Below, piece by piece: positions 1 to 64,000 of a DNA stretch of 64,000 bases. The stretch comes from Synechococcus sp. WH 7805 (GTDB lineage: Bacteria; Cyanobacteriota; Cyanobacteriia; PCC-6307; Cyanobiaceae): contig NZ_CH724168.1 of assembly GCF_000153285.1 (NCBI RefSeq), positions 889,854-953,853 on the forward strand, in the 5' to 3' direction. How positions within the stretch are numbered: the first letter of the stretch is position 1; each line of letters opens with the position of its first letter. The notes below the pieces were generated by a model. That model worked only from the letters and a program-made list of their open reading frames with translations, made no database searches and was not told where the DNA came from. The position numbers and the translations under genes are program-made.

Positions 1-2
1 GC

Positions 3-299
3 CAAGCAGCCGCTTGGGGGTTGGCAGGTCTGGCCACGTTTAGTGTGATCAACAGCCTGGTTAATTCAGCGCAAAACCAACAGGTCAGCTACATCGTGGT
101 ACCCAGCTCTGATTACTCGCTCTATTACCCGAGTATCACAGCCACTGGCGATGTGGTCACCTTTGAAGCCGACGACGGTTATGAGACGGTGCGTTACTCA
201 GCCAACTGCAGGCAGGGGACCCTCAACGGCAGCACACCAAGGAATGCCAACGAAGCGCAGCTGCTGAACGCCGCATGCCAGGTGGCCTTTGGCCAATAA
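3..299 (+). CDS. Partial hypothetical protein, C-terminal end only
   Basis: The reading frame is open from the first complete codon of the window and stops at 297-299, so the true start lies outside. A TTG at 21 is available as a start but nothing supports it. About 98 residues are visible: a short Ala/Gly-rich hydrophobic stretch at the beginning, then a polar part rich in Ser, Tyr and Asn with two Cys near the C-terminus (in NCRQ and AACQ), which could form a disulfide in an exported protein. No family is recognised. It runs convergently toward the sulfotransferase gene, only four bases away. Confidence 0.55.
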   Translation, partial: QAAAWGLAGLATFSVINSLVNSAQNQQVSYIVVPSSDYSLYYPSITATGDVVTFEADDGYETVRYSANCRQGTLNGSTPRNANEAQLLNAACQVAFGQ

Positions 300-303
300 C
301 GGC

Positions 304-1389
304 TTAGGGGTGCGGCGGTTGTTGGGCCATCAGCTCCTGCAACCGCTGCTCCGCGGCGGGATTCAACTTCACTGGAGAGGGGTGATAGTTCTCCGCCTGA
401 GTCGCGCGCGCCTGCACTGAGGATCGGGCCCGTTGCCAGCCACCGATTCCGAGGTCTCGATAAATCCTTTCCACCGTTGTGATGGGTGATGCCATCAGAT
501 CGGTGTAGGCCACCTCCACCAACTGTCCTGGAGGAATCTGAGCTCGGGACGCCTCAAAGGCTCCCATCAGCTCAGCGTGGGCGGCCACGGTTTCCTCAAC
601 CTGTCGCACCTGATCAGGCACAGCCTGAAACCCCATCAGCCCCCCCAAAAGCTGCTTCACCTGCACCAGAGAGCGAATCGAAGCGATTGGATCACGCTTG
701 AGCAAAACAAAACGAGCATTGGGATACAACTGCAAGAGCAAGAGAACACGTGCTGTATGGGCTGAATTTTTGATCACGAGATGGCTCTTACCAACCCCGT
801 CATGCAGCCAGGTGAGCTTGGTGAACCTCACAAGCTCACGCCGGAAGGATGCCGTAGAGGCCAGCACATAACGGCGAAAACACCTGGGATAACAACGAGG
901 GAATGCCACTCCGGCCATGTTGGTGTCGAACGTGAGTCGGACGAGACCGATTTCGTCCTCCTGAGGATCCAGGGCAGACCAAGGCACAGCATCGATTGGA
1001 CGATGCACGCTCATGATCCGATTCAAGAAGCCGACGATCAAAGGCTTCAAGATAAGGGCCACCTGCGGAGCCACAGTGAACGCATTCCTTGCCGTGGCTG
1101 CAGCTGGATCCGACGCCAACAGCTGATGCAGATAGGTGGTGCCACTGCGCCAATGTCCGATCACAACAACTGGATCATCTGGTGGCTGAATCTGCGCTAA
1201 GCGCTTGGAATACAGAGCAGTCTGGAGCCAAGCCAAAGGCTCGAGCACCAATCCAGAGAGAAGGGGAATCACACCATTCAACCCGCAACGCCAGTGGGGC
1301 TTGTAGAGGCGGAGCGCCTGGATCAGGACCGAAGGCCTGATGCATCCCCCGGCGACAAACTGATCGGAAGAACGCCGGAAAGGGTGCAT
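304..1389 (-). CDS. Sulfotransferase family protein
   Basis: Predicted PAPS-dependent sulfotransferase (361 aa), which would move a sulfuryl group from PAPS to an acceptor hydroxyl or amine. The 5'-phosphosulfate-binding loop is clear at residues 78-84 (GHWRSGT) after a hydrophobic beta strand, and the 3'-phosphate-binding strand-loop is at 226-241 (FVLLKRDPIASIRS). The segment around residue 204 (LVIKNSAHTAR) fits the conserved middle motif. The acceptor cannot be predicted. It is divergent from the AraC-type regulator, with 72 bases between the two start codons, and lies next to two sulfatases, so the neighbourhood may both add and remove sulfate esters. The copies of the 15-bp element seen elsewhere in the cluster are not found upstream of this gene. 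Confidence 0.85.
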   Translation of the reverse strand: MHPFRRSSDQFVAGGCIRPSVLIQALRLYKPHWRCGLNGVIPLLSGLVLEPLAWLQTALYSKRLAQIQPPDDPVVVIGHWRSGTTYLHQLLASDPAAATARNAFTVAPQVALILKPLIVGFLNRIMSVHRPIDAVPWSALDPQEDEIGLVRLTFDTNMAGVAFPRCYPRCFRRYVLASTASFRRELVRFTKLTWLHDGVGKSHLVIKNSAHTARVLLLLQLYPNARFVLLKRDPIASIRSLVQVKQLLGGLMGFQAVPDQVRQVEETVAAHAELMGAFEASRAQIPPGQLVEVAYTDLMASPITTVERIYRDLGIGGWQRARSSVQARATQAENYHPSPVKLNPAAEQRLQELMAQQPPHP

Positions 1390-1461
1390 TCAAAAAATTG
1401 ACACTCAGCAGGCCTGCGAAGGCCACTAAAGAAATTAACTTATAACTGAAGGCTATGAGCA

Positions 1462-2481
1462 ATGAAGAGAGACCACTATTACGGGAGACATTCCGACAAA
1501 ACCATAAGGTTTCCTAAAGATCAGCCTCTTCCCTGGTCTGCCTCCTTCGGATCAGCAAGCGAACTGGCTTACTACTTGAAGCGTCTCGGCAAACCCTATG
1601 AGGCAATTCAACTGAGCCAAGGACGATTAGCGGGCAGATTCACTTGCGCCAATTTCAATTCGATCACCATTCTTGAAATCAGCAGCAATCAATGCTTGCT
1701 CCTGAATGGAGATCGCGGACCCGATTTCATGAGCTTTTGCCTGGAATCATCAGGAGTGGCCGACGATCACAAAACACACACTCTAGCCGTACCCAAATAC
1801 TCAATCAACGGATTCAAATCAAACCTAAAGGAGTCACATTTTCAACTTACAGCAAATTCAACAACTTACTTCGCAATCACGTCAGCCAACAGAATTAATT
1901 CCATTCTGAAGCATTGCAAGGCAGAGCAACTAAAAGAAAAATTCCTAACTTGCAATAGTGCACAGATCACTCCAAGCCAACACAATAAACTCAAAACCCT
2001 GCTTCAACAGTCAATCAATAATACAGCCTCAAGCCTATCCAATCGACAACAAATCGGGAACTCGATAATCAGCCATTTTATTGACTCATTGATGAGCACA
2101 CAAGACATCAACTACCATCCGCTTGAACTAACGCAACGCCAATTACTTGTTAAAAACTTCATCCAACTTGGATTTGATCGAGGAAATGAAGATCTAACAC
2201 TAGACGATATCAGCAAACAACTTTTTTGCTCAAGACGAACTCTTATTCAAGGCACAAAAGACACCTTCGAAATGGGCCCAATGGAGCTCCTCAAAACCAT
2301 CCGCCTCGAACAAGTGAATTGGATGCTGCGAAACAAAGACGCGAGAGCGGAGGCGGCGCTTCAGAACGTTTCAGATATCGCTAAACATTTTAATTTTTAT
2401 AGTCGAGGACATTTCGCCAGGGCCTATCAAAATCTCTTCCATGAAAACCCTAGTCAAACATTGCAAGAGAATGCAACTTGA
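1462..2481 (+). CDS. AraC-family transcriptional regulator
   Basis: 339 aa. The C-terminal third carries the AraC DNA-binding domain: a first helix-turn-helix near residues 245-265 (LTLDDISKQLFCSRRTL) and a second near 303-332 with the family hallmark of Phe/His/Phe spacing followed by an Asn-Pro-Ser turn (SRGHFARAYQ, then ENPSQ). The N-terminal 200 residues are a divergent sensor domain without a recognisable cupin motif, so the ligand is unknown. Its DNA is visibly more AT-rich than its neighbours, suggesting different ancestry. It sits at the edge of the sulfatase/FGE/DUF1254 cluster and is the only DNA-binding protein there, so I infer it controls that cluster through the shared 15-bp element. 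It ends immediately before the stop codon of the convergent barrel gene. Confidence 0.88.
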   Translation: MKRDHYYGRHSDKTIRFPKDQPLPWSASFGSASELAYYLKRLGKPYEAIQLSQGRLAGRFTCANFNSITILEISSNQCLLLNGDRGPDFMSFCLESSGVADDHKTHTLAVPKYSINGFKSNLKESHFQLTANSTTYFAITSANRINSILKHCKAEQLKEKFLTCNSAQITPSQHNKLKTLLQQSINNTASSLSNRQQIGNSIISHFIDSLMSTQDINYHPLELTQRQLLVKNFIQLGFDRGNEDLTLDDISKQLFCSRRTLIQGTKDTFEMGPMELLKTIRLEQVNWMLRNKDARAEAALQNVSDIAKHFNFYSRGHFARAYQNLFHENPSQTLQENAT

Positions 2482-3525
2482 TTAACCTCCCGTTGGGAAA
2501 AGGAACTGAACCTGAGCGCGGAAAGTCCAATCTCCAATCAGTGTTTGCCCAGCAACCTCAGGCTTGACTGCGTTGTAATAAGCGCTAAGTGATGCATTCA
2601 CGGGCTGAGTCCCTAAAACAAAAACGCGCCCAAAGCCAGCTCCAACGGGAACGGTCCAGCCTTTGTTTTCGGCTTGGTTCCAGTTGGCAGTAATAATTGG
2701 GGAGCTGGTGAGATACCACCCTTTCGGAAGATTATAATTCAGAAAAGGTTGAATCAACATTTTATTCACATCACGACCATCGTCCCCCGCAAATGACCAA
2801 ATATTATTAATCAATCCACCGGCAACAATTGGACCTTTTGTGTAAACAAGAACACCCGTTGGACCCGCACTCCAGCGCTTCGAACTGAGACGGTTATCGG
2901 TTGCCGAAGGAATCACCACCGTTGGACCCACACCAACGGTAAAATTACCCTTTAATGTTGGCACAAAAAAGACAGAGGGGTTGATGTCACCTAGGGACTG
3001 AATGGATGTACCCCGAGGCCCTGGCTGCGAAATGAATGGGACAATCGTACGGGTCACGAGTGTCAACCCATCGCTCACCTTGAAGGGAATGACAGGCTGC
3101 ACATTCACAACATTCTGCGTTTGATTGGCTTTAAAGTTCGTGCGTACAGGAGGAAGCGAAGGATCAGCGGATGGAATCGTGACGTTTGGCGCCCACTGAG
3201 TTGAGGGTGTTGAATTCCATTGAATCGGAAGGCTGATCAAACTCGCAATAGGATTCTGAGCCGCTTTGGCGAGAGATCCTTCTTCCTTCGCCTTCGATTC
3301 TCCAGGAGTAACAGAAACAGGCTCATTCCCAGTAACAGGTTGAGGCTGATCAGAACCACTCTGAGCGATGGTTGCTTCAGTCCAAAGCAGAGGAGTGAAA
3401 TCAAAATCCGCTGGATCTGCGACAAGTGGTTGATCACTAACCTGCGCTCTTGCAGAGAAACCTTGCGAAGAACCCAGCAAAGCAATGAAGACCGACGACA
3501 ATATTTTGAACTTCAGTGTCGTCAT
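2482..3525 (-). CDS. Neuromedin-U-type outer-membrane beta-barrel protein
   Basis: 347 aa with a Sec signal peptide (residues 1 to about 27, ending near ARAQ). After a low-complexity linker of about 60 residues comes a domain matching bacterial proteins mislabelled 'neuromedin U': the conserved opening AQNPIASLISLPIQ, alternating strands such as WSAGPTGVLVY and GGLINNIWSFAGD, and an aromatic strand (FRAQVQFLFP) close to the C-terminus, as in outer-membrane barrels. The role of the family is not established; transport of small hydrophobic compounds has been suggested by analogy. The start lies 75 bases from a copy of the shared 15-bp element, so it probably belongs to the sulfatase regulon and could bring the substrate across the outer membrane (inference). 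Confidence 0.75.
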   Translation of the reverse strand: MTTLKFKILSSVFIALLGSSQGFSARAQVSDQPLVADPADFDFTPLLWTEATIAQSGSDQPQPVTGNEPVSVTPGESKAKEEGSLAKAAQNPIASLISLPIQWNSTPSTQWAPNVTIPSADPSLPPVRTNFKANQTQNVVNVQPVIPFKVSDGLTLVTRTIVPFISQPGPRGTSIQSLGDINPSVFFVPTLKGNFTVGVGPTVVIPSATDNRLSSKRWSAGPTGVLVYTKGPIVAGGLINNIWSFAGDDGRDVNKMLIQPFLNYNLPKGWYLTSSPIITANWNQAENKGWTVPVGAGFGRVFVLGTQPVNASLSAYYNAVKPEVAGQTLIGDWTFRAQVQFLFPTGG

Positions 3526-3599
3526 CGGTTGGAAAATTAATCCGGTGCACTTTTATAGGCCAGATGCCTTGCCGCAGGGGCAGTAAAGTCCCATACTCC

Positions 3600-3614
3600 G
3601 CACGAACGGGATCA
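3600..3614 (-). promoter_or_regulatory. Shared 15-bp element upstream of the barrel gene
   Basis: Minus strand reads TGATCCCGTTCGTGC, pointing to the barrel gene whose start is 75 bases away. A TATAAAAG box that could be a -10 lies between (complement of 3550-3557). It matches the 6401 copy at 13 of 15 positions. I infer an activator site. Confidence 0.55.
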
Positions 3615-3830
3615 ACCAGGCAAAAAGCATTGTCCAAACTCCATTGCTTTATTTAAAGATGAGTTCAGCGTCTACAGGATGATTCTTCAATGAATCGTTC
3701 AGATGCTTCCTCTTAATGGAGTTGTACTCCAGCTCAGTTCATGAAATATCGGTGATGACGGATATGGGCCTATGCAACAGCATGCTCTGGCTCAGGCCCC
3801 TGTTTGACAGGCATCATCAAGGCCAGCCAA

Positions 3831-3864
3831 GAAAAAGGGGATGGCTCAACTTGGAGCCATCCCC
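3831..3864 (-). terminator. Rho-independent terminator of the minus-strand sulfatase
   Basis: An 11-bp perfect stem (3837-3847 with 3854-3864, GGGGATGGCTC and its complement) closes a six-base loop. On the minus strand it is followed by a U-run (A-rich 3831-3836), 27 bases beyond the sulfatase stop codon. Confidence 0.85.
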
Positions 3865-3890
3865 ACAGACTGAATCAGTAACACGCGTCC

Positions 3891-6332
3891 TTAGCCCTTG
3901 GCTGCATCCGTGTCCTTGGGGTAGATCTGAAGTGTCACCTTGTCAATCTGACCGCCATAGGCGCTGTAACGACGAGGACCAATGGTTTTAACCGTGACCG
4001 CAGAGCCACGGTCGAGACCAACATCAGCGCCTTCATCAATGGAAAAACGCGATGCAATCGTCTTCTCCAGGCGGCCTTCAGCGACCACCTCGCCGTTGAG
4101 TTTCAAGCGAAGATCTGCACCTTTTCCAGTGCCACCGCCGTCGTAGTCGAGTTCGAAACGGATTTCGGATTTACCAGCGGGCAATGGCTTGTTGCTCGTC
4201 AGGGTGAACAGCTCTCCCATGTAGTTATAGGTATAGGAAGGCTTGTTGTTTTCAACATAAAGCGACCAACCACCGAATCGCCCTCCCTGGGAGAAGATCA
4301 CGCCATCTTCTTCGCCTCCTTTCACATCAACAAAGGCCGTCACACTATTCGACACGTTCTTCACATTGAGAATCGAGTCTTCGACCATGTTCCAAGCATA
4401 GGGATATAAATCCATCGACGTGCGATCACCTAACAGGGTGGGCCGACCTGCAACAGATGGGACAAGACGCTCGAGCAGGCGGTCATCCAGGGGCAGCACC
4501 TGATTCTCAATGGCCTCTTCCATAAATTTCTTCTTCAAGGCCACAAGGCGTTCTGGCTCCTGATCAGCAAGATTATTCGAGAGACTGAAATCCTTCGTGG
4601 TGTCGTACAGCTCCCAACCATCATCTGCCGCAACCGTGTTCATTCTTTTGGGCGCCATCCAGGGATACATGATGGTTGCCCGAGCCATCCAGCCGTTGTG
4701 ATAGATACCTCGGTTGCCAATAATCTCGAAGTACTGCGTGTTGTGCTTTTCTTTGGCATCTGGATTATCAAAGGTATACATCAGGCTGGTTCCCTGCATG
4801 GGAATCTGCGGAATACCATTAATTGTTTTGGGCATCGGCAGATTGGCCGCCTCAAGAATTGTTGGGGCGACATCATTCACATGCGAGAACTGAGTGCGCA
4901 CACCACCAACTTTTTTGATGCGCTCCGGCCAATGAATCACTGTGCCATTGCGTGTTCCGCCAAAATCACCGGCGACTTGCTTGGAAAGTGCAAAAGGTGA
5001 ATTAAAGGCAATCGCCCAAGCCATGTGATACATGGGGTAGGTGGTTGGACCACCCCATTCATCAAGCTTCGCCTCCTGTTCGTCAGGCGTTTCTCCAACA
5101 CCATTGAGGTAGTGGTTCCAATTCCAATGACCAGTCCTATCCCCCTCAACACTGGCGCCATTGTCACCAGTTATATAAATCACCAAGGTGTTGTCGAGCT
5201 CACCTAGATCTTCAATCGCCTGAATCAAACGGCCTGCTTCATAATCGGAGTGCTCCGTGAAGGCAGCAAACACCTCAGCCTGGCGCGCATAAATTTTCTG
5301 CTGCTGGGGGGTGAGGCTGTCCCACTTGGGAATACTGTCTGGCGCCTTGGCCATCTGCGTACCTTCAGGAACAATCCCAGCCTTGATCTGGTTCTTTAGA
5401 TTGCGTTCCCTAAGGACATCCCAGCCCTCGTCAAACTTGCCTTTATATTTGTCAATCCATTCTTTGCCCACATGGTGTGGGGAGTGGGCACCGGCTGAGG
5501 AGTAATAGATGAAAAATGGTTTATCAGGCTTGATCGCTTTCTGTTGACGAACCCAACCGATCGCCTGATCGGTCATGTCTTCGGTGAAGTGATACCGATC
5601 TTTCTTCGGTGCATCCACAACGGTGACACCATCGTGGATGGTGGGTTCCCACATGTTGTCTTCCGCCCCAACGAACCCGTAAAACTTCTCAAATCCTTGA
5701 CGCGTTGGCCAACGGGTTTGAGGGCCAGCAGCCGTGGTTTCACGGCCTGGGGTTTCATGCCACTTACCGAAGGCCGCTGTGTTGTAACCATTGAGTCTCA
5801 GAATTTCTGCAACCGGCACGGCATAATCCGGCACAACGGTTGAATTACCTGCATAACCCGTCGCGATCTCTGGAATGGATCCCGTGTTCACCTTGTGGTG
5901 ATTACGACCAGATTTCAATGCTGCCCGCGTTGGGGCGCAAAGGGCTGTGGTGTGGAACTTGTTGTAGCGCAGCCCATTGTCGGCCAGCTTCTCCGCCGTC
6001 GGCATGTTCACCACACCGCCGAATGCGGAAGGAGCCGCGTAGCCCACATCATCCAAAAGGATGATCACCACGTTGGGTGCATCGGCTGGTGCGGTCACCT
6101 CCCACTGTGCGGGCAATGGCACCTCTGAAGGCAGAACTTTGGTGACCTTTTCAGGCCTTGGCTCAGCGATGGGGAGATTCGTCCGATCGAAGACACCTGC
6201 TTGGGATTGCCCCTGCTTCATGCAGGCAATCGTCAAGCTTGTCGCAAGCAACACACCCCCTCCAACGGTCAGACGGCGGATCAAACGGGGGACTTTGATG
6301 GGATCTGGCATACCTTGAAGTTCTTCCAGCAA
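3891..6332 (-). CDS. Exported Cys-type sulfatase (arylsulfatase family)
   Basis: 813 aa, hydrolysing sulfate esters. The active-site signature CAPTR is at residues 132-136, so Cys132 would be converted to formylglycine. Metal-binding Asp94-Asp95 (LLDDVG) and later conserved elements (FGKWHETP, YITGDNGAS, GGTRNG) are present. The C-terminal 170 or so residues form a separate beta-rich domain. The N-terminus has Arg/Lys followed by a hydrophobic stretch ending in TIAC, so it is exported or anchored, perhaps as a lipoprotein with an imperfect lipobox. Met8 is an alternative start (6311). The FGE at 11786-12655 should activate it before export. It is divergent from a second sulfatase across a 217-base control region and ends at a strong terminator. 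The substrate is unknown; 'aryl' is only a family label. Confidence 0.9.
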   Translation of the reverse strand: MLEELQGMPDPIKVPRLIRRLTVGGGVLLATSLTIACMKQGQSQAGVFDRTNLPIAEPRPEKVTKVLPSEVPLPAQWEVTAPADAPNVVIILLDDVGYAAPSAFGGVVNMPTAEKLADNGLRYNKFHTTALCAPTRAALKSGRNHHKVNTGSIPEIATGYAGNSTVVPDYAVPVAEILRLNGYNTAAFGKWHETPGRETTAAGPQTRWPTRQGFEKFYGFVGAEDNMWEPTIHDGVTVVDAPKKDRYHFTEDMTDQAIGWVRQQKAIKPDKPFFIYYSSAGAHSPHHVGKEWIDKYKGKFDEGWDVLRERNLKNQIKAGIVPEGTQMAKAPDSIPKWDSLTPQQQKIYARQAEVFAAFTEHSDYEAGRLIQAIEDLGELDNTLVIYITGDNGASVEGDRTGHWNWNHYLNGVGETPDEQEAKLDEWGGPTTYPMYHMAWAIAFNSPFALSKQVAGDFGGTRNGTVIHWPERIKKVGGVRTQFSHVNDVAPTILEAANLPMPKTINGIPQIPMQGTSLMYTFDNPDAKEKHNTQYFEIIGNRGIYHNGWMARATIMYPWMAPKRMNTVAADDGWELYDTTKDFSLSNNLADQEPERLVALKKKFMEEAIENQVLPLDDRLLERLVPSVAGRPTLLGDRTSMDLYPYAWNMVEDSILNVKNVSNSVTAFVDVKGGEEDGVIFSQGGRFGGWSLYVENNKPSYTYNYMGELFTLTSNKPLPAGKSEIRFELDYDGGGTGKGADLRLKLNGEVVAEGRLEKTIASRFSIDEGADVGLDRGSAVTVKTIGPRRYSAYGGQIDKVTLQIYPKDTDAAKG

Positions 6333-6400
6333 CGAGGTCCTAGGACTTTCAACTTCTTAACTCTGGATTGACGGAGAGGGGTCGAGCATCGCTCAACTGC

Positions 6401-6415
6401 GCACAATCGGGATCA
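6401..6415 (-). promoter_or_regulatory. Shared 15-bp element facing the minus-strand sulfatase
   Basis: Minus strand reads TGATCCCGATTGTGC and is the copy closest to the consensus. The sulfatase start codon is 69 bases away. Confidence 0.6.
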
Positions 6416-6451
6416 CCAGTATTGAGCTCGATTGTGGTCTCCCAGACCCAT

Positions 6452-6466
6452 TGATCCCGTCTGTGC
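6452..6466 (+). promoter_or_regulatory. Shared 15-bp element facing the plus-strand sulfatase
   Basis: Plus strand reads TGATCCCGTCTGTGC, 13 of 15 identical to the opposite-facing copy at 6401. The start codon of the plus-strand sulfatase is 84 bases away. Confidence 0.6.
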
Positions 6467-6549
6467 AAGTTCTCTTCCCTGACGTATTCAGAGATTGAAA
6501 CAGCCGGTAGTTATGAACTGTCCGCTCACGCTCGACTCACTTCTTAACC

Positions 6550-8874
6550 ATGGGCAACAGCAACACATCACCAATCGATGGCTCGATTTTGCCGTTTCCT
6601 GCCAAACCGTCGGGCAGCAAGGCTGGGACGTCGATGCAGGAGTCGACATATAGCCCACTACCCGATCCCAAGAGACTTCCAGACGACGCACCCAACATTC
6701 TTGTGGTGCTCATTGACGATGCCGGTCCTGCAATGCCGGAATGCCTGGGTGGCGAAATTCATACACCTACACTTCAGGCGATCAAAGATGGTGGTGTGGG
6801 TTTCAATCGCTTCCACACCACAGCGATGTGTTCACCAACACGCTCGTCGCTGCTATGCGGTCGTAACCACACCTTCGTAGGCAACGGCCAGATCTGTGAA
6901 TTCGCCAACGACTGGGACGGTTATTCAGGGCGTATTCCTGAAAGCTGTGCACTGCAGGCGGAGGTGCTGCGCAATTACGGATACGCCACCGGAGCATGGG
7001 GCAAATGGCACAACACGCCCTCCAATGAGACCACGGCTGCAGGTCCCTTTGAAAACTGGCCAACGGGTCTTGGTTTCGAATACTTCTACGGATTCCTCGC
7101 AGGTGAGTGCTCTCAATATGAGCCGCATCTGGTGCGCAACACCACAGTGGTGTTGCCACCAAAAACAGCAGCAGAGGGATATCACGTCAGTGAAGACCTG
7201 GCCGACGACGCGATCAACTGGCTGCAGACCCACAAGGCTCTCCGCCCCGATCAGCCCTTCTACATGTACTGGGCATCCGGAGCCCTGCATGGTCCTCACC
7301 ATGTGAATAAGGAGTGGGCAGACAAGTACAAGGGCAAGTTCGACGGGGGCTGGGACGCGTATCGCGAAAAGGCATTTAAAAATGCCAAGGCCAAAGGCTG
7401 GATTCCCGAAAACGCACAGCTCACGCCACGCCACCCCCGTTTGGCTGCCTGGGATTCCATCCCTGATGATCAGAAGCCCTTCCAGTCACGTTTGATGGAA
7501 GTGTTGGCAGGCTTTGCTGAACACACCGATCACCAAGTCGGTCGCATCGTCTCAGAAATTGAACGGCTGGGCTACGAGGAAAACACACTCGTTGTTTACA
7601 TCTGGGGTGACAATGGCTCTTCTGGAGAAGGCCAGGACGGCACCATCTCCGAGCTGTTGGCTCAGAACTCCGTCGCCTCGGAAATTGAGCAGCACATCGA
7701 GGTTCTCAATGAACTTGGCGGACTCGATGTGCTCGGCTCCCCGCTGGTCGACAACATGTATCACGCAGGCTGGGCCTGGGCCGGCAGCACGCCTTACCAA
7801 GGTATGAAGCTGCAGGCTTCCTATCTCGGCGGCACCCGCAATCCCATGATGGTCAAGTGGCCCAAGGGCATCAAGCCGGATCCCAAGCCGCGGTCGCAGT
7901 TCCACCACTGCAACGATCTTGTACCAACGATCTATGAGCTGGTGGGGATCACTCCACCCAAGATCGTCAATGGCGTGGAGCAGGATCCCATCCACGGCAC
8001 CAGCTTTGCCTATGCCTTCAATGCCCCCGATGCTCCAGATCAGCTCAAGACCCAGTTCTTCGACATCATGGGTTCTCGCTCGATCTATCACAACGGTTGG
8101 ATAGCTGGGGCCGTAGGGCCTCGGCTGCCCTGGGTGAAGGGTGTCGACCCCGACATCCTCACCTGGTCACCCGACACCGATGACTGGGAGCTCTACAACC
8201 TCGATGAGGATTGGAGTCAGAGCAAGAACCTGGCAGATCAGCATCCAGAGAAGTTGCAGATGCTTAAAAATCTGTTCCTGGTGGAATCGGCCAAATACAA
8301 AAACCTGCCGATTGGCGGCGGCCTCTGGACCATCATCTTCCACCCGGAACTGAAGGTTGCCCCGCCGGCAACATCCTGGGAGTTGCCAGGGACCATCACG
8401 CGTATTCCGGAACCCTGTGCTCCACGACTTGGTTGCCTCAACAACAAAGTCACGATTGACATGGAGATTCCGGAGACGGCCAGTGGAGTGCTCTACAAGC
8501 TCGGTGCCAATTCAGGTGGCCTCACCTTGTACATGGATCAGGGGATTCTCATTTATGAGTACAACCTGTTCATCATTGAACGCACCAAGCTGCGCTCTGC
8601 TGAGCCACTGCCGGCCGGTCGCCACAAACTGGAGATCGTCACCCAGCACACCGACGACAACCCAAGAGGCCCGCTGTCGATCAAGGTATCCCTCAATGGC
8701 ACCCAGGTGATCGACGGAACTGTGCCGAGGGTTGCAGCTGTGCTGTTTACAGCAAATGATTGTCTGGATGTCGGTCAGGCGCTCGGTTCTCCTGTTTCAC
8801 TCGATTACCACGAGCGTGCGCCATTCAAGTTCAACGGATCCATTCACACCATGCACGTGGAGTATCTCGAATAA
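6550..8874 (+). CDS. Cys-type sulfatase, apparently cytosolic
   Basis: 774 aa. CSPTR at residues 94-98 places the formylglycine precursor at Cys94, and Asp56-Asp57 (LIDDAG) are the expected metal ligands. GAWGKWHNTP, IWGDNGSS and GGTRNP mark further catalytic-core positions. It resembles the divergent sulfatase along its whole length, including a beta-rich C-terminal domain, so the two are probably old duplicates. Unlike its partner it has no signal peptide: the N-terminus is polar and Ser/Pro-rich, which suggests a cytosolic enzyme acting on an imported sulfate ester. A strong terminator follows at 8916-8948. The FGE in this cluster is the obvious maturase. The natural substrate is unknown. 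Confidence 0.9.
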   Translation: MGNSNTSPIDGSILPFPAKPSGSKAGTSMQESTYSPLPDPKRLPDDAPNILVVLIDDAGPAMPECLGGEIHTPTLQAIKDGGVGFNRFHTTAMCSPTRSSLLCGRNHTFVGNGQICEFANDWDGYSGRIPESCALQAEVLRNYGYATGAWGKWHNTPSNETTAAGPFENWPTGLGFEYFYGFLAGECSQYEPHLVRNTTVVLPPKTAAEGYHVSEDLADDAINWLQTHKALRPDQPFYMYWASGALHGPHHVNKEWADKYKGKFDGGWDAYREKAFKNAKAKGWIPENAQLTPRHPRLAAWDSIPDDQKPFQSRLMEVLAGFAEHTDHQVGRIVSEIERLGYEENTLVVYIWGDNGSSGEGQDGTISELLAQNSVASEIEQHIEVLNELGGLDVLGSPLVDNMYHAGWAWAGSTPYQGMKLQASYLGGTRNPMMVKWPKGIKPDPKPRSQFHHCNDLVPTIYELVGITPPKIVNGVEQDPIHGTSFAYAFNAPDAPDQLKTQFFDIMGSRSIYHNGWIAGAVGPRLPWVKGVDPDILTWSPDTDDWELYNLDEDWSQSKNLADQHPEKLQMLKNLFLVESAKYKNLPIGGGLWTIIFHPELKVAPPATSWELPGTITRIPEPCAPRLGCLNNKVTIDMEIPETASGVLYKLGANSGGLTLYMDQGILIYEYNLFIIERTKLRSAEPLPAGRHKLEIVTQHTDDNPRGPLSIKVSLNGTQVIDGTVPRVAAVLFTANDCLDVGQALGSPVSLDYHERAPFKFNGSIHTMHVEYLE

Positions 8875-8915
8875 CATAAAACAAACATTTAATGGGAGCA
8901 ATTATCAATACCCTG

Positions 8916-8948
8916 GAGCAGGCTTCGTCAAGAAGCCTGCTCTTTTTC
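8916..8948 (+). terminator. Rho-independent terminator of the plus-strand sulfatase
   Basis: A 10-bp perfect stem (8916-8925 with 8933-8942), a seven-base loop and TTTTTC. It overlaps the last codons of the convergent DUF1622 gene, whose charged C-terminal tail is encoded by the right arm and T-run. Confidence 0.85.
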
Positions 8949-9287
8949 TTTAAGTTCAAGGCTCAAAAAGTAATTTAGAAATGTACGCACCAGTGCCACA
9001 GCACCCAGCTGAATCAATGCAGATGCTTCGCGACTTATTGTGGTTTGAACCACATCAGCGCCAAGTTGAAACTCAAGTGCCAGGGCAACCCACCCACCAA
9101 ATGTCAAACGGGCCGCTGTTAACGGCCCTCGTTGCAAAAGGCGCGGCGGAATGGCTCGTAGGCGAAGTGGTCCACCAGGGCAAAAAACCGCAATAAGACC
9201 AACAGCAACAGAAAGAATCGAAAGGTATTCGAGAATCAGACGCAATCCCTCTGCTGAATGTGTCAGAACATGTTCAGCTAATCCCAT
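8928..9287 (-). CDS. DUF1622 family membrane protein
   Basis: 119 aa with about three transmembrane helices (residues 14-37, 65-80 and 90-110) and the conserved polar run between helices typical of DUF1622 small membrane proteins. The function of the family is unknown. Its 3' end lies inside the terminator of the convergent sulfatase. A copy of the shared 15-bp element lies 84 bases upstream, with a GATAAT box in between (complement of 9335-9340), so it is a predicted member of the sulfatase regulon. Confidence 0.75.
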   Translation of the reverse strand: MGLAEHVLTHSAEGLRLILEYLSILSVAVGLIAVFCPGGPLRLRAIPPRLLQRGPLTAARLTFGGWVALALEFQLGADVVQTTISREASALIQLGAVALVRTFLNYFLSLELKEKEQAS

Positions 9288-9370
9288 GAATAATCAAATG
9301 CAGGTTTGAGGTCATTGTGAATCGAAAAACAAAAATTATCGCTTTCCTAAAAGTAGAACACAACAAACCT

Positions 9371-9385
9371 GCACAATCAGGATCA
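9371..9385 (-). promoter_or_regulatory. Shared 15-bp element upstream of the DUF1622 gene
   Basis: Minus strand reads TGATCCTGATTGTGC, 14 of 15 identical to the 6401 copy. It points to the DUF1622 gene 84 bases away; the DUF202 gene on the other strand starts 66 bases away in the opposite direction. Confidence 0.55.
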
Positions 9386-9450
9386 TTCCGGGATGACGCG
9401 ATCTGCAGGCGTTTCTACTTTAAAGAAAGTATTCCGGCCCACCGCAGCGG

Positions 9451-9831
9451 ATGAGCAATGCCAATACGGAACTGGCCAAAACGCGCAATAGAGCCGCAGC
9501 AGAACGCACAACCCTGGCGTGGATCCGAACCGCTCTTGCCTTGATCAGTTTCGGATTCGGTCTCGACAAAATCATCGATGCCATTCGAGATGCAGGAGGT
9601 GACACCAACTCCAGGCATGACATCGGTGTCCAGCTGATGTCAATGGGATTCATCGCAGTCGGAATTTTTACACTGCTGATCGCGATCCGTCAGCACAAAC
9701 GCGAACTGATGAGGCTGCGTAGCGACCCTTACCTCTACCGCGATGATCCATCACTTTCGATTGCCACCGCAACAGCCGTGCTTGGAATCGGAGTGATGGC
9801 CTTTCTGCTGCTGCTATCCAGCTTGATCTGA
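9451..9831 (+). CDS. DUF202 (YidH-like) family membrane protein
   Basis: 126 aa. The N-terminal block with RTTLAWIRTALALISFGFG (about residues 18-36) is the DUF202 signature. Three transmembrane helices are predicted at about 24-44, 63-80 and 104-124. The biochemical role of DUF202 is unknown. It heads a plus-strand run of membrane proteins (BASS-like carrier, then two unknowns) with short gaps, suggesting one transcript. Confidence 0.8.
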   Translation: MSNANTELAKTRNRAAAERTTLAWIRTALALISFGFGLDKIIDAIRDAGGDTNSRHDIGVQLMSMGFIAVGIFTLLIAIRQHKRELMRLRSDPYLYRDDPSLSIATATAVLGIGVMAFLLLLSSLI

Positions 9832-9875
9832 AGACATCACCTTTCTCGAATTACTCCTGAAGCCCCCTTATTTCA

Positions 9876-10730
9876 ATGTCCATCCTGATTTCTCTGGCCC
9901 TTTTCTTCATCATGGTGTCTCTGGGACTCAATCTGCCCAGCTTGCAATTTGACTTGCTTAAACACAGACCCGCTCTAATTGGTCGTGTACTACTCGCCAC
10001 CTGCGCAGCCATGCCCCTGGCAGCATGGCTGCTGCTAAAAACCCCAATGGGACAAGGGCTGTCGCCAGCCATCGCAACAGCAGTGATGCTGATGGCCATC
10101 TGCCCCAGCGCCCCGATGATCGCCTTGAAGAGCAGGAAGTTGGCGAACAACCCTGAACTAGCGACAAGGCTGCAATTCTGGTCAGCTTGCGCTGCCATCA
10201 TCAGCGTTCCGCTCTGGGTCTCTCAGTTGCCAGCTGAAGCGGGGGAAACCATCTGGAGCGTCAACGCCAAGGATGTCGCTCATCAAGTCTTCACCGTGCA
10301 ACTCTTTCCATTACTCCTCGGCGTGTCATTGCGGCGTTGGTGTGCAGACTGGGCTGAACGCTGGAATCCAATTGTTCAGAAATTGAGCAACATTCTTCTA
10401 TTTGTGCTCCTAACCCTAATCCTGGTCGTGGCCTTGCCGAAAGTATCGCCAATGCTGATCGACAACCTCAGAGGTGCACTCGTGATGCTCATCCTCACCT
10501 GGATTGGCCTTGGGCTGGGATATGTCGTGGCAGGAAATAACCAAGTCGAGCGCAGCACCCTGCCCTTGGTGCTTTCCATGCGTAATCCAGGCCTTGCATT
10601 GCTCATCGTTCAAGGCATGGCCCCCAACGCCATCGATCTCAAGGCAGCGGTTGTGGGCTACGTCGTCATTACTGCGGTTGGAACTGCACCATTCATGAAA
10701 TGGCGCAAAACAACTACATCACAAGCATGA
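9876..10730 (+). CDS. BASS-family (bile acid:Na+ symporter-like) transporter
   Basis: 284 aa, almost entirely hydrophobic with about nine transmembrane helices. The pattern fits the bile-acid/sodium symporter superfamily: a Pro-rich crossing motif in the third to fourth helices (MAICPSAPMIALKSRK) and a second discontinuous helix near NPGLALLIVQGMAP in the C-terminal half. Family members import organic anions such as sterol conjugates, pyruvate or other carboxylates with Na+. Being next to sulfatases makes an organosulfate or an acidic product a reasonable guess, but that is inference. It follows the DUF202 gene by 44 bases. Confidence 0.72.
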   Translation: MSILISLALFFIMVSLGLNLPSLQFDLLKHRPALIGRVLLATCAAMPLAAWLLLKTPMGQGLSPAIATAVMLMAICPSAPMIALKSRKLANNPELATRLQFWSACAAIISVPLWVSQLPAEAGETIWSVNAKDVAHQVFTVQLFPLLLGVSLRRWCADWAERWNPIVQKLSNILLFVLLTLILVVALPKVSPMLIDNLRGALVMLILTWIGLGLGYVVAGNNQVERSTLPLVLSMRNPGLALLIVQGMAPNAIDLKAAVVGYVVITAVGTAPFMKWRKTTTSQA

Positions 10731-10757
10731 CCAAGCGAAGAACATACCAGCAGATTT

Positions 10758-11381
10758 ATGCACACTGATTTAAACAAAGAAGCCGAGCTCACTTTGAAGC
10801 CTCGTCGAGGAGCCGACATTCAGGCTCTATTCGTCACTGCCTTGGCTAGTTATCTCATCACCCTGACAACCCCATTATTCCCATCCTTAATCATAAGCTG
10901 CACCTTGTTAATCACATTGAGCAGGCTACGCAATCGCTTACGCAAACCAAATCTCTGGTGGTCTGGCATCGGATTATGCACAGGAAGTTTCCTTGGAACA
11001 GCTTCGACGATGGTCAACAATGTTCTCGAAAGTGGTACTAGTCCGGCCAATACTCCGTGGGAACGCCTTGTATTTGTCATCATATTAGGGATTACAGGCT
11101 TTTTTTCAGGCAGTCGCATTGGCATCAACCCTGATGCAGTAGAAGGCCGCACGATCGGGGACATGCTTCGCGCACTCAGTGGAACTTTTACGGGCGTATT
11201 CGGTGTCTTAGTTGCCATCGGATTTGTACTAGGAGGCCTGGACGAAGCACGAATGCTCTCAAGCAGACTCACTACCTCTCTAACAATCATTGTGCTTGGC
11301 CTACTTGGCCCTGGATGGATCAGCCACCGAATCAGGATCTATCAACATCATAGCCAACATCAAAAAAATCCCATCAAATAG
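10758..11381 (+). CDS. Unrecognised integral membrane protein
   Basis: 207 aa. A basic N-terminal tail is followed by about five hydrophobic helices (residues 25-50, 65-85, 103-120, 138-162 and 170-188), with a small-residue-rich segment (GTFTGVFGVLVAIGFVLGG). The C-terminal tail is rich in His and Gln. No family assignment. It follows the BASS-like carrier by 27 bases and may be co-transcribed with it. Confidence 0.65.
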   Translation: MHTDLNKEAELTLKPRRGADIQALFVTALASYLITLTTPLFPSLIISCTLLITLSRLRNRLRKPNLWWSGIGLCTGSFLGTASTMVNNVLESGTSPANTPWERLVFVIILGITGFFSGSRIGINPDAVEGRTIGDMLRALSGTFTGVFGVLVAIGFVLGGLDEARMLSSRLTTSLTIIVLGLLGPGWISHRIRIYQHHSQHQKNPIK

Positions 11382-11425
11382 CCATCTTTAACGAAGTCAT
11401 CAACAACCATTCCAACACCACACAC

Positions 11426-11794
11426 ATGCTTAATCAACGCAATCTTTATCGAATCGCCGCTGCTATAGAGCTGATCACAGGAGTAACGCTGCTCTTGCTT
11501 CCGGGCTTCATCGTCCAGATGCTGTTCCAAGCCAAAGCAATTGGCGCGGAGCCATATCTGGCCCAGCTCTATGGCCTGGCCTTGATCGGACTCGGCGTGG
11601 CCTGCTGGAGCCAGCCCTGTCCAATGTCGGCACAACGAGGGATCACGATCTACAACGTTGTCGCGGCTGTGTTCTTATTCGCGCTAATTGCTAAGGCGAT
11701 CTCGGGTGGACTCATGGTTTTGGCGGCCGCTTCCTTGCACCTCGTGCTCGGCGCGTTGATGATCATCGATCAGCTGAAACAGCGATCAATCTGA
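11426..11794 (+). CDS. Unrecognised small four-helix membrane protein
   Basis: 122 aa with four predicted transmembrane helices that fill most of the protein, beginning after a short polar start (MLNQRNLYR). The layout resembles generic DoxX-like or DUF4345-like four-helix proteins, but no diagnostic motif is present. Its last nine bases overlap the convergent FGE gene. Confidence 0.65.
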   Translation: MLNQRNLYRIAAAIELITGVTLLLLPGFIVQMLFQAKAIGAEPYLAQLYGLALIGLGVACWSQPCPMSAQRGITIYNVVAAVFLFALIAKAISGGLMVLAAASLHLVLGALMIIDQLKQRSI

Positions 11795-12655
11795 ATCGGC
11801 TGCGCAACGAAAACCCATGTGACACGTTGCGGTGTCGGTTGTCTGGCCCATCAATGCAGCCGGCCGGAACCGATGGCAATAGTTTTCCGCACACAAAAAC
11901 GATCCGCCCTTGATAATCCGCCTTTCCTGCTCTCCTTTCGGAACAGGGAACAACGTCGACGTCCATTCCCAGACGTTGCCGCACATATCGACCAAGCCAT
12001 AGCCATTGGCAGGGAAACTGCCGACAGGAGACGTCCAAAACCAGCCGTCGGTCTGCTCATTGATCCAAGGGAACGGCCCTTGCCAGACATTGGCTAGCCA
12101 CTGGCCTTCGGGGGTCATCTCCGACCCCCAGGCATATTCATGCCCAACGAGGCCGCCCCGAGCCGCCACTTCCCATTCATCAGCTGTTGGCAGGCGTTTT
12201 CCTGCCCATTCGGCATAAGCCAATGCATCCTCGTAAGCAAGATGCACCACCGGATGCTCCATGAGGTTGTCGATGGTGGTTGAAGGTCCCTGGGGATGGC
12301 GCCAATCCGCACCTTCCACCAAGGCCCACCAGGAAAGAGGTTGGCTGCGATCGACACTCGCTGGAGGCGGCGTGAAGACTGCCGATTCAGGGCATTGCTG
12401 CTCTGGGGGCAGGTTGGGATACAGCTCTGGATCAGGCGGCTTTTCAGAGACTGTCTGATAGCCGGTGTCGGCAACAAACCGAGCAAACTCGGCATTCGTG
12501 ACTGGCGCCACATCGATCACAAACGACTGCAATTGAATGGATCGGATTGGAGCCTCTTCCGGATAGAAAGACTCTGAACCGACGCGATACGTCCCGGCAG
12601 GAATAACAACCATCTGAGCGCGCTGACCACTCATGTGCATAACAAGATTCAACAA
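11786..12655 (-). CDS. Formylglycine-generating enzyme (sulfatase maturase, SUMF1 family)
   Basis: 289 aa. Oxidises the Cys of the C-x-P-x-R motif in sulfatases to C-alpha-formylglycine using O2. The decisive feature is the C-terminal motif GGSFLCAENYCHRFR: Cys255 and Cys260, four residues apart, match the copper-binding catalytic pair of genuine aerobic FGEs and are missing from most bacterial 'SUMF1-domain' proteins. Other family blocks are present (VIPAGTYRVGS near the N-terminus, VTNAEFARFV, KRLPTADEWEVAARGG, GNVWEWT, HMGFRC). It has no signal peptide, which fits modification in the cytosol before export. Both sulfatases in this window carry the target motif. A copy of the shared 15-bp element points to it from 170 bases upstream. 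Confidence 0.93.
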   Translation of the reverse strand: MLNLVMHMSGQRAQMVVIPAGTYRVGSESFYPEEAPIRSIQLQSFVIDVAPVTNAEFARFVADTGYQTVSEKPPDPELYPNLPPEQQCPESAVFTPPPASVDRSQPLSWWALVEGADWRHPQGPSTTIDNLMEHPVVHLAYEDALAYAEWAGKRLPTADEWEVAARGGLVGHEYAWGSEMTPEGQWLANVWQGPFPWINEQTDGWFWTSPVGSFPANGYGLVDMCGNVWEWTSTLFPVPKGEQERRIIKGGSFLCAENYCHRFRPAALMGQTTDTATCHMGFRCAADSD

Positions 12656-12824
12656 ACTCGATGAATTGAATCCAATGACTCAATGAATCAGAATAATTCT
12701 GGAGCGCTTTGAGCTTAGCCGTCAATAGAGTGAACACAGTGCTTGATGTTGCTCCATCGCCACAACCACAACAAACAAGGGGACCAGTTGGGCAGCAAGG
12801 TCAAATCCTGTCCGGAATAATTCT

Positions 12825-12839
12825 GCACAAATGGGACCA
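12825..12839 (-). promoter_or_regulatory. Shared 15-bp element upstream of the FGE gene
   Basis: Minus strand reads TGGTCCCATTTGTGC, 12 of 15 identical to the 6401 copy, 170 bases from the FGE start. A weaker second copy beginning TGGTCCCCTTG lies about 53 bases nearer the gene (right end 12786). The divergent barrel gene starts 60 bases away on the other side, so the target is not certain. Confidence 0.45.
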
Positions 12840-12898
12840 TTTTGAGAAGCAATGATTCCAAGCCGTCCCTACCGTTTGCGAATTCAACCTCTGTTGTG

Positions 12899-13918
12899 AT
12901 GCGAGCTTTATCCTTGGCCCTTCTTGCGACACTGAGCTTCCTGAGTGTGGAGGTTGCAGCGAAGCCACAAGACGAAAGCACTCCTGACGAGGCGAACGCA
13001 ACTGATTTCAGCACACCACTGGTGCTTAGCCAGGCTGAATCAGTCAACAATGAGGAAGAATCTCAGGAAGATGAGGAAGACTCCTGGCGGGTCTATCTTG
13101 ATCTCTATGCCTTTTTGGTGCCGACGACTTACACGACGTCAGAAGTCAATGGCAACAGAACAGACTCAGAACTACCACTTTCCGAGGTCATCGACAAGCT
13201 CGATAAAGCACTGACCTTCAGAGCTCAGGTGGAATATGGACGCTTGGGGTTCATGGCAGGGATCTACAGCGGCAGTTTGTCGGATAGCCAATCCGCAAAC
13301 TTCTACAACGAAACCAACAATCCCTTACGAAACCGACTGGATCTTCCAAGTGCTCTTCGAAAACGCACTCTTCGTGTCGAAGGCGATCTTGATCTCGATG
13401 TAGAGGCCAATCAAACCATCGTTGATCTGGCTTTCCGTTACCGCGGGGGTGCTATCCAGAAACCTCGCATGGAAAAAGGGAGCAGCAGCTTTCTTGGACT
13501 TGTCGGAGCGAGGATCATTGACGCCAACGTTCGCACCAACTTCACGCTGAACAACGAGACAACACTCTCCGTTGAGGGAGTACGCGTCAACAGAGAACTC
13601 AGCCGCAAATTGGAGAAATCCTCAAGTGAAAATTTCGGCAACACCTGGGTGCAACCGCTGATTGGTGTCTATGGCACCTATGCCATCAGTGAGGACTGGC
13701 AGGCCTTTGCCTACCTTGACGCAGGTGGATTCGGGCTGAGCGGAGAAAAGGATCTGAGTGGAACCGCCCAGGCAGGCATTGCCTATGCGCTAGGAAACTC
13801 AGCTCAGATCTCACTCTCCTACAAGTATTTCGGCCTTGACTATGCCGGAGGCGGTGGTAATTCCTACAGCGTTGATCAAAGCGGCGTGAACCTAGGCCTG
13901 CGCTGGCTGTTTGACTGA
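12899..13918 (+). CDS. Exported protein, predicted outer-membrane beta-barrel
   Basis: 339 aa from the ATG at 12899. That start was chosen over the upstream ATG at 12842 because it puts a normal signal peptide first (MRALSLALLATLSFLSVEVAA). An acidic Glu/Asp linker follows, then repeated amphipathic strands (FRAQVEYGRLGFMAGIYSGS, ISLSYKYFGLDYAGGGG) and a final strand LGLRWLF ending in an aromatic residue, the usual barrel signal. No specific family is recognised. Its last 27 bases overlap the convergent amine oxidase gene. It may be a second outer-membrane component of the sulfatase cluster (inference). Confidence 0.7.
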   Translation: MRALSLALLATLSFLSVEVAAKPQDESTPDEANATDFSTPLVLSQAESVNNEEESQEDEEDSWRVYLDLYAFLVPTTYTTSEVNGNRTDSELPLSEVIDKLDKALTFRAQVEYGRLGFMAGIYSGSLSDSQSANFYNETNNPLRNRLDLPSALRKRTLRVEGDLDLDVEANQTIVDLAFRYRGGAIQKPRMEKGSSSFLGLVGARIIDANVRTNFTLNNETTLSVEGVRVNRELSRKLEKSSSENFGNTWVQPLIGVYGTYAISEDWQAFAYLDAGGFGLSGEKDLSGTAQAGIAYALGNSAQISLSYKYFGLDYAGGGGNSYSVDQSGVNLGLRWLFD

Positions 13919-15229
13919 TGCAGCAGCCTGAGAAGTCAGGCTGTCAGCCACATTCACAGCCGTACGCGAGCCGCTGGCGATGGCGCCTTCGATGAAGCCG
14001 CGCCAACCCTCGGTGGTATCACCGGAGGCAAAGTACAGATGACCTTCGTGATGCGGAAGCTCATCGGCGAAGCGTTCGAAGCAACCGGGTCGGTAGGTGC
14101 ACCAGCTGCCGTTGGAAAGCGCGTCATCACCCCAGTCATGACCAAACGTAGAGAGCAGGCGAACACCAGGAATGAATTCTTCGAGAATGGTTTGCCATTC
14201 AGAGACTGGCTTCTCCAGGGCACCGGGTTCGAGACTGAACCCGGCCAACACCGAATGCTGCTCGCCGCGTTTGTAGGTGAAGCTGCCGATCAGGGGTGAA
14301 TCGGTGGAGCGGGACAGGGTCATCACCGCTCCGGGGTCACCCTCCACTTCAAAAAACACCTTGTATCCGCCCCCGACGTGCTTCAGCTGCGAAGCCTCTT
14401 GCTTCACCGCAGAGAGCGGCGGATCAAACGAAACGCTGTTCAACACATTCAGCGGCACAGTCACCACAGCACGCTTGGCAGTGACAACCTCACCATTCAC
14501 GGTTGTCACTGACACACCGGTCGCTGAGTGCTGAATAGAGGACACCGACGTGTTCAGTGCAACTTCAAAAGCACCATCCTCTTCAATCGCAGAAACGAGA
14601 GCGCCAGTCCCTTCCGTGAACTTGTAACGGGCGGCAGTGTCGTTGAACAGCTCGTAATTCCAACCGGTGAGCGACCAGCAACGCATCATCTCCACATAGG
14701 AAGCATTCGCGGGTTGGTTCATCGAAAGGATCTCGAGCATGCCCCCGACAGCAGTCCGCTGCAAGGGAGTGAGTTCCAAAGCATTCATCCGATCAGCCAC
14801 CGTTAGAGCATCACATTCAACAATCGCCTCACGCGTGTGACGAGAGTCGTAAGGGAGCTCCCAAACCGCCTTGGATTCTGCAAAAAACTGATGAAAGCCA
14901 TCAACAAATTCAGCCAACTGGTCTTCGCGCAGGTCATGCACCTGATCACCGATCTTGATCGCAATCCGCTCGGCAGCACAGCCGGGTGTTTCCTGAATCT
15001 CAAGGCCGTAGCGTTCTTTTTCCGCCCAGACGAATGGCTGGGTCCAATGAATCCAGGTTCCACCAAGTTCCACCGCAAAACCGTTCACCGGCTTGTGCCA
15101 GGTACGACCGCCCAAGCGATCTCGGGCTTCCAAGAGAAGGACCTTGAAACCCCGCTTTTGAAGGTCACGGGCTGCTGTGATCCCGGCAAAACCACCACCA
15201 ATCACAGCCACATCAACAGAACGAGCCAT
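13892..15229 (-). CDS. Flavin-containing amine oxidase (monoamine oxidase family)
   Basis: 445 aa. Residues 8-24 (VAVIGGGFAGITAARDL) form the FAD-binding beta-alpha-beta fold, followed by GGRTWHK and the ELGGTWIHW block of monoamine oxidases and L-amino-acid oxidases. Near the C-terminus YFASGDTTEGWRGFIEGAI is the second FAD-contacting motif. It oxidises an amine to an imine/aldehyde with release of H2O2; the substrate is unknown. It is the last gene of a minus-strand run after two DUF1254 genes (gap 53 bases) and is probably co-transcribed with them. Confidence 0.88.
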   Translation of the reverse strand: MARSVDVAVIGGGFAGITAARDLQKRGFKVLLLEARDRLGGRTWHKPVNGFAVELGGTWIHWTQPFVWAEKERYGLEIQETPGCAAERIAIKIGDQVHDLREDQLAEFVDGFHQFFAESKAVWELPYDSRHTREAIVECDALTVADRMNALELTPLQRTAVGGMLEILSMNQPANASYVEMMRCWSLTGWNYELFNDTAARYKFTEGTGALVSAIEEDGAFEVALNTSVSSIQHSATGVSVTTVNGEVVTAKRAVVTVPLNVLNSVSFDPPLSAVKQEASQLKHVGGGYKVFFEVEGDPGAVMTLSRSTDSPLIGSFTYKRGEQHSVLAGFSLEPGALEKPVSEWQTILEEFIPGVRLLSTFGHDWGDDALSNGSWCTYRPGCFERFADELPHHEGHLYFASGDTTEGWRGFIEGAIASGSRTAVNVADSLTSQAAASVKQPAQA

Positions 15230-15282
15230 AAGAATTCAGTAAAAAGAGAATTAACCAAACAAATTTCAGATCGTCAAAACAA

Positions 15283-16836
15283 TCAGATTTTTTCAATCGC
15301 TCCCAGCTTCCAGGAGCGGTCAAACCATTCCTGACCTGGGCCATAAAGACGGAAGATGCCGAACCAACCCTTTCCTGGAACCGTCTTCACCCAGTTGGCC
15401 TCTTTCCCAGCAGGGGCTTCAGGGCCGAAATACAGATCAATGCTGCCGTCGGCATTCTTGGCCATCTCAGGATTGCGCTTGTTGTTTTTGCTGGGGTAGG
15501 GCATCTCCTTGCTCTGCAACATGGAGCGGGTTTGCGGGTCGTAAACAACAAACGACCAGAACCTCTTGGCAGGGGGATTGGCAGGGATGTTGAGTTTGTA
15601 GGTTTTAGAACCATCCAGATAGGCACCGCTACTGTCACGAGAAGAAAAGGCGTACTGCGAACCCACACCAGGAAGTTCCAGCACCATCGCCGGAGTATTC
15701 ACTGTGGCGAGATAGAAAAACAGGGTGCGTCCGTCCATGTCGCGCCCACCCTTGCCGCCATTGACGACATAGTCATGGTTTCCGCCTGGGAAGCCGGTTT
15801 GCCAGTAGCCGGCTTTACCGGGATAGATATAGGCCTTGGGATCCTGCGGAGCAAACAGAATCGAACGCGCTGTGGCATTTCCGATGGCAACAGCTTCAGT
15901 CAGCAGGGCTTTTTGTTCCTTCGATGGCTTAAATGGCTTCCCTTTTTGAATGCCGATTGCTGAAGCCATCCCCAGGAGTTCAGGAGAGAAAACCTCAGAT
16001 GGCTCACGCTGGATCACGTCATTGAGTTCTTCGTAGAACTTGAAGTCATTGGCATGGATCGTGTTCACGTCAGAACCGGTAAGGTTCTTGAACGTGTTGG
16101 CAGGAGGGTTGTTCCTTTTAGCGAAGGGATACACCTTGAGGCCATTCATAAATGCCGCTTTTGCTGTATCGGGCTTGCCTTGCTGATCGAGGAAGCCACG
16201 AAGGATCAGCCAGTTGATCTTGCTCGGGGTTCTGGCCACGAAGTAGCCCTCTGTGCTCGCCGGAGCTTCCTGACCTGGGCCAAGAATCAAATACTTGCCG
16301 CCCTTACCTTTATCTGGACCAGGGCCGCCCATATCAACAACAAAACGGAAGAAGGCATCATTGACAGTTCCAGGACCTGTGCCAGGGGGAACTTCCACCA
16401 CAACAGGACCTTCACTGAGATCCAGAAAGGCTGAGGCGTATACCGTGTCGGTGTTCCCAGTGAGCCAGAGGGATGTGGAGCTCATCAGCTCTTCGAACAA
16501 CCCGATGTCGCGATTTGGCTTCAAGCCATAGCCATCACGGTGACCGACGTAGAGCATCTCGAGGGATGCTGCGGGAATGAAGTTCAGGAATGTCTGAACG
16601 CCACGCCCTAGGTCCACCTGACGGCGTGCCTTGCGCATGGTTTCATCGTCGGGAAAACCATCGAAATAATTGAACGTACCGATTCGGGTTTGAACCGAAT
16701 CCGGCGTCAACACATCACCAGGAATTGGCGTGTTGTAACCCTTGGGAATGAGGTTGTTGGCTTTGAGAACAACCCCACTTCCGGCTACGAGCAGAGCGGA
16801 AGCGAGAACAAACTGAAGGCGGGTGAAGCGTTTCAT
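15283..16836 (-). CDS. DUF1254/DUF1214 exported protein, paralog 1
   Basis: 518 aa from the ATG at 16836, chosen because it starts a signal peptide (MKRFTRLQFVLASALLVAGS); the longer reading frame would overlap the upstream paralog. The N-terminal half is DUF1254 (GTFNYFDGFPDD, LTGNTDTVYASAFLDL, GPGTVNDAFFRFVVD). The C-terminal part is DUF1214 (FWSFVVYDPQTRSML, then a Trp-Val-rich strand and GWFGIFRLYGPGQEWF). No reaction is established for these domains. The protein is closely related to the next gene upstream, so the two are a tandem duplication. Likely periplasmic. Confidence 0.85.
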   Translation of the reverse strand: MKRFTRLQFVLASALLVAGSGVVLKANNLIPKGYNTPIPGDVLTPDSVQTRIGTFNYFDGFPDDETMRKARRQVDLGRGVQTFLNFIPAASLEMLYVGHRDGYGLKPNRDIGLFEELMSSTSLWLTGNTDTVYASAFLDLSEGPVVVEVPPGTGPGTVNDAFFRFVVDMGGPGPDKGKGGKYLILGPGQEAPASTEGYFVARTPSKINWLILRGFLDQQGKPDTAKAAFMNGLKVYPFAKRNNPPANTFKNLTGSDVNTIHANDFKFYEELNDVIQREPSEVFSPELLGMASAIGIQKGKPFKPSKEQKALLTEAVAIGNATARSILFAPQDPKAYIYPGKAGYWQTGFPGGNHDYVVNGGKGGRDMDGRTLFFYLATVNTPAMVLELPGVGSQYAFSSRDSSGAYLDGSKTYKLNIPANPPAKRFWSFVVYDPQTRSMLQSKEMPYPSKNNKRNPEMAKNADGSIDLYFGPEAPAGKEANWVKTVPGKGWFGIFRLYGPGQEWFDRSWKLGAIEKI

Positions 16837-16877
16837 GGAAGAGCAAAAAATGGGAGGGATTTCAGGAATGACAGGGC

Positions 16878-18467
16878 TCACTTGACCTGCTCGATGTCGT
16901 TGAGCTGCCAGGTTTTGTCGAACCAAGGTTGAAGCGGGCCATAGAGACGGAAGACAGCGAACCAGCCCTTACCAGGAACCGTTTGAATCCAATTCGCTTC
17001 CATACCTTTCGGCGCTGAGGGGCCGAAATACAGATCAGTGGTTCCGTCAGCATTCACAACCATGTCTTGATTGCGCTTGCTGTTCTTGCTGGGAAGAAGC
17101 TGATCGGTCTGCAGCTCAGAACGGGTCTGAGGGTCATAAACAACCATCGACCAGAAATCCTTCGCCGGAACATCGGCCTCAACCGTGAATTTGTAGGTCT
17201 TGCTGCCATCGAGATAGGCGCCAGTGGAATCTGTAGCCACCACTCCGTACTGGGAGCCAACGCCCTCCATCTTCAGCACCATCGCTGGCGTGTTGACGGT
17301 GTATCCCCAGAAGAAATTGTTTCGAGCGTCGAGATTCCGACCTCCTTTACCGCCATCAATCAGCCATTCGTAGCTCCCACCACCAAACGGTGTGAACCAT
17401 TGCTTACCTTCGTAGAAATAAACCTCAGGGTTGCGAGGTTTGCCCATATCAGCGCGCACATAAGCCACACCCACCTGCACCGCCTCCTCCAGGAGTTCTC
17501 GTTCCTGCGCGCTGGGTGCAAAAGGCTTGCCTTTTTCCAGACCAATCGATGACGCCAAACCTCTTAATTCAGGATCAAGCAGATTGATCGGCTCCCGCTG
17601 AATCACCGTGTCGAGCTCTTCAAAGAAGTGGAAATTATTCGCATGAACCGTGTTAAATACACCTTCACCTCCTTGAATAAAGGTCATTGCTGGAGGGTCA
17701 TCTTTCTGCGAAAGTGGGTAGAGCCTTAGGCCTTTCTTATAATTCGCAACAGCCTGATCTGGCTTACCCTCATCATCGAGAAAGGCTCTTAAAATCAACC
17801 AGTTGGAGTAACTGGGCGAACGGAAAACGAAATAACCATCGGTATTCTCAGGCTCCTTGTCGTCAGGACCAAGGATCAGATACTTGCCGCCTTTGCCCTT
17901 GTCCGGCCCGGGAGCTCCGGTATCAGCCACGAAGCGGAAGAATGCATCATTGATGGTGCCAGGGCCAAGACCTGCCGGAATCTCGATCACCAACGGCCCT
18001 GTATTCTTCAAATTGAAGAAGGTGGACCCATACACCGTATCGGTGTTACCCGTGAGAAAGAGGGGGTTGGAATTCAGTGGGGCCATCAACATGACCTTGG
18101 TGTGATCCGTCACTCCCTGAGAGGCATGTCCAGCCCGCAACATCTCGATGCTGGCCGCAGGCATCAAGGTAAGGAACGTCTCATAAGCCCGAATGAACTT
18201 GAGGTTGTCGAAGCTGGCCTTGGCAGTGACCGCATCGGGCATGCCATCAAAGAAGTTGAACGTACCGGCACTGGTTTTCACCGAATCCGGCGTCATCAGC
18301 TCGTCCGGAATAGGCGACGTATACCCCTTAGGGACATCACCGCTGCCTTTATTCAAAGACTGATTGCCGCCATCAGACTTACTGGAATAGCCCACAGCGA
18401 GCAAAGCAGCAAGGGTGACAGTGGAGAGTCCTTTGAAAACCGGACTCAGCCGACGCGTCATGGTCAT
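16878..18467 (-). CDS. DUF1254/DUF1214 exported protein, paralog 2
   Basis: 529 aa with the same DUF1254-DUF1214 layout as its downstream paralog (FNFFDGMPD, LTGNTDTVYGSTFFNL, FWSMVVYDPQTRSELQ, GWFAVFRLYGPLQPWF). The N-terminus looks like a lipoprotein signal, but the position where the lipid-carrying Cys is expected is Tyr (LAVGYSSKSDGG; codon TAT, one base away from TGT), so it is probably a soluble periplasmic protein now. It is the first gene of a three-gene minus-strand run (two DUF1254 genes and an amine oxidase). The 235 bases upstream contain only a weak match to the shared element (18635-18649). Confidence 0.85.
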   Translation of the reverse strand: MTMTRRLSPVFKGLSTVTLAALLAVGYSSKSDGGNQSLNKGSGDVPKGYTSPIPDELMTPDSVKTSAGTFNFFDGMPDAVTAKASFDNLKFIRAYETFLTLMPAASIEMLRAGHASQGVTDHTKVMLMAPLNSNPLFLTGNTDTVYGSTFFNLKNTGPLVIEIPAGLGPGTINDAFFRFVADTGAPGPDKGKGGKYLILGPDDKEPENTDGYFVFRSPSYSNWLILRAFLDDEGKPDQAVANYKKGLRLYPLSQKDDPPAMTFIQGGEGVFNTVHANNFHFFEELDTVIQREPINLLDPELRGLASSIGLEKGKPFAPSAQERELLEEAVQVGVAYVRADMGKPRNPEVYFYEGKQWFTPFGGGSYEWLIDGGKGGRNLDARNNFFWGYTVNTPAMVLKMEGVGSQYGVVATDSTGAYLDGSKTYKFTVEADVPAKDFWSMVVYDPQTRSELQTDQLLPSKNSKRNQDMVVNADGTTDLYFGPSAPKGMEANWIQTVPGKGWFAVFRLYGPLQPWFDKTWQLNDIEQVK

Positions 18468-18702
18468 CCGAAGATAGAGCTCACTATTTGGAAGCTAGGG
18501 GTAACTTCGAGAAGCGGCAGCCAAGGGACATTTAAAGATGATCCCATTCAGGCAATGATTTAAAAAGGAAAGCTCTGTTATTCCATCTGTTCAATCTGTG
18601 CAGCTCAACCAATACAGACAGAAATCGAAAGTTCTCCCAGACAAGACCAGCGCAAACTGTTCAGCGAGAGCAAACTGAGCCTAAGAAGCACTTTTCTTCA
18701 AC

Positions 18703-19095
18703 ATGAAAGGAACCCAAGCCATGGCCTATGCCATGGGAGCTATCTTCATCCTTGGCGAGACTGCACGTCGCGGCCTCGACTATTTCGCAATCAACGCCAC
18801 AACGATGCTTGAGGACTATGGCTCAGGCATTTTGTTACTTCTGGCTGCAGCAGCCTGCACGGCCAAACTGAGCCAATCCACCATGTACCTCGCTGGGGCA
18901 TGGGGATACAGCGCAGGCGGAATGTTTGTGCCCTTTTTTGCTCATCTGGAGGCCTACTTGAGAGGCGCTACTTTTAGGCCTGATCACCCGATTGAAGATG
19001 TTAGTGGGATCATCGTGAAAGGAGTGATCTGGGGCATCTGTGTTGTCGCTTTCATTGCAAGCCTGCGCGACCGATCAGCAACATTCAATTCCTGA
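18703..19095 (+). CDS. Unrecognised small membrane protein
   Basis: 130 aa with four predicted hydrophobic segments (about residues 5-22, 42-58, 63-80 and 104-122) and a short Arg-rich tail. No family assignment. It is transcribed away from the DUF1254 operon across the 18468-18702 control region and ends 50 bases from the convergent DUF1254 lipoprotein gene. Confidence 0.65.
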   Translation: MKGTQAMAYAMGAIFILGETARRGLDYFAINATTMLEDYGSGILLLLAAAACTAKLSQSTMYLAGAWGYSAGGMFVPFFAHLEAYLRGATFRPDHPIEDVSGIIVKGVIWGICVVAFIASLRDRSATFNS

Positions 19096-19145
19096 TCTAT
19101 AGGGCCCTATCAAGAAGAGCCCTCAAACAAAACGAATCCGGCCAG

Positions 19146-20297
19146 CTATTGAGCTAACTGCAATTCAGGCCGGTCCCAACTGCCGTCGAAATAGGCAGGC
19201 TTAGGTTTGTAGATGCGCAAGGTGGCATTCCAACCTGGATAGATTGCAAGATAGTTGTCTTGATTTTTATCACCGCCAAAGTGAACGACAACGTCGCCCT
19301 GGTCATTCGTTTTCGCAAAGGCGCTGTTCAAATTGAACGGCTCACCCGTGGGGAAGCCCTCCTTGTCATACACAGTCAATGACCAGAAGGCATTATCAGC
19401 ATTGGGAACATCTTTAAGAGTGAGTGTCTGGGGATCGGTTGATGTGGGTGTGTAGAAGAGGTACACCGCTCCCTCTTTGGGAAGTCCACCAATGCCAACG
19501 GCGACTCCCATATTGTTCTGCTCAGGAGAAACGACTCCCTTACGCCCATACAAGGCCTCCGACTGGATCCCCTTCTCGTTGCGCTCCTTGTTGTAGTCGG
19601 CGCGCAGAGCAAGCATTTGCTCCTTATTCCATTGGTTGGGCTGAATGAAGGTCCCTTTCTGTGCCTGCTTCACCGCAAGCTTGGCCTGCAAGGCCTGCGC
19701 CTTCGCAACATCAGCTGGGTCCTGAATGTTCACACCGGTACGGAAGGCCACCGTTGCATAGCGACTGCCAACGGCCTCCTTGGTGAGCTTGTATTCACCG
19801 GGATCTTGATGCACATAGGTATACCCTTCATCATTCACAACCATGGCGCTCTGATAACGACCACCCGTTTCAGGCAATGTGATCGTCGCTGGGCTGTTGA
19901 GATCAAGAACCAACCAGGAATAGAGGGTATCGAAATTAATCCGGATCACCGTTCGATCCTTGGGATCAGCAGCCTTGCTGTCGTTCCACAACACCCCCAC
20001 ACCTCCACTGCAGGTGGCCTTGGCAATTTTGCCCACATAAGCGGCCATCACGATTTGGGTTTCTGCTGCGGCGTAGTTGGCCTTGGTAACGGGCACAACC
20101 TCTTCACTTTGGATCTCAACGGCAGGCTTCGGGCAATCCTCTGGCTTAGACGCTTGCGATGAAGATGATGCCTTTGCTGTTGCATCAGATTGTGCTTCGG
20201 AGGATGCATCAGGCGCTTTGGTCTGACCGCATCCGCCTGCAATCAAAGCGATGCCAAGCAGAGCCGCAGTAGCGGAACTGGAAAAAATTTTGGTCAT
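19146..20297 (-). CDS. DUF1254/DUF1214 lipoprotein, paralog 3
   Basis: 383 aa. The start gives a classic lipoprotein signal (ALLGIALIAGGC, with Cys23 as lipidation site), then a Ser/Ala/Lys linker. The body has a DUF1254 core (RTVIRINFDTLYSWLVLDL, PATITLPETGGRYQ) and a C-terminal DUF1214 core (FWSLTVYDKEGFPTG, NYLAIYPGWNATLRIYKP). It is shorter than the 518-529 aa paralogs but clearly related to the next gene upstream, forming the second tandem pair. Probably anchored in a membrane facing the periplasm. Function unknown. It follows its paralog by 49 bases and is likely in the same operon. Confidence 0.83.
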   Translation of the reverse strand: MTKIFSSSATAALLGIALIAGGCGQTKAPDASSEAQSDATAKASSSSQASKPEDCPKPAVEIQSEEVVPVTKANYAAAETQIVMAAYVGKIAKATCSGGVGVLWNDSKAADPKDRTVIRINFDTLYSWLVLDLNSPATITLPETGGRYQSAMVVNDEGYTYVHQDPGEYKLTKEAVGSRYATVAFRTGVNIQDPADVAKAQALQAKLAVKQAQKGTFIQPNQWNKEQMLALRADYNKERNEKGIQSEALYGRKGVVSPEQNNMGVAVGIGGLPKEGAVYLFYTPTSTDPQTLTLKDVPNADNAFWSLTVYDKEGFPTGEPFNLNSAFAKTNDQGDVVVHFGGDKNQDNYLAIYPGWNATLRIYKPKPAYFDGSWDRPELQLAQ

Positions 20298-20346
20298 GAA
20301 TTTAATACAAATGAATAATTAGATTGATGCGCACTGAAGCGATTAA

Positions 20347-21471
20347 TCAATTCGCAGGCTCAAATTGAGGCGGTGTCCAGTTTCCGTTGAAATAATTCTC
20401 AGTTGGCGAGTAAATCCGTAGAGCAACATTCCAGCCTGGATAGATATCAAGATAATTGTCTTTGCTCTTATCTCCACCCAAGTGAATCACATAGTCTCCA
20501 TTCTCATTCTTTTTGGCAAACGCACTGTTAATATTATAGCTTTCACCGGTTGAAAACCCCTTCTGGTCATAGACAGTCACCGACCAGAAAGCACGGGGAT
20601 CACTGGGTACATCTTTCAAGGTGAGCGTGTGGGGCTCAGTGGAATTGACCACTTTGGGGAAGGGATAAACGGCTCCCTCTTTGGGAAGGCCGCCCCAGCC
20701 AACCGCAACGCCAAAGTTACGCAATTCCTCTGTCAATTCACCCTTCTTTCCAAACGCCATCTCTGATGTAACTCCTTCAGGTTCTCGACGCTTGTTGTAA
20801 TCCTCACGCAAAGCAAGGATCTCTTTCATGTCGTATTTCTTCTTCGAGACAAATTCACCTTTCTTGGCTTGCTCAAGCTTGATCCCATCCTGCGCAGCAG
20901 CTGCTTTCTTGAGATCCTCTGGATCCTGCACATTGACCTGCGTGCGTACGAAAGCGAAGGCATAGCGACTGCCAACTGACTCCTTGGTCAACTCATAACT
21001 GCCTGGTTTGTCACTGATCAGGGGAATCCAATGCTCTTCATCGATGACTTCGAGAATCTGGTAACGGTCCGTATCAGGAAGGACCACAGTGGCGGGGCTC
21101 TCGAGATCAAGCACCGCGAAGGAATACAGGGTGTCGAAATTGGGGCGCAGGATGGTGCGCTCCTTTGGATCCATGGCTGCGCGCTGGTGGAGGAAAACAC
21201 CAACGCCATCGCTGCAGGTGCCCTTGGCGATCTTGCGTACGTAATCCGCCAAGATCACTTCAGTTTCTGCAACGGCGTAATTGGCTTTTGTCACCGGTGT
21301 CACGGCTGTGCCCTCCTGAACCACCGCTGCTTTCGGACAGTCGCTGCCAGCCGAAGCCGTCTTGCTCTCTTCCGACTTGCCGCAGGAGCTCACCAAAACA
21401 CCTGCCGTGATGGCAGAGGCCAAAAGCGCTAGGGAGCCGCGGCGGGCGATAGAGCGCACTGGCATTGCCAA
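20347..21471 (-). CDS. DUF1254/DUF1214 lipoprotein, paralog 4
   Basis: 374 aa with a lipoprotein signal ending LVSSC (Cys29). DUF1254 features (RTILRPNFDTLYSFAVLDL, PATVVLPDTDRYQ) and DUF1214 features (FWSVTVYDQKGFSTG, NYLDIYPGWNVALRIYSP) are close to those of paralog 3. It is the first gene of the pair. A copy of the shared 15-bp element lies 75 bases upstream, the same spacing as at the barrel gene 17.9 kb away, which ties the pair to the sulfatase regulon. It is divergent from cobL, where the core genome begins. Confidence 0.83.
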   Translation of the reverse strand: MAMPVRSIARRGSLALLASAITAGVLVSSCGKSEESKTASAGSDCPKAAVVQEGTAVTPVTKANYAVAETEVILADYVRKIAKGTCSDGVGVFLHQRAAMDPKERTILRPNFDTLYSFAVLDLESPATVVLPDTDRYQILEVIDEEHWIPLISDKPGSYELTKESVGSRYAFAFVRTQVNVQDPEDLKKAAAAQDGIKLEQAKKGEFVSKKKYDMKEILALREDYNKRREPEGVTSEMAFGKKGELTEELRNFGVAVGWGGLPKEGAVYPFPKVVNSTEPHTLTLKDVPSDPRAFWSVTVYDQKGFSTGESYNINSAFAKKNENGDYVIHLGGDKSKDNYLDIYPGWNVALRIYSPTENYFNGNWTPPQFEPAN

Positions 21472-21545
21472 AGTTCAAGGTGAACCTTCTTTAGCCAGCT
21501 CCTAAAAAAGAGTCCGGTCAACGCAAAACTTTGCACCAAAGATTT

Positions 21546-21560
21546 GCCCGATCGGGACCA
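21546..21560 (-). promoter_or_regulatory. Shared 15-bp element upstream of the DUF1254 lipoprotein pair
   Basis: Minus strand reads TGGTCCCGATCGGGC, 12 of 15 identical to the 6401 copy, 75 bases from the lipoprotein start. It is also 36 bases from the cobL start, facing away from cobL. Confidence 0.45.
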
Positions 21561-21595
21561 TCCCCACCACATCCAGGCTTCAGCACAATGACGTC

Positions 21596-22849
21596 ATGAT
21601 CGATGTGATCGGAACCGACGCTGGCGCACCTGCGTCCCTACCTCCGATGCACCAAAGCCTGGTGCAAGACGCTGACCTGGTGGCAGCTCCAAAGCGCATG
21701 CTGCCCCAACTTGTGGATTGGCTGGGCAGTCGCGCCACCGAACAGCAGCGCTTGGCCAGTGATGATCCGATTGCCCTCAGTGAAGCCCTTCGCCCGCTTG
21801 CGCAGACCCTGCGGATTGTGGTGCTGGCCAGTGGAGATCCCCTGTGGTTCGGCATTGGTCGCGTGTTGATCGAGCGGCTGGGGAGCAAGCGGCTGCGTTT
21901 CCACCCAGCACCCTCCTCCATGCAGCTGGCCTTCGCCCGCCTGGGCAGACCCTGGCAGGAAGCCGAATGGATCAGCCTGCACGGCCGTGATCCCAGCCCC
22001 CTGGCCCAGCGGTTGCAGAAACGGCCGGCCGCCCTGGCGGTGCTCACCGATCCAGGCCGAGGGGGCGTCGAAGAGGTCCGCGCGACTCTGCGCGGCAGCG
22101 GACTCGAATCGAGCTACTGCCTCTGGCTGTGTGAAGCCCTCGGTCACCACGACGAACGCGTGCAGTGCATCGAAGCGAACAAGCCTTGCCCGGATGACCT
22201 TCATCCTCTGCACCTGGTTGTACTGCTGGCCCAACCTCCCGTCCCATCCGCGCCAGAGGCTCTTCCATTGTTTGGGATTGAGGATGGCGACTACCTGCAG
22301 CACGACGACCGCCCTGGGCTGATGACCAAACGGGAGGTGCGCATCCAGCTGCTCTCGGATCTCGACCTGCCGGAACAAGGCGTACTTTGGGATCTGGGGG
22401 CTGGAACAGGGAGTGTGGGCCTGGAGGCCCTACGCCTGCGCCCGCGGCTGCAGCTGATGGCGATCGAACGACGAAGCGGTGGCGGGGCTTTGATCCAGGC
22501 CAATGCCCGACGCCTCGGCGTTGCACCGAGCTCCGTACTTGAAGGGGATGCTCTGACGCTGCTGCCTCAGCTTCCGGATCCAGATCGCGTGCTGGTGGGA
22601 GGAGGCGGGCGCCAACGAACAGCCCTGCTGAAGGGAGTGATTGATCGCCTCAGACCCGGCGGCATCGTGGTCATCCCCCTGGCCACCCTGGAAGCTCTTG
22701 CCGAACTGCGGCCTGTGCTCGAGCTGGCCGGGCTGCAGCTGCGGATCAGCCAGCAACAATCCTGGCGCGGTCAGCCTCTTGCCGAGGGCACTCGCCTGGC
22801 GCCGATGAATCCCGTTCTGATCCTCAAGGGCACAAAACCGGGGTCCTGA
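21596..22849 (+). CDS. cobL: Precorrin-6Y C5,15-methyltransferase (decarboxylating), CbiE-CbiT fusion
   Basis: 417 aa. Methylates C5 and C15 of the corrin ring and decarboxylates the C12 acetate in cobalamin/pseudocobalamin synthesis. The N-terminal CbiE-type domain carries the tetrapyrrole-methylase signature VLASGDPLWFGIG at residues 76-88. The C-terminal CbiT-type domain has a SAM-binding loop (LWDLGAGTGSVGLEAL) and an acidic strand end (LMAIERR). Both domains are complete, as is usual for cyanobacterial CobL. Start ATG at 21596, after a short divergent region shared with a DUF1254 lipoprotein gene. Confidence 0.92.
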   Translation: MIDVIGTDAGAPASLPPMHQSLVQDADLVAAPKRMLPQLVDWLGSRATEQQRLASDDPIALSEALRPLAQTLRIVVLASGDPLWFGIGRVLIERLGSKRLRFHPAPSSMQLAFARLGRPWQEAEWISLHGRDPSPLAQRLQKRPAALAVLTDPGRGGVEEVRATLRGSGLESSYCLWLCEALGHHDERVQCIEANKPCPDDLHPLHLVVLLAQPPVPSAPEALPLFGIEDGDYLQHDDRPGLMTKREVRIQLLSDLDLPEQGVLWDLGAGTGSVGLEALRLRPRLQLMAIERRSGGGALIQANARRLGVAPSSVLEGDALTLLPQLPDPDRVLVGGGGRQRTALLKGVIDRLRPGGIVVIPLATLEALAELRPVLELAGLQLRISQQQSWRGQPLAEGTRLAPMNPVLILKGTKPGS

Positions 22850-22884
22850 GCCCCAGAATCAGGCTGAGAACAGCGTCAGGCACC

Positions 22885-23007
22885 ATGTCAATTCAGAAGA
22901 ACAAACAGGTTTCCCCGCTGCGCATGAAGATCACCGTGCTGATCGCCGGCTTCGGGCCGCTGCTGGCCATCGGACTATTCCTGCAATCCAAGGGGTTCTT
23001 CGGTTAA
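22885..23007 (+). CDS. 40-aa single-helix membrane protein
   Basis: ATG at 22885, stop TAA at 23005-23007. A basic N-terminal segment (MSIQKNKQVSPLRMK) precedes one hydrophobic helix of about 19 residues and a short tail (LQSKGFFG). The composition and Lys-rich leader are those of real small thylakoid or plasma-membrane proteins in picocyanobacteria. It is separated by 35 bases from cobL and could be on its transcript. No named family is recognised. Confidence 0.6.
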   Translation: MSIQKNKQVSPLRMKITVLIAGFGPLLAIGLFLQSKGFFG

Positions 23008-23038
23008 GTACAGAAGAATCCTGGAGACAGCGGCGCTT

Positions 23039-23404
23039 TCATTGATCTCGACGCAAAAAGGCGATGCCGCCAACGCCCTCGCTGCCATCGGGAAGCTGCA
23101 CGGGAAACTTACGGTCTTCGAAGGCCAATCGTTCTCCGTTGACAAAGATCTCGGTGAGCAAAACCTCAGGCTTACCAGTAGCAAGGACCCGTTGATCGGC
23201 TTCGCGAAAAGGAAAAGCCGATTGCTCATCAACGAAATCAACATCGGCTTTTCCGATCATCTGCTCAGGGGTCGTTTGCAATGTGCGGGCCACAGCCGCA
23301 TTGCCATAAACGAAATGAAAGTTGGAGTCCTTGACGTACACGTGGGCATCCGTACCGGCAAGCACCGACCGCATCAGAGCTGAAACATCGGCCATACCAT
23401 TCAA
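23039..23404 (-). CDS. Stand-alone PAS-domain protein
   Basis: 121 aa. A single PAS fold fills the protein: the opening strand VYVKDSNFHFVYGN, the helix with TPEQMIGKADVDFVDEQSAFPFREADQRVL, and the closing strands FPVQLPDGSEGVGGIAFL. There is no kinase, GGDEF, HTH or transmembrane part, so it presumably senses a small ligand or redox state and acts on a partner by protein contact. Met4 (23395) is an alternative start. Nearby genes do not reveal the partner. Confidence 0.75.
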   Translation of the reverse strand: MNGMADVSALMRSVLAGTDAHVYVKDSNFHFVYGNAAVARTLQTTPEQMIGKADVDFVDEQSAFPFREADQRVLATGKPEVLLTEIFVNGERLAFEDRKFPVQLPDGSEGVGGIAFLRRDQ

Positions 23405-23489
23405 CGCTGCTCTGCAACGCTCGAGAGTGTTCTTTCACAATGCCGCGCCCAGCAGGACCCAACCCACACTCCAACAGACCTTTCAGCTG

Positions 23490-23520
23490 ATCCTCAGCGG
23501 TGACCCAGACAGCTGAGGAT
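23490..23520. other. Isolated hairpin in a 206-base gene-free interval
   Basis: Between the PAS gene and the DUF192 gene (23405-23610) there is a 9-bp perfect inverted repeat (ATCCTCAGC at 23490-23498, GCTGAGGAT at 23512-23520) with a 13-base loop. No T-run follows on either strand, so it is not an ordinary terminator; an operator or RNA structure is possible. Nothing else is recognised in the interval. Confidence 0.4.
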
Positions 23521-23610
23521 CCAGACAATGATCGAACGCACCAAACGACAGGTCGTGCTTACTCGTTCGTTTTGAAATTGACGAGCAAATGTTCAATCAT
23601 CGGCGTTCGT

Positions 23611-24039
23611 TCACAGGCCTTCAATCACAACGGAGTCGCCGATCTTGATCCCCAGGCGCGCCGCTTCGCCAGCACCGATCTCGATCACACCATCAGCGAA
23701 ATCCGCACGCCCGTTTCCATCAGCATCCGCCCAATAGGACGGGCAAGGAAGCGATGGACAGACAGGCACTTCAGCGGAAATCGCCAGCACCTGTCCATCC
23801 CGCACAAACACCAGATCGAGCGCGGCGAGGGTGTTCAACATCCAGAAGCGCATGGGGCGGGGCGGACTGGCGGGGAACCACATGCCTCGCAGCGGCGGCA
23901 GCGCTGGACGTTGCATCAAGCCGAGCTGCTGTTCCCTGGGCGTATCAGCCACCTCCAGATCAATGCAGGCGGATTCACGCGACTCCAGGCACCAGCGCGC
24001 TTCAATCGGCAGGTTTTGCGGTGGCGGTGGCAGCTCCAT
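23611..24039 (-). CDS. DUF192 family protein
   Basis: 142 aa. The DUF192 core is clear: EVADTPREQQLGLMQRPALPP, then GMWF, RPMRFWMLNTLAALDLVFV and the closing GAGEAARLGIKIGDSV. The family is a small beta-barrel domain of unknown biochemical role, often exported in other bacteria, but no signal peptide is visible here. Its ATG overlaps the stop codon of the upstream response-regulator gene by one base (TGATG), so it is translationally linked to the nadK-regulator operon. Confidence 0.82.
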   Translation of the reverse strand: MELPPPPQNLPIEARWCLESRESACIDLEVADTPREQQLGLMQRPALPPLRGMWFPASPPRPMRFWMLNTLAALDLVFVRDGQVLAISAEVPVCPSLPCPSYWADADGNGRADFADGVIEIGAGEAARLGIKIGDSVVIEGL

Positions 24040-24737
24040 CAGCTGGGGTCGAGTCTTGGCGCACCATCGTTGAGGCAGTAGCCGCGGCCACGAATCGTAT
24101 GGATCAGTCGCGACTCACCCCCCTCCTCCAGCTTCTGACGCAAATAACGCACATAGACCTCGATCACGTTGCTAGAGGATCCCTGTTCGTCGTTCCAGAC
24201 CTCACGCAGGATCCTGTCGCGGCCCACCACGGTGCCGCGCTCCTCCATCAGCAACATCAGCAGGGCGTATTCACGAGACGTGAGAGCAACGGGCCTCTGG
24301 CCACGCCGAACCTGCCGGCAGCTGATGTCAACACTGAGATCGCCCACCTTTAATAAGGGACGACGCATCTGGCTGCGGTCCTGAATCACCAGATGCAGCC
24401 GCAGCCTCTGCAACAGATCGCTTGGCCCACTCGTGGTGAACCAGAAATCGTCTGCTCCGCAGCTGAAACAAACCTCGCGGGCCTCAATCGTGTCTTCGCT
24501 GACGCCAATCAGGATCGGCATTGACCCAAACCGATCCCTGAGCGAGGCCACCTGATCGATCGCATCAGCTCCTACAAGGCCCGCCGCCGGCACGCCACTA
24601 ATCCCGGCAGACGCCCCCGCGTGGGTTTGGTAGCCAGACGCCAGCAGCCGGTCCGCCAGGGCCAAAGCGTCCTGGCCCAGCAACAACACCAAAGGGCGTT
24701 CATCGCTTTCGCTCATCAGCGTTTCAGAAACAGTCAT
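24039..24737 (-). CDS. OmpR-type response regulator with a degenerate receiver
   Basis: 232 aa. The C-terminal half is a winged-helix DNA-binding domain of the OmpR/PhoB type ([55 protein letters not shown]). The N-terminal 110 residues follow the receiver fold, but the acidic pocket reads GQD, the strand that should carry the phosphorylated Asp reads [11 protein letters not shown] without the usual Asp-leader pattern, and the conserved Lys after strand 5 is absent ([10 protein letters not shown]). Phosphorylation-independent regulation is therefore likely. The ATG overlaps the nadK stop (ATGA). Met8 is an alternative start. Confidence 0.85.
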
Positions 24738-25651
24738 GAACGATTGGGCTTGGCCACGTGAGGAAGACCCCAGCCCAGTTTGTTGCGCAGCACCTGGAAG
24801 AACTCATGGTCTGTCAGGCGCACAAACCGAACGGGATGGTCGCTGCGCCGGATCAGCACCCGGTCTTCAGGCCACACATAACAGCCCGCACTGCCGTCCA
24901 CCACCATCATCAGCCGTTCCGGCGTGGCGGGAAACACGGTCACAGGTTCCTGGTCGCTGAACACCAGAGCTCTTGAGGCCAGCGAGTGAGGCGCGATCGG
25001 CGTCAGCTGCAGCACCGGACAATCGGGTGTGATCACCGGTCCTCCAGCGCTGAGGGCATAAGCCGTGGATCCGGTGGGTGTGGAGAGAATGACGCCATCC
25101 GCAGAAATATCCACCGGTGCGTGGCGGCCGATGGCGATCTCGAAGTGACACATGCTCGTGAGTGGTTCACGGTGCAGAGCCATTTCGTTGAGCGACAGAG
25201 CCTCCCAGCGGCGTTGATCGCCGCGCATCACGCTCACCACCAGATTGGCACGCTCCTCAATCGTCCACTGCTCCGTGAGCACCTGATCCAAGGCCCGATC
25301 CAGGTCATCGAGGTAAGCCTCGGCCAAAAAGCCGAGATGGCCCGTGTTGATCGTGAGAATCGGCACACCCACCGGCGCTGTCTGACGCGCGGCCGAGAGC
25401 ACCGTGCCATCTCCCCCCAGCACGATCGCCAGGGCCATCGACGGATCAAAGCCTTCGGGAACACAGGCGTTGTATCCGAGCATGCGCAGGTGCTGGTCGG
25501 GATTGGCAAAGCCCACCATCCCTCCGGAGCTACTCACTCTCACCACCTCGTGGCCGCCGCGCTCCAGGCGAGCCTGAATGGTGATGGCGATCTCAACCGC
25601 CAGAGGCTTGCCATCGTTGACGATCAGTCCGACCCGGGGCACCGATCGCAT
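24734..25651 (-). CDS. nadK: NAD kinase
   Basis: ATP-dependent phosphorylation of NAD to NADP. 305 aa from the ATG at 25651, preferred over an upstream in-frame start that would only add MLCCCL before the normal beginning [15 protein letters not shown]. The nucleotide-binding [11 protein letters not shown] motif, the SLNEMALHR segment and the Gly-rich [20 protein letters not shown] block are all intact. First gene of the nadK/response regulator/DUF192 operon, overlapping the next gene by four bases. Confidence 0.95.
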
Positions 25652-25717
25652 CAAGCAACAGCACAACAAGTTTATGAGAAAGCTCAGCTGAATGGCCCTC
25701 GGTTGGATCTTTGTTGA

Positions 25718-27361
25718 TCAGCGACGGCTGGAGCGAAGCAGGGACACGATCAACCAGAGACCGAAGAGCGTGGCGCCGATAAACAAGCCCTCGCTCACAT
25801 TGCGCAGCAATTGCTGCTGAGCGAGCGTCGCCATCAGCGTGGCGCTGAGCAGCAGTGCGGCCACCAGAATCGCCAGCGACACCCGCTGCGACAGTCGCTC
25901 CAGCGTGGCGCGCAACGACTCCAGCCCCTCAAGCTGCAGGGCAAACACGAGCTCATCACTGCTAAAACGCCGCAGCAGCTGACTGAATTGACGCGGCGCT
26001 TCAAGGGAGAAATTGCGCAGATCCAGGCCGAACTGCATCAAACGCTCCTGCGGCAACATCACCGAGCGCGCCAGCAATTGAGCCACCAGGGGCTGCATTT
26101 CTCCGGTGAAACTGAACGCAGGGTTGAGCGAGCAGCCCACACCTTCCAAATTGGTGACCGACTTCACAAACAGCCCAAGCGTTCCGGGCACGCGCAGACC
26201 AGTGCGGTTGGCCAACTGCAGAAGATCGGCCAAAAACAGAGCGAAATTCAGCTCTTCCAAGGGTTTGGAGAAACTGCTGGCAATCAACGCATCCAACTGG
26301 CGTTGGAGCTGTTGCCGGTCAACCTTTATCCCGCGGGCTGCTGGAGCGATCTGTTCCAGCAGATCGGTGGCCCTGGCACCATCCTGATTGATCAGCGCCA
26401 GCACCAGATCCAGCAGATTGCTGCGGGTGCGCGGGTCGAACACGCCGACCATGCCGGCATCGAGCAGCACCACGCTGCCATCGCTCAACACCTTCAGATT
26501 CCCCGGGTGGGGATCAGCATGGAAAAAACCCTCCACGAAGTACTGCTCCACAAAGGCACCCAGAAGCGCCGTGGTGGTGGCACCAACCCCCGGACCCTGG
26601 CTGAGGGAGAGCCGCGCTTGGTCCGTGAGGATGGCGTCCCCTTCAATCCACTCCAACACCAGCACCCGCTGACCGGAGAGGTTCTGCACCACCTGGGGCA
26701 ACCGCAGCTGCCCCTCAGGAACAAATGAAGAGGCCTCCAGACAGCGCTCCAAACGGAGAGTGTTCTGAGCTTCGATGCGGAAATCCAATTCTCGGCCCAG
26801 GGCATCAAGCACCTGGTCAGCCAGCCCGATGAAGTCGTACTGGCTGCCCAACGCCGTGGCTGAGGCCAGGGCCGCAATCTTGCGCAGCAGACGGCCGTCC
26901 TCAGCCACCTGGACCTCGATGCCTGGCCGCAGCACCTTCACGGCCACCGGCACCCCGTCCTGCAAGGAGGCCCGGTACACCTGTCCCACACTGCCAGCTG
27001 CAATCGGATCGTGGTCGAACGTGCGGAAGGCCTGCGTGACCTCGCTGTTCAGCTGCTCTTCCAGTTGGGGACGCACCTTCTCCCAGGGCACTGGCGGCAC
27101 GTTGGCCTGCAGCTCACTGAGGGCCTCGATATAGGCCTCACCGAGCAGGTCCGGGCGCGTGCTGAGCAACTGGCCCAGCTTCACGTAAACCGGTCCCAGC
27201 TCCGTGAGGATGTTGCACAGCACCGATGGCAGGGGAAGCCTGGTCTCCTCGGCATCACCACGACGCAGAAGCTGGGAGAGAAACGCCCATTCATGCTTCG
27301 AGAGAACCTGAACGATCTCCAGGGCTCGCGCGGAGCCATCGAACACCGAAAGCACAGACAC
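25718..27361 (-). CDS. ABC1/UbiB-family atypical protein kinase
   Basis: 547 aa. The ABC1 family hallmark KxGQ is present (YVKLGQLLSTRPDLL), followed by the Ala-rich nucleotide loop region (PIAAGSVGQVYRA), the VAVKVLRPG lysine strand, EWIEGDAI, the catalytic FHADPHPGNL and the metal-binding LLDAGMVG. Two C-terminal hydrophobic helices end the protein (about 495-515 and 520-540), as in UbiB. Cyanobacterial and plastid members are tied to prenylquinone and plastoquinone/tocopherol metabolism; the substrate of this copy cannot be said. Start taken at the first ATG. Confidence 0.9.
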   Translation of the reverse strand: MSVLSVFDGSARALEIVQVLSKHEWAFLSQLLRRGDAEETRLPLPSVLCNILTELGPVYVKLGQLLSTRPDLLGEAYIEALSELQANVPPVPWEKVRPQLEEQLNSEVTQAFRTFDHDPIAAGSVGQVYRASLQDGVPVAVKVLRPGIEVQVAEDGRLLRKIAALASATALGSQYDFIGLADQVLDALGRELDFRIEAQNTLRLERCLEASSFVPEGQLRLPQVVQNLSGQRVLVLEWIEGDAILTDQARLSLSQGPGVGATTTALLGAFVEQYFVEGFFHADPHPGNLKVLSDGSVVLLDAGMVGVFDPRTRSNLLDLVLALINQDGARATDLLEQIAPAARGIKVDRQQLQRQLDALIASSFSKPLEELNFALFLADLLQLANRTGLRVPGTLGLFVKSVTNLEGVGCSLNPAFSFTGEMQPLVAQLLARSVMLPQERLMQFGLDLRNFSLEAPRQFSQLLRRFSSDELVFALQLEGLESLRATLERLSQRVSLAILVAALLLSATLMATLAQQQLLRNVSEGLFIGATLFGLWLIVSLLRSSRR

Positions 27362-27459
27362 CGCTCAAGCCGAATCACATCTCACTGGATCATGGAGAGA
27401 GCGCAGAGATCGGGCATCACTCTTCCCCGAAACGCGCCCGCAAAGGATCAGCCCTGCCC

Positions 27460-28467
27460 TCAGAACTGCTCGAGGAAGCGCAGATCGCTGGTGTAGAGCC
27501 GGCGGATGTCGTCAATGCCATGGCGGACCATGCAAAAACGTTCCACGCCAAGACCAGCGGCAAAACCACTCCAGCGCTCAGGATCGAGCCCCAGGCCTTC
27601 GAGCACCGCAGGGTCCACCATCCCGCAACCCATCACTTCAAGCCAGCGACCCCGCCACTGCACATCGACCTCAGCGGAAGGCTCTGTGAACGGGAAATAA
27701 CTGGCGCGGAAACGCACCGGCAGATCTCCGAAAAAGGCCTTGAGGAAGGCCATCACCGTGCCGCGCAGGTGACTGAAATCCAAGCCTTCATCGATGGCCA
27801 GCACCTCCACCTGGTGGAACACCGGGGAATGGGTGGCGTCCACGGCATCCCGGCGATACACGCGGCCGGGGGCCACGATGCGCACCGGCGGTGGATTGCT
27901 TTCCAGATGCCGGATCTGCACCGGTGAGGTGTGCGTACGCAACAGCAGGTTGTCTTTCAGATAAAAGGTGTCCTGCATGTCCCGGGCCGGGTGCTCCGGG
28001 GGAATGTTGAGGGCGGTGAAATTGTGATGGTCGGTCTCCACCTCGGGCCCCTCCTCCACCTGATAACCAAGACCACAGAACAGATCAACGATCTCCTCGG
28101 TGGTGCTGATCAAGGGGTGGCGATGCCCCATGGGAACGCCTACCGGAGGAGCGGTGACATCCAGAGTCTCCGCTGCGATGCGAGCCTCCATCGCGGCCTG
28201 TTTCACGGCCAGGAGGCGCTCTCCCAGGAGCGTCTGCACCTGAGTTTTCAAAACATTGGCGCGCTGCCCTACCAGCGGCCGCTCGTTGCCGGGCAACTTA
28301 CCCATGGATCCGAGAACGCCGGAGAGACGGCCTTTCTTTCCAAGCAATCCAACCCGCAACTGCTCGAGGGCATCGGCATCGGCAGCGGCGGCGATGGCTT
28401 CAGCCGCTTCGGCCTCAAGGGCCTCCAGCTGATCGGTGAGCTGCTGCAGGGTGACGGTGGCGCTCAC
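27460..28467 (-). CDS. pheS: Phenylalanyl-tRNA synthetase alpha subunit
   Basis: 335 aa, class II aminoacyl-tRNA synthetase catalytic subunit, working as an alpha2-beta2 tetramer with PheT (not in this window). An N-terminal coiled-coil tRNA-binding arm occupies about residues 1-90. The catalytic core shows [12 protein letters not shown], motif 2 around [20 protein letters not shown] and motif 3 near the C-terminus ([21 protein letters not shown] in part). Length is normal. Divergent from surE. Confidence 0.96.
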
Positions 28468-28538
28468 GGCTTTGACAAGACGACAGCTGACTGTAAGCAG
28501 TGATCACGACTAGGTTCGCCCCATCGGCGTTTGATTCC

Positions 28539-29348
28539 ATGGCCCCCTTGCGGATCTTGATCAGCAATGACGACGGGGTATTTGCCGACGGCATCCGCGC
28601 TCTGGCGGCTGCCGCTGCCGCGGCAGGGCATCAGGTGACCGTGGTTTGCCCCGACCGCGAGCGATCCGCCACCGGCCATGGCCTCACCCTCCAAACCCCG
28701 ATTCGAGCCGAAAAAGCCGACAGCCTGTTTGATGCGGGGATCACTGCTTGGGCCTGCAGCGGCACACCAGCCGACTGCATGAAATTGGCCCTGTTTGAGC
28801 TGATGGACGAAGCGCCGGACCTGGTGCTGTCCGGCATCAACCATGGCCCGAATCTGGGGACGGATGTGTTCTGCTCCGGCACCGTGGCCGCTGCGATGGA
28901 AGGAACCCTCGAGGGGTTGCCATCGATGGCCATCAGCAGTGCCTGTTTCCAGTGGCGCGACTTCCAGGGTGCCGCCGCCCTGGCGGTGGACGTGGCTACA
29001 GCTGCTCTGAAGGACCAATGGCCCGAGAATCTGCTCCTCAATTTGAACATCCCCCCCTGCCGGCCAGAAGTGATGGGCCCTCTGCGCTGGACGCGCCTCT
29101 CAATCCGTCGGTACGACGAGCAGTTCAGCCCACGAAAGGATCCTCGTGGCCGCACCTATTACTGGCTGGCGGGCGAAGTCGTGGAAGACCTGGAGTCGGG
29201 CGGGGATGGTCCGAGGGACTGGCCAACGGATGTGGCCCAGATCGAAGCCAACAGCCCCTCACTCACCCCCATCCAACCAGAGTTGTTCTGGCGTGGTCCC
29301 CTCGGAGGTCTTCCACGATTGGACCTCAATGGTCAACGCGTTCGATAG
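28539..29348 (+). CDS. surE: 5'/3'-nucleotidase SurE
   Basis: 269 aa from the ATG at 28539, which places the family's diagnostic opening ([13 protein letters not shown]) at the N-terminus; upstream in-frame codons are in the pheS divergent promoter. SurE dephosphorylates nucleoside monophosphates with a divalent metal held by the Asp-Asp of SNDDG. Further motifs are [25 protein letters not shown] and [19 protein letters not shown]. The last 16 bases overlap the convergent DUF3611 gene. Confidence 0.94.
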
Positions 29349-29893
29349 ATCCTCTGCAGCAGCCAGAGCGAAAACAGCAATCCGATCAGGTGGGCGAACA
29401 GCACCTGCGTGTTGCTCAAAACGGAGAGCATCTCCAGCGAGGTGATTGCCAAGTTCTCAGCAGCACCCTGGCTACCGATCGCAATTCCTGGAGTCTGCGA
29501 CGAGGCTTGCACGAACAGGGCTCCTGCCAGCGACTGATAGCCAACCGCCGCCAACACCAGTCCGAGGAGATCGGCAAAGATGCCTCGCTTGATCAGACGA
29601 CTGGCTTCTGAGCGACTCGGACGCACACCGCTGTCGAGCGCACGCCCCAAGCGCACGATCAGCCAGCCCTGCCAGAGGCTGAAGAGCAACACAAAGAACG
29701 ACAGGGTGGTCAGGGACAGTCCCGGACTCAGTCCCACTGCACGATCTGCATTCCGGGAGAGGCTGCCGCCGATGTTGTTGAAGAGCAGCACCCCGACCAC
29801 CACCACACCGAGGACGGTCTGGATCCAGAAGCGAATCCATGCCGTCCGCTTCAGGCCAAGGGCCAGCAGCTGGAAATCGAGCCGGTCGGCCAT
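29333..29893 (-). CDS. DUF3611 (Tic21-like) membrane protein
   Basis: 186 aa with four transmembrane helices (about residues 22-42, 62-82, 107-130 and 160-180). Matches the DUF3611 family of cyanobacteria and plastids, whose plant member TIC21/PIC1 is in the inner envelope and has been linked to protein import or iron transport. The exact role in cyanobacteria is unsettled. The 3' end overlaps surE; the gene is divergent from ribF. Confidence 0.8.
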
Positions 29894-29940
29894 GCGGGCT
29901 TGGTCGTCTGTCGTCCAAACTTGCCACTAACCACCGCACT

Positions 29941-30879
29941 GTGCACGGCCCGTTGATCCCCCTCTGCTCACCTCAGCAGGCCCGCACGCCCACTGCGCTA
30001 GCCCTGGGCAGTTTTGATGGTCTCCATGCCGGGCACCGGCGTGTAATCAAGGCCATCACCACGGATCCTGAAGGCGGCCATCCCACCGTGGTGAGTTTCT
30101 GGCCCCACCCCAGGGAGGTTTTGCACGGAGAGCCTCGCCTACGCCTCGATCTCCCGGATGAAAAACTGCATTTGCTCGACCCCCTGGGGATTGATCAGCT
30201 GGTCCTGGTGCCGTTCACCAAGCAGCTGTCACAACTGAGCGCCGCCGACTTCGTGGATCAAGTGCTGCTGACCACTCTTCAGGCGCGTCACATTGCTGTT
30301 GGAGCCAACTTCCGTTTCGGCCGCGGCCGCGAGGGTGACACCACCACACTGGCGCGTCTGGCCTCAGCAGCTGGAGTCAAGGTCAGCGTCGTGCCGATCC
30401 TGGAAGACGGGGAAGGGAGGATGAGCAGCAGCCGCATCCGCGCGGCGCTCAGCGCGGGAGAGCTGAACAGAGCTGCCACCCTGCTGGGCCGTGCCTATCA
30501 CTTTCAAGGAGAGGTGGTGCGCGGGCGAGGGCTGGGGCGTGGTCTGGGATGGCCGACAGCCAATCTGCAGGTGGATGGCCGCAAATTCCTGCCCGGGCTT
30601 GGGGTGTACGCGGCCTGGGCTTGGGTGGATGGCAACGGCACGCGGCTGCCAGCGGTGATGAATCTCGGACCTCAACCCACTGTGGATCCCGGGTCCCCCT
30701 CAGCCGTTGAGGTGCATCTTCTCGATGTGGAGAAGGAGCTCGTGGGCCGCACGATCAGAGTGGAACCGGTGCGGCGTCTCCGCGGCCAAAAGCGTTTTGC
30801 TGGGCTCGAGGAGCTCAGCAATCAGATCAAACGTGATGCCGATGCAGCCAGAGAAACGCTCAGGGCTCAGGCCGGGTAG
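29941..30879 (+). CDS. ribF: Bifunctional riboflavin kinase/FAD synthetase
   Basis: Makes FMN, then FAD, from riboflavin. GTG at 29941 is chosen (312 aa): it gives the usual length, while the longer frame would read back through the start of the divergent DUF3611 gene. The N-terminal FAD synthetase domain has LGSFDGLHAGHRRVI and a later FRFGRGREGDTTTL; the ISSSRIR-like motif appears as MSSSRIRAAL. The C-terminal riboflavin kinase domain has GRGLGRGLGWPTANL and the PAVMNLGPQPT block. Confidence 0.93.
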   Translation: MHGPLIPLCSPQQARTPTALALGSFDGLHAGHRRVIKAITTDPEGGHPTVVSFWPHPREVLHGEPRLRLDLPDEKLHLLDPLGIDQLVLVPFTKQLSQLSAADFVDQVLLTTLQARHIAVGANFRFGRGREGDTTTLARLASAAGVKVSVVPILEDGEGRMSSSRIRAALSAGELNRAATLLGRAYHFQGEVVRGRGLGRGLGWPTANLQVDGRKFLPGLGVYAAWAWVDGNGTRLPAVMNLGPQPTVDPGSPSAVEVHLLDVEKELVGRTIRVEPVRRLRGQKRFAGLEELSNQIKRDADAARETLRAQAG

Positions 30880-30995
30880 GCGTTGGCCAAACCCCAGACA
30901 ATGAAGACGCCGATTCCTCCAAGCAAAATGATTCCCCACACCAGCACGTGCATTGTGCTGTCAGATCCGCCGTTCTCCATCGCCGCGTTAGGCAT
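30867..30995 (-). CDS. 42-aa single-helix membrane protein
   Basis: ATG at 30995, stop at 30867-30869; Met6 (30980) is an alternative. A polar, Asn/Gly/Ser-rich start (MPNAAMENGGSDST) leads into one strongly hydrophobic Gly/Ile-rich helix of about 22 residues and a short NAYPA tail. It lies antisense between ribF and thiE and overlaps the 3' end of ribF by 13 bases. The coherent amphiphile layout and fit to the only gap support a real gene; no family was recognised. Confidence 0.5.
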   Translation of the reverse strand: MPNAAMENGGSDSTMHVLVWGIILLGGIGVFIVWGLANAYPA

Positions 30996-31015
30996 GAGAT
31001 CCTGCCTAGAGTGCC

Positions 31016-32077
31016 ATGGAATCGATGCCTGTCGCCCCCAGCACTGATCCCCGTGTGGCGAGGCTGATCGATGCCAACCTCGATCGAGCCCGTGAGGGAC
31101 TGCGCGTGATCGAAGACTGGTGTCGGTTCGGTCTCGATCGTCATGACCTTGTTGTGCCGCTCAAGGACTGGCGGCAACAGCTCGGCCAGCTGCATGACGA
31201 CGCTTACCGACAGGCCCGGTCCACCGCCACTGACACCGCGGCAGGGTTGGGCCATCCGGCCCAAAACAGCCGCACCAACAGCGTCGCCATCGTGAAGGCC
31301 AATGCCAGCCGCGTGCAAGAAGCACTTCGGGTGATTGAGGAATTCACCCGCACGGCTGATGCCGTTCTTGCCCAAACGGCAGCCGAAGTGCGCTATTCGC
31401 TTTACGACCATGAGGTGCGAATTCTTGAAGCCTGCGGACACAACCGCCGCAAGCAACAGCTGGAGGAGGCCAAGCTTTGCCTAATCACAGATCCAAGTAC
31501 CGACGACGACAGCGGACGGCTTGTCCGCCACGTCAACGCGGCCCTGGATTCAGGCGTCACTCTGGTTCAGTACCGACGCAAGCATGGATCCGATGGGCTG
31601 CGGCTGCAAGAAGCAAAGCAGCTGGCGGAGCTCTGCCAATCGCATCACGCTCTGTTCATCGTGAATGACCGAATCGATCTCGCCCTGCTCGTGAATGCCG
31701 ACGGTGTTCATCTCGGTCAGGAGGATCTGCCCCACAACGAGGCCCGTCGTCTCCTCGGCAGCGAGAAGCTGATCGGACGCAGCACCCACGCGCTGGGGCA
31801 GCTTCAAGAGGCGCAACAGGCAGGGGCGGATTATGCAGGCGTGGGGCCGGTGTTCGCCACAGCCACCAAAGCCGATCGGCAACCCGCCGGACTGAACTGG
31901 GTGAAGGAAGCCTGCGCAGCAGCTCACATTCCCTGGTTCGCCATCGGTGGCATCACAGCCACAACCTTGCCCCAGGTGCGTGAGGCCGGCGCCAGCCGGG
32001 TGGCCGTGGTGAGCGCGATCATGGCGTCCGACGATCCAGCACTCGCCAGCCGGCAGCTGCTGGACTTGCTTCTTTAG
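31016..32077 (+). CDS. thiE: Thiamine-phosphate synthase with N-terminal extension
   Basis: 353 aa. The C-terminal 210 residues are ThiE proper, which joins HMP-PP and thiazole phosphate: QYRRKHGSDG, FIVNDRIDLAL, GVHLGQEDLP, IGRSTHALGQL, YAGVGPVFATATK and FAIGGITATT are in order. The first 140 residues are an alpha-helical extension (LIDANLDRAREGLRVIEDW, VKANASRVQEALRVIEEF) typical of cyanobacterial ThiE, with two internally similar halves. Met4 (31025) could also start. thiS follows by 14 bases, forming a thiamine operon. No TPP riboswitch was recognised upstream. Confidence 0.94.
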   Translation: MESMPVAPSTDPRVARLIDANLDRAREGLRVIEDWCRFGLDRHDLVVPLKDWRQQLGQLHDDAYRQARSTATDTAAGLGHPAQNSRTNSVAIVKANASRVQEALRVIEEFTRTADAVLAQTAAEVRYSLYDHEVRILEACGHNRRKQQLEEAKLCLITDPSTDDDSGRLVRHVNAALDSGVTLVQYRRKHGSDGLRLQEAKQLAELCQSHHALFIVNDRIDLALLVNADGVHLGQEDLPHNEARRLLGSEKLIGRSTHALGQLQEAQQAGADYAGVGPVFATATKADRQPAGLNWVKEACAAAHIPWFAIGGITATTLPQVREAGASRVAVVSAIMASDDPALASRQLLDLLL

Positions 32078-32091
32078 ACCGTCGATTCAAC

Positions 32092-32298
32092 ATGCAACTC
32101 ACCGTCAATGGAGAAGCACGTCAAATCGACGGAGGCCTCACCCATCTGGATCAAGTAATTGACGCCCTTGGCCATCACCCCAGGCTGGTTGTCGTTGAAT
32201 TCAACGGTTTGATCCTCACCCCCGAACGCTGGGGGAACCAGCCGGTTCAAGAAGGTGACAGCCTTGAGATCGTCACCATTGTTGGTGGTGGTTCCTAG
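32092..32298 (+). CDS. thiS: Sulfur-carrier protein ThiS
   Basis: 68 aa, ubiquitin-fold sulfur carrier for the thiazole ring. The opening beta hairpin (MQLTVNGEARQID), the VVEFNGLILTPERW segment and the EGDSLEIVTIVGGG end identify it. The C-terminus reads GGGS rather than ending in the Gly-Gly needed for adenylation, so one Ser (at least) follows the canonical pair. Directly downstream of thiE. Confidence 0.9.
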   Translation: MQLTVNGEARQIDGGLTHLDQVIDALGHHPRLVVVEFNGLILTPERWGNQPVQEGDSLEIVTIVGGGS

Positions 32299-32326
32299 GA
32301 TCACCTCAGTTTTTTACGTCGTTTTG

Positions 32327-33298
32327 GCCCATTCGCCGAATCGCCTCACCAACCGAGCGATCCACCGCTGGCTATCAGGCTTGATGGTGCCAGTGCTGCT
32401 GGTGGGTCTTCTCTTAATCCATCCCCTTCCCAGTGATGCGGCCCGTGGTGGCCGGATCGGAGGCGGCAGCTTCAGGGCACCAAGCATGCCCCGGAGCGGC
32501 GGCTACGGCGGTGGAGTCAGGAGGGGCTACAACGGCGGCTACAACAGAGGCTTTGGCGGCGGTTTCGGCTTCCCCTTCATCATTCCAATCTTCGGCTTCG
32601 GCGGCGGCGGACTGCTTGGATTCCTCGTTTTGATGGCCATCGTCGGGGTGCTGGTGAATGCATTCCGTGGAGCCGGAAACCGTCCCGCTATCGGCGGTGG
32701 AGTTGGTGGATATGACAGCCCTCGGGAAATTCCTATGGGTCCTGTGTCGCTGCTTCAACTGCAGATCGGCCTACTTGCAAGTGCCAAGGATCTTCAATCT
32801 GATTTACGTGCCCTCGCCTCATCCGCCGACACCAGCTCTCCAGCCGGACTTCAGCGGGTGCTTCAGGACACCACGCTGGCCCTTCTGCGCCAGCCTGATC
32901 TTTGGGTTTACGCCAATGCCGAATCGGGCAGCGTTCCCTTCAACGCAGCTGAATCAACCTTCAACCGCCTGTCCATGACAGAGCGCAGCAAGCTGCGTGA
33001 AGAGCTCACCACCAATGTGGGCGGGGTTCGATCCAACAGCGAGGACACCGCCAGCCGTGGCGATGCTGATGCGACCAATGAATTCATTGTGGTCACGCTC
33101 CTGGTGGCCAGCCGTCGATCAGTGAATCTCAAACAGGCCGACAACGGTGAAGACCTGCGAGAGTCCTTGCGCATCCTCGGTTCCACGGCTTCCAGTGATC
33201 TCATCGCTCTCGAAGTGATCTGGCAGCCCGATGGCGCTGGTGATGTTCTCAGCGCTGATGAACTGGTGACGGCGTATCCCAACCTTCAACACCTCTGA
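32327..33298 (+). CDS. DUF1517 family membrane protein
   Basis: About 323 aa from the TTG at 32327, which keeps a basic region ahead of the hydrophobic segment; ATG at 32384 is the alternative. The N-terminus is a signal or anchor helix (LMVPVLLVGLLLI) cleaved perhaps near SDAA, then a Gly/Arg/Tyr-rich low-complexity stretch and a second helix (GGGGLLGFLVLMAIVGVLV). The C-terminal 200 residues match DUF1517, found in cyanobacteria and chloroplasts (PVSLLQLQIGLLASA, TLALLRQPDLWVY). Function unknown. Confidence 0.78.
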   Translation, partial: AHSPNRLTNRAIHRWLSGLMVPVLLVGLLLIHPLPSDAARGGRIGGGSFRAPSMPRSGGYGGGVRRGYNGGYNRGFGGGFGFPFIIPIFGFGGGGLLGFLVLMAIVGVLVNAFRGAGNRPAIGGGVGGYDSPREIPMGPVSLLQLQIGLLASAKDLQSDLRALASSADTSSPAGLQRVLQDTTLALLRQPDLWVYANAESGSVPFNAAESTFNRLSMTERSKLREELTTNVGGVRSNSEDTASRGDADATNEFIVVTLLVASRRSVNLKQADNGEDLRESLRILGSTASSDLIALEVIWQPDGAGDVLSADELVTAYPNLQHL

Positions 33299-33429
33299 AG
33301 CAGGTTTAAGAAAATCTTCCACAGAATCGATGTCATCAAACGCGTAAAAAGCGGATGACATCGATAGGTTGAAATGACTACTAACGCACCAGTTCATTGG
33401 CCCCTGCATCCCGACCAGATCCACGAGTA

Positions 33430-33564
33430 ATGCAGTGGCAGACGAACGGAGAGCTTGACCGCAACGATCTTTTTGAACTGGTCCGCACGCTCAGGGACGT
33501 CGAATCACCGACCCACAGCAATGAGCTCTGGCGACTGGGGACCAAGTACGAACAAGCGTCCTAA
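33430..33564 (+). CDS. Short ORF, 44 aa, unrecognised
   Basis: Hydrophilic product with an even mix of acidic and basic residues (GELDRNDLFELVRTLRDVES in its centre), as in small soluble helical proteins. The ATG overlaps the stop of an 18-aa ORF (TAATG), which is the arrangement of translational coupling or of a single frameshift. Low confidence without conservation data. Confidence 0.35.
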   Translation: MQWQTNGELDRNDLFELVRTLRDVESPTHSNELWRLGTKYEQAS

Positions 33565-33683
33565 ATCAATTCCAGATCTTCAACCGTCCCTCTTGCCCGC
33601 TTTCGAGGCTCCAAGCACCTTGCGGTTGCTGCACTTGCTGAATGTCGGCCAGATCCCCTTCTTGGGTCAATTCCAGCGTTTTG

Positions 33684-33812
33684 ATGGAAGCCCTTCAGCG
33701 TTATGAGCAGGGTCGTCTGCCCCGTTCCCTACGTCTCTGGGTCGAAGCCACGCTGGAACTGGAACCTGAAGACTCCGTCGCAACCCTCCTGCCCCATCCG
33801 TCGACGGATTAA
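33684..33812 (+). CDS. Short ORF, 42 aa, unrecognised
   Basis: Product starts MEALQRYEQGRLPRSLRLWV and continues acidic (EATLELEPEDS), compatible with one amphipathic helix. The frame stays open upstream of the ATG, so the true start may be earlier. It ends 24 bases before the convergent larB stop codon. Confidence 0.35.
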   Translation: MEALQRYEQGRLPRSLRLWVEATLELEPEDSVATLLPHPSTD

Positions 33813-33836
33813 TTCTTCAGCATTGTCTGCCCAGGA

Positions 33837-34496
33837 TTAAACGCCTCTCCCCTGGAGAATGCGCAAGGCGGCCATTGCAGCTCCGTAGCCGTTGTCGATA
33901 TTGACAACCGTCAGACCAGGTGCACAGCTCGCCAGCATGCCATCGAGGGCGGCACGCCCACCAGCACTGACGCCATACCCCACGGATACAGGCACACCGA
34001 TCACTGGCTGGGGCACCAGCCCGGCCAGCACCGTGGGCAAGGCCCCTTCCATCCCAGCGCAGGCAATGATCACATCCAGCTGCTGAAGCGATGGCAGTAC
34101 AGCCAGAAGACGATGCAGGCCAGCCACACCCACATCGAGTAGCACCTTGGTCGCCACCCCATGCACCTTTAGAGAGAGTTCCGCCTCGGCAGCAACGCGT
34201 CGATCGCTTGTGCCACCACTAAGCACGCCCACCCTTACATCCTGGGAAGGGTTCGGGAGAGATCCATCCGTCAGACATCCTGCATCGCGATGCCACTCCA
34301 CAGTTGGCAAAGCGTCCATAACCGCGACTGCCTTGTCAGGACTCACCCGGGTCACAAGCGCCAACTCACCCGCAGCACGCATGCTGCGCAGGATGGACGC
34401 GATCTGCTCGGAACTCTTGTGCTGGCCCCAAACGGCCTCCACCATCCCCAGGCGCTGACGGCGCTGAAGATCGAGACGAGCCTCGTCCACGGTCAT
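33837..34496 (-). CDS. larB: LarB-like (PurE-related) carboxylase
   Basis: 219 aa. The PurE-like C-terminal domain is evident: VGVLSGGTSDRRVAAEAEL, GVAGLHRLL, ACAGMEGALPTVLAGL, PVIGVPVSVGYGVS. In lactate-racemising bacteria LarB carboxylates and hydrolyses NaAD to start nickel-pincer cofactor synthesis. LarC and LarE are not in this window, so the cofactor link is only family inference. It overlaps the next upstream gene by four bases and ends a tight six-gene minus-strand cluster starting with era. Confidence 0.85.
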   Translation of the reverse strand: MTVDEARLDLQRRQRLGMVEAVWGQHKSSEQIASILRSMRAAGELALVTRVSPDKAVAVMDALPTVEWHRDAGCLTDGSLPNPSQDVRVGVLSGGTSDRRVAAEAELSLKVHGVATKVLLDVGVAGLHRLLAVLPSLQQLDVIIACAGMEGALPTVLAGLVPQPVIGVPVSVGYGVSAGGRAALDGMLASCAPGLTVVNIDNGYGAAMAALRILQGRGV

Positions 34497-34948
34497 GGGG
34501 GTAGGAGTTCCCCTTCGTACACCAGTGGGAAGGGATTCCCCTCGACCTGCCCCAAAGCCTGACGGGCGATCAACTCAAACCGCTGCTGTACGGCCTCCAC
34601 CTCCTCCTGAGGAATCGCTTTCCAAGCCTCTCGACTGCTCCAACGGATCAACAGCGTGCCCTCTTGGCTGGTGGGATCCCAGAGCAAATCCCGACCAAGG
34701 AAACCTTTCTGCTGAGTGAGCCAAGGCTCCCAGCTCCCCCGTTCAGCCTCCATCCAGGCGTCGCGCGCCTGATCAGGCACCTGAATACGCAGATGCTCCA
34801 CCACGGCAACGTCATAACCACCTTCGGGGTCTGCGAAGGCGATCAGGCGAAGATCATCGTGTCCAGCCAACGCGATCACCAGAGCCAAACAAAGCCCTGA
34901 AAGGTTAAACAGAACTCGTCGCAGCCCGATCCAAGGGAACGTGATCAT
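34493..34948 (-). CDS. TIGR03792 family protein
   Basis: 151 aa. An N-terminal signal or anchor helix ([14 protein letters not shown]) precedes a small alpha/beta domain with the family pattern: [44 protein letters not shown]. It looks like a dimeric ferredoxin-like fold of the ABM type. Its role is unknown. Four-base overlaps on both sides link it to ispF and larB. Confidence 0.78.
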
Positions 34949-35427
34949 TGGCCCAGCAGGGCGACGGCATAACAGGCGATGCCCTCTTCGCGACCTTCCG
35001 GACCGAGGCGTTCATTGGTGGTGGCCTTCACACCGACCTGGTCAGGCGCAATCCCCATCGCCATGGCGATGGCTGTACGCATGGCCTCGATGTGCGGTTT
35101 GAGTTTGGGGCGCTCAGCGATCACCACCGAATCCACATTCACCACCTGCCAGCCGCGCTGCTGGATAAGCGCCACAACTTGGCGCAGCAGCTCCAGGCTG
35201 TCAGCCCCCTTCCACTGGGGATCCGTAGGCGGGAAATACAAGCCGATATCCCCCAGGGACAACGCCCCGAGGAGGGCATCCATGATTGCGTGCACCAAAA
35301 CATCAGCATCGCTATGGCCATCGAGCCCAACACCGTCAGGGTGCTCAAGGCGCTGGCCGCCAAGAATCAGCGGCCGGCCGTCCACCAGCCGATGAATGTC
35401 GTAGCCGTTGCCGATGCGAAGCGTCAT
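34945..35427 (-). CDS. ispF: 2-C-methyl-D-erythritol 2,4-cyclodiphosphate synthase
   Basis: 160 aa, fifth step of the MEP isoprenoid pathway, trimeric zinc enzyme. [21 protein letters not shown] opens the protein with the Asp-x-His zinc ligands; [25 protein letters not shown] carries the third ligand and substrate contacts; [22 protein letters not shown] closes it. Its start abuts the trmD stop codon. Confidence 0.96.
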
Positions 35428-36156
35428 TCAGGCCCTGTTCTCTGACTCATTGTCAGCGCCGACGCGCTCCTGCCAGCGTTGCATCAGATCCGGTCGGCGA
35501 TCTGCCGTTCGCAGCTCCCGCTGCTGCTGACGCCAGCGGGCAATGGCACCGTGGTCTCCGCTGCGCAACACCTCGGGCACCCCCATCCCTCGAAACTCGG
35601 CTGGACGGGTGTAGTGCGGGTGCTCAAGCAGGCCATCGCTGTGGCTCTCCTCCACGAGTGATTCTGAGCTGCCGACCGTACCCGGAAGCAAGCGCACCAC
35701 ACCATTGATGATCGTCATGGCAGGCAACTCACCGCCGGTGAGCACAAAGTCGCCGAGCGACACCTCCTCATCAGCGAGGGAACGAATGCGCTCGTCAAAC
35801 CCCTCGTAATGGCCACAGAGCAGCACAAGCTGATCGTTGTCACTGGCCCAACGCTGCAGATCGGCTTGCTGCAACGGATGGCCTTGAGGCGTCATCAGCA
35901 GCACTCGGCGACGCCCACAAACAGGAATCGCGTCGAAAGCCGCAAACACCGGTTCAGGCTTGAGCACCATCCCCGCACCACCGCCATAGGGCTCATCGTC
36001 GACCTTGCGGTAGCGATCGGTGGCGTGATCGCGCGGATTATGGAGAACCAACTCGACGCGACCAGCGCAAAAAGCACGCCCGATTACCCCCAGCTCGCGC
36101 ATGGGCGCGAAGGCCTGCGGAGCCAGAGTCACAACATCCAGCCGGTACGGAGCCAT
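35428..36156 (-). CDS. trmD: tRNA (guanine-N1)-methyltransferase
   Basis: 242 aa. Methylates G37 of tRNAs with SAM bound in a deep trefoil knot. Motifs: RDHATDRYRKVDDEPYGGGAGM, LLMTPQGHPLQQ, LLCGHYEGFDERI and SLGDFVLTGGELPAM. The C-terminal domain with LLEHPHYTRPAEF and VLRSGDHGAIARWR is complete. Sits between ispF (no gap) and the phycobilin lyase gene (six-base gap). Confidence 0.96.
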   Translation of the reverse strand: MAPYRLDVVTLAPQAFAPMRELGVIGRAFCAGRVELVLHNPRDHATDRYRKVDDEPYGGGAGMVLKPEPVFAAFDAIPVCGRRRVLLMTPQGHPLQQADLQRWASDNDQLVLLCGHYEGFDERIRSLADEEVSLGDFVLTGGELPAMTIINGVVRLLPGTVGSSESLVEESHSDGLLEHPHYTRPAEFRGMGVPEVLRSGDHGAIARWRQQQRELRTADRRPDLMQRWQERVGADNESENRA

Positions 36157-36162
36157 TGCGGA

Positions 36163-36624
36163 TCAGGGCTGTGGCGCTGACACGCGCCGAATCTCGGAGC
36201 AGAAACGGGCTTGAACGGGGGTCCCCTCCGGCGCCGTGGCTGTGGTGCTGCGCAGCCGCAGGTTGGGCTTGATGAACCAGATGCGCTCAAGCACCCGGGT
36301 GTCGCCTTCCATCACCTCCAGCTCGACACTGGCGTCGGGGCGGAACTGCCAGTACCCCTGGCGTTGTGAGGCCTGCGAGCGCAGCATCAACTCACCATTC
36401 GCCGCAAACAGAAGCTCACTGGACGCGCCATCCGCCGCCTCCACCGTGAGCGTCCAGGCTGAATCCTGGCGCGCCGCCTTCACCGTGACCTCACCACGGT
36501 CGCTGGTATGCCATTGGTCCTCGGCACCCTCAAGATCAAACCGACTGCGCAGACTCATCCAACGGCCTGCACACAACTGCAGAAAGGCTTCTAGATCGTC
36601 CGGGGGGAAAGCGGTTTCATCCAT
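36163..36624 (-). CDS. CpcS/CpeS-family phycobiliprotein lyase
   Basis: 153 aa from the ATG at 36624. A lipocalin-like beta barrel that attaches bilin chromophores to phycobiliprotein Cys residues. The family pattern is seen in FLQLCAGRWMSLRSRF near the N-terminus and in the C-terminal RIWFIKPNLRLRST followed by ARFCSEIRR. Which phycobiliprotein and bilin it serves cannot be told. Its presence indicates a phycobilisome-containing organism. It lies inside the era-trmD cluster, away from any phycobilisome rod genes. Confidence 0.85.
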   Translation of the reverse strand: MDETAFPPDDLEAFLQLCAGRWMSLRSRFDLEGAEDQWHTSDRGEVTVKAARQDSAWTLTVEAADGASSELLFAANGELMLRSQASQRQGYWQFRPDASVELEVMEGDTRVLERIWFIKPNLRLRSTTATAPEGTPVQARFCSEIRRVSAPQP

Positions 36625-36648
36625 GGATCCATCCTCGCAGGACATGGT

Positions 36649-37587
36649 TCAGCGGCCCTCTTCGGCATATCCCAGTTCTGCCAGCCGCTGCGGCTTACTG
36701 CGCCAGTCGGGGACCACTTTCACGAACAACTCCAGATACACCGGACCATCAATCAGGGTCTGCATCTGCAAGCGCGCCCCCTGGCCGATGGTCTTGAGCA
36801 TGGCGCCACCCTTTCCGATCAGAATGCCTTTCTGACTTTTGCGTTCCACAAGGACGGTGGCCAGCACCGCAGTTCGGCCCGATCCCTTCCCTTTGGATGG
36901 CATCTCCTCCACCCTGTCGATGCTGACCGCAACACTGTGAGGCACCTCCTCCCGGGTGAGGAGCAGCACCTGCTCACGAATCAGTTCGGCCATTAACAGC
37001 CGTTCAGGTTGATCACTAACCATGTCGGCCGGATAAAGCTGAGGCCCCTCCGGCATCAAGGCACTGACGGCCCGAACGAGCTCGGGGCAACCTTCACCCG
37101 TGAGCGCGCAGCAGTGGTGGATGGGCCACCCTGACTCCGCCAACAGATCGCGGTAAGCAGCATCCGCCTCCGGTCGTCGCGCCGTGGGGACCTGATCCCA
37201 TTTATTGAGCACAACCTGCACCGGCAGCCGCTGCTGACGCAGGAGATTGACGATGAAGGCATCCCCTCGGCCTGGAGGTTCACAGCCCTCCAGCAACAGA
37301 AGCACCTGGTCCACTTCACCAATGGCCGACCTGGCACTTTGCACCAGGCGTTCTCCGAGCAGATGATGGGGCTTATGAATGCCCGGGGTATCCACCAGAA
37401 TCAGCTGTGCTTCCGCTGTGGTGAGGATCGCGCGCAGGCGGTTGCGCGTTGTCTGCGCCACGGGAGACGTGATCGCCACCTTGTCACCTACCAACTGATT
37501 CACCAGCGTGGACTTACCGACATTGGGACGCCCGATCAGGGCCACAAAGCCGGAGCGGTGACCGTCAGCCAATGGAGTGACTTGCAT
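36649..37587 (-). CDS. era: GTPase Era
   Basis: 312 aa from the ATG at 37587, which starts just ahead of the GTPase domain (GFVALIGRPNVGKSTLVNQL). G2-G4 follow: TTRNRLRAILT, VDTPGIHKPHHLLGERLV, NKWDQV. The C-terminal KH domain carries GKGGAMLKTIGQGARLQM, used to bind the 3' end of 16S rRNA. Era helps 30S assembly. It is the likely first gene of the minus-strand cluster to larB. Confidence 0.95.
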   Translation of the reverse strand: MQVTPLADGHRSGFVALIGRPNVGKSTLVNQLVGDKVAITSPVAQTTRNRLRAILTTAEAQLILVDTPGIHKPHHLLGERLVQSARSAIGEVDQVLLLLEGCEPPGRGDAFIVNLLRQQRLPVQVVLNKWDQVPTARRPEADAAYRDLLAESGWPIHHCCALTGEGCPELVRAVSALMPEGPQLYPADMVSDQPERLLMAELIREQVLLLTREEVPHSVAVSIDRVEEMPSKGKGSGRTAVLATVLVERKSQKGILIGKGGAMLKTIGQGARLQMQTLIDGPVYLELFVKVVPDWRSKPQRLAELGYAEEGR

Positions 37588-37659
37588 AATCTCAGTCTGC
37601 GGGGTCACGGACCTGCCTGATTCAGAGAAATAGCCTGATGGGGCGGGCACCAATTGGCC

Positions 37660-38190
37660 ATGACAAACAGAAATCCCAACTTCCAGGAGGCAATGGAGAT
37701 CGCCGCCACCTGGTTAAAACAGTGGGACGAAGAGGAGATCAGCGATGAGGTAATGGCTGATCGCGCCGCAGAACTTCTTGCCAGCCGCGACGGAGCCAGG
37801 GGGTTCTTCGTGGTGAGTCTCGCCGGCGAGAGCACTTTGATGGACCGACTGCCTGACGCTCTTGTGATCAAGTTGCGTGAGGCTGGCGACGGGGTGGTGG
37901 ATCTCACTGCACGCAACCTGGCCATGAGCGCGGCGATGGTGGTGCATCACCGCAACAACGGCGATGAGGCGCAAGCCATGGGGTCAGAGCGGGTCAATCA
38001 ACGCTGCACCGAGCTGCTGCGCCAGCTCGACAGCCAGAGAGTCAAGGAGCGACTTGAGACCCTGCTGGAAGCTGCCAGCCACAGCCGTGGCGACGACCTC
38101 AGCTTTCTTGAGCGCTGGGGGTACAACAAGGATCAAAAAGAGGCCATCGGCGAGGCCGTTCATGCCGTAGCAGAGACAGGACGGCCCTAA
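37660..38190 (+). CDS. Conserved-type hypothetical soluble protein
   Basis: 176 aa, ATG at 37660 (a TTG two codons earlier is possible). Largely helical and charged, without signal peptide or membrane segment; acidic near the N-terminus (KQWDEEEISDEVMADRAAELL) and with a central mixed beta stretch (GFFVVSLAGESTLMDRLPDALV). No family was recognised. Divergent from era. The codon use looks like that of the core genes. Confidence 0.7.
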   Translation: MTNRNPNFQEAMEIAATWLKQWDEEEISDEVMADRAAELLASRDGARGFFVVSLAGESTLMDRLPDALVIKLREAGDGVVDLTARNLAMSAAMVVHHRNNGDEAQAMGSERVNQRCTELLRQLDSQRVKERLETLLEAASHSRGDDLSFLERWGYNKDQKEAIGEAVHAVAETGRP

Positions 38191-38250
38191 AACCGTCCAC
38201 GCTAGATCTGGTGTGACTCGCCAGTAAAAAAGCCCGGGGCGTAAAGCTCC

Positions 38251-38426
38251 GGGCCGGGTGATGGGGAAACTTGACCATAGCCAGAGATCCAGTCAAAGAC
38301 CAGCACCACATCTGGTGGCAGCAAAGATGAAGGAACGTTTTGCAGCACTATTAGGCCAATCTGAAGTTGAGACGCATCCCGTAATGAGCGTCCTATCGTT
38401 GTGGTCCGAGGGCCGGGTGATGGGGA
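38251..38426 (+). repeat. 17-bp exact direct repeat pair
   Basis: GGGCCGGGTGATGGGGA at 38251-38267 and 38410-38426, 159 bases apart. Each copy is beside a GC-rich hairpin. Intergenic. Confidence 0.75.
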
Positions 38427-38441
38427 TCAGCCGGTTCGGAT

Positions 38442-38466
38442 CCCGGGAATTCTCCCGGGTTTTTTA
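38442..38466 (+). terminator. Plus-strand Rho-independent terminator
   Basis: CCCGGGA (38442-38448) and TCCCGGG (38453-38459) form a 7-bp stem with a four-base loop, followed by TTTTTTATT. It would end either a small RNA or the 37660-38190 transcript. Confidence 0.8.
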
Positions 38467-38505
38467 TTGCCTGGCTTCGGGTCGCTCCAAAGAACGCACG
38501 GCCAA

Positions 38506-38534
38506 CAAAAAAAACCCGGCTCAAGGCCGGGGTT
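38506..38534 (-). terminator. Minus-strand terminator of the Bax-inhibitor-like gene
   Basis: CCCGGC/GCCGGG stem (38515-38520 with 38526-38531) and an eight-A tract to its left that becomes a U-run on the minus strand, 35 bases past the stop codon of the membrane protein gene. Confidence 0.8.
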
Positions 38535-38568
38535 GCGACAAATCAAGGCCTCGAGCAGGGCGTTCACC

Positions 38569-39303
38569 TCAGTCGCGGCGACCACCACCCTGAAGCGCGA
38601 TCACAAGGCGGAGAATAAAGATGAACAGGTTGATGTAAGTGAGATACATCCCCAGAGCGCCCGCCAAATATTGATCATCCCTGTAGGTGCGAGGCATGGT
38701 GTAAAAGTCGACAAAGGCCATGCCGACGAACAACACGGTGCCGAAACCCGCGATGGCGAGATTGGTTGCGGCGTAGATGCCAGGGATAAAGAAACCGGCC
38801 ACGAAAATGCCGAGCATGGCGATGATCAACCCCATCAAACCGAGGCCCACCACAGCTGTGAGGGCCTGACCCACGCTGTCGCTCATGCGGCGTCCCACCA
38901 CAGAGGCGACCACGAACGTGAGACCTGTGGCCAAAGCTGCGATGCCGATTGAGGCCACACCCGCCACGGCAATCGCTTGCACAACCAGACCGGTGAGCGT
39001 GAAGCCCGTGAGAAGGCTGAACGCCGCCATGAGGGGCAACGCTGTGCCGTTGTTCCCTTTACTGGCCGCATTCTGGGCCACGAAAAACAGAATGAACCAG
39101 GGGATGATCGCGACAAGCGACAACCCGTTGAAGGCCTGAAAGCCGATGGAGGCCATCGTGGCCATACCACCCACAACCCCCGCTGCCGTCAGGGCCATGC
39201 CTCCTCCCACATAAGGGAGGGCCTTGTTCACAACATTGGGGCCGACGAGGGCACTGGATTGTGCCTCGCGGATGGCGTCTTGAAAATTGCTGCTGGCTGG
39301 CAT
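38569..39303 (-). CDS. Bax inhibitor-1/YccA-family membrane protein
   Basis: 244 aa from the ATG at 39303. Seven hydrophobic helices, Gly/Ala/Met-rich, with the family's central segment (LTGLVVQAIAVAGVASIGIAAL is split over helices 3-4) and a charged end of helix 7 (DFYTMPRTYRDDQYLAGALG... LYLTYINLFIFILRLV pattern). Bacterial members are thought to be Ca2+-leak or stress-related proteins interacting with FtsH or other membrane partners. It is the last gene of the ffh-rpsP-phoH run (gap 52 bases) with its own terminator. Confidence 0.85.
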   Translation of the reverse strand: MPASSNFQDAIREAQSSALVGPNVVNKALPYVGGGMALTAAGVVGGMATMASIGFQAFNGLSLVAIIPWFILFFVAQNAASKGNNGTALPLMAAFSLLTGFTLTGLVVQAIAVAGVASIGIAALATGLTFVVASVVGRRMSDSVGQALTAVVGLGLMGLIIAMLGIFVAGFFIPGIYAATNLAIAGFGTVLFVGMAFVDFYTMPRTYRDDQYLAGALGMYLTYINLFIFILRLVIALQGGGRRD

Positions 39304-39355
39304 AACGCCCCAGATCACTGGAATCATCCTGCCAGCTGCAACAGGGTTGTGGGAT

Positions 39356-40387
39356 CTACCTCGGTGCGGATCTCCCCATCGAGCGTCGCGCGGGAGGACC
39401 CTCCCGGCGGGGATGGGTTTTGTCACGACGGGCATAGGCCTCCACTACCCGCTGGACGAGGGGGTGACGCACCACATCGGCGGCTGTGAGGCGGCAGACC
39501 GCCACACCCTCCACGCCATCGAGCACCTCGGAGGCTTCCACCAAACCACTCAGCTGTCCTGGTTGGAGGTCCACCTGGGTGATGTCACCGGTGACCACCA
39601 TGCGCGATCGCTCCCCCAAACGGGTCAACACCATGCGCATCTGAGCCGGCGTGGTGTTCTGAGCCTCATCGAGGATCACGAAGGATTCCGCCAGCGTGCG
39701 GCCGCGCATGTAAGCCAGCGGGGCCACTTCAATCACCCCTTTTTCAAGCATTGCGGCCGTTTTTTCGGGGCCCAGAAGCATGTGCAACGCGTCGTAGAGA
39801 GGCCTCAGGTAGGGATCCACCTTCTGCTGAAGGTCTCCGGGAAGAAAGCCCAGTCGCTCTCCGGCCTCCACCGCAGGCCTGGTGAGCACCAATCGCTCCA
39901 CTTTGCGCTCCGTGAGCATGCGCACGGCCAGGACCGTGGCCAAGAACGTCTTGCCTGTGCCCGCTGGCCCGAGAGCAAACGTGAGATCGTTGCGCTCCAT
40001 CGCCTCCACGTAGGTCTTCTGACGCAACGTGCGCGGACGTAACAGTGCACCCCGTTGATTTTTGGCCAGCACCTGCTGACCCATGGCGTCATGCTCGCGA
40101 TCACGCCCTGTGTCAAGGGCCTGCAAAGCGGATTGCAGATCCACCTGAGAGATCGGCTCACCCGCCTGCCAAAACTTGCGGAGCAACTCCACCGTTGCGG
40201 CCGTGCGCTCCAACTGGCTTGGACGGCCTTGGATCACCAGCTGCAATCCGCGAATCACAAGAGATGAACCCGTCAGAGCCTCCAATTGCCGGAGGGTCTG
40301 ACCAGAGGGGCCACCTGCGAGAGCAAGAGCGGCTTCCGTGTGGGGTAAGTCAAAGACGAAGCAACCGTCTGAGGCAGCCTCGGACAT
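39356..40387 (-). CDS. phoH: PhoH-family ATPase
   Basis: 343 aa. Walker A is FALGPAGTGKTFLATVLAV; the PhoH core continues with VLTRPAVEAGERLGFLPGDL, the Walker B-like VILDEAQNTTPAQMRMVLTRLG and VVTGDITQVDL. The N-terminal 110 residues include a KH-like domain. The family are ATPases/helicase-like proteins linked to RNA metabolism; despite the name, phosphate control cannot be assumed. The start is eight bases from rpsP. Confidence 0.92.
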   Translation of the reverse strand: MSEAASDGCFVFDLPHTEAALALAGGPSGQTLRQLEALTGSSLVIRGLQLVIQGRPSQLERTAATVELLRKFWQAGEPISQVDLQSALQALDTGRDREHDAMGQQVLAKNQRGALLRPRTLRQKTYVEAMERNDLTFALGPAGTGKTFLATVLAVRMLTERKVERLVLTRPAVEAGERLGFLPGDLQQKVDPYLRPLYDALHMLLGPEKTAAMLEKGVIEVAPLAYMRGRTLAESFVILDEAQNTTPAQMRMVLTRLGERSRMVVTGDITQVDLQPGQLSGLVEASEVLDGVEGVAVCRLTAADVVRHPLVQRVVEAYARRDKTHPRREGPPARRSMGRSAPR

Positions 40388-40395
40388 GCTGCTGA

Positions 40396-40812
40396 TCAGG
40401 ATTCGGCAGGTGCTTCTTCCGCGTTCTCGTCGCCAGATTCGGCTTCGGCTGCAGCCTTAGCTTCGGCTTCCGCTGCTGCTTTGGCTTCAGCAGCCTCCTT
40501 GGCTGCTTGCTTGGCATCGGCTTCACGCTTCGCCGCCTGCTTGAGCTTGCCGACAATCTCAGCCGGACGCACCGTTTTCTCGATCAAGCCACCCTTCTCG
40601 AGCAGAGTGCGCACCGCATCGGTGGGCTGGGCACCCTGCCCCAAACGCTCACGCAGCGCTTCGGCATCGAGACGGGTCTCCTTGGTACGGGGGTTGTAGT
40701 ACCCGAGCTCCTGTAGGGGGCGTCCGTCGCGGCGGGAAGTGCTGTTGCACGCCACAAGGCGGAAGCTCGCTTCCCGCTTCTTACCGAACCGCTTCAGGCG
40801 GAGCTTGATCAT
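40396..40812 (-). CDS. rpsP: 30S ribosomal protein S16
   Basis: 138 aa from the ATG at 40812 ([20 protein letters not shown]). The standard S16 core covers residues 1-80 ([35 protein letters not shown]). The remaining 50 or so residues are an Ala/Lys/Glu-rich, increasingly acidic tail beyond the normal bacterial length. It lies between ffh and phoH, the usual ffh-rpsP order. Confidence 0.96.
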
Positions 40813-40888
40813 CGTGGCGCTTGCTGAGGTGGAAACAATCGGCGCAGGTGAAACGAGCGCCAAACAACCAACTTACCTTGTCGGGGGA

Positions 40889-42358
40889 TCAGAGCTGCCC
40901 GAAACCTTTTTTCTTCTTGACCGGACGCTGCCGGCGAGGGGTTCCGCCCCCGCGCCCAGCCTGTCCCGTCGGCATTCCACCCGGCATCCCGGGCATACCG
41001 CCACCCATGCCGGGCATACCGCCACCCATCCCAGGGAATCCGCCCATTCCAGGCATGCCTCCGCCTTGGGTCATCTGCTGCATGAAGCCACGCATCTTCT
41101 GGAAATCCGCCAGCACCTTGTCCACATCGGCGGGCTGGTGACCACTTCCCCGGGCAATCCGGCGGCGACGGGACGGCTGACCAGCCAGCAGATCGGGATT
41201 CTCCCGTTCCTGCTGTGTCATGGAACCGATCATCGCTTCGATCTTCTTCAACTGCTGCTCGCCCTGCTTGAGCATGCCGTCATCGATTTTGTTCATCCCC
41301 GGGATCATCTTCATCAGGCCACCCAGCGATCCCATGCGCTTGATCAGGCGCATTTGCTGCACGAAATCTGAGAAGTCGAACGTGGCTTCCTGCAGCTTTT
41401 TCTGCATCTTTTCGACATCAGCCAGCTCCACCTCCTTCTGAGCTTTCTCCACCAGGGTCAGCACATCGCCCATACCGAGGATGCGACTGGCCATCCGCTC
41501 CGGGTGGAAGGGCTGCAGAGCCTCCACCTTTTCGCCCGTTCCGATGAACTTGATCGGCTGGCCGCTCACCTTCCGGATCGACAGCGCTGCACCACCTCGG
41601 GAGTCGCCATCCAGCTTGGTGAGCACCGCTCCGGTAATACCGACCTGTTCATGGAAGGCACGGGTGAGCTCAGCCGCTTCCTGACCGATCATTGAATCCA
41701 CCACCAGCAGCACTTCATCCGGCTGAACGGCGGTGCGGATTCGCACCATCTCCTCCATCATTTCGGTGTCGATCTGGAGTCGACCCGCTGTATCCACCAG
41801 CAGGGTGTCGAAACCCTCCTCCTTCGCTTTGGCCAAACCGGCAGCTGCAATGGCTTCGGGTTTGGCATCAGCGCCGAGACTGAAAACCTCCACACCGATC
41901 TGACCACCAAGGGTCTTGAGTTGCTCGATGGCAGCCGGACGGTACACATCGGCGCCGACCATCAGAGCCCGGCGCCCCTGATCCTTGAGATGCAGGCCGA
42001 GCTTGGCCGTGGCCGTGGTTTTACCAGCCCCCTGCAGACCGGCCATCAACACAACGGTGGGTGCCTCCTCGGCCTGGGCCAGCGGGGCGTTACCGCCACC
42101 CATCACCTCAACCAGCTGCTCGTGCACAACCTGGATGAACTTCTGATCCGGGCTGACGCCACGCACCACGTCGGAGCCAACGGCCTTCTCGCGCACATCG
42201 GCAACAAAGTCCTTCACAACAGGAAGGCTTACGTCCGCTTCCAGCAGGGCGCGACGCACATCTTTGAGGGCCCCCTCCACATTGGTGTCGGAGATCTTGT
42301 CCTGACCTCTCAGCCCCTTGACCGCATCTTCAAAGCGGGCTGACAGCTCATCGAACAT
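40889..42358 (-). CDS. ffh: Signal recognition particle protein Ffh (SRP54)
   Basis: 489 aa. NG GTPase domain: LMAGLQGAGKTTATAKLG (G1), DVYRPAAIEQL, LLVDTAGRLQIDTEMMEE (G3), TKLDGDSRGGAALS (G4) and GTGEKVEALQPFHPERMASRILGMGD. The Met-rich M domain follows (MQKKLQEATFDFSDFVQQM...) and binds signal peptides and 4.5S RNA. The C-terminal 60 residues are a Gly-Met-Pro repeat (units of PGMGG) and a basic tail. Targets membrane proteins co-translationally. Confidence 0.96.
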   Translation of the reverse strand: MFDELSARFEDAVKGLRGQDKISDTNVEGALKDVRRALLEADVSLPVVKDFVADVREKAVGSDVVRGVSPDQKFIQVVHEQLVEVMGGGNAPLAQAEEAPTVVLMAGLQGAGKTTATAKLGLHLKDQGRRALMVGADVYRPAAIEQLKTLGGQIGVEVFSLGADAKPEAIAAAGLAKAKEEGFDTLLVDTAGRLQIDTEMMEEMVRIRTAVQPDEVLLVVDSMIGQEAAELTRAFHEQVGITGAVLTKLDGDSRGGAALSIRKVSGQPIKFIGTGEKVEALQPFHPERMASRILGMGDVLTLVEKAQKEVELADVEKMQKKLQEATFDFSDFVQQMRLIKRMGSLGGLMKMIPGMNKIDDGMLKQGEQQLKKIEAMIGSMTQQERENPDLLAGQPSRRRRIARGSGHQPADVDKVLADFQKMRGFMQQMTQGGGMPGMGGFPGMGGGMPGMGGGMPGMPGGMPTGQAGRGGGTPRRQRPVKKKKGFGQL

Positions 42359-42499
42359 CGGTGACGCGGCGGTTTCAGATCACTGATCGTAAAAGTGACC
42401 GGGTTCAGTAGTGATTTCTAGGCTGGCAGCAGTGCGTGATGCCATGCAACTCGCTTCTTTGGCACCAGGCCTTGTTGCACTGCGGAACCATCGCCCATC

Positions 42500-42964
42500 T
42501 CAGGATCGTTCCGCGATCTGTTGGCAGGCCTTTCGGTGGCAGCCCTCGGGGCGGTGCTGATGCTGGCGGCTTACTCCCTGCTCGATCTGGCCAGCCTGAA
42601 GCGTCTCTGGACGCTCGATTGCAATGAATTCGTTCTGTCCTTGATCACATCCCTGGGGGTGGTCAGCCTGGGAGCGATCAACGGAATTTTGATCACCGTG
42701 GCGCTCGCGGTTATTCGTTTTATGAAACACAGGGCCCGCCCCATGTGGATGGACAGGGACTTTCTGGACTGCTGCTGTTCCGCTTCAACGCACCACTGGT
42801 GTTCTTCAATGCCAACCACTTCCTGGCCTCCGAGGGGATCCGCCTGGTGATCGCCGGACGCCGCACCGAATTCCTACGAGGATTGAACGCAATGGGTATG
42901 AACAGCCCCATCTTTAACCCTGGCTGTTCCCCAAGCTGCATCAAGCCGTCAGGGCCTTCCGGAT
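42500..42964 (+). pseudogene. Degraded SulP-family anion permease
   Basis: Fragments of one SulP protein survive in different frames. At about 42503-42744: RDLLAGLSVAALGAVLMLAAY, LDLASLKRLWTLDCNEFVLSLITSLGVVSLG, the late membrane helices. At about 42745-42900, in another frame: GLLLFRFNAPLVFFNANHFL, the junction to the STAS domain, then a gap and RLVIAGRRTEFLRGLNAMGM from the end of STAS. At 42915-42964, in a third frame: LFPKLHQAVRAFR, the usual STAS end. At least two frameshifts and internal deletions are needed, and the first 300 or more residues are missing. It lies between ffh and ftn2. Confidence 0.8.
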
Positions 42965-42979
42965 AAATCCTGATCCGGC

Positions 42980-45052
42980 TTATTCGAAAGCCTGAAGGCG
43001 CCATCCTCCATCAGCGTCCCGGCCAAAGATGTAAGTCAGAAGAATCGCCGAGGGCTGCGTCTCATCGACGACGCGCCCCTCCTGAGTCGTCGTCTGGTCG
43101 CGGTAGTTCAACTCAGCTCTTAATTCGATCCGCTGTGGCGTCTCGCTGACCAGCTGTACCGATTTGATTGAAGCATCGATCGCCTGCTTCAAACCTTCTG
43201 CCTGATTGGCATCGCGTTGCTGCTGCACCTGGTTAATCAAGCCAGCACGGGCAATCGACTGCAGGGTTGACTGTGCTGTCCCTTCACCGCTCAGAACAGC
43301 GGCTTTTCCGTCCAACCAACTCTGAAGCAGGCGCTGCAGCTCATCCGCCGTGGGCTGTTCAGATTTAAGTGGCAAGGATGCTGCTTTGCCTGCCGTCCAG
43401 GATTCAGACACTTCAGGTTTGGTGGTCGTTGAAGAGGGGGCTTTGGCCTTCGGCAGGGGCTTCACCTTGGCTGGAGCCGACGACTGGCCGTCAGCCGGAT
43501 TCGAATCCACCTCCTCGCGCAGACCGATCAGGCTCCAGACAGCCACCACCACGACCAACGCGGCGAACACTCCTGATCCAACCAGCAGGAAACGGCTCCG
43601 ATGCGGAATCTCCGAGACAGACAGACTGGGCAACGTTGGCCAGCTCACACGCGGAAAACCTGACCAGGGGACCGTTCTCGAAGCAGAAGGTTCCGATTCC
43701 GCCACTTCCTCTGAGGATTTGATGACCTCGTCAGTCCCCGCGGGCACAGCAATCGGCATCGAGAAGGTCTTGCCAAGACCGCCTTCCAACGGAGTCTCAT
43801 CCTCGAGCGGTGAAGCGGTGAAGGGTGCCTGCCTTGCTTGTTGTCTCTCCAGGCTTTCCACGTAAGCCTGAACATCGCGATCGGCAAACCAGGTGTCGAG
43901 ATCAACGGCGTCAGCATCCACATCCCGATAGTTCGGGAGTACATCCCGACCCAGCCAGGTGCGGCAGTACTCACACATTGAGGCCAGTACATCACCAGGA
44001 TGGTTGTCCATCCAGGATTTCAATGCTGGGTCAGAGCTGGCGCTGTTGAGGAAACGGCGCTTAGCGCGATCCACATTCCCAAGGAGAAGATCAAGGCAGC
44101 CCAGAAGTGGCTTCTTATCGAAGCCCTCAAGCGCCAGCCCCTTCAGTTTGTTGCGTGCATCCTGAACACGTTCGGGCTTGCGTTGAGAAAAACCAGCCGC
44201 GACCAGCGCCATCACCCCAAGAAAAGCAGCTTCAAGCGACCCGTTGTCCTGCAGATGACCGAAAAGATCAATCTGCTCTTGAACTGTCAAAAAGCGTCGA
44301 ATCTGGTGAAAAAACAACTCAAAGGACCCCTGATCCATGGTGTCTGGGGACTCGCCAGGACCTTCACCGTCACCTGAGCCACCTTCAAGTCCTCCACGTT
44401 CAAGAATGAACGCTTCAAACATCGCGAGGCCTTCCTGACGCGCGGATTGCTCAGCGAGATCGCGACTGAGCAGATCCAAGATTCGGTAAGGCCTCAGCTG
44501 GCTCAGTGCGGCTTCGATCGCCCGACGTTGATCAGGCAACTTGCCCATACGCTGCAGAAGCTGCATCCCCTCCTTCAGCAGGGTTGCTGCAGATTCGTAG
44601 CGACGCTGGTCCTTGTCCTGGTGAGCAGCATCCAGGCAGGCAAGAGCAGCCAACAGCGACATATCCGACTCACGGCCGCTCCCCAGGGCCGGAGCTTGCG
44701 GTGGCTGGAGCGCCTGACGGGTCAACTGAAAGGCTTCGTGGGGGAAATGGGCTTCCCAGAGAAGAATTAACCCGGCAACCTCGCTGCTAGGCACGATCTC
44801 CAAACCGGACTTTTCCTCGGGATGATCACGCCCAAGCTCCAGCAACTTTGCCTCGTAATCCTGACGACGCAGAGGTTCACTGAGGAGATCGGCAGACAGC
44901 CTTAGAAGTTCGCCACGCTGGGTGAGAGCTTCATGGGTAAAACCCTGGTCAGGAGCGTGATCCAGACGTCGCTGAAGAGTCCTGAGAATCGTTTCGGCAT
45001 CAGCGGTGGGACTGACACCCAGCAGACGGAAATGGTCAATGGGCAGATCCAC
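42980..45052 (-). CDS. ftn2: Cell division protein Ftn2 (ARC6/ZipN family)
   Basis: 690 aa from the GTG at 45052, which gives the family's usual start (VDLPIDHFRLLGVSP); the longer frame runs into the divergent pdhA gene. Ftn2 tethers FtsZ to the membrane in cyanobacteria. The N-terminal 80 residues are J-like (ETILRTLQRRLDHAPDQGF). A long helical region with repeats follows, then a Pro/Ser-rich linker, one transmembrane helix (FLLVGSGVFAALVVVVAVWSL in part) and a C-terminal periplasmic domain ending YIFGRDADGGWRLQAFE, typical of this family. Confidence 0.92.
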   Translation of the reverse strand: MDLPIDHFRLLGVSPTADAETILRTLQRRLDHAPDQGFTHEALTQRGELLRLSADLLSEPLRRQDYEAKLLELGRDHPEEKSGLEIVPSSEVAGLILLWEAHFPHEAFQLTRQALQPPQAPALGSGRESDMSLLAALACLDAAHQDKDQRRYESAATLLKEGMQLLQRMGKLPDQRRAIEAALSQLRPYRILDLLSRDLAEQSARQEGLAMFEAFILERGGLEGGSGDGEGPGESPDTMDQGSFELFFHQIRRFLTVQEQIDLFGHLQDNGSLEAAFLGVMALVAAGFSQRKPERVQDARNKLKGLALEGFDKKPLLGCLDLLLGNVDRAKRRFLNSASSDPALKSWMDNHPGDVLASMCEYCRTWLGRDVLPNYRDVDADAVDLDTWFADRDVQAYVESLERQQARQAPFTASPLEDETPLEGGLGKTFSMPIAVPAGTDEVIKSSEEVAESEPSASRTVPWSGFPRVSWPTLPSLSVSEIPHRSRFLLVGSGVFAALVVVVAVWSLIGLREEVDSNPADGQSSAPAKVKPLPKAKAPSSTTTKPEVSESWTAGKAASLPLKSEQPTADELQRLLQSWLDGKAAVLSGEGTAQSTLQSIARAGLINQVQQQRDANQAEGLKQAIDASIKSVQLVSETPQRIELRAELNYRDQTTTQEGRVVDETQPSAILLTYIFGRDADGGWRLQAFE

Positions 45053-45152
45053 CAAGAAGCAAGCGCCTGGGGCAATACGGTAGGGAGAATATGGATTTCT
45101 GCCCACTGATTCACCGCGGCCCCTTAAGCTTGACGATCGATTAAGTCGTGCC

Positions 45153-46247
45153 ATGAGCAAAGACACCGCAGTTGGCACTGAAGTACGCACGAATTCCCAG
45201 AGCGCTCAGATCGGAGCCCACGCGGAACGTCTTTCCAGCCTGGTAACGGCCCAGAGGGCCACAGTGAATCGCGCCACAGGGCTGGAGCTCTATCGAGACA
45301 TGACGCTCGGACGGCGTTTCGAGGACAAGTGCGCAGAAATGTATTACCGCGGCAAGATGTTCGGATTTGTGCACTTGTACAACGGCCAAGAGGCCGTGAG
45401 CACGGGGGTAATCGGTGCCATGAAGCGCCAGCATGACTGGTTCTGCAGCACTTATCGGGACCACGTCCATGCCCTGAGTGCCGGAGTCCCAGCCCGAGAA
45501 GTGATGAGCGAGTTGTTCGGCAAGGAAACAGGTTGCAGCAAGGGGCGCGGCGGCTCGATGCACCTGTTTTCCAAAGAGCACCATCTCCTGGGAGGTTTCG
45601 CTTTTATTGGAGAAGGAATCCCCGTTGCTCTTGGATCCGCCTTCACGAGCCGCTACAAGCGTGATGCTCTTGGTGATTCCAGTAGCAATGCCGTAACAGC
45701 GGCCTTCTTCGGTGACGGAACATGCAACAACGGCCAGTTTTTCGAGTGCTTGAACATGGCGCAACTCTGGAAGCTGCCCATCCTTTTCGTGGTTGAAAAC
45801 AACAAATGGGCCATTGGAATGGCCCATGATCGCGCCACGAGCGATCCTGAAATCTGGCGCAAGGCCAGCTCCTTCGGCATGGCAGGAGAGGAAGTCGATG
45901 GCATGGATGTGCTGGCCGTCCGCGCCGCAGCACAGAGGGCCGTGGAACGAGCAAGGGCCGGAGAAGGGCCGACCGTTCTGGAATGTCTGACCTATCGATT
46001 CAGAGGGCACTCCCTTGCTGATCCAGACGAATTGAGGGCCGAGGAAGAAAAGCAGTTCTGGGCCAAACGCGATCCTCTGAAAGCCCTGGAGAGGGAGCTG
46101 TTGGAGGCCAATCTGGTCACCGCCGAAGAGCTTCGGGCGATCGAAAAGGAGATCGATGCCGAAGTACAAGACTGTGTGGACTTTGCCTTGAGCGCTCCTG
46201 AGCCCGATGGGTCCGAACTCACCCGTTACATCTGGGCTGACGACTGA
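45153..46247 (+). CDS. pdhA: Pyruvate dehydrogenase E1 component, alpha subunit
   Basis: 364 aa. Thiamine-diphosphate-dependent decarboxylation of pyruvate, with the beta subunit encoded elsewhere. The TPP motif is [20 protein letters not shown] through [11 protein letters not shown]. Other features are [33 protein letters not shown] and [11 protein letters not shown]. The E3 subunit gene lpdA is in the same window at 58 kb. Divergent from ftn2. Confidence 0.96.
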
Positions 46248-46248
46248 T

Positions 46249-47163
46249 TCACAACCCGTGCAGCCGCGCCTGATCCGCAGCAGCGCGAAACACCAAGGCG
46301 TGGCGTTTCACAAGGGGAATCATGGCGTCATAGCCCCCACCGATCACGCTGGCCACTGGAATTCCCCGTCGCAGGCAGGCATCGAGAACCAGATGATCCC
46401 TTTGGAGAAGTCCGAGGTTGGTTAAGCAGAGACGTCCCAGGCGGTCATCGCGGTGGGGGTCTACACCTGCGTTGTAGAGCACGAGTTGGGGACGCTGACG
46501 ATCCAGTAGTTCAGGGAGATGATCTCCGATCGTTTGCAGGTAGTCCCAGTCTTCGAGCCCATCGCGCAGTGATAGATCGAGGTCACTGACCTGCTTGCGG
46601 GAGGGAAAGTTTGAAGCAGCATGCGCTGAAAAGGTGAACACACGCTCATCACCACTGAAGATCAGGGCGGTGGCATCCCCTTGGTGCACATCCAGGTCAA
46701 CGACAAGCACCCGCTGGAGACCATCCTGTTCGATCAGAACCCGCGCACAGACAGCGAGATCATTGAAAATGCAAAATCCACTGCCGAAATCGGGAAAGGC
46801 ATGGTGAGTGCCGCCAGCAAGATGACAAGCCAAGCCGTGGCGCAAGGCAAGCCTGGCCGTGAGCAGAGTTCCACCAACAGCGATCCAGGTGCGTCGAACC
46901 AGAGGGGTTGTAGCGGGCAAACCAATCCGGCGCTGCGCCTGCCGATCCAGTCGGTCTCTGGCAAAGGCTTCGTGATAAGCCCTCTGATGCACAAGCTCAA
47001 GCCAGCGTCGCGGCACAGGCAGAGGGCGATGCATCTGGCTGGAGTCCGCCAGTCCACAGTCGAAGAGGCAGCGCTCGAGTTCCCGAAACTTTGCCATCGG
47101 AAAACGATGGCTACTGGGCAGCGGTGCGCTGTAGGCCTCGTGATAAACAAGCGGTGGCTTCAA
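46249..47163 (-). CDS. Histone deacetylase-family amidohydrolase
   Basis: 304 aa. Zinc-dependent deacetylase fold of the HDAC/acetoin-utilisation type. The catalytic His-His pair is in GGTHHAFPDFGSGFCIFNDLAV, metal ligands in VVDLDVHQGDATA and YNAGVDPHRDDRLG, and the Gly-rich end in VASVIGGGYD. Substrate unknown; polyamines, acetylated proteins or acetoin are the usual possibilities. It converges on pdhA with a one-base gap. Confidence 0.88.
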   Translation of the reverse strand: MKPPLVYHEAYSAPLPSSHRFPMAKFRELERCLFDCGLADSSQMHRPLPVPRRWLELVHQRAYHEAFARDRLDRQAQRRIGLPATTPLVRRTWIAVGGTLLTARLALRHGLACHLAGGTHHAFPDFGSGFCIFNDLAVCARVLIEQDGLQRVLVVDLDVHQGDATALIFSGDERVFTFSAHAASNFPSRKQVSDLDLSLRDGLEDWDYLQTIGDHLPELLDRQRPQLVLYNAGVDPHRDDRLGRLCLTNLGLLQRDHLVLDACLRRGIPVASVIGGGYDAMIPLVKRHALVFRAAADQARLHGL

Positions 47164-47200
47164 CGGATCGATTCGATCGTTGAAGTCTGCAAGACAAGAC

Positions 47201-48142
47201 TCAGAACGTGGGAGCTACCCGGCGCGTCAAATTACGAAGTTTGCGCAAAGCCTTGAGCTCAACTTGACGCACTCGCTCGCGAGACACGTCGAGAAGCCGG
47301 CCGATTTCCGCCAACGTATGTCGTTCATTGCCATTCAGGCCGAAACGCAGCGTGAGAACGTGCTGTTCCTGATCACTGAGGTGGCTCATCCAACGACCGA
47401 GCTGCTCGTGATGAATACGTTGCTCCACTCGGTCGAGAGGCTCCTCAAGGGATGAATCAGCGATCAGGTCTCCAAGGAAACTGCGACCCTCCTCCCCATT
47501 CACCGGTGCATCAAGGCTGCTGGTGGTGAGCGCCTGCCTGAGCAGGGAATCAAGCTCCTCAACGGGCATATCCATCGCCTCGGCGATTTCGAGGCGGCTT
47601 GGCATGGCTCCAAGCTTATGAGCCAAATCCAAACTGACCTTGCGGATGCTGGTGAGACGTTCGCTGAGATGAACTGGTAAACGGATCGTCCGCGATTGAC
47701 AAGCAATGGCTCGGGTCATGCTCTGGCGAATCCACCAGAAGGCATAAGTCGAAAATTTATAACCGCGGGTGGGATCAAATTTTTCAACCGCACGCTCAAG
47801 ACCGAGAGATCCTTCTTGTATCAAATCGAGAAGCTCTAGACCTTTGCCCTGATACTTCTTGGCGACGCTAACCACCAATCGAAGATTGGCTTTCATCATC
47901 CGCTGCTTGGCACGCTGGCCTACCCGAATCAAGCGGCGCTGCTTGCTATCAAAAAGCTCGCTATCCGCTGCGATCGAACCATCTTCAGTGAGCTGCATCA
48001 ACTTCTGAACTTGGTTTCCAAGCTCAATTTCCTCGGCGGGCGTCAGTAACGGAATTCTTCCGATCGTTGCGAGGTACCAACTGATTGGATCACTGCTTCG
48101 TCGTCTTTGGGTTTCAGAAACCCCGGCTGCGGCTGAGGGCAT
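47201..48142 (-). CDS. Group 2 RNA polymerase sigma factor (RpoD-like)
   Basis: 313 aa. Region 1.2 (SDPISWYLATIGRIPLLTPAEE), region 2 (ANLRLVVSVAKKYQGKGLELLDLIQEG and YKFSTYAFWWIRQSMTRAI), region 3 (RKVSLDLAHKLGAMPSRLEIAEAM) and region 4.2 (TLAEIGRLLDVSRERVRQVELKALRKL) are complete, while the long region 1.1 of the principal sigma is missing. It should direct alternative promoters in stress or nutrient change; the type (SigB/C/D/E) cannot be named safely. Confidence 0.92.
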   Translation of the reverse strand: MPSAAAGVSETQRRRSSDPISWYLATIGRIPLLTPAEEIELGNQVQKLMQLTEDGSIAADSELFDSKQRRLIRVGQRAKQRMMKANLRLVVSVAKKYQGKGLELLDLIQEGSLGLERAVEKFDPTRGYKFSTYAFWWIRQSMTRAIACQSRTIRLPVHLSERLTSIRKVSLDLAHKLGAMPSRLEIAEAMDMPVEELDSLLRQALTTSSLDAPVNGEEGRSFLGDLIADSSLEEPLDRVEQRIHHEQLGRWMSHLSDQEQHVLTLRFGLNGNERHTLAEIGRLLDVSRERVRQVELKALRKLRNLTRRVAPTF

Positions 48143-48287
48143 GGGGATGGACTTATGACGTGGTGCGACTGTCCTACGAAATTCACTTAATTGGATGTGT
48201 TTTCAGCAACCCTTCAGATTCGTACGTTGAAAACGACACAAACCGATCGCGATTGCGTCATCACGTGTTGAAACCTGAATAAATACT

Positions 48288-49850
48288 TCATTCATCACTC
48301 ATTCGTGTCACAGATCGCACCAATTGTGTGAGTTGATCAGCGATTGTGAGTGCTCCGCTACTGCGGCTGCAGCCACAAGCGGCCTGAGCATGCAGCAACC
48401 CCGCTGCTGCCAGAGCGGCCCCATCCGCAGGGCTCGCGGCAGCCTGCAGTCGAGCTCCCCATCCCCCCGCCAGGCCGGCCAACAAATCCCCGAGCCCGGT
48501 TCGAGCGACCTGGCAATCCGTGCCCACCAACTGACGCACAGATCCAGAAGGGTCGGCGATCACGCTGTGAGCACCTTTCAGCAACACCACGACACCACTG
48601 CGTTCGGCAGCAGCTGCAGCACGTTCCAGCGGAGACCCCTGATCGCAAAAGGGAAAAAGACGTTCAAATTCCTGGGGGTGGGGGGTGATCCAAGTCGGTC
48701 CCATCCGCTTCAGGAACCATCGCCACCCCTCAACGTCCCCGGACAGTTGATTGAGCGCATCGGCATCAAGCACCAACAGGCCCCGGAAGGTCTGCAACGG
48801 TTCGGCCCAGCCTCGCCAGACCCCTTCCATCAGTCCCAGACCTGGCCCCAGTAACAAGGCATCCAACCGGCTGAGATCGCTCCGCTCCAGAGCTGCCCCC
48901 CAAAGCAGTGATCCGCTGTCATCAGACTCGAGAGCAGGCTCCGAGACCACTTCCGGGGCCCATTGCCAGAGCTGTTGATCCACCACTTTCGGTAGAGCGG
49001 CCCGCACACTGCCGGCACCACTGGCCAAGGCCCCCCGCACTGCAAGGTGAGCCGCACCGCGATAACGCTCGCTGCCAGCGATCAACAGCAAACGTCCGCG
49101 TTCGTACTTCATCGCCGTGCTTTTCTCAGCAGGAACCGGCAGGGTCTTGAGGTCTGAAGCCCCCACCTGAAACACCAGGGGAGACGTCAGAGAGGCCATC
49201 AGCCGCGGCGGCACCCCTGGATCGATGCGATGCACCTTGCCGGCAAAGGGTAAAGCCGCGTCCTGGACCAGTCCTCGCTTGATCAGAGCCACGGTGAGGG
49301 TGTCAGAGGCCACGGCAACGGCGGTGCCCAGCGGAGTCCCTGAATCACTATCAAGACCTGCTGGGCAGTCCAGGCTGATCAACTGTCCGGGTGCGGAGAG
49401 CTGACGCTGTTGCAACAGTTGCGTCACCTGATCTGGGAGTGGTCGGGTCTGGCCAAGACCAAAGAGAGCGTCGATCCAAAGGGATGGATCGGCCGGGTCA
49501 GGCTCGAACTCCTGCACAGGCACCCCGAGCCACAGCAGGTGTCGCCAGTGCTCATGGGTCAGGGCCTGCCGCAGGGGCAACGGTGCCCAAAGACGCACGG
49601 CGATGCCTTTTTCCAACAACTTTCGCCCCAGGACAAGGCCATCGCCTCCGTTATGTCCGGGCCCCACAAGCACCAAAACCCCTTGAGCAAGACGATCAGG
49701 ACGTTGCAGACACCACTCCGCCATCCTCTGGCCAACCGTTTCCATCAAGGCAGCGACGGGCAATCCACTGGACAGCCACTGCTGCTCCAGCTCCAGCATC
49801 TGGTCACTGCGAACCAGCAGATGATCAGCATCAACAGCTGGCCAATGCAT
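48288..49850 (-). CDS. nnr: Bifunctional NAD(P)HX epimerase/dehydratase
   Basis: 520 aa from the ATG at 49850. The N-terminal NnrE (YjeF_N) domain runs to about residue 215 ([34 protein letters not shown]). The C-terminal NnrD domain is a ribokinase-like ADP/ATP-dependent dehydratase ([70 protein letters not shown]). It repairs hydrated NADH and NADPH. Divergent from mnmA, 58 bases apart. Confidence 0.93.
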
Positions 49851-49908
49851 GGAGGGGGCCCATGGGACCTCACTATGGAGAAAGAAGCCCATTCCTGTCC
49901 GTCAGCCC

Positions 49909-51078
49909 ATGCCGGCCGCGTTTCCAGTCACAGCCGCCACGATCGCCGGAGCGGAGGCCCTGGATCGACTGCGCCATTGGCCAGGGGAGCACCGTGTTGC
50001 CGTCGGCCTCTCCGGTGGTGTGGACAGCTCACTGACCGCAGCGCTGCTTGTCGAGGCCGGCTGGGACGTAGAAGGCCTCACCCTGTGGTTGATGAGCGGA
50101 AAGGGAGCCTGTTGTGCGGAAGGACTTGTTGACGCTGCTGGGATCTGCGAGCAACTCGAGATTCCGCACCACGTGGTGGATTCACGCGAAACCTTTCAGC
50201 GCGAAATCGTGAATGGCTTGATTGAGGGCTACCAGGCCGGCATCACGCCCTTGCCCTGCTCACGCTGCAACCGGGCTGTGAAGTTCTCGCCAATGCTGCG
50301 CTGGGCCCAGGAGGAACGCGGTCTCGCCAGGATTGCCACCGGGCATTACGCCCGACTCCGTTTTGACGACAGCTCCAGCCGATGGCGACTGCTGCGCGGT
50401 CTCGATGCACGCAAGGATCAGAGCTACTTCCTCTACGACCTCACCCAGGAGGTGCTCGACCGCGTGGTGTTCCCCCTTGGAGAACTCACCAAGCCCGACA
50501 CCCGTTTGGAGGCTGCTCGCCATGGACTGCGCACGGCGGCGAAACCGGAAAGCCAAGACCTCTGCCTTGCCGATCACCATGGATCGATGCGGGCCTTTCT
50601 GGATGCTTACCTGCCGCCGCGTCAGGGGGAAATTGTTCTCCAGGATGGAACGGTCGTCGGAGAGCATGACGGCATCGAGCACTTCACCATCGGGCAGCGC
50701 AAAGGACTTGGCATCGCCTGGAGCGAGCCCCTGCATGTGGTCCGCCTGGATGCCGCGATGAACCGCGTCGTCGTCGCCACTCGCGATCAGGCGGGTCGCG
50801 ACCACTGCGTTGTGGGCGCCATCAACTGGGTCTCAATCGCTCCACCAGCACCAGGGCAGCGTCAAAAGGTGCACGTACAGGTGCGCTACCGCAGTGCTCC
50901 TGTTCCCGCCCAACTCACCACCATGGATGCGGAGGCATCGGATGCTGAAGCCGAACGCCCCCATCGCTGCAGGCTTGACTTTGACGAGCCCCAGTTTTCG
51001 ATCACTCCTGGACAGGCGGCGGTGTTCTACGACGGTGACGCGGTTCTGGGGGGAGGACTAATCCAGACCGCGACTTGA
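49909..51078 (+). CDS. mnmA: tRNA-specific 2-thiouridylase MnmA
   Basis: 389 aa from the ATG at 49909. Makes 2-thiouridine at wobble U34 of Lys, Glu and Gln tRNAs. The PP-loop is [28 protein letters not shown] holds the first catalytic Cys, and [25 protein letters not shown] (second Cys) and [10 protein letters not shown] follow in order. The C-terminal beta domain ends [31 protein letters not shown]. Its last 77 bases overlap the convergent lnt gene. Confidence 0.95.
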
Positions 51079-52513
51079 ACAGCGTTGCGGCGGCAATCAA
51101 AAGAAGACCCACCAAGGGCCATTCACGCAGTCGTGCGTAGGTGGTCATAACGGTGCTGGGCTGTACCTGCACGGTCAGCACGCCAGGGCGCATCGCTGTC
51201 AAACGCGATGTGACCTGTCCATGCGCATTGATCGCAGCCGTAGGACCTGTATTGGCTGCCGACACCAGCGGTCGGGCCGTCTCCACACTGCGCAATTGCG
51301 CCAGAGCCAGAAACTGGTGCTGCAAGAGCAAGGGATAAGGGTCCAGATTGGCCGCTGTGAGGATCCATTGCCCTCCGCCTGCCGCCGCCCGGGCGAGGGC
51401 CGTGCCGTTGGAGATCTCGTAACAGATCGCGACCTGGGCAGGCGGACCTCCCCAGCGCCAGAGCCTGGACGCCCCCCCAGGTTCAAGGCCTCCCACTGCT
51501 GAAAGCCCCGCAAGGCCTGGCAAGGCCGGAGTCCATTCCCCCAAGGGGACAAGACGATGCTTGTCAATCACAGCGGCAGGCGTTGCATCATCGCCTTGCA
51601 GCAACAGCAGAGCACTACGCTGACGGCCGGTCACCCAGCGAAAGCCACCGCTGATCAGAGGGACAGGCTCCGCCAGCAAGTTTCCCCGATCCAGCGGCAA
51701 CGTTCCCTCCGGAGCGATCAGCAGATCAGCCCCATCAGCTTCAGCTCTGGTCAGTGCCGCGCGCAGCAGTCGAGGGAACTGACGCTGACGCTCCGCACTG
51801 AATTTCTCTCTGGTGGGAATCGCGGGCTGCCAGAGAGCCAGGTTCAGAGGATCCCTGGAGACATCAGGACGGTCGATCCCGACCAGTGCCGCAGCACCGA
51901 GAGCATGCAGGACGACCAAGCCAAGCACTCCAGCACCCAGCAGCCGCAAACGCTTGCGGTCGCAATCAGCACTGGCGACCTGTGTCCATAAGCACCAGCC
52001 CAGAAACACCTGCAAGGCCGCCAGACCTCCGGCGCCACACCAGCGCGACAATCCGCCAAGGGCAGGGTCCGCGGGAAATACGCTCCCTCCTACGCCGATC
52101 CAGAACAGTGGACCTCGAGAGAGCAGGGTTTCTCCAAGGCCCCAGATCAAAGACAGAACAAGCGCTTGCATCGCACCACCCCGCCCTGGCAGCAGACGAA
52201 CCAACAGACTCCAGCCGCTCAACAGCAACACCGCAGCCAGCACACAGCCCAGCCAAACCGCTGCAGCCAGAGGAAGACTGAGGAGTTCTGGCACCCCTAA
52301 CCAGGTGAGTGGGTGCAGGGCAAGCAACCAGCGATGGCTGATCGCCACGGCAAGCCCCCCCCAGAGTGCTGCGGCCAGCGGGTTGAACGCCACAGACCAC
52401 AGCAAGGCCAGCGCAGGCAGCATCCACCACAGCCCCGACAAGCTCAGACCGGTGCCCGCCAGCACACCTCCCAGCAAAGCCCGAAGCAGGATCTGGGATC
52501 GGTCATTGCCCAT
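51002..52513 (-). CDS. lnt: Apolipoprotein N-acyltransferase
   Basis: 503 aa. Adds the third acyl chain to lipoproteins. The N-terminal half has six or so transmembrane helices. The C-terminal nitrilase domain shows the catalytic Glu ([11 protein letters not shown]), Lys ([13 protein letters not shown]) and Cys ([10 protein letters not shown]). A final helix ([15 protein letters not shown]) and a basic tail follow. The tail is encoded antisense to the last 77 bases of mnmA; both C-termini look genuine, so this is a true convergent overlap. Confidence 0.92.
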
Positions 52514-52566
52514 GGTGCCCCCCAGAGGTTGACGTCATCCTGGAATCACAACGCTCAACATCCGCG

Positions 52567-52896
52567 ATGGAGACCGCCAACCCTCTCCAACAGTTACTGC
52601 TGCGAGGCCTCGGCACCACCACCCTGGTGGCCGAACGCCTGCGTGGCGTGACCCAGGACTGGGTAAGCAGTGGCCGTCTCGATGCCAGCCAAGCCTCGGC
52701 TCTGGTGGACGACGTTCTGAAAGCATTAAGGGGGGAAACCCCTGAACTCGAGCAGCAGATGGGGCGGAATCTGGAGCGCAACCGCGACAATTTTTTGCAA
52801 GATCTGGGCCTCCCCAGCCAGAAGGAAGTTGATGAGCTGCGCGGCCGGATCGACCGACTGGAGCAGCAACTCCGCCAGCGCGAACGCCAGGACTGA
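52567..52896 (+). CDS. Phasin-like helical protein, unrecognised
   Basis: 109 aa, without signal peptide. Predicted to be almost all alpha-helical, with amphipathic helices (LLLRGLGTTTLVAERLRGVT) and a C-terminal coiled coil with Leu/Ile heptads (EVDELRGRIDRLEQQLRQRE). The layout is like small phasin-type or PHA-granule/stress proteins, but there is no diagnostic motif. It is divergent from lnt and 35 bases ahead of the FKBP gene. Confidence 0.7.
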   Translation: METANPLQQLLLRGLGTTTLVAERLRGVTQDWVSSGRLDASQASALVDDVLKALRGETPELEQQMGRNLERNRDNFLQDLGLPSQKEVDELRGRIDRLEQQLRQRERQD

Positions 52897-52931
52897 ACCT
52901 GCCAGACTCTTTCTGAACAAAAGGAGCTCCA

Positions 52932-53537
52932 GTGCGAGACATTCTGATCAGTTCTGCCGTGTGTGTGGCGTGCCTGGTGGTGGCGCTGGTAAGTCAGATC
53001 GTGTCACCATCCACCGTGATTGCGGCACCACCCTCACCCACCGTTCAGGCGTCCGCCGCTCAGACCGCTGACGTGCAGGCCTCCGCAGCGATGGAACTGG
53101 ACCCTGACGAGACCAACCCAACCCTCTTCGCCATGGCACCCGACTCCAACCAGGCTGATGCGTCCGCTCTCGGAGGCGCGATGAGTGCTGAAAAGCCTGA
53201 AATCACAGCCAGTGGACTGCGGATCACCAATCTCGTGGTGGGCACCGGAGCCGAAGCGACTTCAGGACAAACCGTCGTGGTGCATTACCGCGGGACTCTC
53301 GAAGACGGCAGTCAGTTCGACGCCAGCTACGACCGCGGCACCCCGTTCAGTTTCCCCCTCGGTGCCGGCCGTGTGATCAAGGGTTGGGACGAAGGTGTCC
53401 AGGGGATGAAGGTGGGCGGCAAGCGCAAGCTGGTGATTCCTCCCGATCTGGGCTACGGCGCCCGCGGAGCTGGTGGTGTCATCCCTCCCAACGCCACGCT
53501 GATTTTTGAAGTGGAGTTGCTTGAAGTGAAAGGCTGA
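52932..53537 (+). CDS. FKBP-type peptidyl-prolyl isomerase, membrane-anchored
   Basis: 201 aa, GTG start at 52932 behind a good ribosome site (AAAGGAG). A signal-anchor or signal peptide occupies residues 4-30. A Ala/Ser/Asp-rich linker follows up to about residue 95. The FKBP domain is complete ([69 protein letters not shown]). Probably acts in the periplasm or thylakoid lumen on Xaa-Pro bonds. Confidence 0.9.
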
Positions 53538-53607
53538 GCACTCCAAGGGGGCAACAGCTGAAGCTCACGCACTGTCGTTAGGATCCCGCTGCTCGGTTGC
53601 CCTCCCC

Positions 53608-54207
<600 letters not shown>

Positions 54208-54227
54208 TCAGACGTTGATCCACCATC

Positions 54228-54254
54228 AAGCCCCCGTTCTGCGGGGGCTTTTTG
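54228..54254 (+). terminator. Terminator of sodB
   Basis: AAGCCCCC (54228-54235) with GGGGGCTT (54243-54250), a seven-base loop and a TTTTT tract. It lies between the convergent sodB and trpC genes. Confidence 0.9.
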
Positions 54255-54277
54255 ATGCCTCGATCCAAGGAGTGGCC

Positions 54278-55162
54278 TCAGCCTTTGATCAAATCGCGCA
54301 GAGCCTGTTCAACATTGTCTTGGCGCATCAGCGCTTCTCCCACGAGCACCGCACCGGCACCGCTGCTTTGAACGCGATTCAAATCGGAACGAGCAAACAG
54401 ACCTGACTCACTCACTAAAAGGGCACCTTGCTCGCGCAGGCGATCACCAAACCGTTCTGCAAGCGACTCCGTCGTAGCCAGATCCGTCTCAAAGCTGGTG
54501 AGGTCGCGATTGTTGATGCCAATGAGAGGGAAGCCTCCGAGGGTGAGAATTCGCTCCATCTCCTCAGCATCGTGCACTTCTACCAGCACGGTGAGACCGA
54601 GAGTGACTGCCACCTTCTGCAGGTAGGCGAGATCCTGATCCGAAAGAATGGCTGCAATGAGCAGAGCTGCATCAGCACCAGCAGCACGCGCCTGATAAAG
54701 CTGATGCGGACTGAGAATGAAGTCTTTGCATAACAGCGGCAAGTCCACGGCTTCGCGCACGGCCACCAGCACATCGAATCCGCCCTGGAAAAAGGTTCGA
54801 TCTGTGAGCACGGACAGACAACTGGCCCCTCCAGCTGCATAGGCCTTGGCAATGGCGACGGGATCGAAATCCTCACGGATCACACCTTTGCTAGGACTCG
54901 CTTTCTTGATTTCAGCAATGACGGCAGGTGCCACAGGGGGCTGTCGCAAGGCTCCCAAGAAATCCAGCGGCGATGGCAGGTCTGCAACCTGTGCTTTCAG
55001 CTGCACCAGAGGCATACGCTGGCGGGCTGACTCAATCTCCCGATCCTTTTCCCAGACAATCTTCTCGAGAATATTGCGAGGTTCACCGTCTTGGTGGGGA
55101 ATGGCGTACTCAAGATGGGCTACCTGAACCTTGGGGTTGGGCGGTCGGCGACGGATCTCCAC
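54278..55162 (-). CDS. trpC: Indole-3-glycerol-phosphate synthase
   Basis: 294 aa, TIM barrel that closes the indole ring in tryptophan synthesis. [12 protein letters not shown] holds the catalytic Lys pair, then [46 protein letters not shown] and [12 protein letters not shown]. The N-terminal extension of about 40 residues ([20 protein letters not shown]) is usual in cyanobacteria. Downstream on the other side sits the AT-rich ABC exporter block. Confidence 0.95.
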
Positions 55163-55384
55163 AGAGGTTATCGGGCTGCGTAACGGAATCTTGTGATTTT
55201 ATGCCCTTGACGAGACGACGAAGGAGTTAGTCAATGAATCAAACTTGTAACGGTTGCTTTTTCCATACAGTTCTTCAAGCTTAGAAACAGGCAGAAGAAC
55301 TATCCGAATTAAGAGGCAACTGTACGGAAAGGGCAATCCCATAGCACTCAAGACAGAATCGATTCATCCACCACTAGGTTCGAA
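55163..55384. other. AT-rich intergenic leader before the ABC exporter block
   Basis: 222 bases, visibly richer in A and T than the flanking genes. It must hold the trpC promoter (minus) and probably the promoter of the exporter block (plus). No specific operator or RNA element was recognised. Confidence 0.4.
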
Positions 55385-55600
55385 ATGAGCAGAGAAAACC
55401 GAACGTTGCTCTGCGCGTACCGACGCCATAGCCCAATGACACATACGCACAAACACCAACCACGCAGCCTAAAAAGAACTGCATTGATCCCCCTGGACAG
55501 GCCAAGCTCACCGATGGCCGCGCTGATTCAACAACAGCATACATTTAAACAGATTGTGTCGTACTTCAAAGGGGATTACCTTGATTTAGACGATCAATAA
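55385..55600 (+). CDS. Possible small protein ahead of the ABC exporter
   Basis: 71 codons from the ATG at 55385, or 54 from Met18 (55436). The product is basic and His/Arg/Pro-rich in its first half (MTHTHKHQPRSLKRT) and ends acidic (DYLDLDDQ). It precedes the ATP-binding subunit gene by 45 bases in the same direction, so it may be a leader gene of the block. No family match, and the coding status is uncertain. Confidence 0.35.
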   Translation: MSRENRTLLCAYRRHSPMTHTHKHQPRSLKRTALIPLDRPSSPMAALIQQQHTFKQIVSYFKGDYLDLDDQ

Positions 55601-55645
55601 AAGCTTGAAGAGAAAGATCAACTGCCCCCTTCGCACACCGAATCA

Positions 55646-56692
55646 ATGCACTCAAATCACGCCGAAGCGGGCATTGATCATCCCGCAATTTCAATCAAAA
55701 ACCTAAGCAAAAGCTACAAAAATACGCAGGCTCTTAACAATCTCTCCCTGAATATTCCTTTTGGCTGTTTTTATGCTCTCCTCGGGCCAAACGGAGCTGG
55801 CAAAAGTAGTTTAATCAGAATTCTTGCCACTCTAATGGGATCTGATTCAGGAGAAGTATGGATTAATGGCATTGACGCGCTCAAAAAACCCAGGGAAGCA
55901 AGAACGCAGATAGGCTATGTCGCTCAGGAAAGTAGTCTTGATAAAATACTCACCGGCTACGAGCACTTAACATTCACCGCTGATCTTCACCACCTACCGA
56001 GGAAAATAAAAAAAGAACGCATTGACGAGGTCATTGAGCAACTGAATATGAGTGAATGGGTCTATCGACGAACCAAAACTTATTCTGGAGGCATGCGCAG
56101 GAGACTTGAGCTTGGATGCGCACTATTACATAAGCCCAAAATATTTATATTAGATGAACCTAGTGTAGGCCTAGATCCCGAGAGCAGACAATTGATCTGG
56201 GAGGTTCTAAAAGCCTCAGTTGAGAATGGCCAAACCGTACTCTTAAGCACCCATCAACTCCAAGAAGTCGAGCAACTTGCCGACCAACTGGCAATTCTCG
56301 ATCATGGGAAATTAATTGCGGCAGGAAAACCAAAAACATTAAAGGAAAAAATAGGAGGTCAAAAACTCACCTTACGAATCAGAGAGTTCAGCAACCAAAC
56401 CGAAGCAAAAGCCACCAGTGATGCCTTGATCAGGCGCGCTGACATCGACAACATCATCATCAACCCTTCTCAGGGTTACTCATTGACATTGATCACTGCC
56501 AAAGAAGCCAATAGCGACGAGATTGTCAACGAGGTGCAAAAACAGGGATTCCCTATTTTTTCCTGCGCCAGAAGTAGTATTTCGATTGACGATATCTATC
56601 TCAAAGCTACGGGATCAACAATTGCAGATGCCGAACTTTCAGCATTAGGGGCAAGAGATCTACGCAAAGAGCGCAAAGAAGCAATGCGCTGA
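55646..56692 (+). CDS. ABC-2 exporter, ATP-binding subunit (DrrA-like)
   Basis: 348 aa. Walker A is LLGPNGAGKSSLIRIL, the signature is YSGGMRRRLELGCALLHKP, Walker B is IFILDEPSVGLDP and the switch His is in LLSTHQLQEVE. The C-terminal 100 residues carry the extra domain typical of DrrA/NatA-type drug or polyketide exporters (VQKQGFPIFSCARSSISIDDIYLKATG). It should work with the permease gene 27 bases downstream. Codon use is AT-rich against the neighbours. Confidence 0.92.
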   Translation: MHSNHAEAGIDHPAISIKNLSKSYKNTQALNNLSLNIPFGCFYALLGPNGAGKSSLIRILATLMGSDSGEVWINGIDALKKPREARTQIGYVAQESSLDKILTGYEHLTFTADLHHLPRKIKKERIDEVIEQLNMSEWVYRRTKTYSGGMRRRLELGCALLHKPKIFILDEPSVGLDPESRQLIWEVLKASVENGQTVLLSTHQLQEVEQLADQLAILDHGKLIAAGKPKTLKEKIGGQKLTLRIREFSNQTEAKATSDALIRRADIDNIIINPSQGYSLTLITAKEANSDEIVNEVQKQGFPIFSCARSSISIDDIYLKATGSTIADAELSALGARDLRKERKEAMR

Positions 56693-56719
56693 AAACCTTT
56701 AATTCTTTTATTAAAAGCC

Positions 56720-57616
56720 ATGACAAGCATCGAAAACGCCTTTCAAAACCAAACGTGGCACGAAACACGTCGCCCACAGAGAGGATCCTTTGTTGCGACG
56801 TTAATGCAGCAATTGAGAGAAAGAGGGCAAGAAACAATGGCCCTTAGCAAGCGACAATTTCTCCAGTTGAAGCGCCGACCATCATCATTTGTCGTCGGAG
56901 TCGTCCAACCACTGATGTGGCTGATTCTTTTTAGCGCACTATTCAGTAATGCGCCAAAAAACTTCTTACCAGCCGACCAAGGATACGGCAACTTTATAGC
57001 CGCAGGGCTAATCGTATTTACAGCATTCAGCGGTGCACTCAATGCCGGTTTAGCTGTCATGTTTGATCGCGAATTTGGCTTTTTAAACAGAATCTTAGTG
57101 GCCCCACTGAGATCGCGCAGCTCAGTTGTATTTGCGTCAGTAATACATATCTGGATGATCAGCCTCATTCAAAGCGTAGTCATCATGGCTGCCGCAGGAT
57201 TACTGGGATACGGCTGGCCTGTCGGGAGCGGAATCATCATTGCCCTAACAACTTTATCGATGCTTATCCTTGGCGTCACTGCGATTAGCCTGGGTCTCGC
57301 CTTTACACTTCCAGGACATGTAGAGCTTCTGGCAGTTACCTTCTTGATCAATTTACCCTTGTTATTTGCAAGCACAGCACTAGCTCCGCTTTCTTTCATG
57401 CCAGCACCGATGCAATGGCTCGCTTCTCTTAACCCCCTCACATACGCGATTGAACCAATACGAGCCAGCTATCTTGGCCACGCATCTCTTAACACAGTCG
57501 TTCTACAAGCACCTTTTGGCTCAGTCAACGTGGCTGGATGTCTGTGGATTCTCTTCACCCTCACCATATCCACATTGATCCTCGTCAGACCAATGCTTCA
57601 CCGCAAGCTCTCCTAG
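56720..57616 (+). CDS. ABC-2 type permease (DrrB-like)
   Basis: 298 aa with six transmembrane helices after a cytosolic start of about 45 residues. The ABC-2 signature region is present (GAL... AVMFDREFGFLNRILVAPLRSRSSVV, then a final PLSFMPAPMQWLASLNPLTYAIEPIRASYLG). The MFDREFG coupling helix contacts the ATPase. Substrate unknown; DrrB-like permeases export lipids, drugs or antibiotics. Confidence 0.9.
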   Translation: MTSIENAFQNQTWHETRRPQRGSFVATLMQQLRERGQETMALSKRQFLQLKRRPSSFVVGVVQPLMWLILFSALFSNAPKNFLPADQGYGNFIAAGLIVFTAFSGALNAGLAVMFDREFGFLNRILVAPLRSRSSVVFASVIHIWMISLIQSVVIMAAAGLLGYGWPVGSGIIIALTTLSMLILGVTAISLGLAFTLPGHVELLAVTFLINLPLLFASTALAPLSFMPAPMQWLASLNPLTYAIEPIRASYLGHASLNTVVLQAPFGSVNVAGCLWILFTLTISTLILVRPMLHRKLS

Positions 57617-57620
57617 GCTA

Positions 57621-57971
57621 GTGACTATTTTTATCTATAACTGCTTTAAATATGGGCATCTGATTGGAATGTCAATCCTGATTGGCACCTTCGTATTAAA
57701 TGTATCCCCTCTTAAAAAAAATCTTAGGAAGACACTTTTCCTTGCGTCCTTCCTGTCTTTATTGACCGGAATAGCAATGGTCGGCCTCAGTGAAACCTAC
57801 CTTGCCGGAGTGAATCCAGACTTTCCTCACTCAAAAATCGCGTTAAAGCTTATTTTGACATTGGCAATGATTTGGCTTGTTGCACGAGAAAAGAAGCCAA
57901 CTGAATCGTCAATTAAGATCGTAGGCATTTTTTCTTTAGGCATCACTGCACTTGCTTTATTCTGGACATAA
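57621..57971 (+). CDS. Unrecognised four-helix membrane protein
   Basis: 116 aa, GTG start five bases after the permease stop, so almost certainly on the same transcript. Four hydrophobic helices (about residues 12-28, 38-56, 74-88 and 98-114). A His in the first helix (YGHLIG) recalls small haem-binding or CopD-like membrane proteins, but the match is weak. AT-rich like the exporter genes. Confidence 0.65.
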   Translation: MTIFIYNCFKYGHLIGMSILIGTFVLNVSPLKKNLRKTLFLASFLSLLTGIAMVGLSETYLAGVNPDFPHSKIALKLILTLAMIWLVAREKKPTESSIKIVGIFSLGITALALFWT

Positions 57972-57999
57972 TCAAAACGTGCCTTGATCATCTGATTGA

Positions 58000-59439
58000 T
58001 CAGGCAATAGTAGATAAAGCTAATTTATAAGCAACTTCTACGACTTCACTCAACGTTGGGTGTGTGTGCACTTCATTGGCCAACTGACGTACGCTCTGAC
58101 GACGTGCCACGGCATTGGCCACCTCCTGGATCAGATCAGCGGCATGCAACCCATAGATGTGCGCTCCTAACACCTCTCCTGAAACCTTGTTAAAGAGAAG
58201 CTTCATCAGTCCATCGCTATCCAATTCAGCGAGAGCCTTGGAATTGGCCTTGAAGTAACTGCGCACCACACCCAGCTCAAATCCCTGATCAGCCGCCAAT
58301 TGCTTGGCATCGGCTTCACTGAGTCCCACTGAACTGATCTCTGGATGGGTGAAGGTGGCAGCTGGAATGCTGCGGTAATCGATCTCGCGGTTGTGGCCAA
58401 GGATGTTGTCGATGGCCACAGTTCCCTGGGCGGCAGCGGTGTGAGCAAGCATCAATTTTCCAGTGACATCACCAACCGCCCAAAGATGCGGAATCGGTTG
58501 ACCATTGGCGAGCACCTGCATGCGATCGTTGATGGGCACAAACCCACGCTGGGTCTCCACTCCGAGCTTTTCAAGGTTGAGGGTGCGGCTGCTGGGAACA
58601 CGACCGGTGGCAACCAGAACAGCATCCACCTCGAGGGTCTCAACAGGCTCACGTGTCTGCATGTCGACCAGTTCAATCTGAACCGGCGCACCCGGTTTGA
58701 TCGATTGGGCCAGAACCCCTGCTCGTGCATCGATATCCCGTCCATCAATCAGGTGGCGCGCGGCGATCCTGCTGATATCGGGGTCAAAGGTCGGCATCAC
58801 CCGATCAAGAGCCTCGATCATCGTGACCTCACAGCCCAGAGCGGTATAGACGTCTGCAAATTCAAGGCCGATATAACCACTGCCGATGATGGCGAGCCAG
58901 CGGGGAAGCCACTCCAGACTCACGGCCTCGTCGCTGGTGAACACGCTGCGACCATCGGTCTCGATACCCGGAGGAACGAAGGGATCTGATCCTGTCGCCA
59001 GAATCACATCCTTGGCCGTCAACACCCTGTCCACACCACTGATTTCCCGCACGCCCACGGCTTGAGCCGACTCCAGACGACCGGAACCACGAATAATCGT
59101 CACCCCCGACCTCTCCAGCGTTTTGGTGAGGTTTCCGCGAATCGTGGCCACCAGTTGGTTGGCGTGATCAGCGATTTTCTGGCGTTCAAAGCGCACCGGG
59201 GCCGCATGAATTCCGAAACCCGCTAGATGCTCCGCATCCGCCAGCTCGCGGACACGACCTGAAGCGGCGAGCAGAGCCTTGGACGGAACGCAGCCACGAT
59301 TCACACAGGTCCCGCCCATGTCGCGCGACTCGATAATCGCGACCTTCAGGCCATGCTCAGCGGCATGCTTCGCTGCATCGAAACCGCCGTAACCGGCACC
59401 GATCACGATCACATCGAAGTCGAAACTGGCTGCACTCAC
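58000..59439 (-). CDS. lpdA: Dihydrolipoamide dehydrogenase
   Basis: 479 aa flavoprotein, E3 of pyruvate dehydrogenase and the glycine cleavage system. FAD fold at the N-terminus (DVIVIGAGYGGFDAAKHAAEHG), redox disulfide GGTCVNRGCVPSKALLAA, NAD-binding IIGSGYIGLEFADVYTALG and the C-terminal interface domain ending EVHTHPTLSEVVEVAY with the catalytic His-Thr-His. The stop codon is inside an inverted repeat (57981-58005) that might act as a weak terminator. Overlaps the SpoU gene start by four bases. Confidence 0.95.
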   Translation of the reverse strand: MSAASFDFDVIVIGAGYGGFDAAKHAAEHGLKVAIIESRDMGGTCVNRGCVPSKALLAASGRVRELADAEHLAGFGIHAAPVRFERQKIADHANQLVATIRGNLTKTLERSGVTIIRGSGRLESAQAVGVREISGVDRVLTAKDVILATGSDPFVPPGIETDGRSVFTSDEAVSLEWLPRWLAIIGSGYIGLEFADVYTALGCEVTMIEALDRVMPTFDPDISRIAARHLIDGRDIDARAGVLAQSIKPGAPVQIELVDMQTREPVETLEVDAVLVATGRVPSSRTLNLEKLGVETQRGFVPINDRMQVLANGQPIPHLWAVGDVTGKLMLAHTAAAQGTVAIDNILGHNREIDYRSIPAATFTHPEISSVGLSEADAKQLAADQGFELGVVRSYFKANSKALAELDSDGLMKLLFNKVSGEVLGAHIYGLHAADLIQEVANAVARRQSVRQLANEVHTHPTLSEVVEVAYKLALSTIA

Positions 59440-60311
59440 CCGGACTGCTGCATGGGAGCCGTCATTGTCGCTCGTCGTCGTTCCAAGAGAAGCGGAACAG
59501 CGGCAGCTGCCACATTCAAGGATTCCACTTTCCGGCCATGAGGCAGGGTGACCCCATGGCTGCAGCAGGCCAGCAAACGGGGATGCAAACCTGATCCCTC
59601 ATTGCCGAGCACCAGCACAGTGGGACGACACCAGTCCAACTGCCAATACGGCTCCACCTGAAGACCTGTTGCAGCGTTTGGGACAAGGGTTGCCACCACC
59701 TGAAGTCCTCTGGTTCTGGCCTCCTTGAGGGCGGTTGCCAGTTGTTCAACCCCCTGTGCATCCGTCAAACCGAAGCGGCGCAACGGCAGCGTCAGAATCG
59801 CTCCCGCAGCAGACCGCACGACCTTCGAGCCGAGTGGATCAGCCCCTGCCCCCATCCAGACTTGTTCAACATCGGCTGCCAAGGCTGTTCTCAGCAGGGT
59901 TCCCACATTGCCTGGATCCTGCAGACGATCGAGGGCGAGAACGAAGTTTGGTTGGGGACCGGGTGAAGGCAAACGGTTGAACGGCCAAAGGCAGGCAACC
60001 CCATCGGGATGCACGGTGGACAGAGCGGCGCCGAGCGCTTCTGAACTCATCAACTGCAACTGAACTGGCCCTGGCAAGCCTGCAAGCAGAGCCTGATGGT
60101 TCTGAAACCACAACGGTGTGGCCAGAACCTGCAATGGATCCGTCCACGGCAGGGCCTGCGCGAGAAGTTCCTGCACCTGGTGCGTTCCCTCAAGCAGAAC
60201 GCATTGTTCCTTCTCTCGACCTGTTCTGCTTTGCAGAGAGCGAATCCGCTTGATCAGGGGATTGCGCCGACTTGAAATCGGTTCACCCTCAGCCCCTGAA
60301 ATCGCCGACAC
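59436..60311 (-). CDS. SpoU-family RNA 2'-O-methyltransferase
   Basis: 291 aa. An N-terminal substrate-binding domain (SSRRNPLIKRIRSLQSRTGR, VLLEGTHQVQELLAQ) is followed by the SPOUT knot: LALDRLQDPGNVGTLLRTALA, VLVLGNEGSGLHPRLLA, and a final VTLPHGRKVESLNVAAAAVPLLLE. Methylates a ribose 2'-OH in rRNA or tRNA; the exact site cannot be told. Four-base overlap with lpdA and a one-base gap to the small gene upstream. Confidence 0.93.
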   Translation of the reverse strand: MSAISGAEGEPISSRRNPLIKRIRSLQSRTGREKEQCVLLEGTHQVQELLAQALPWTDPLQVLATPLWFQNHQALLAGLPGPVQLQLMSSEALGAALSTVHPDGVACLWPFNRLPSPGPQPNFVLALDRLQDPGNVGTLLRTALAADVEQVWMGAGADPLGSKVVRSAAGAILTLPLRRFGLTDAQGVEQLATALKEARTRGLQVVATLVPNAATGLQVEPYWQLDWCRPTVLVLGNEGSGLHPRLLACCSHGVTLPHGRKVESLNVAAAAVPLLLERRRATMTAPMQQSG

Positions 60312-60312
60312 G

Positions 60313-60561
60313 TCAGAAGGTTGTGTGCTTTCGCACCTTCAGTTCCCCATGAATGGAAAGATCCGTTCCTTCAATATCAAAACCTTTCACCGCGGCAATC
60401 TCGCCCTTAAGTCCCTCTGCGGCAAGGTTCTCAACCATTTTTTTAATCACCTGATCCTCAACCGTTGATTGATCGATGGAATCCGGTGTCAAAAACTCAA
60501 GGAATTTGCCGACCTTTGACGCAACCACCTCGGAAGAGTTGGAAATCTTCAGCACGATCAT
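60313..60561 (-). CDS. Small conserved-type hypothetical protein
   Basis: 82 aa, soluble, no signal peptide. Begins MIVLKISNSSEVVASKVGKFLEFL and ends with a beta-like FDIEGTDLSIHGELKVRKH. No family recognised. It leads a minus-strand operon (this gene, SpoU, lpdA) with almost no gaps, which supports real translation. Confidence 0.75.
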   Translation of the reverse strand: MIVLKISNSSEVVASKVGKFLEFLTPDSIDQSTVEDQVIKKMVENLAAEGLKGEIAAVKGFDIEGTDLSIHGELKVRKHTTF

Positions 60562-60597
60562 GGTCAGCAGTTAAGAGCTCAAGCTCTAACAACATAG

Positions 60598-60681
60598 TGC
60601 GGATGGGGAGACTTGAACTCCCACGACATTGCTGCCACTAGTACCTGAAACTAGCGCGTCTACCAATTCCGCCACATCCGC
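60598..60681 (-). tRNA. tRNA-Leu(CAG)
   Basis: 84 nt, minus strand. Acceptor GCGGATG pairs with CATCCGC and the discriminator is A. The anticodon stem CTAGT/ACTAG closes the loop TTCAGGT, giving anticodon CAG. The long variable arm and the GTTCAAGTC T-loop are those of a class II leucine tRNA. CCA is not encoded. Confidence 0.95.
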
Positions 60682-60828
60682 TGGCGTTTGTCGCGTAGGC
60701 GACCAATTGACCATAAGCCATCGAAGGGCCGTCTCTCCAGGAGCTGTCAAGCCAGTTTGAGCGCCGGCCGTCTAGACGGTCTCACGCGATCTCGTCAAGA
60801 TGGGCGCACATTTCGGTGAAAGCGAGGA

Positions 60829-62127
60829 ATGACAACAGCGGCGCCTCCGTCTCAAGACATTCTCAAGCCGCATCTCGCCATCGCTGGGGGACACAAGCTT
60901 CAAGGTGAACTGAGGGTCAGCGGAGCTAAAAATTCGGCTCTGGTGCTGATGACAGCATCACTACTCACCTCAGAGCGTCTCACCCTCCATAACGTTCCAC
61001 CCCTGACCGACATCGATGGGATGGAAAGCATCCTTGTGTCTCTCGGAGTGAAGGTTCGACGTCGTTCGGAAACCATTGAGCTTCAAGCGTCCAGTCTCAC
61101 GAGCGCTGAACCTCCTTATGAACTGGTGAATGGATTGAGAGCCAGCTTTTTTGCCATCGGCTCCATCCTCGCCAGAATGGGTTACGCCAAAGTACCCCTT
61201 CCTGGCGGATGCCGCATCGGTGCACGACCAGTGGTCGAGCATATCCGGGGATTGAAAGCCTTGGGTGCTTTGGTGACTGTGGAACACGGGGTCGTGACAG
61301 CGGCAGTCCCCGGTGAGAGCAAGCGACTGAAAGGGGCCTCCATCGTGTTGGACTGCCCGAGCGTGGGCGCCACGGAAACGATCCTGATGGCAGCAACCCT
61401 GGCGGAAGGCATCAGCGTGATTGAAAACGCTGCTCAAGAACCCGAGGTTCAGGATCTTGCCAACCTGCTCAACGCCATGGGGGCCCGGATTACCGGCGCC
61501 GGTGGCCCCACGATCACGATCGAAGGAGTGGAAACCTTGCACGGGTGTGAGTACTCAGTGATTCCGGATCGAATTGAAGCTGGAACCTTTCTGCTTGCGG
61601 CGGCCATCACTCGCTCTCGCCTCCGTGTTGCACCGGTCGTTCCCGACCACCTGAGTGCCGTGCTTCAAAAACTGCGGGATTGCGGCTGTGCGCTCGAGAT
61701 CGACGAGGAGGGCATCACGATCACCCCAGGAGAAATCAAGGGCGTCGACATCACCACCCAGCCATTTCCTGGCTTCCCGACCGATCTGCAAGCTCCGTTC
61801 ATGGCTCTGCTGGCCACAGCCAATGGCACGAGCGTCATTACGGAGAAGATCTACGAAAACAGAATGCAACATGTGGCTGAGCTCCAGAGAATGGGCGCAT
61901 CCATCCGCATCCAGGGAAACACCGCTGTCGTTGAAGGTGTTTCAAACCTCAGTGCCGCCCCTGTGAACGGAACTGATTTGAGAGCTGCAGCCGCCATGGT
62001 GCTTGCTGGCCTCGTCGCCCGAGGCAGCAGCCAGGTGCGTGGCCTCAACCATCTGGATCGGGGCTACGCCGGTATCGAAGCCAAACTGCGCGCCTGTGGT
62101 GCCGTGCTTGAAAGGCTCCTCTCCTGA
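60829..62127 (+). CDS. murA: UDP-N-acetylglucosamine 1-carboxyvinyltransferase
   Basis: 432 aa. First committed step of peptidoglycan synthesis: transfers enolpyruvate from PEP to UDP-GlcNAc. The catalytic Cys is in [17 protein letters not shown]. Two pseudo-repeated domains are seen: [21 protein letters not shown] at the start, and [30 protein letters not shown] in the second half. ATG at 60829. It lies between two leucine tRNA genes. Confidence 0.96.
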
Positions 62128-62166
62128 GCGGGGGTTTGGGGTTGGTCGCTTAGGATCAATCACTAG

Positions 62167-62248
62167 GGGAGCGTGCCGGAATTGGTAGACGGACTCGACT
62201 CAAAATCGAGCGCCTTCGGGCATGTGGGTTCAAGTCCCACCGCTCCTA
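62167..62248 (+). tRNA. tRNA-Leu(CAA)
   Basis: 82 nt, plus strand. Acceptor GGGAGCG pairs with CGCTCCT (first pair G-U), discriminator A. The anticodon stem CTCGA/TCGAG holds the loop CTCAAAA, so the anticodon is CAA. A class II variable arm and GGTTCAAGTCC T-arm are present. CCA is not encoded. Confidence 0.93.
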
Positions 62249-62370
62249 CTTCACTTCCAGCGTGTGAGTACCCAGCCAGTGAATGCACGTCAGCTGGCGA
62301 AGACTCTCTATTAACCCCTAAAACACTGACCCGTTAACGCTCCCCTAGGGAGTATCAATGCCACAGCGTC

Positions 62371-63591
62371 ATGGTGGAGCCCAAGGCTGATTCAATGTCC
62401 TCAGCGGTGATGGGCACCTACAACCGCTTTCCTTTGACGCTTGTGAGGGGTCGCGGTTGCTGGGTGTGGGATGACCAGAACCGACGACACCTTGACGCCG
62501 TTGCAGGAATCGCCACCTGCACCCTCGGGCACAGCGATCGCATCCTGCGGCGAGCCCTTTCCCGCCAGTTGAAAACGCTTCAGCACGTTTCCAACCTTTA
62601 CAAAATCCCCGAACAAGAACAACTCGCTCAATGGCTGGTGGTCAACAGCTGCGCTGACAGCGTGTTCTTCTGCAATTCAGGAGCTGAAGCCAACGAAGCC
62701 GCGATCAAACTGGCACGAAAGCATGGCCACAGGCGCCGTGGGATCGAACGCCCGGTCATCATCACGGCCGCAGCCAGTTTTCATGGCCGGACGCTGGCAG
62801 CGGTGAGTGCCACCGGTCAACCGCGATACCACCAAGGGTTCGAGCCCATGGTGGAAGGATTCGAATTCTTTCCTTACAACGACGGCGACGCTTTCGAGCA
62901 GCTGCTGATACAGCTGGAACAGAACGGCCCCAGGGTGGCTGCTGTTCTGATTGAACCGCTTCAGGGCGAAGGCGGTGTGAATCCTGGCGATCCCGCTGTG
63001 ATGCAGCGCATCCGCAAGCTCTGCAGCGAGCGCGACATCCTGCTGATCTTTGATGAAGTCCAGGTGGGCATGGGCCGCACGGGCACGCTCTGGGGATATC
63101 AACAACTCGGCGTCACACCGGATGCCATCACCCTGGCCAAAGGCCTTGGAGGAGGCCACGTGATCGGAGCCCTGCTAGTCAGTCAGCACGCCGACGTGTT
63201 TGAACCTGGTGATCACGCCAGCACCTTCGGCGGCAATCCCTTCGCCTGCCGTGCGGGGCTCACCGTGGCCAACGAATTGCTGCGACGCGATCTACTCAAA
63301 AACGTCCAGACGCGGGGAAAGCAATTGCATAAAGGACTGACCCACCTCGTGGAGCGCTATCCCGACCACCTAGCGGGGAGCCGCGGCTGGGGACTACTGC
63401 AGGGTCTGGTTCTCCAAGACAACTGCGGATTTTCAGCTGCTGATGTTGTGAAGGCCGCCCTTGAAGAGCAGCTGCTGCTGGTGCCTGCCGGCGCTGCGGT
63501 GGTGCGCATGGTGCCTCCCCTGGTGATTGGTCCCCGGGAAATCCAAACCCTGCTCACCCGACTGGATCGGGCTCTGCAGCACCTGATGTGA
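62371..63591 (+). CDS. argD: Acetylornithine aminotransferase
   Basis: 406 aa from the ATG at 62371 (Met9 at 62395 is an alternative). PLP enzyme of arginine synthesis. FFCNSGAEANEAAIKLARKHG, SFHGRTLAAVSATGQ, LLIFDEVQVGMGRTG (Asp for the pyridine N), ITLAKGLGGGHVIGALL (Schiff-base Lys) and HASTFGGNPFACRAG are intact. folC starts at a GTG overlapping its stop codon by four bases. Confidence 0.94.
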   Translation: MVEPKADSMSSAVMGTYNRFPLTLVRGRGCWVWDDQNRRHLDAVAGIATCTLGHSDRILRRALSRQLKTLQHVSNLYKIPEQEQLAQWLVVNSCADSVFFCNSGAEANEAAIKLARKHGHRRRGIERPVIITAAASFHGRTLAAVSATGQPRYHQGFEPMVEGFEFFPYNDGDAFEQLLIQLEQNGPRVAAVLIEPLQGEGGVNPGDPAVMQRIRKLCSERDILLIFDEVQVGMGRTGTLWGYQQLGVTPDAITLAKGLGGGHVIGALLVSQHADVFEPGDHASTFGGNPFACRAGLTVANELLRRDLLKNVQTRGKQLHKGLTHLVERYPDHLAGSRGWGLLQGLVLQDNCGFSAADVVKAALEEQLLLVPAGAAVVRMVPPLVIGPREIQTLLTRLDRALQHLM

Positions 63592-64000
63592 ATCCCCTCC
63601 CCTCTGGATCCGGCAGAGATGATCTGAGTGATCTGCTGCCGCGCTTCGATCTCAGGGGGATGGACCTCTCCCTCGATCGCGTGCAGGAGGCCCTGGGGGA
63701 ACTGCAGCAGCCGGCTGCCACGATCCCCGCGGTGCAGGTGGTGGGGACCAATGGCAAGGGATCCATCGCCTGCTTCATTCACCATGCACTGATGGCCGCG
63801 GGACTGCGCTCCGGCCTCACCATCTCGCCCCACCTCGTGAGCTGGTGCGAGCGCATCCGCGTGAACGAGCGTCTGATCACGATCGAAGAGCTTCGCTGCC
63901 TGCTCCAGACCCTGCAGTCGGTGGTGACCACCTACCGGCTCACCCCATTCGAGCAGCTGATCTGTGCAGCCCTGGTGCATTTTGAGGCCCAGCGCCCCGA
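63588..64000 (+). CDS. folC: Folylpolyglutamate/dihydrofolate synthase, N-terminal part
   Basis: The first 137 codons, cut by the window end. GTG at 63588 overlaps the argD stop (GTGA); ATG at 63660 region is too far inside. Signature elements are VGTNGKGSIACFIHHALM (P-loop), SPHLVSWCERIRVNERLIT and FEQLICAALVHFEAQ. FolC adds glutamates to folates. Translationally coupled to argD. Confidence 0.92.
   Translation, partial: MNPLPSGSGRDDLSDLLPRFDLRGMDLSLDRVQEALGELQQPAATIPAVQVVGTNGKGSIACFIHHALMAAGLRSGLTISPHLVSWCERIRVNERLITIEELRCLLQTLQSVVTTYRLTPFEQLICAALVHFEAQRP

Follow-up and report, generated by a model that had tools for sequence, protein, structure and literature searches.

Bacterial small RNA (sRNA) sponges, or target mimics, are decoy RNAs that copy a target site and thereby capture the regulator. 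The closest described parallel to the locus analyzed here comes from Prochlorococcus, in which Yfr1/Yfr10 and Yfr2 (Cyano-1, RF01701) are, as described in PMC6778093, two sRNA families with complementary conserved motifs that lie side by side in some strains; according to the same source, Yfr2 counteracts the pairing of Yfr1/Yfr10 with an mRNA. Our locus lies in a stretch of 64,000 nt of Synechococcus sp. WH 7805 DNA (hereafter, the window) and is predicted to encode two RNAs, ANTI and SENSE, likewise with complementary motifs. The Yfr1 motif differs, however, being ACUCCUCACAC (PMC2518516), whereas the ANTI tail reads UCCCCAUCACCC and the SENSE motif GGGCCGGGUGAUGGGGA, and membership in Yfr1/Yfr10 was rejected on these grounds. 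Membership in Yfr2 was rejected as well: the RF01701 model finds two loci in the genome, neither of them in the window, with no match at the gathering level in the window and none in 38100-38650 at E values up to 10. When the window and nine related loci were compared with Rfam 15, only tRNAs scored at the gathering level, and the subthreshold matches were taken as chance.

Two predicted divergent RNAs in a 378-base interval

The interval extends between the stop codons of two genes, a 178-aa ORF without a Pfam match (37654-38190, plus strand) and a Bax1-I family gene (38569-39435, minus strand). As the initial annotation had reported, it contains two exact copies of a 17-mer, GGGCCGGGTGATGGGGA, both on the plus strand as DNA, at 38251-38267 and 38410-38426. 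These are no chance pair, because the whole 2.63 Mb genome has 7 copies at up to two mismatches and none of a reversed control pattern; within the window, 3 matches were found at up to three mismatches, versus 0.34 expected from shuffling.

The right-hand copy (38410-38426) would belong to the SENSE RNA, a decoy predicted to be ~60 nt long (38406-38465, plus strand), in which the motif sits in a hairpin with a GGGG tetraloop and is followed by an intrinsic terminator (38442-38465). The plus-strand terminator proposed for this side was recovered by the terminator scan as a stem at 38442-38459 followed by TTTTTT, the scan of the window yielding 3 terminator-like sites against 1.8 expected from shuffling. 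The segment 38406-38466 folds at -33.4 kcal/mol (z -3.24), and none of 200 shuffles folded as well. A -10 element, TATCGT, is placed at 38394-38399, and its counterparts at the same place in orthologous loci read TACTGT (L054), TACCGT (L063), and TAGTCT (L072). The start is predicted on the plus strand shortly upstream of GGCCGGGUGAUGGGG; a longer RNA might instead begin near the conserved AATCTGAAG (38358).

The left-hand copy (38251-38267) is assigned to the other class. The predicted ANTI RNA (38226-38267, minus strand) is 42 nt long and consists of a single-stranded 5' tail, UCCCCAUCACCC, a terminator hairpin, and U6; its fold, at -16.7 kcal/mol, leaves 12 nt of the tail free. The predicted start, 38267, is the first U of the tail, and a -10 element, TATGGT (38274-38279, minus strand), precedes it by 6 nt, occupying positions -12 to -7. 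The minus-strand terminator on this side (38226-38256), also anticipated in the initial annotation, comprises a stem and U-run that fold at the same -16.7 kcal/mol, with 6 of 200 shuffles as good. It is missing from the terminator scan because the stem has a mismatch, and in our reading of the alignment its pairs are preserved through two-sided changes in the orthologous loci L037 and L067. A palindromic box, CACCACATCTGGTG (38304-38317), centered at about -43 of the ANTI start, is a candidate transcription-factor site, and a second palindrome, ACGCTAGATCTGGTGTGA (38199-38216), has a perfect form, CACACCAGATCTGGTGTG, in L037. A sigma-70 promoter scan found nothing, with 0.5 sites expected. Just behind the Bax1-I gene, a further minus-strand terminator (38508-38531) was found, which the initial annotation had not separated out.

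The left copy is the template strand of its own RNA, and the two RNAs have complementary motifs rather than the same motif. The earlier idea that the repeat is a common seed had to be abandoned, since the RNA of the left copy would be transcribed in the opposite direction and contain UCCCCAUCACCCGGCCC, which is the right copy in reverse complement. By sequence, a small-RNA locus holds up, with a short structured RNA that would terminate on the right-hand side, and of the two roles offered for the repeat, seed and promoter element, the former comes closer. The interval seems to encode two divergent RNAs able to pair with each other, the predicted pair being complementary over 17 nt. Probably, the locus encodes two very small RNAs on opposite strands, one able to pair with a start codon through the core of its motif as a seed and the other a mimic that possibly soaks up the first. 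Among orthologous loci, L037 and L067 retain both ANTI and SENSE, and L054, L063, and L072 retain SENSE without ANTI.

A dispersed motif with two opposite classes of copies

Searching for the repeat in other genomes, as had been proposed, revealed that GGGCCGGGTGATGGGGA is a member of a dispersed family, with the motif present in 333 of 400 genomes of the picocyanobacterial family and in 223 of the 251 good-quality ones. The 31 same-genus rows of this survey hold 180 motif matches in sum, versus 2 for the control. In a survey of 60 genomes at up to one mismatch, the motif was found in the genome of origin and all 36 same-family relatives; 8 of 23 genomes from other families had one match each, and the reversed control gave 3 matches in 2 of the 23. 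Matches of the exact 16-mer listed for named records include Prochlorococcus, Cyanobium, and Synechococcus; the other organisms among them were taken as chance. One viral scan found the motif in 26 viral contigs.

We classified 169 distinct copies from 160 picocyanobacterial loci, grouped into 95 context clusters with one representative each; noncyanobacterial matches, loci L008-L012, and viral loci were left out. A copy was marked SENSE if followed by T[CT][AG] able to close a stem around GGGG, and ANTI if an A-run, i.e., a U-run on the other strand, lay within 40 nt before it, a test that 16% of random places pass. Of the 95 clusters, 52 carried only the ANTI mark (minus-strand U-run), 38 only the SENSE mark (closing GGGGATYR), 2 both, and 3 neither; the 52 include L006, a copy later discarded. 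The opposite-strand RNA of the ANTI class consists of UCCCCAUCACCC plus a terminator, with a median length of 43 nt, and every base of the 12-nt tail is unpaired with a mean probability of at least 0.97 (51 of the 52 clusters folded). In the SENSE class, the best fold displays the GGGG tetraloop in 36 of 40 clusters, and an own-strand U-run follows within 95 nt in 26 of the 38 SENSE-only clusters, compared with 32% of random places.

In both classes, promoter-like boxes lie where they would be expected. The -10-like pattern.A...T, 4-9 nt before the tail, accompanies 33 of 43 higher-GC ANTI clusters (shuffled mean, 13.3), and the plain pattern was not enriched in low-GC ANTI clusters (4 of 9 vs. 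4.5). For SENSE, the pattern TA...T, located 7-14 nt upstream of the motif, accompanies 18 of 30 free clusters (shuffled mean, 6.1; maximum, 13) and 2 of 10 clusters located in a gene leader (see below; shuffled, 0.8). The classes co-occur: all 24 genomes tallied, namely those with two or more fetched copies, hold at least one ANTI plus at least one SENSE or leader copy. Among the nine genus-g41 genomes of the tally, six have exactly one of each; an additional copy is present in G167 (unclassified), in G185 (ANTI), and in G397 (SENSE, missed by the tally). Of 27 Prochlorococcus-like genomes searched at up to one mismatch, 4 contain just one motif copy and one, G305, has none. In G305, ANTI (L483) and the sigma-factor start described below (L486) are kept, and a 14-mer search at up to one mismatch found no SENSE. 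The same search gave 10 matches in G061, none belonging to either class, and G097 has ANTI and a SENSE leader alongside an altered sigma start.

Several copies stand apart. Those inside a histidine kinase-like gene (L004) and directly behind a DUF2256 stop codon (L006) were dropped as chance. In the genome of the window, a Yfr2 gene (RF01701; G000:C2:194112-194181, minus strand) lies ~230 bp from a two-mismatch motif copy directly behind a DUF2256 stop, with a box-like palindrome, CACCGCATGTGGTG (194030), between them. The variant copies L045, L058, and L066 (TGTTGGGGA or TGATGGGAA) are followed by terminators, lack the GGGG-closing sequence, and are unclassified. At ~1501 of L003, an ANTI copy is located between a Glycos_transf_3 gene, which we read as trpD, and a DUF3288 gene, and similar loci recur in the other Synechococcus and Cyanobium-type genomes looked at. 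In high-light Prochlorococcus, SENSE copies (L246, L109, L087) adjoin small genes named from their sequences as ABM-like or DUF3303-like.

The leader class of copies precedes a DUF565 gene, which we take to be of the Ycf20 type, together with a pyridine-nucleotide oxidoreductase gene, and the gene preceding this leader has an ANTI copy at its end in several genomes. We read the oxidoreductase as NDH-2; among the 25 NCBIfam families listed for it, none scored above its cutoff. A palindromic box (YACYA-N4-TRGTG, one substitution allowed, a pattern drawn up after examples had been seen) is found near 14 of 52 clusters of the ANTI class, 21 of 30 of the free SENSE class, and 9 of 10 of the leader class, versus 42 of 2162 background windows (1.9%); 38 of the 52 ANTI clusters are without it. 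Of the 18 box matches at ANTI copies, 9 lie at -41 to -44, 8 at -76 to -84, and 1 at -34; of the 25 at free SENSE copies, 10 lie at -50 to -59 from the motif and the rest further upstream (partly the neighbor's box) or closer; and 8 of the 10 leader matches lie at -29 or -30. In the window, the box occurs only at the ANTI position. Presumably, a transcription factor acts on this box.

SENSE-like copies were also found in viral sequences. Eight IMG/VR contigs (L208, L209, L212, L215, L217, L218, L221, and L227) plus L390, all resembling tailed phages, share a conserved noncoding hairpin with GGGTGATGGGGATTACC, and in the five whose stretch reaches a terminase-like ORF (L208, L209, L212, L218, and L227; the assignment Pfam-checked for L212), the hairpin lies upstream of that ORF. 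This hairpin may act as a decoy or belong to a packaging site. A search of named phages with the 30-nt SENSE hairpin gave 13 records, no cyanophage among them, and the noncoding element had no match in named phages at an E value of 0.01. The terminase matches 2206 named records, of which the best 20 are mostly from cyanophages at 27-28% identity, and it has 2 weak matches in 300 genomes of the putative host family. A contig classed as viral (L295) has an ANTI-like copy at position 10681 with Prochlorococcus-type upstream sequence; viral matches to the ANTI pattern number at least 120, and the others among the 120 inspected were judged by eye to be chance or coding.

The start codon of an rpoD4-type sigma-factor gene

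The 11-mer core, GGTGATGGGGA, occurs 8 times in the genome of the window: two occurrences are in the window, one is in the DUF565 leader, four are within ORFs, and one spans the start codon of a sigma-factor gene (TIGR02997, 389.5 bits; cutoff, 384.5), which reads GGGTG-ATG-GGG-ATC-CCT-CTG. Positions -5 to +7 of this rpoD4-type start (GGGTG-ATG-GGGA) form an exact complement to the 12-nt tail of ANTI. The string GGTGATGGGGATHCC was found once each in 23 of 25 same-genus genomes, the two without it being 70% and 80% complete, and in none of 15 genomes from other families; the control gave 0. To avoid selection by the motif, orthologues were sought by protein. All 20 found in the same genus have the motif at the start, and it is absent at 10 more distant sigma loci. 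Across 15 other genera, including AT-rich Prochlorococcus, the core lies at the start codon in 20 of 22 genomes. The exceptions are G097 (GGGGTGTGGGG) and G061, whose best match, at only 63% identity, could represent a different sigma gene.

Conservation at this site extends to synonymous positions. Codons 2, 3, and 5 alone among the 210 invariant degenerate residues of 36 orthologues show no synonymous variation, and positions -7 to -1 are invariant; the hairpin at the sigma start could by itself account for these frozen codons. These 36 comprise all 20 same-genus genes and 16 further protein-found loci (L460-L475), the search string GTGATGGGGAT having lost none; outside the set are four Cyanobium-like orthologues with ATG-GGG-ACA and the exceptions G097 and G061. 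The in-frame stops confine the sigma start to this position: in 26 of 40 orthologues, the stretch from the upstream stop to the ATG offers no alternative in-frame start except the GTG directly before the ATG.

The gene was identified as PMM1697 (rpoD4) of strain MED4 by the published forward primer, which matches two genomes exactly (L472 and L474; the reverse primer has 4 and 2 mismatches, respectively), whereas the rpoD8 primers had no match within 5 mismatches in 11 sigma loci (both primer sets from PMC2921402). The published MED4 primer coordinate is 746, versus 686 here, and thus, the MED4 start may be annotated 60 nt upstream. In MED4, PMM1697 is described as cycling over the day and rising under nitrogen depletion (PMC2663038, PMC2758279). 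It is also listed among six Yfr1 targets (PMC3142192), so that the Yfr1 and ANTI/SENSE systems could meet at this sigma gene. The window itself contains a paralogous sigma-factor gene (~47222-48118, minus strand; G000:C2:937075-937971) that is 56% identical to the rpoD4-type protein.

A candidate antisense/decoy circuit and its relation to known systems

These features suggest an antisense/decoy circuit, common to picocyanobacteria, in which ANTI would block translation of rpoD4-type mRNA and SENSE RNAs would act as decoys, a reading to which we assign a probability of roughly 0.7. ANTI would be little more than a bare seed and a terminator, its free tail pairing with GGGUG-AUG-GGGA of the mRNA and thereby blocking the start codon. 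SENSE would mimic the start region of the sigma gene (GGCC-GGGUGAUGGGGAUC) with GGGG presented in the hairpin loop and, by virtue of this copy, could capture ANTI and free the sigma mRNA. The two classes lie on opposite strands, are complementary, and are conserved; we infer that both are transcribed, that ANTI represses and SENSE relieves, and that the decoy competes effectively with the mRNA. ANTI is complementary to the start region of a conserved mRNA, and this complementarity is itself conserved, as would be expected of a trans-acting sRNA; SENSE, as a sponge would, carries the site of the target, complementary to the sRNA seed over 17 nt in the window.

In rpoD4, UCCCCAUCACCC pairs with all of GGGUGAUGGGGA. 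Orthologues with GGCCA gain a GGCC-GGCC pairing after a one-base bulge, the sigma gene of the window's genome having TTCA at this place, and SENSE has GGCC-GGGUGAUGGGGAUC without the bulge. The raw duplex with ANTI is stronger for SENSE (-53.9 kcal/mol) than for the genome's own sigma start (-34.6 kcal/mol). After unfolding costs, the values are -13.8 for SENSE, -15.4 for the own sigma start, and -10.0 kcal/mol for the consensus sigma start (the sigma values computed without shuffles), so that the decoy is not favored over the own sigma start despite its stronger raw duplex. Net energies are better than the shuffled means and not always better than every shuffle: against the best of 100 shuffles, SENSE reaches -13.8 vs. 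-12.7, the leader -10.6 vs. -12.6, and the phage hairpin -11.3 vs. -11.7 kcal/mol. Where ANTI varies at motif positions 6-8, its RNA mostly has U in place of C (17 of 177 cells vs. 3 of 132 in SENSE), which keeps G-U pairing; pairing is lost through some other changes, namely those at position 17 (5 of 59) and the C to T changes at position 5 (12 of 59).

CsrB and RsmZ are sponge RNAs that titrate a protein, and the GGGG hairpins at the sigma start and in the DUF565-gene leader, SENSE RNAs, and phage RNA might similarly be sites for an RNA-binding protein, with SENSE titrating the protein and ANTI silencing the sponges. We consider this unlikely. The hairpin common to the folded SENSE-type elements (36 of 40 clusters), with its purine loop, fits such a role, and sponging of a GGA-type protein is discussed for Yfr2 in PMC2662882. 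Yet, according to the same source, no homologues of RsmA/RsmE could be found in cyanobacteria, and the four Cyanobium-like orthologues read GGGGACACC, not GGGGATCCC, at the sigma start, retaining the 12-nt complement of the ANTI tail while the GGGG tetraloop is absent in both of those folded.

The polarity of the circuit could also be reversed, with the SENSE RNAs as regulators, ANTI as their antagonist only, and the match at the sigma start without effect on that gene. The SENSE copies are conserved too and occur in the leader before the DUF565 gene, but G305 retains both the sigma start and ANTI although a search at up to one mismatch found no SENSE there, and synonymous sites are frozen at the sigma start, making reversed polarity distinctly improbable. 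An ordinary dispersed repeat or DNA-level protein site, beside terminators by chance, would suit the palindromic box at recurring distances from many copies and is very improbable, given that strand-specific terminators, -10-like boxes, and the hairpin-closing sequence divide the copies into two classes and that the core also occurs at a start codon. A type I toxin-antitoxin pair was rejected: with the ends as predicted, the 42- and 60-nt RNAs do not overlap, and neither contains a listed ORF (at least 50 aa).

In a wider version of the antisense/decoy circuit, which we regard as doubtful when taken as a whole, three parts (the ANTI repressor, multicopy decoys mimicking a start codon, and the rpoD4 mRNA together with the DUF565-oxidoreductase leader) would set an alternative sigma factor across picocyanobacteria, and an uncultured phage group would have taken up its own decoy near the terminase to release that sigma factor during infection. 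Picocyanobacteria are the most abundant photosynthetic bacteria of the ocean. If the circuit is real, a very small seed-plus-terminator sRNA with dedicated decoy genes controls a group 2 sigma factor at its start codon in Prochlorococcus, Synechococcus, and Cyanobium, which would suggest that a start codon itself can serve as the copied site. Two unannotated RNAs, and perhaps a phage RNA, are thereby offered a falsifiable target.

Our literature searches found no description of the ANTI/SENSE pair, and a search by sequence words gave, among the matches listed, none on cyanobacteria by title. Two further picocyanobacterial RNAs invite comparison. Yfr103, as described in PMC5069720, is a multicopy noncoding RNA that has an imperfect palindrome between positions -29 and -58 relative to the start, resembling the box position here; compared by description rather than sequence, it differs in length (290-328 nt, versus the predicted ~42 and ~60 nt; PMC5069720). 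Yfr19 of MED4, compared by its entry in the table of PMC2518516, has a similar map position and strain list. The proposed pair differs from sRNA sponges in general in that a single interval would contain decoy and regulator as divergent genes, that the regulator would amount to no more than a seed with its terminator, and that a sigma-factor start codon is what the decoy imitates. Since complementary sRNA pairs are known from Yfr1/Yfr2, the kind is already familiar; the new parts are the target, the mimicry of a start codon, and the seed-plus-terminator form.
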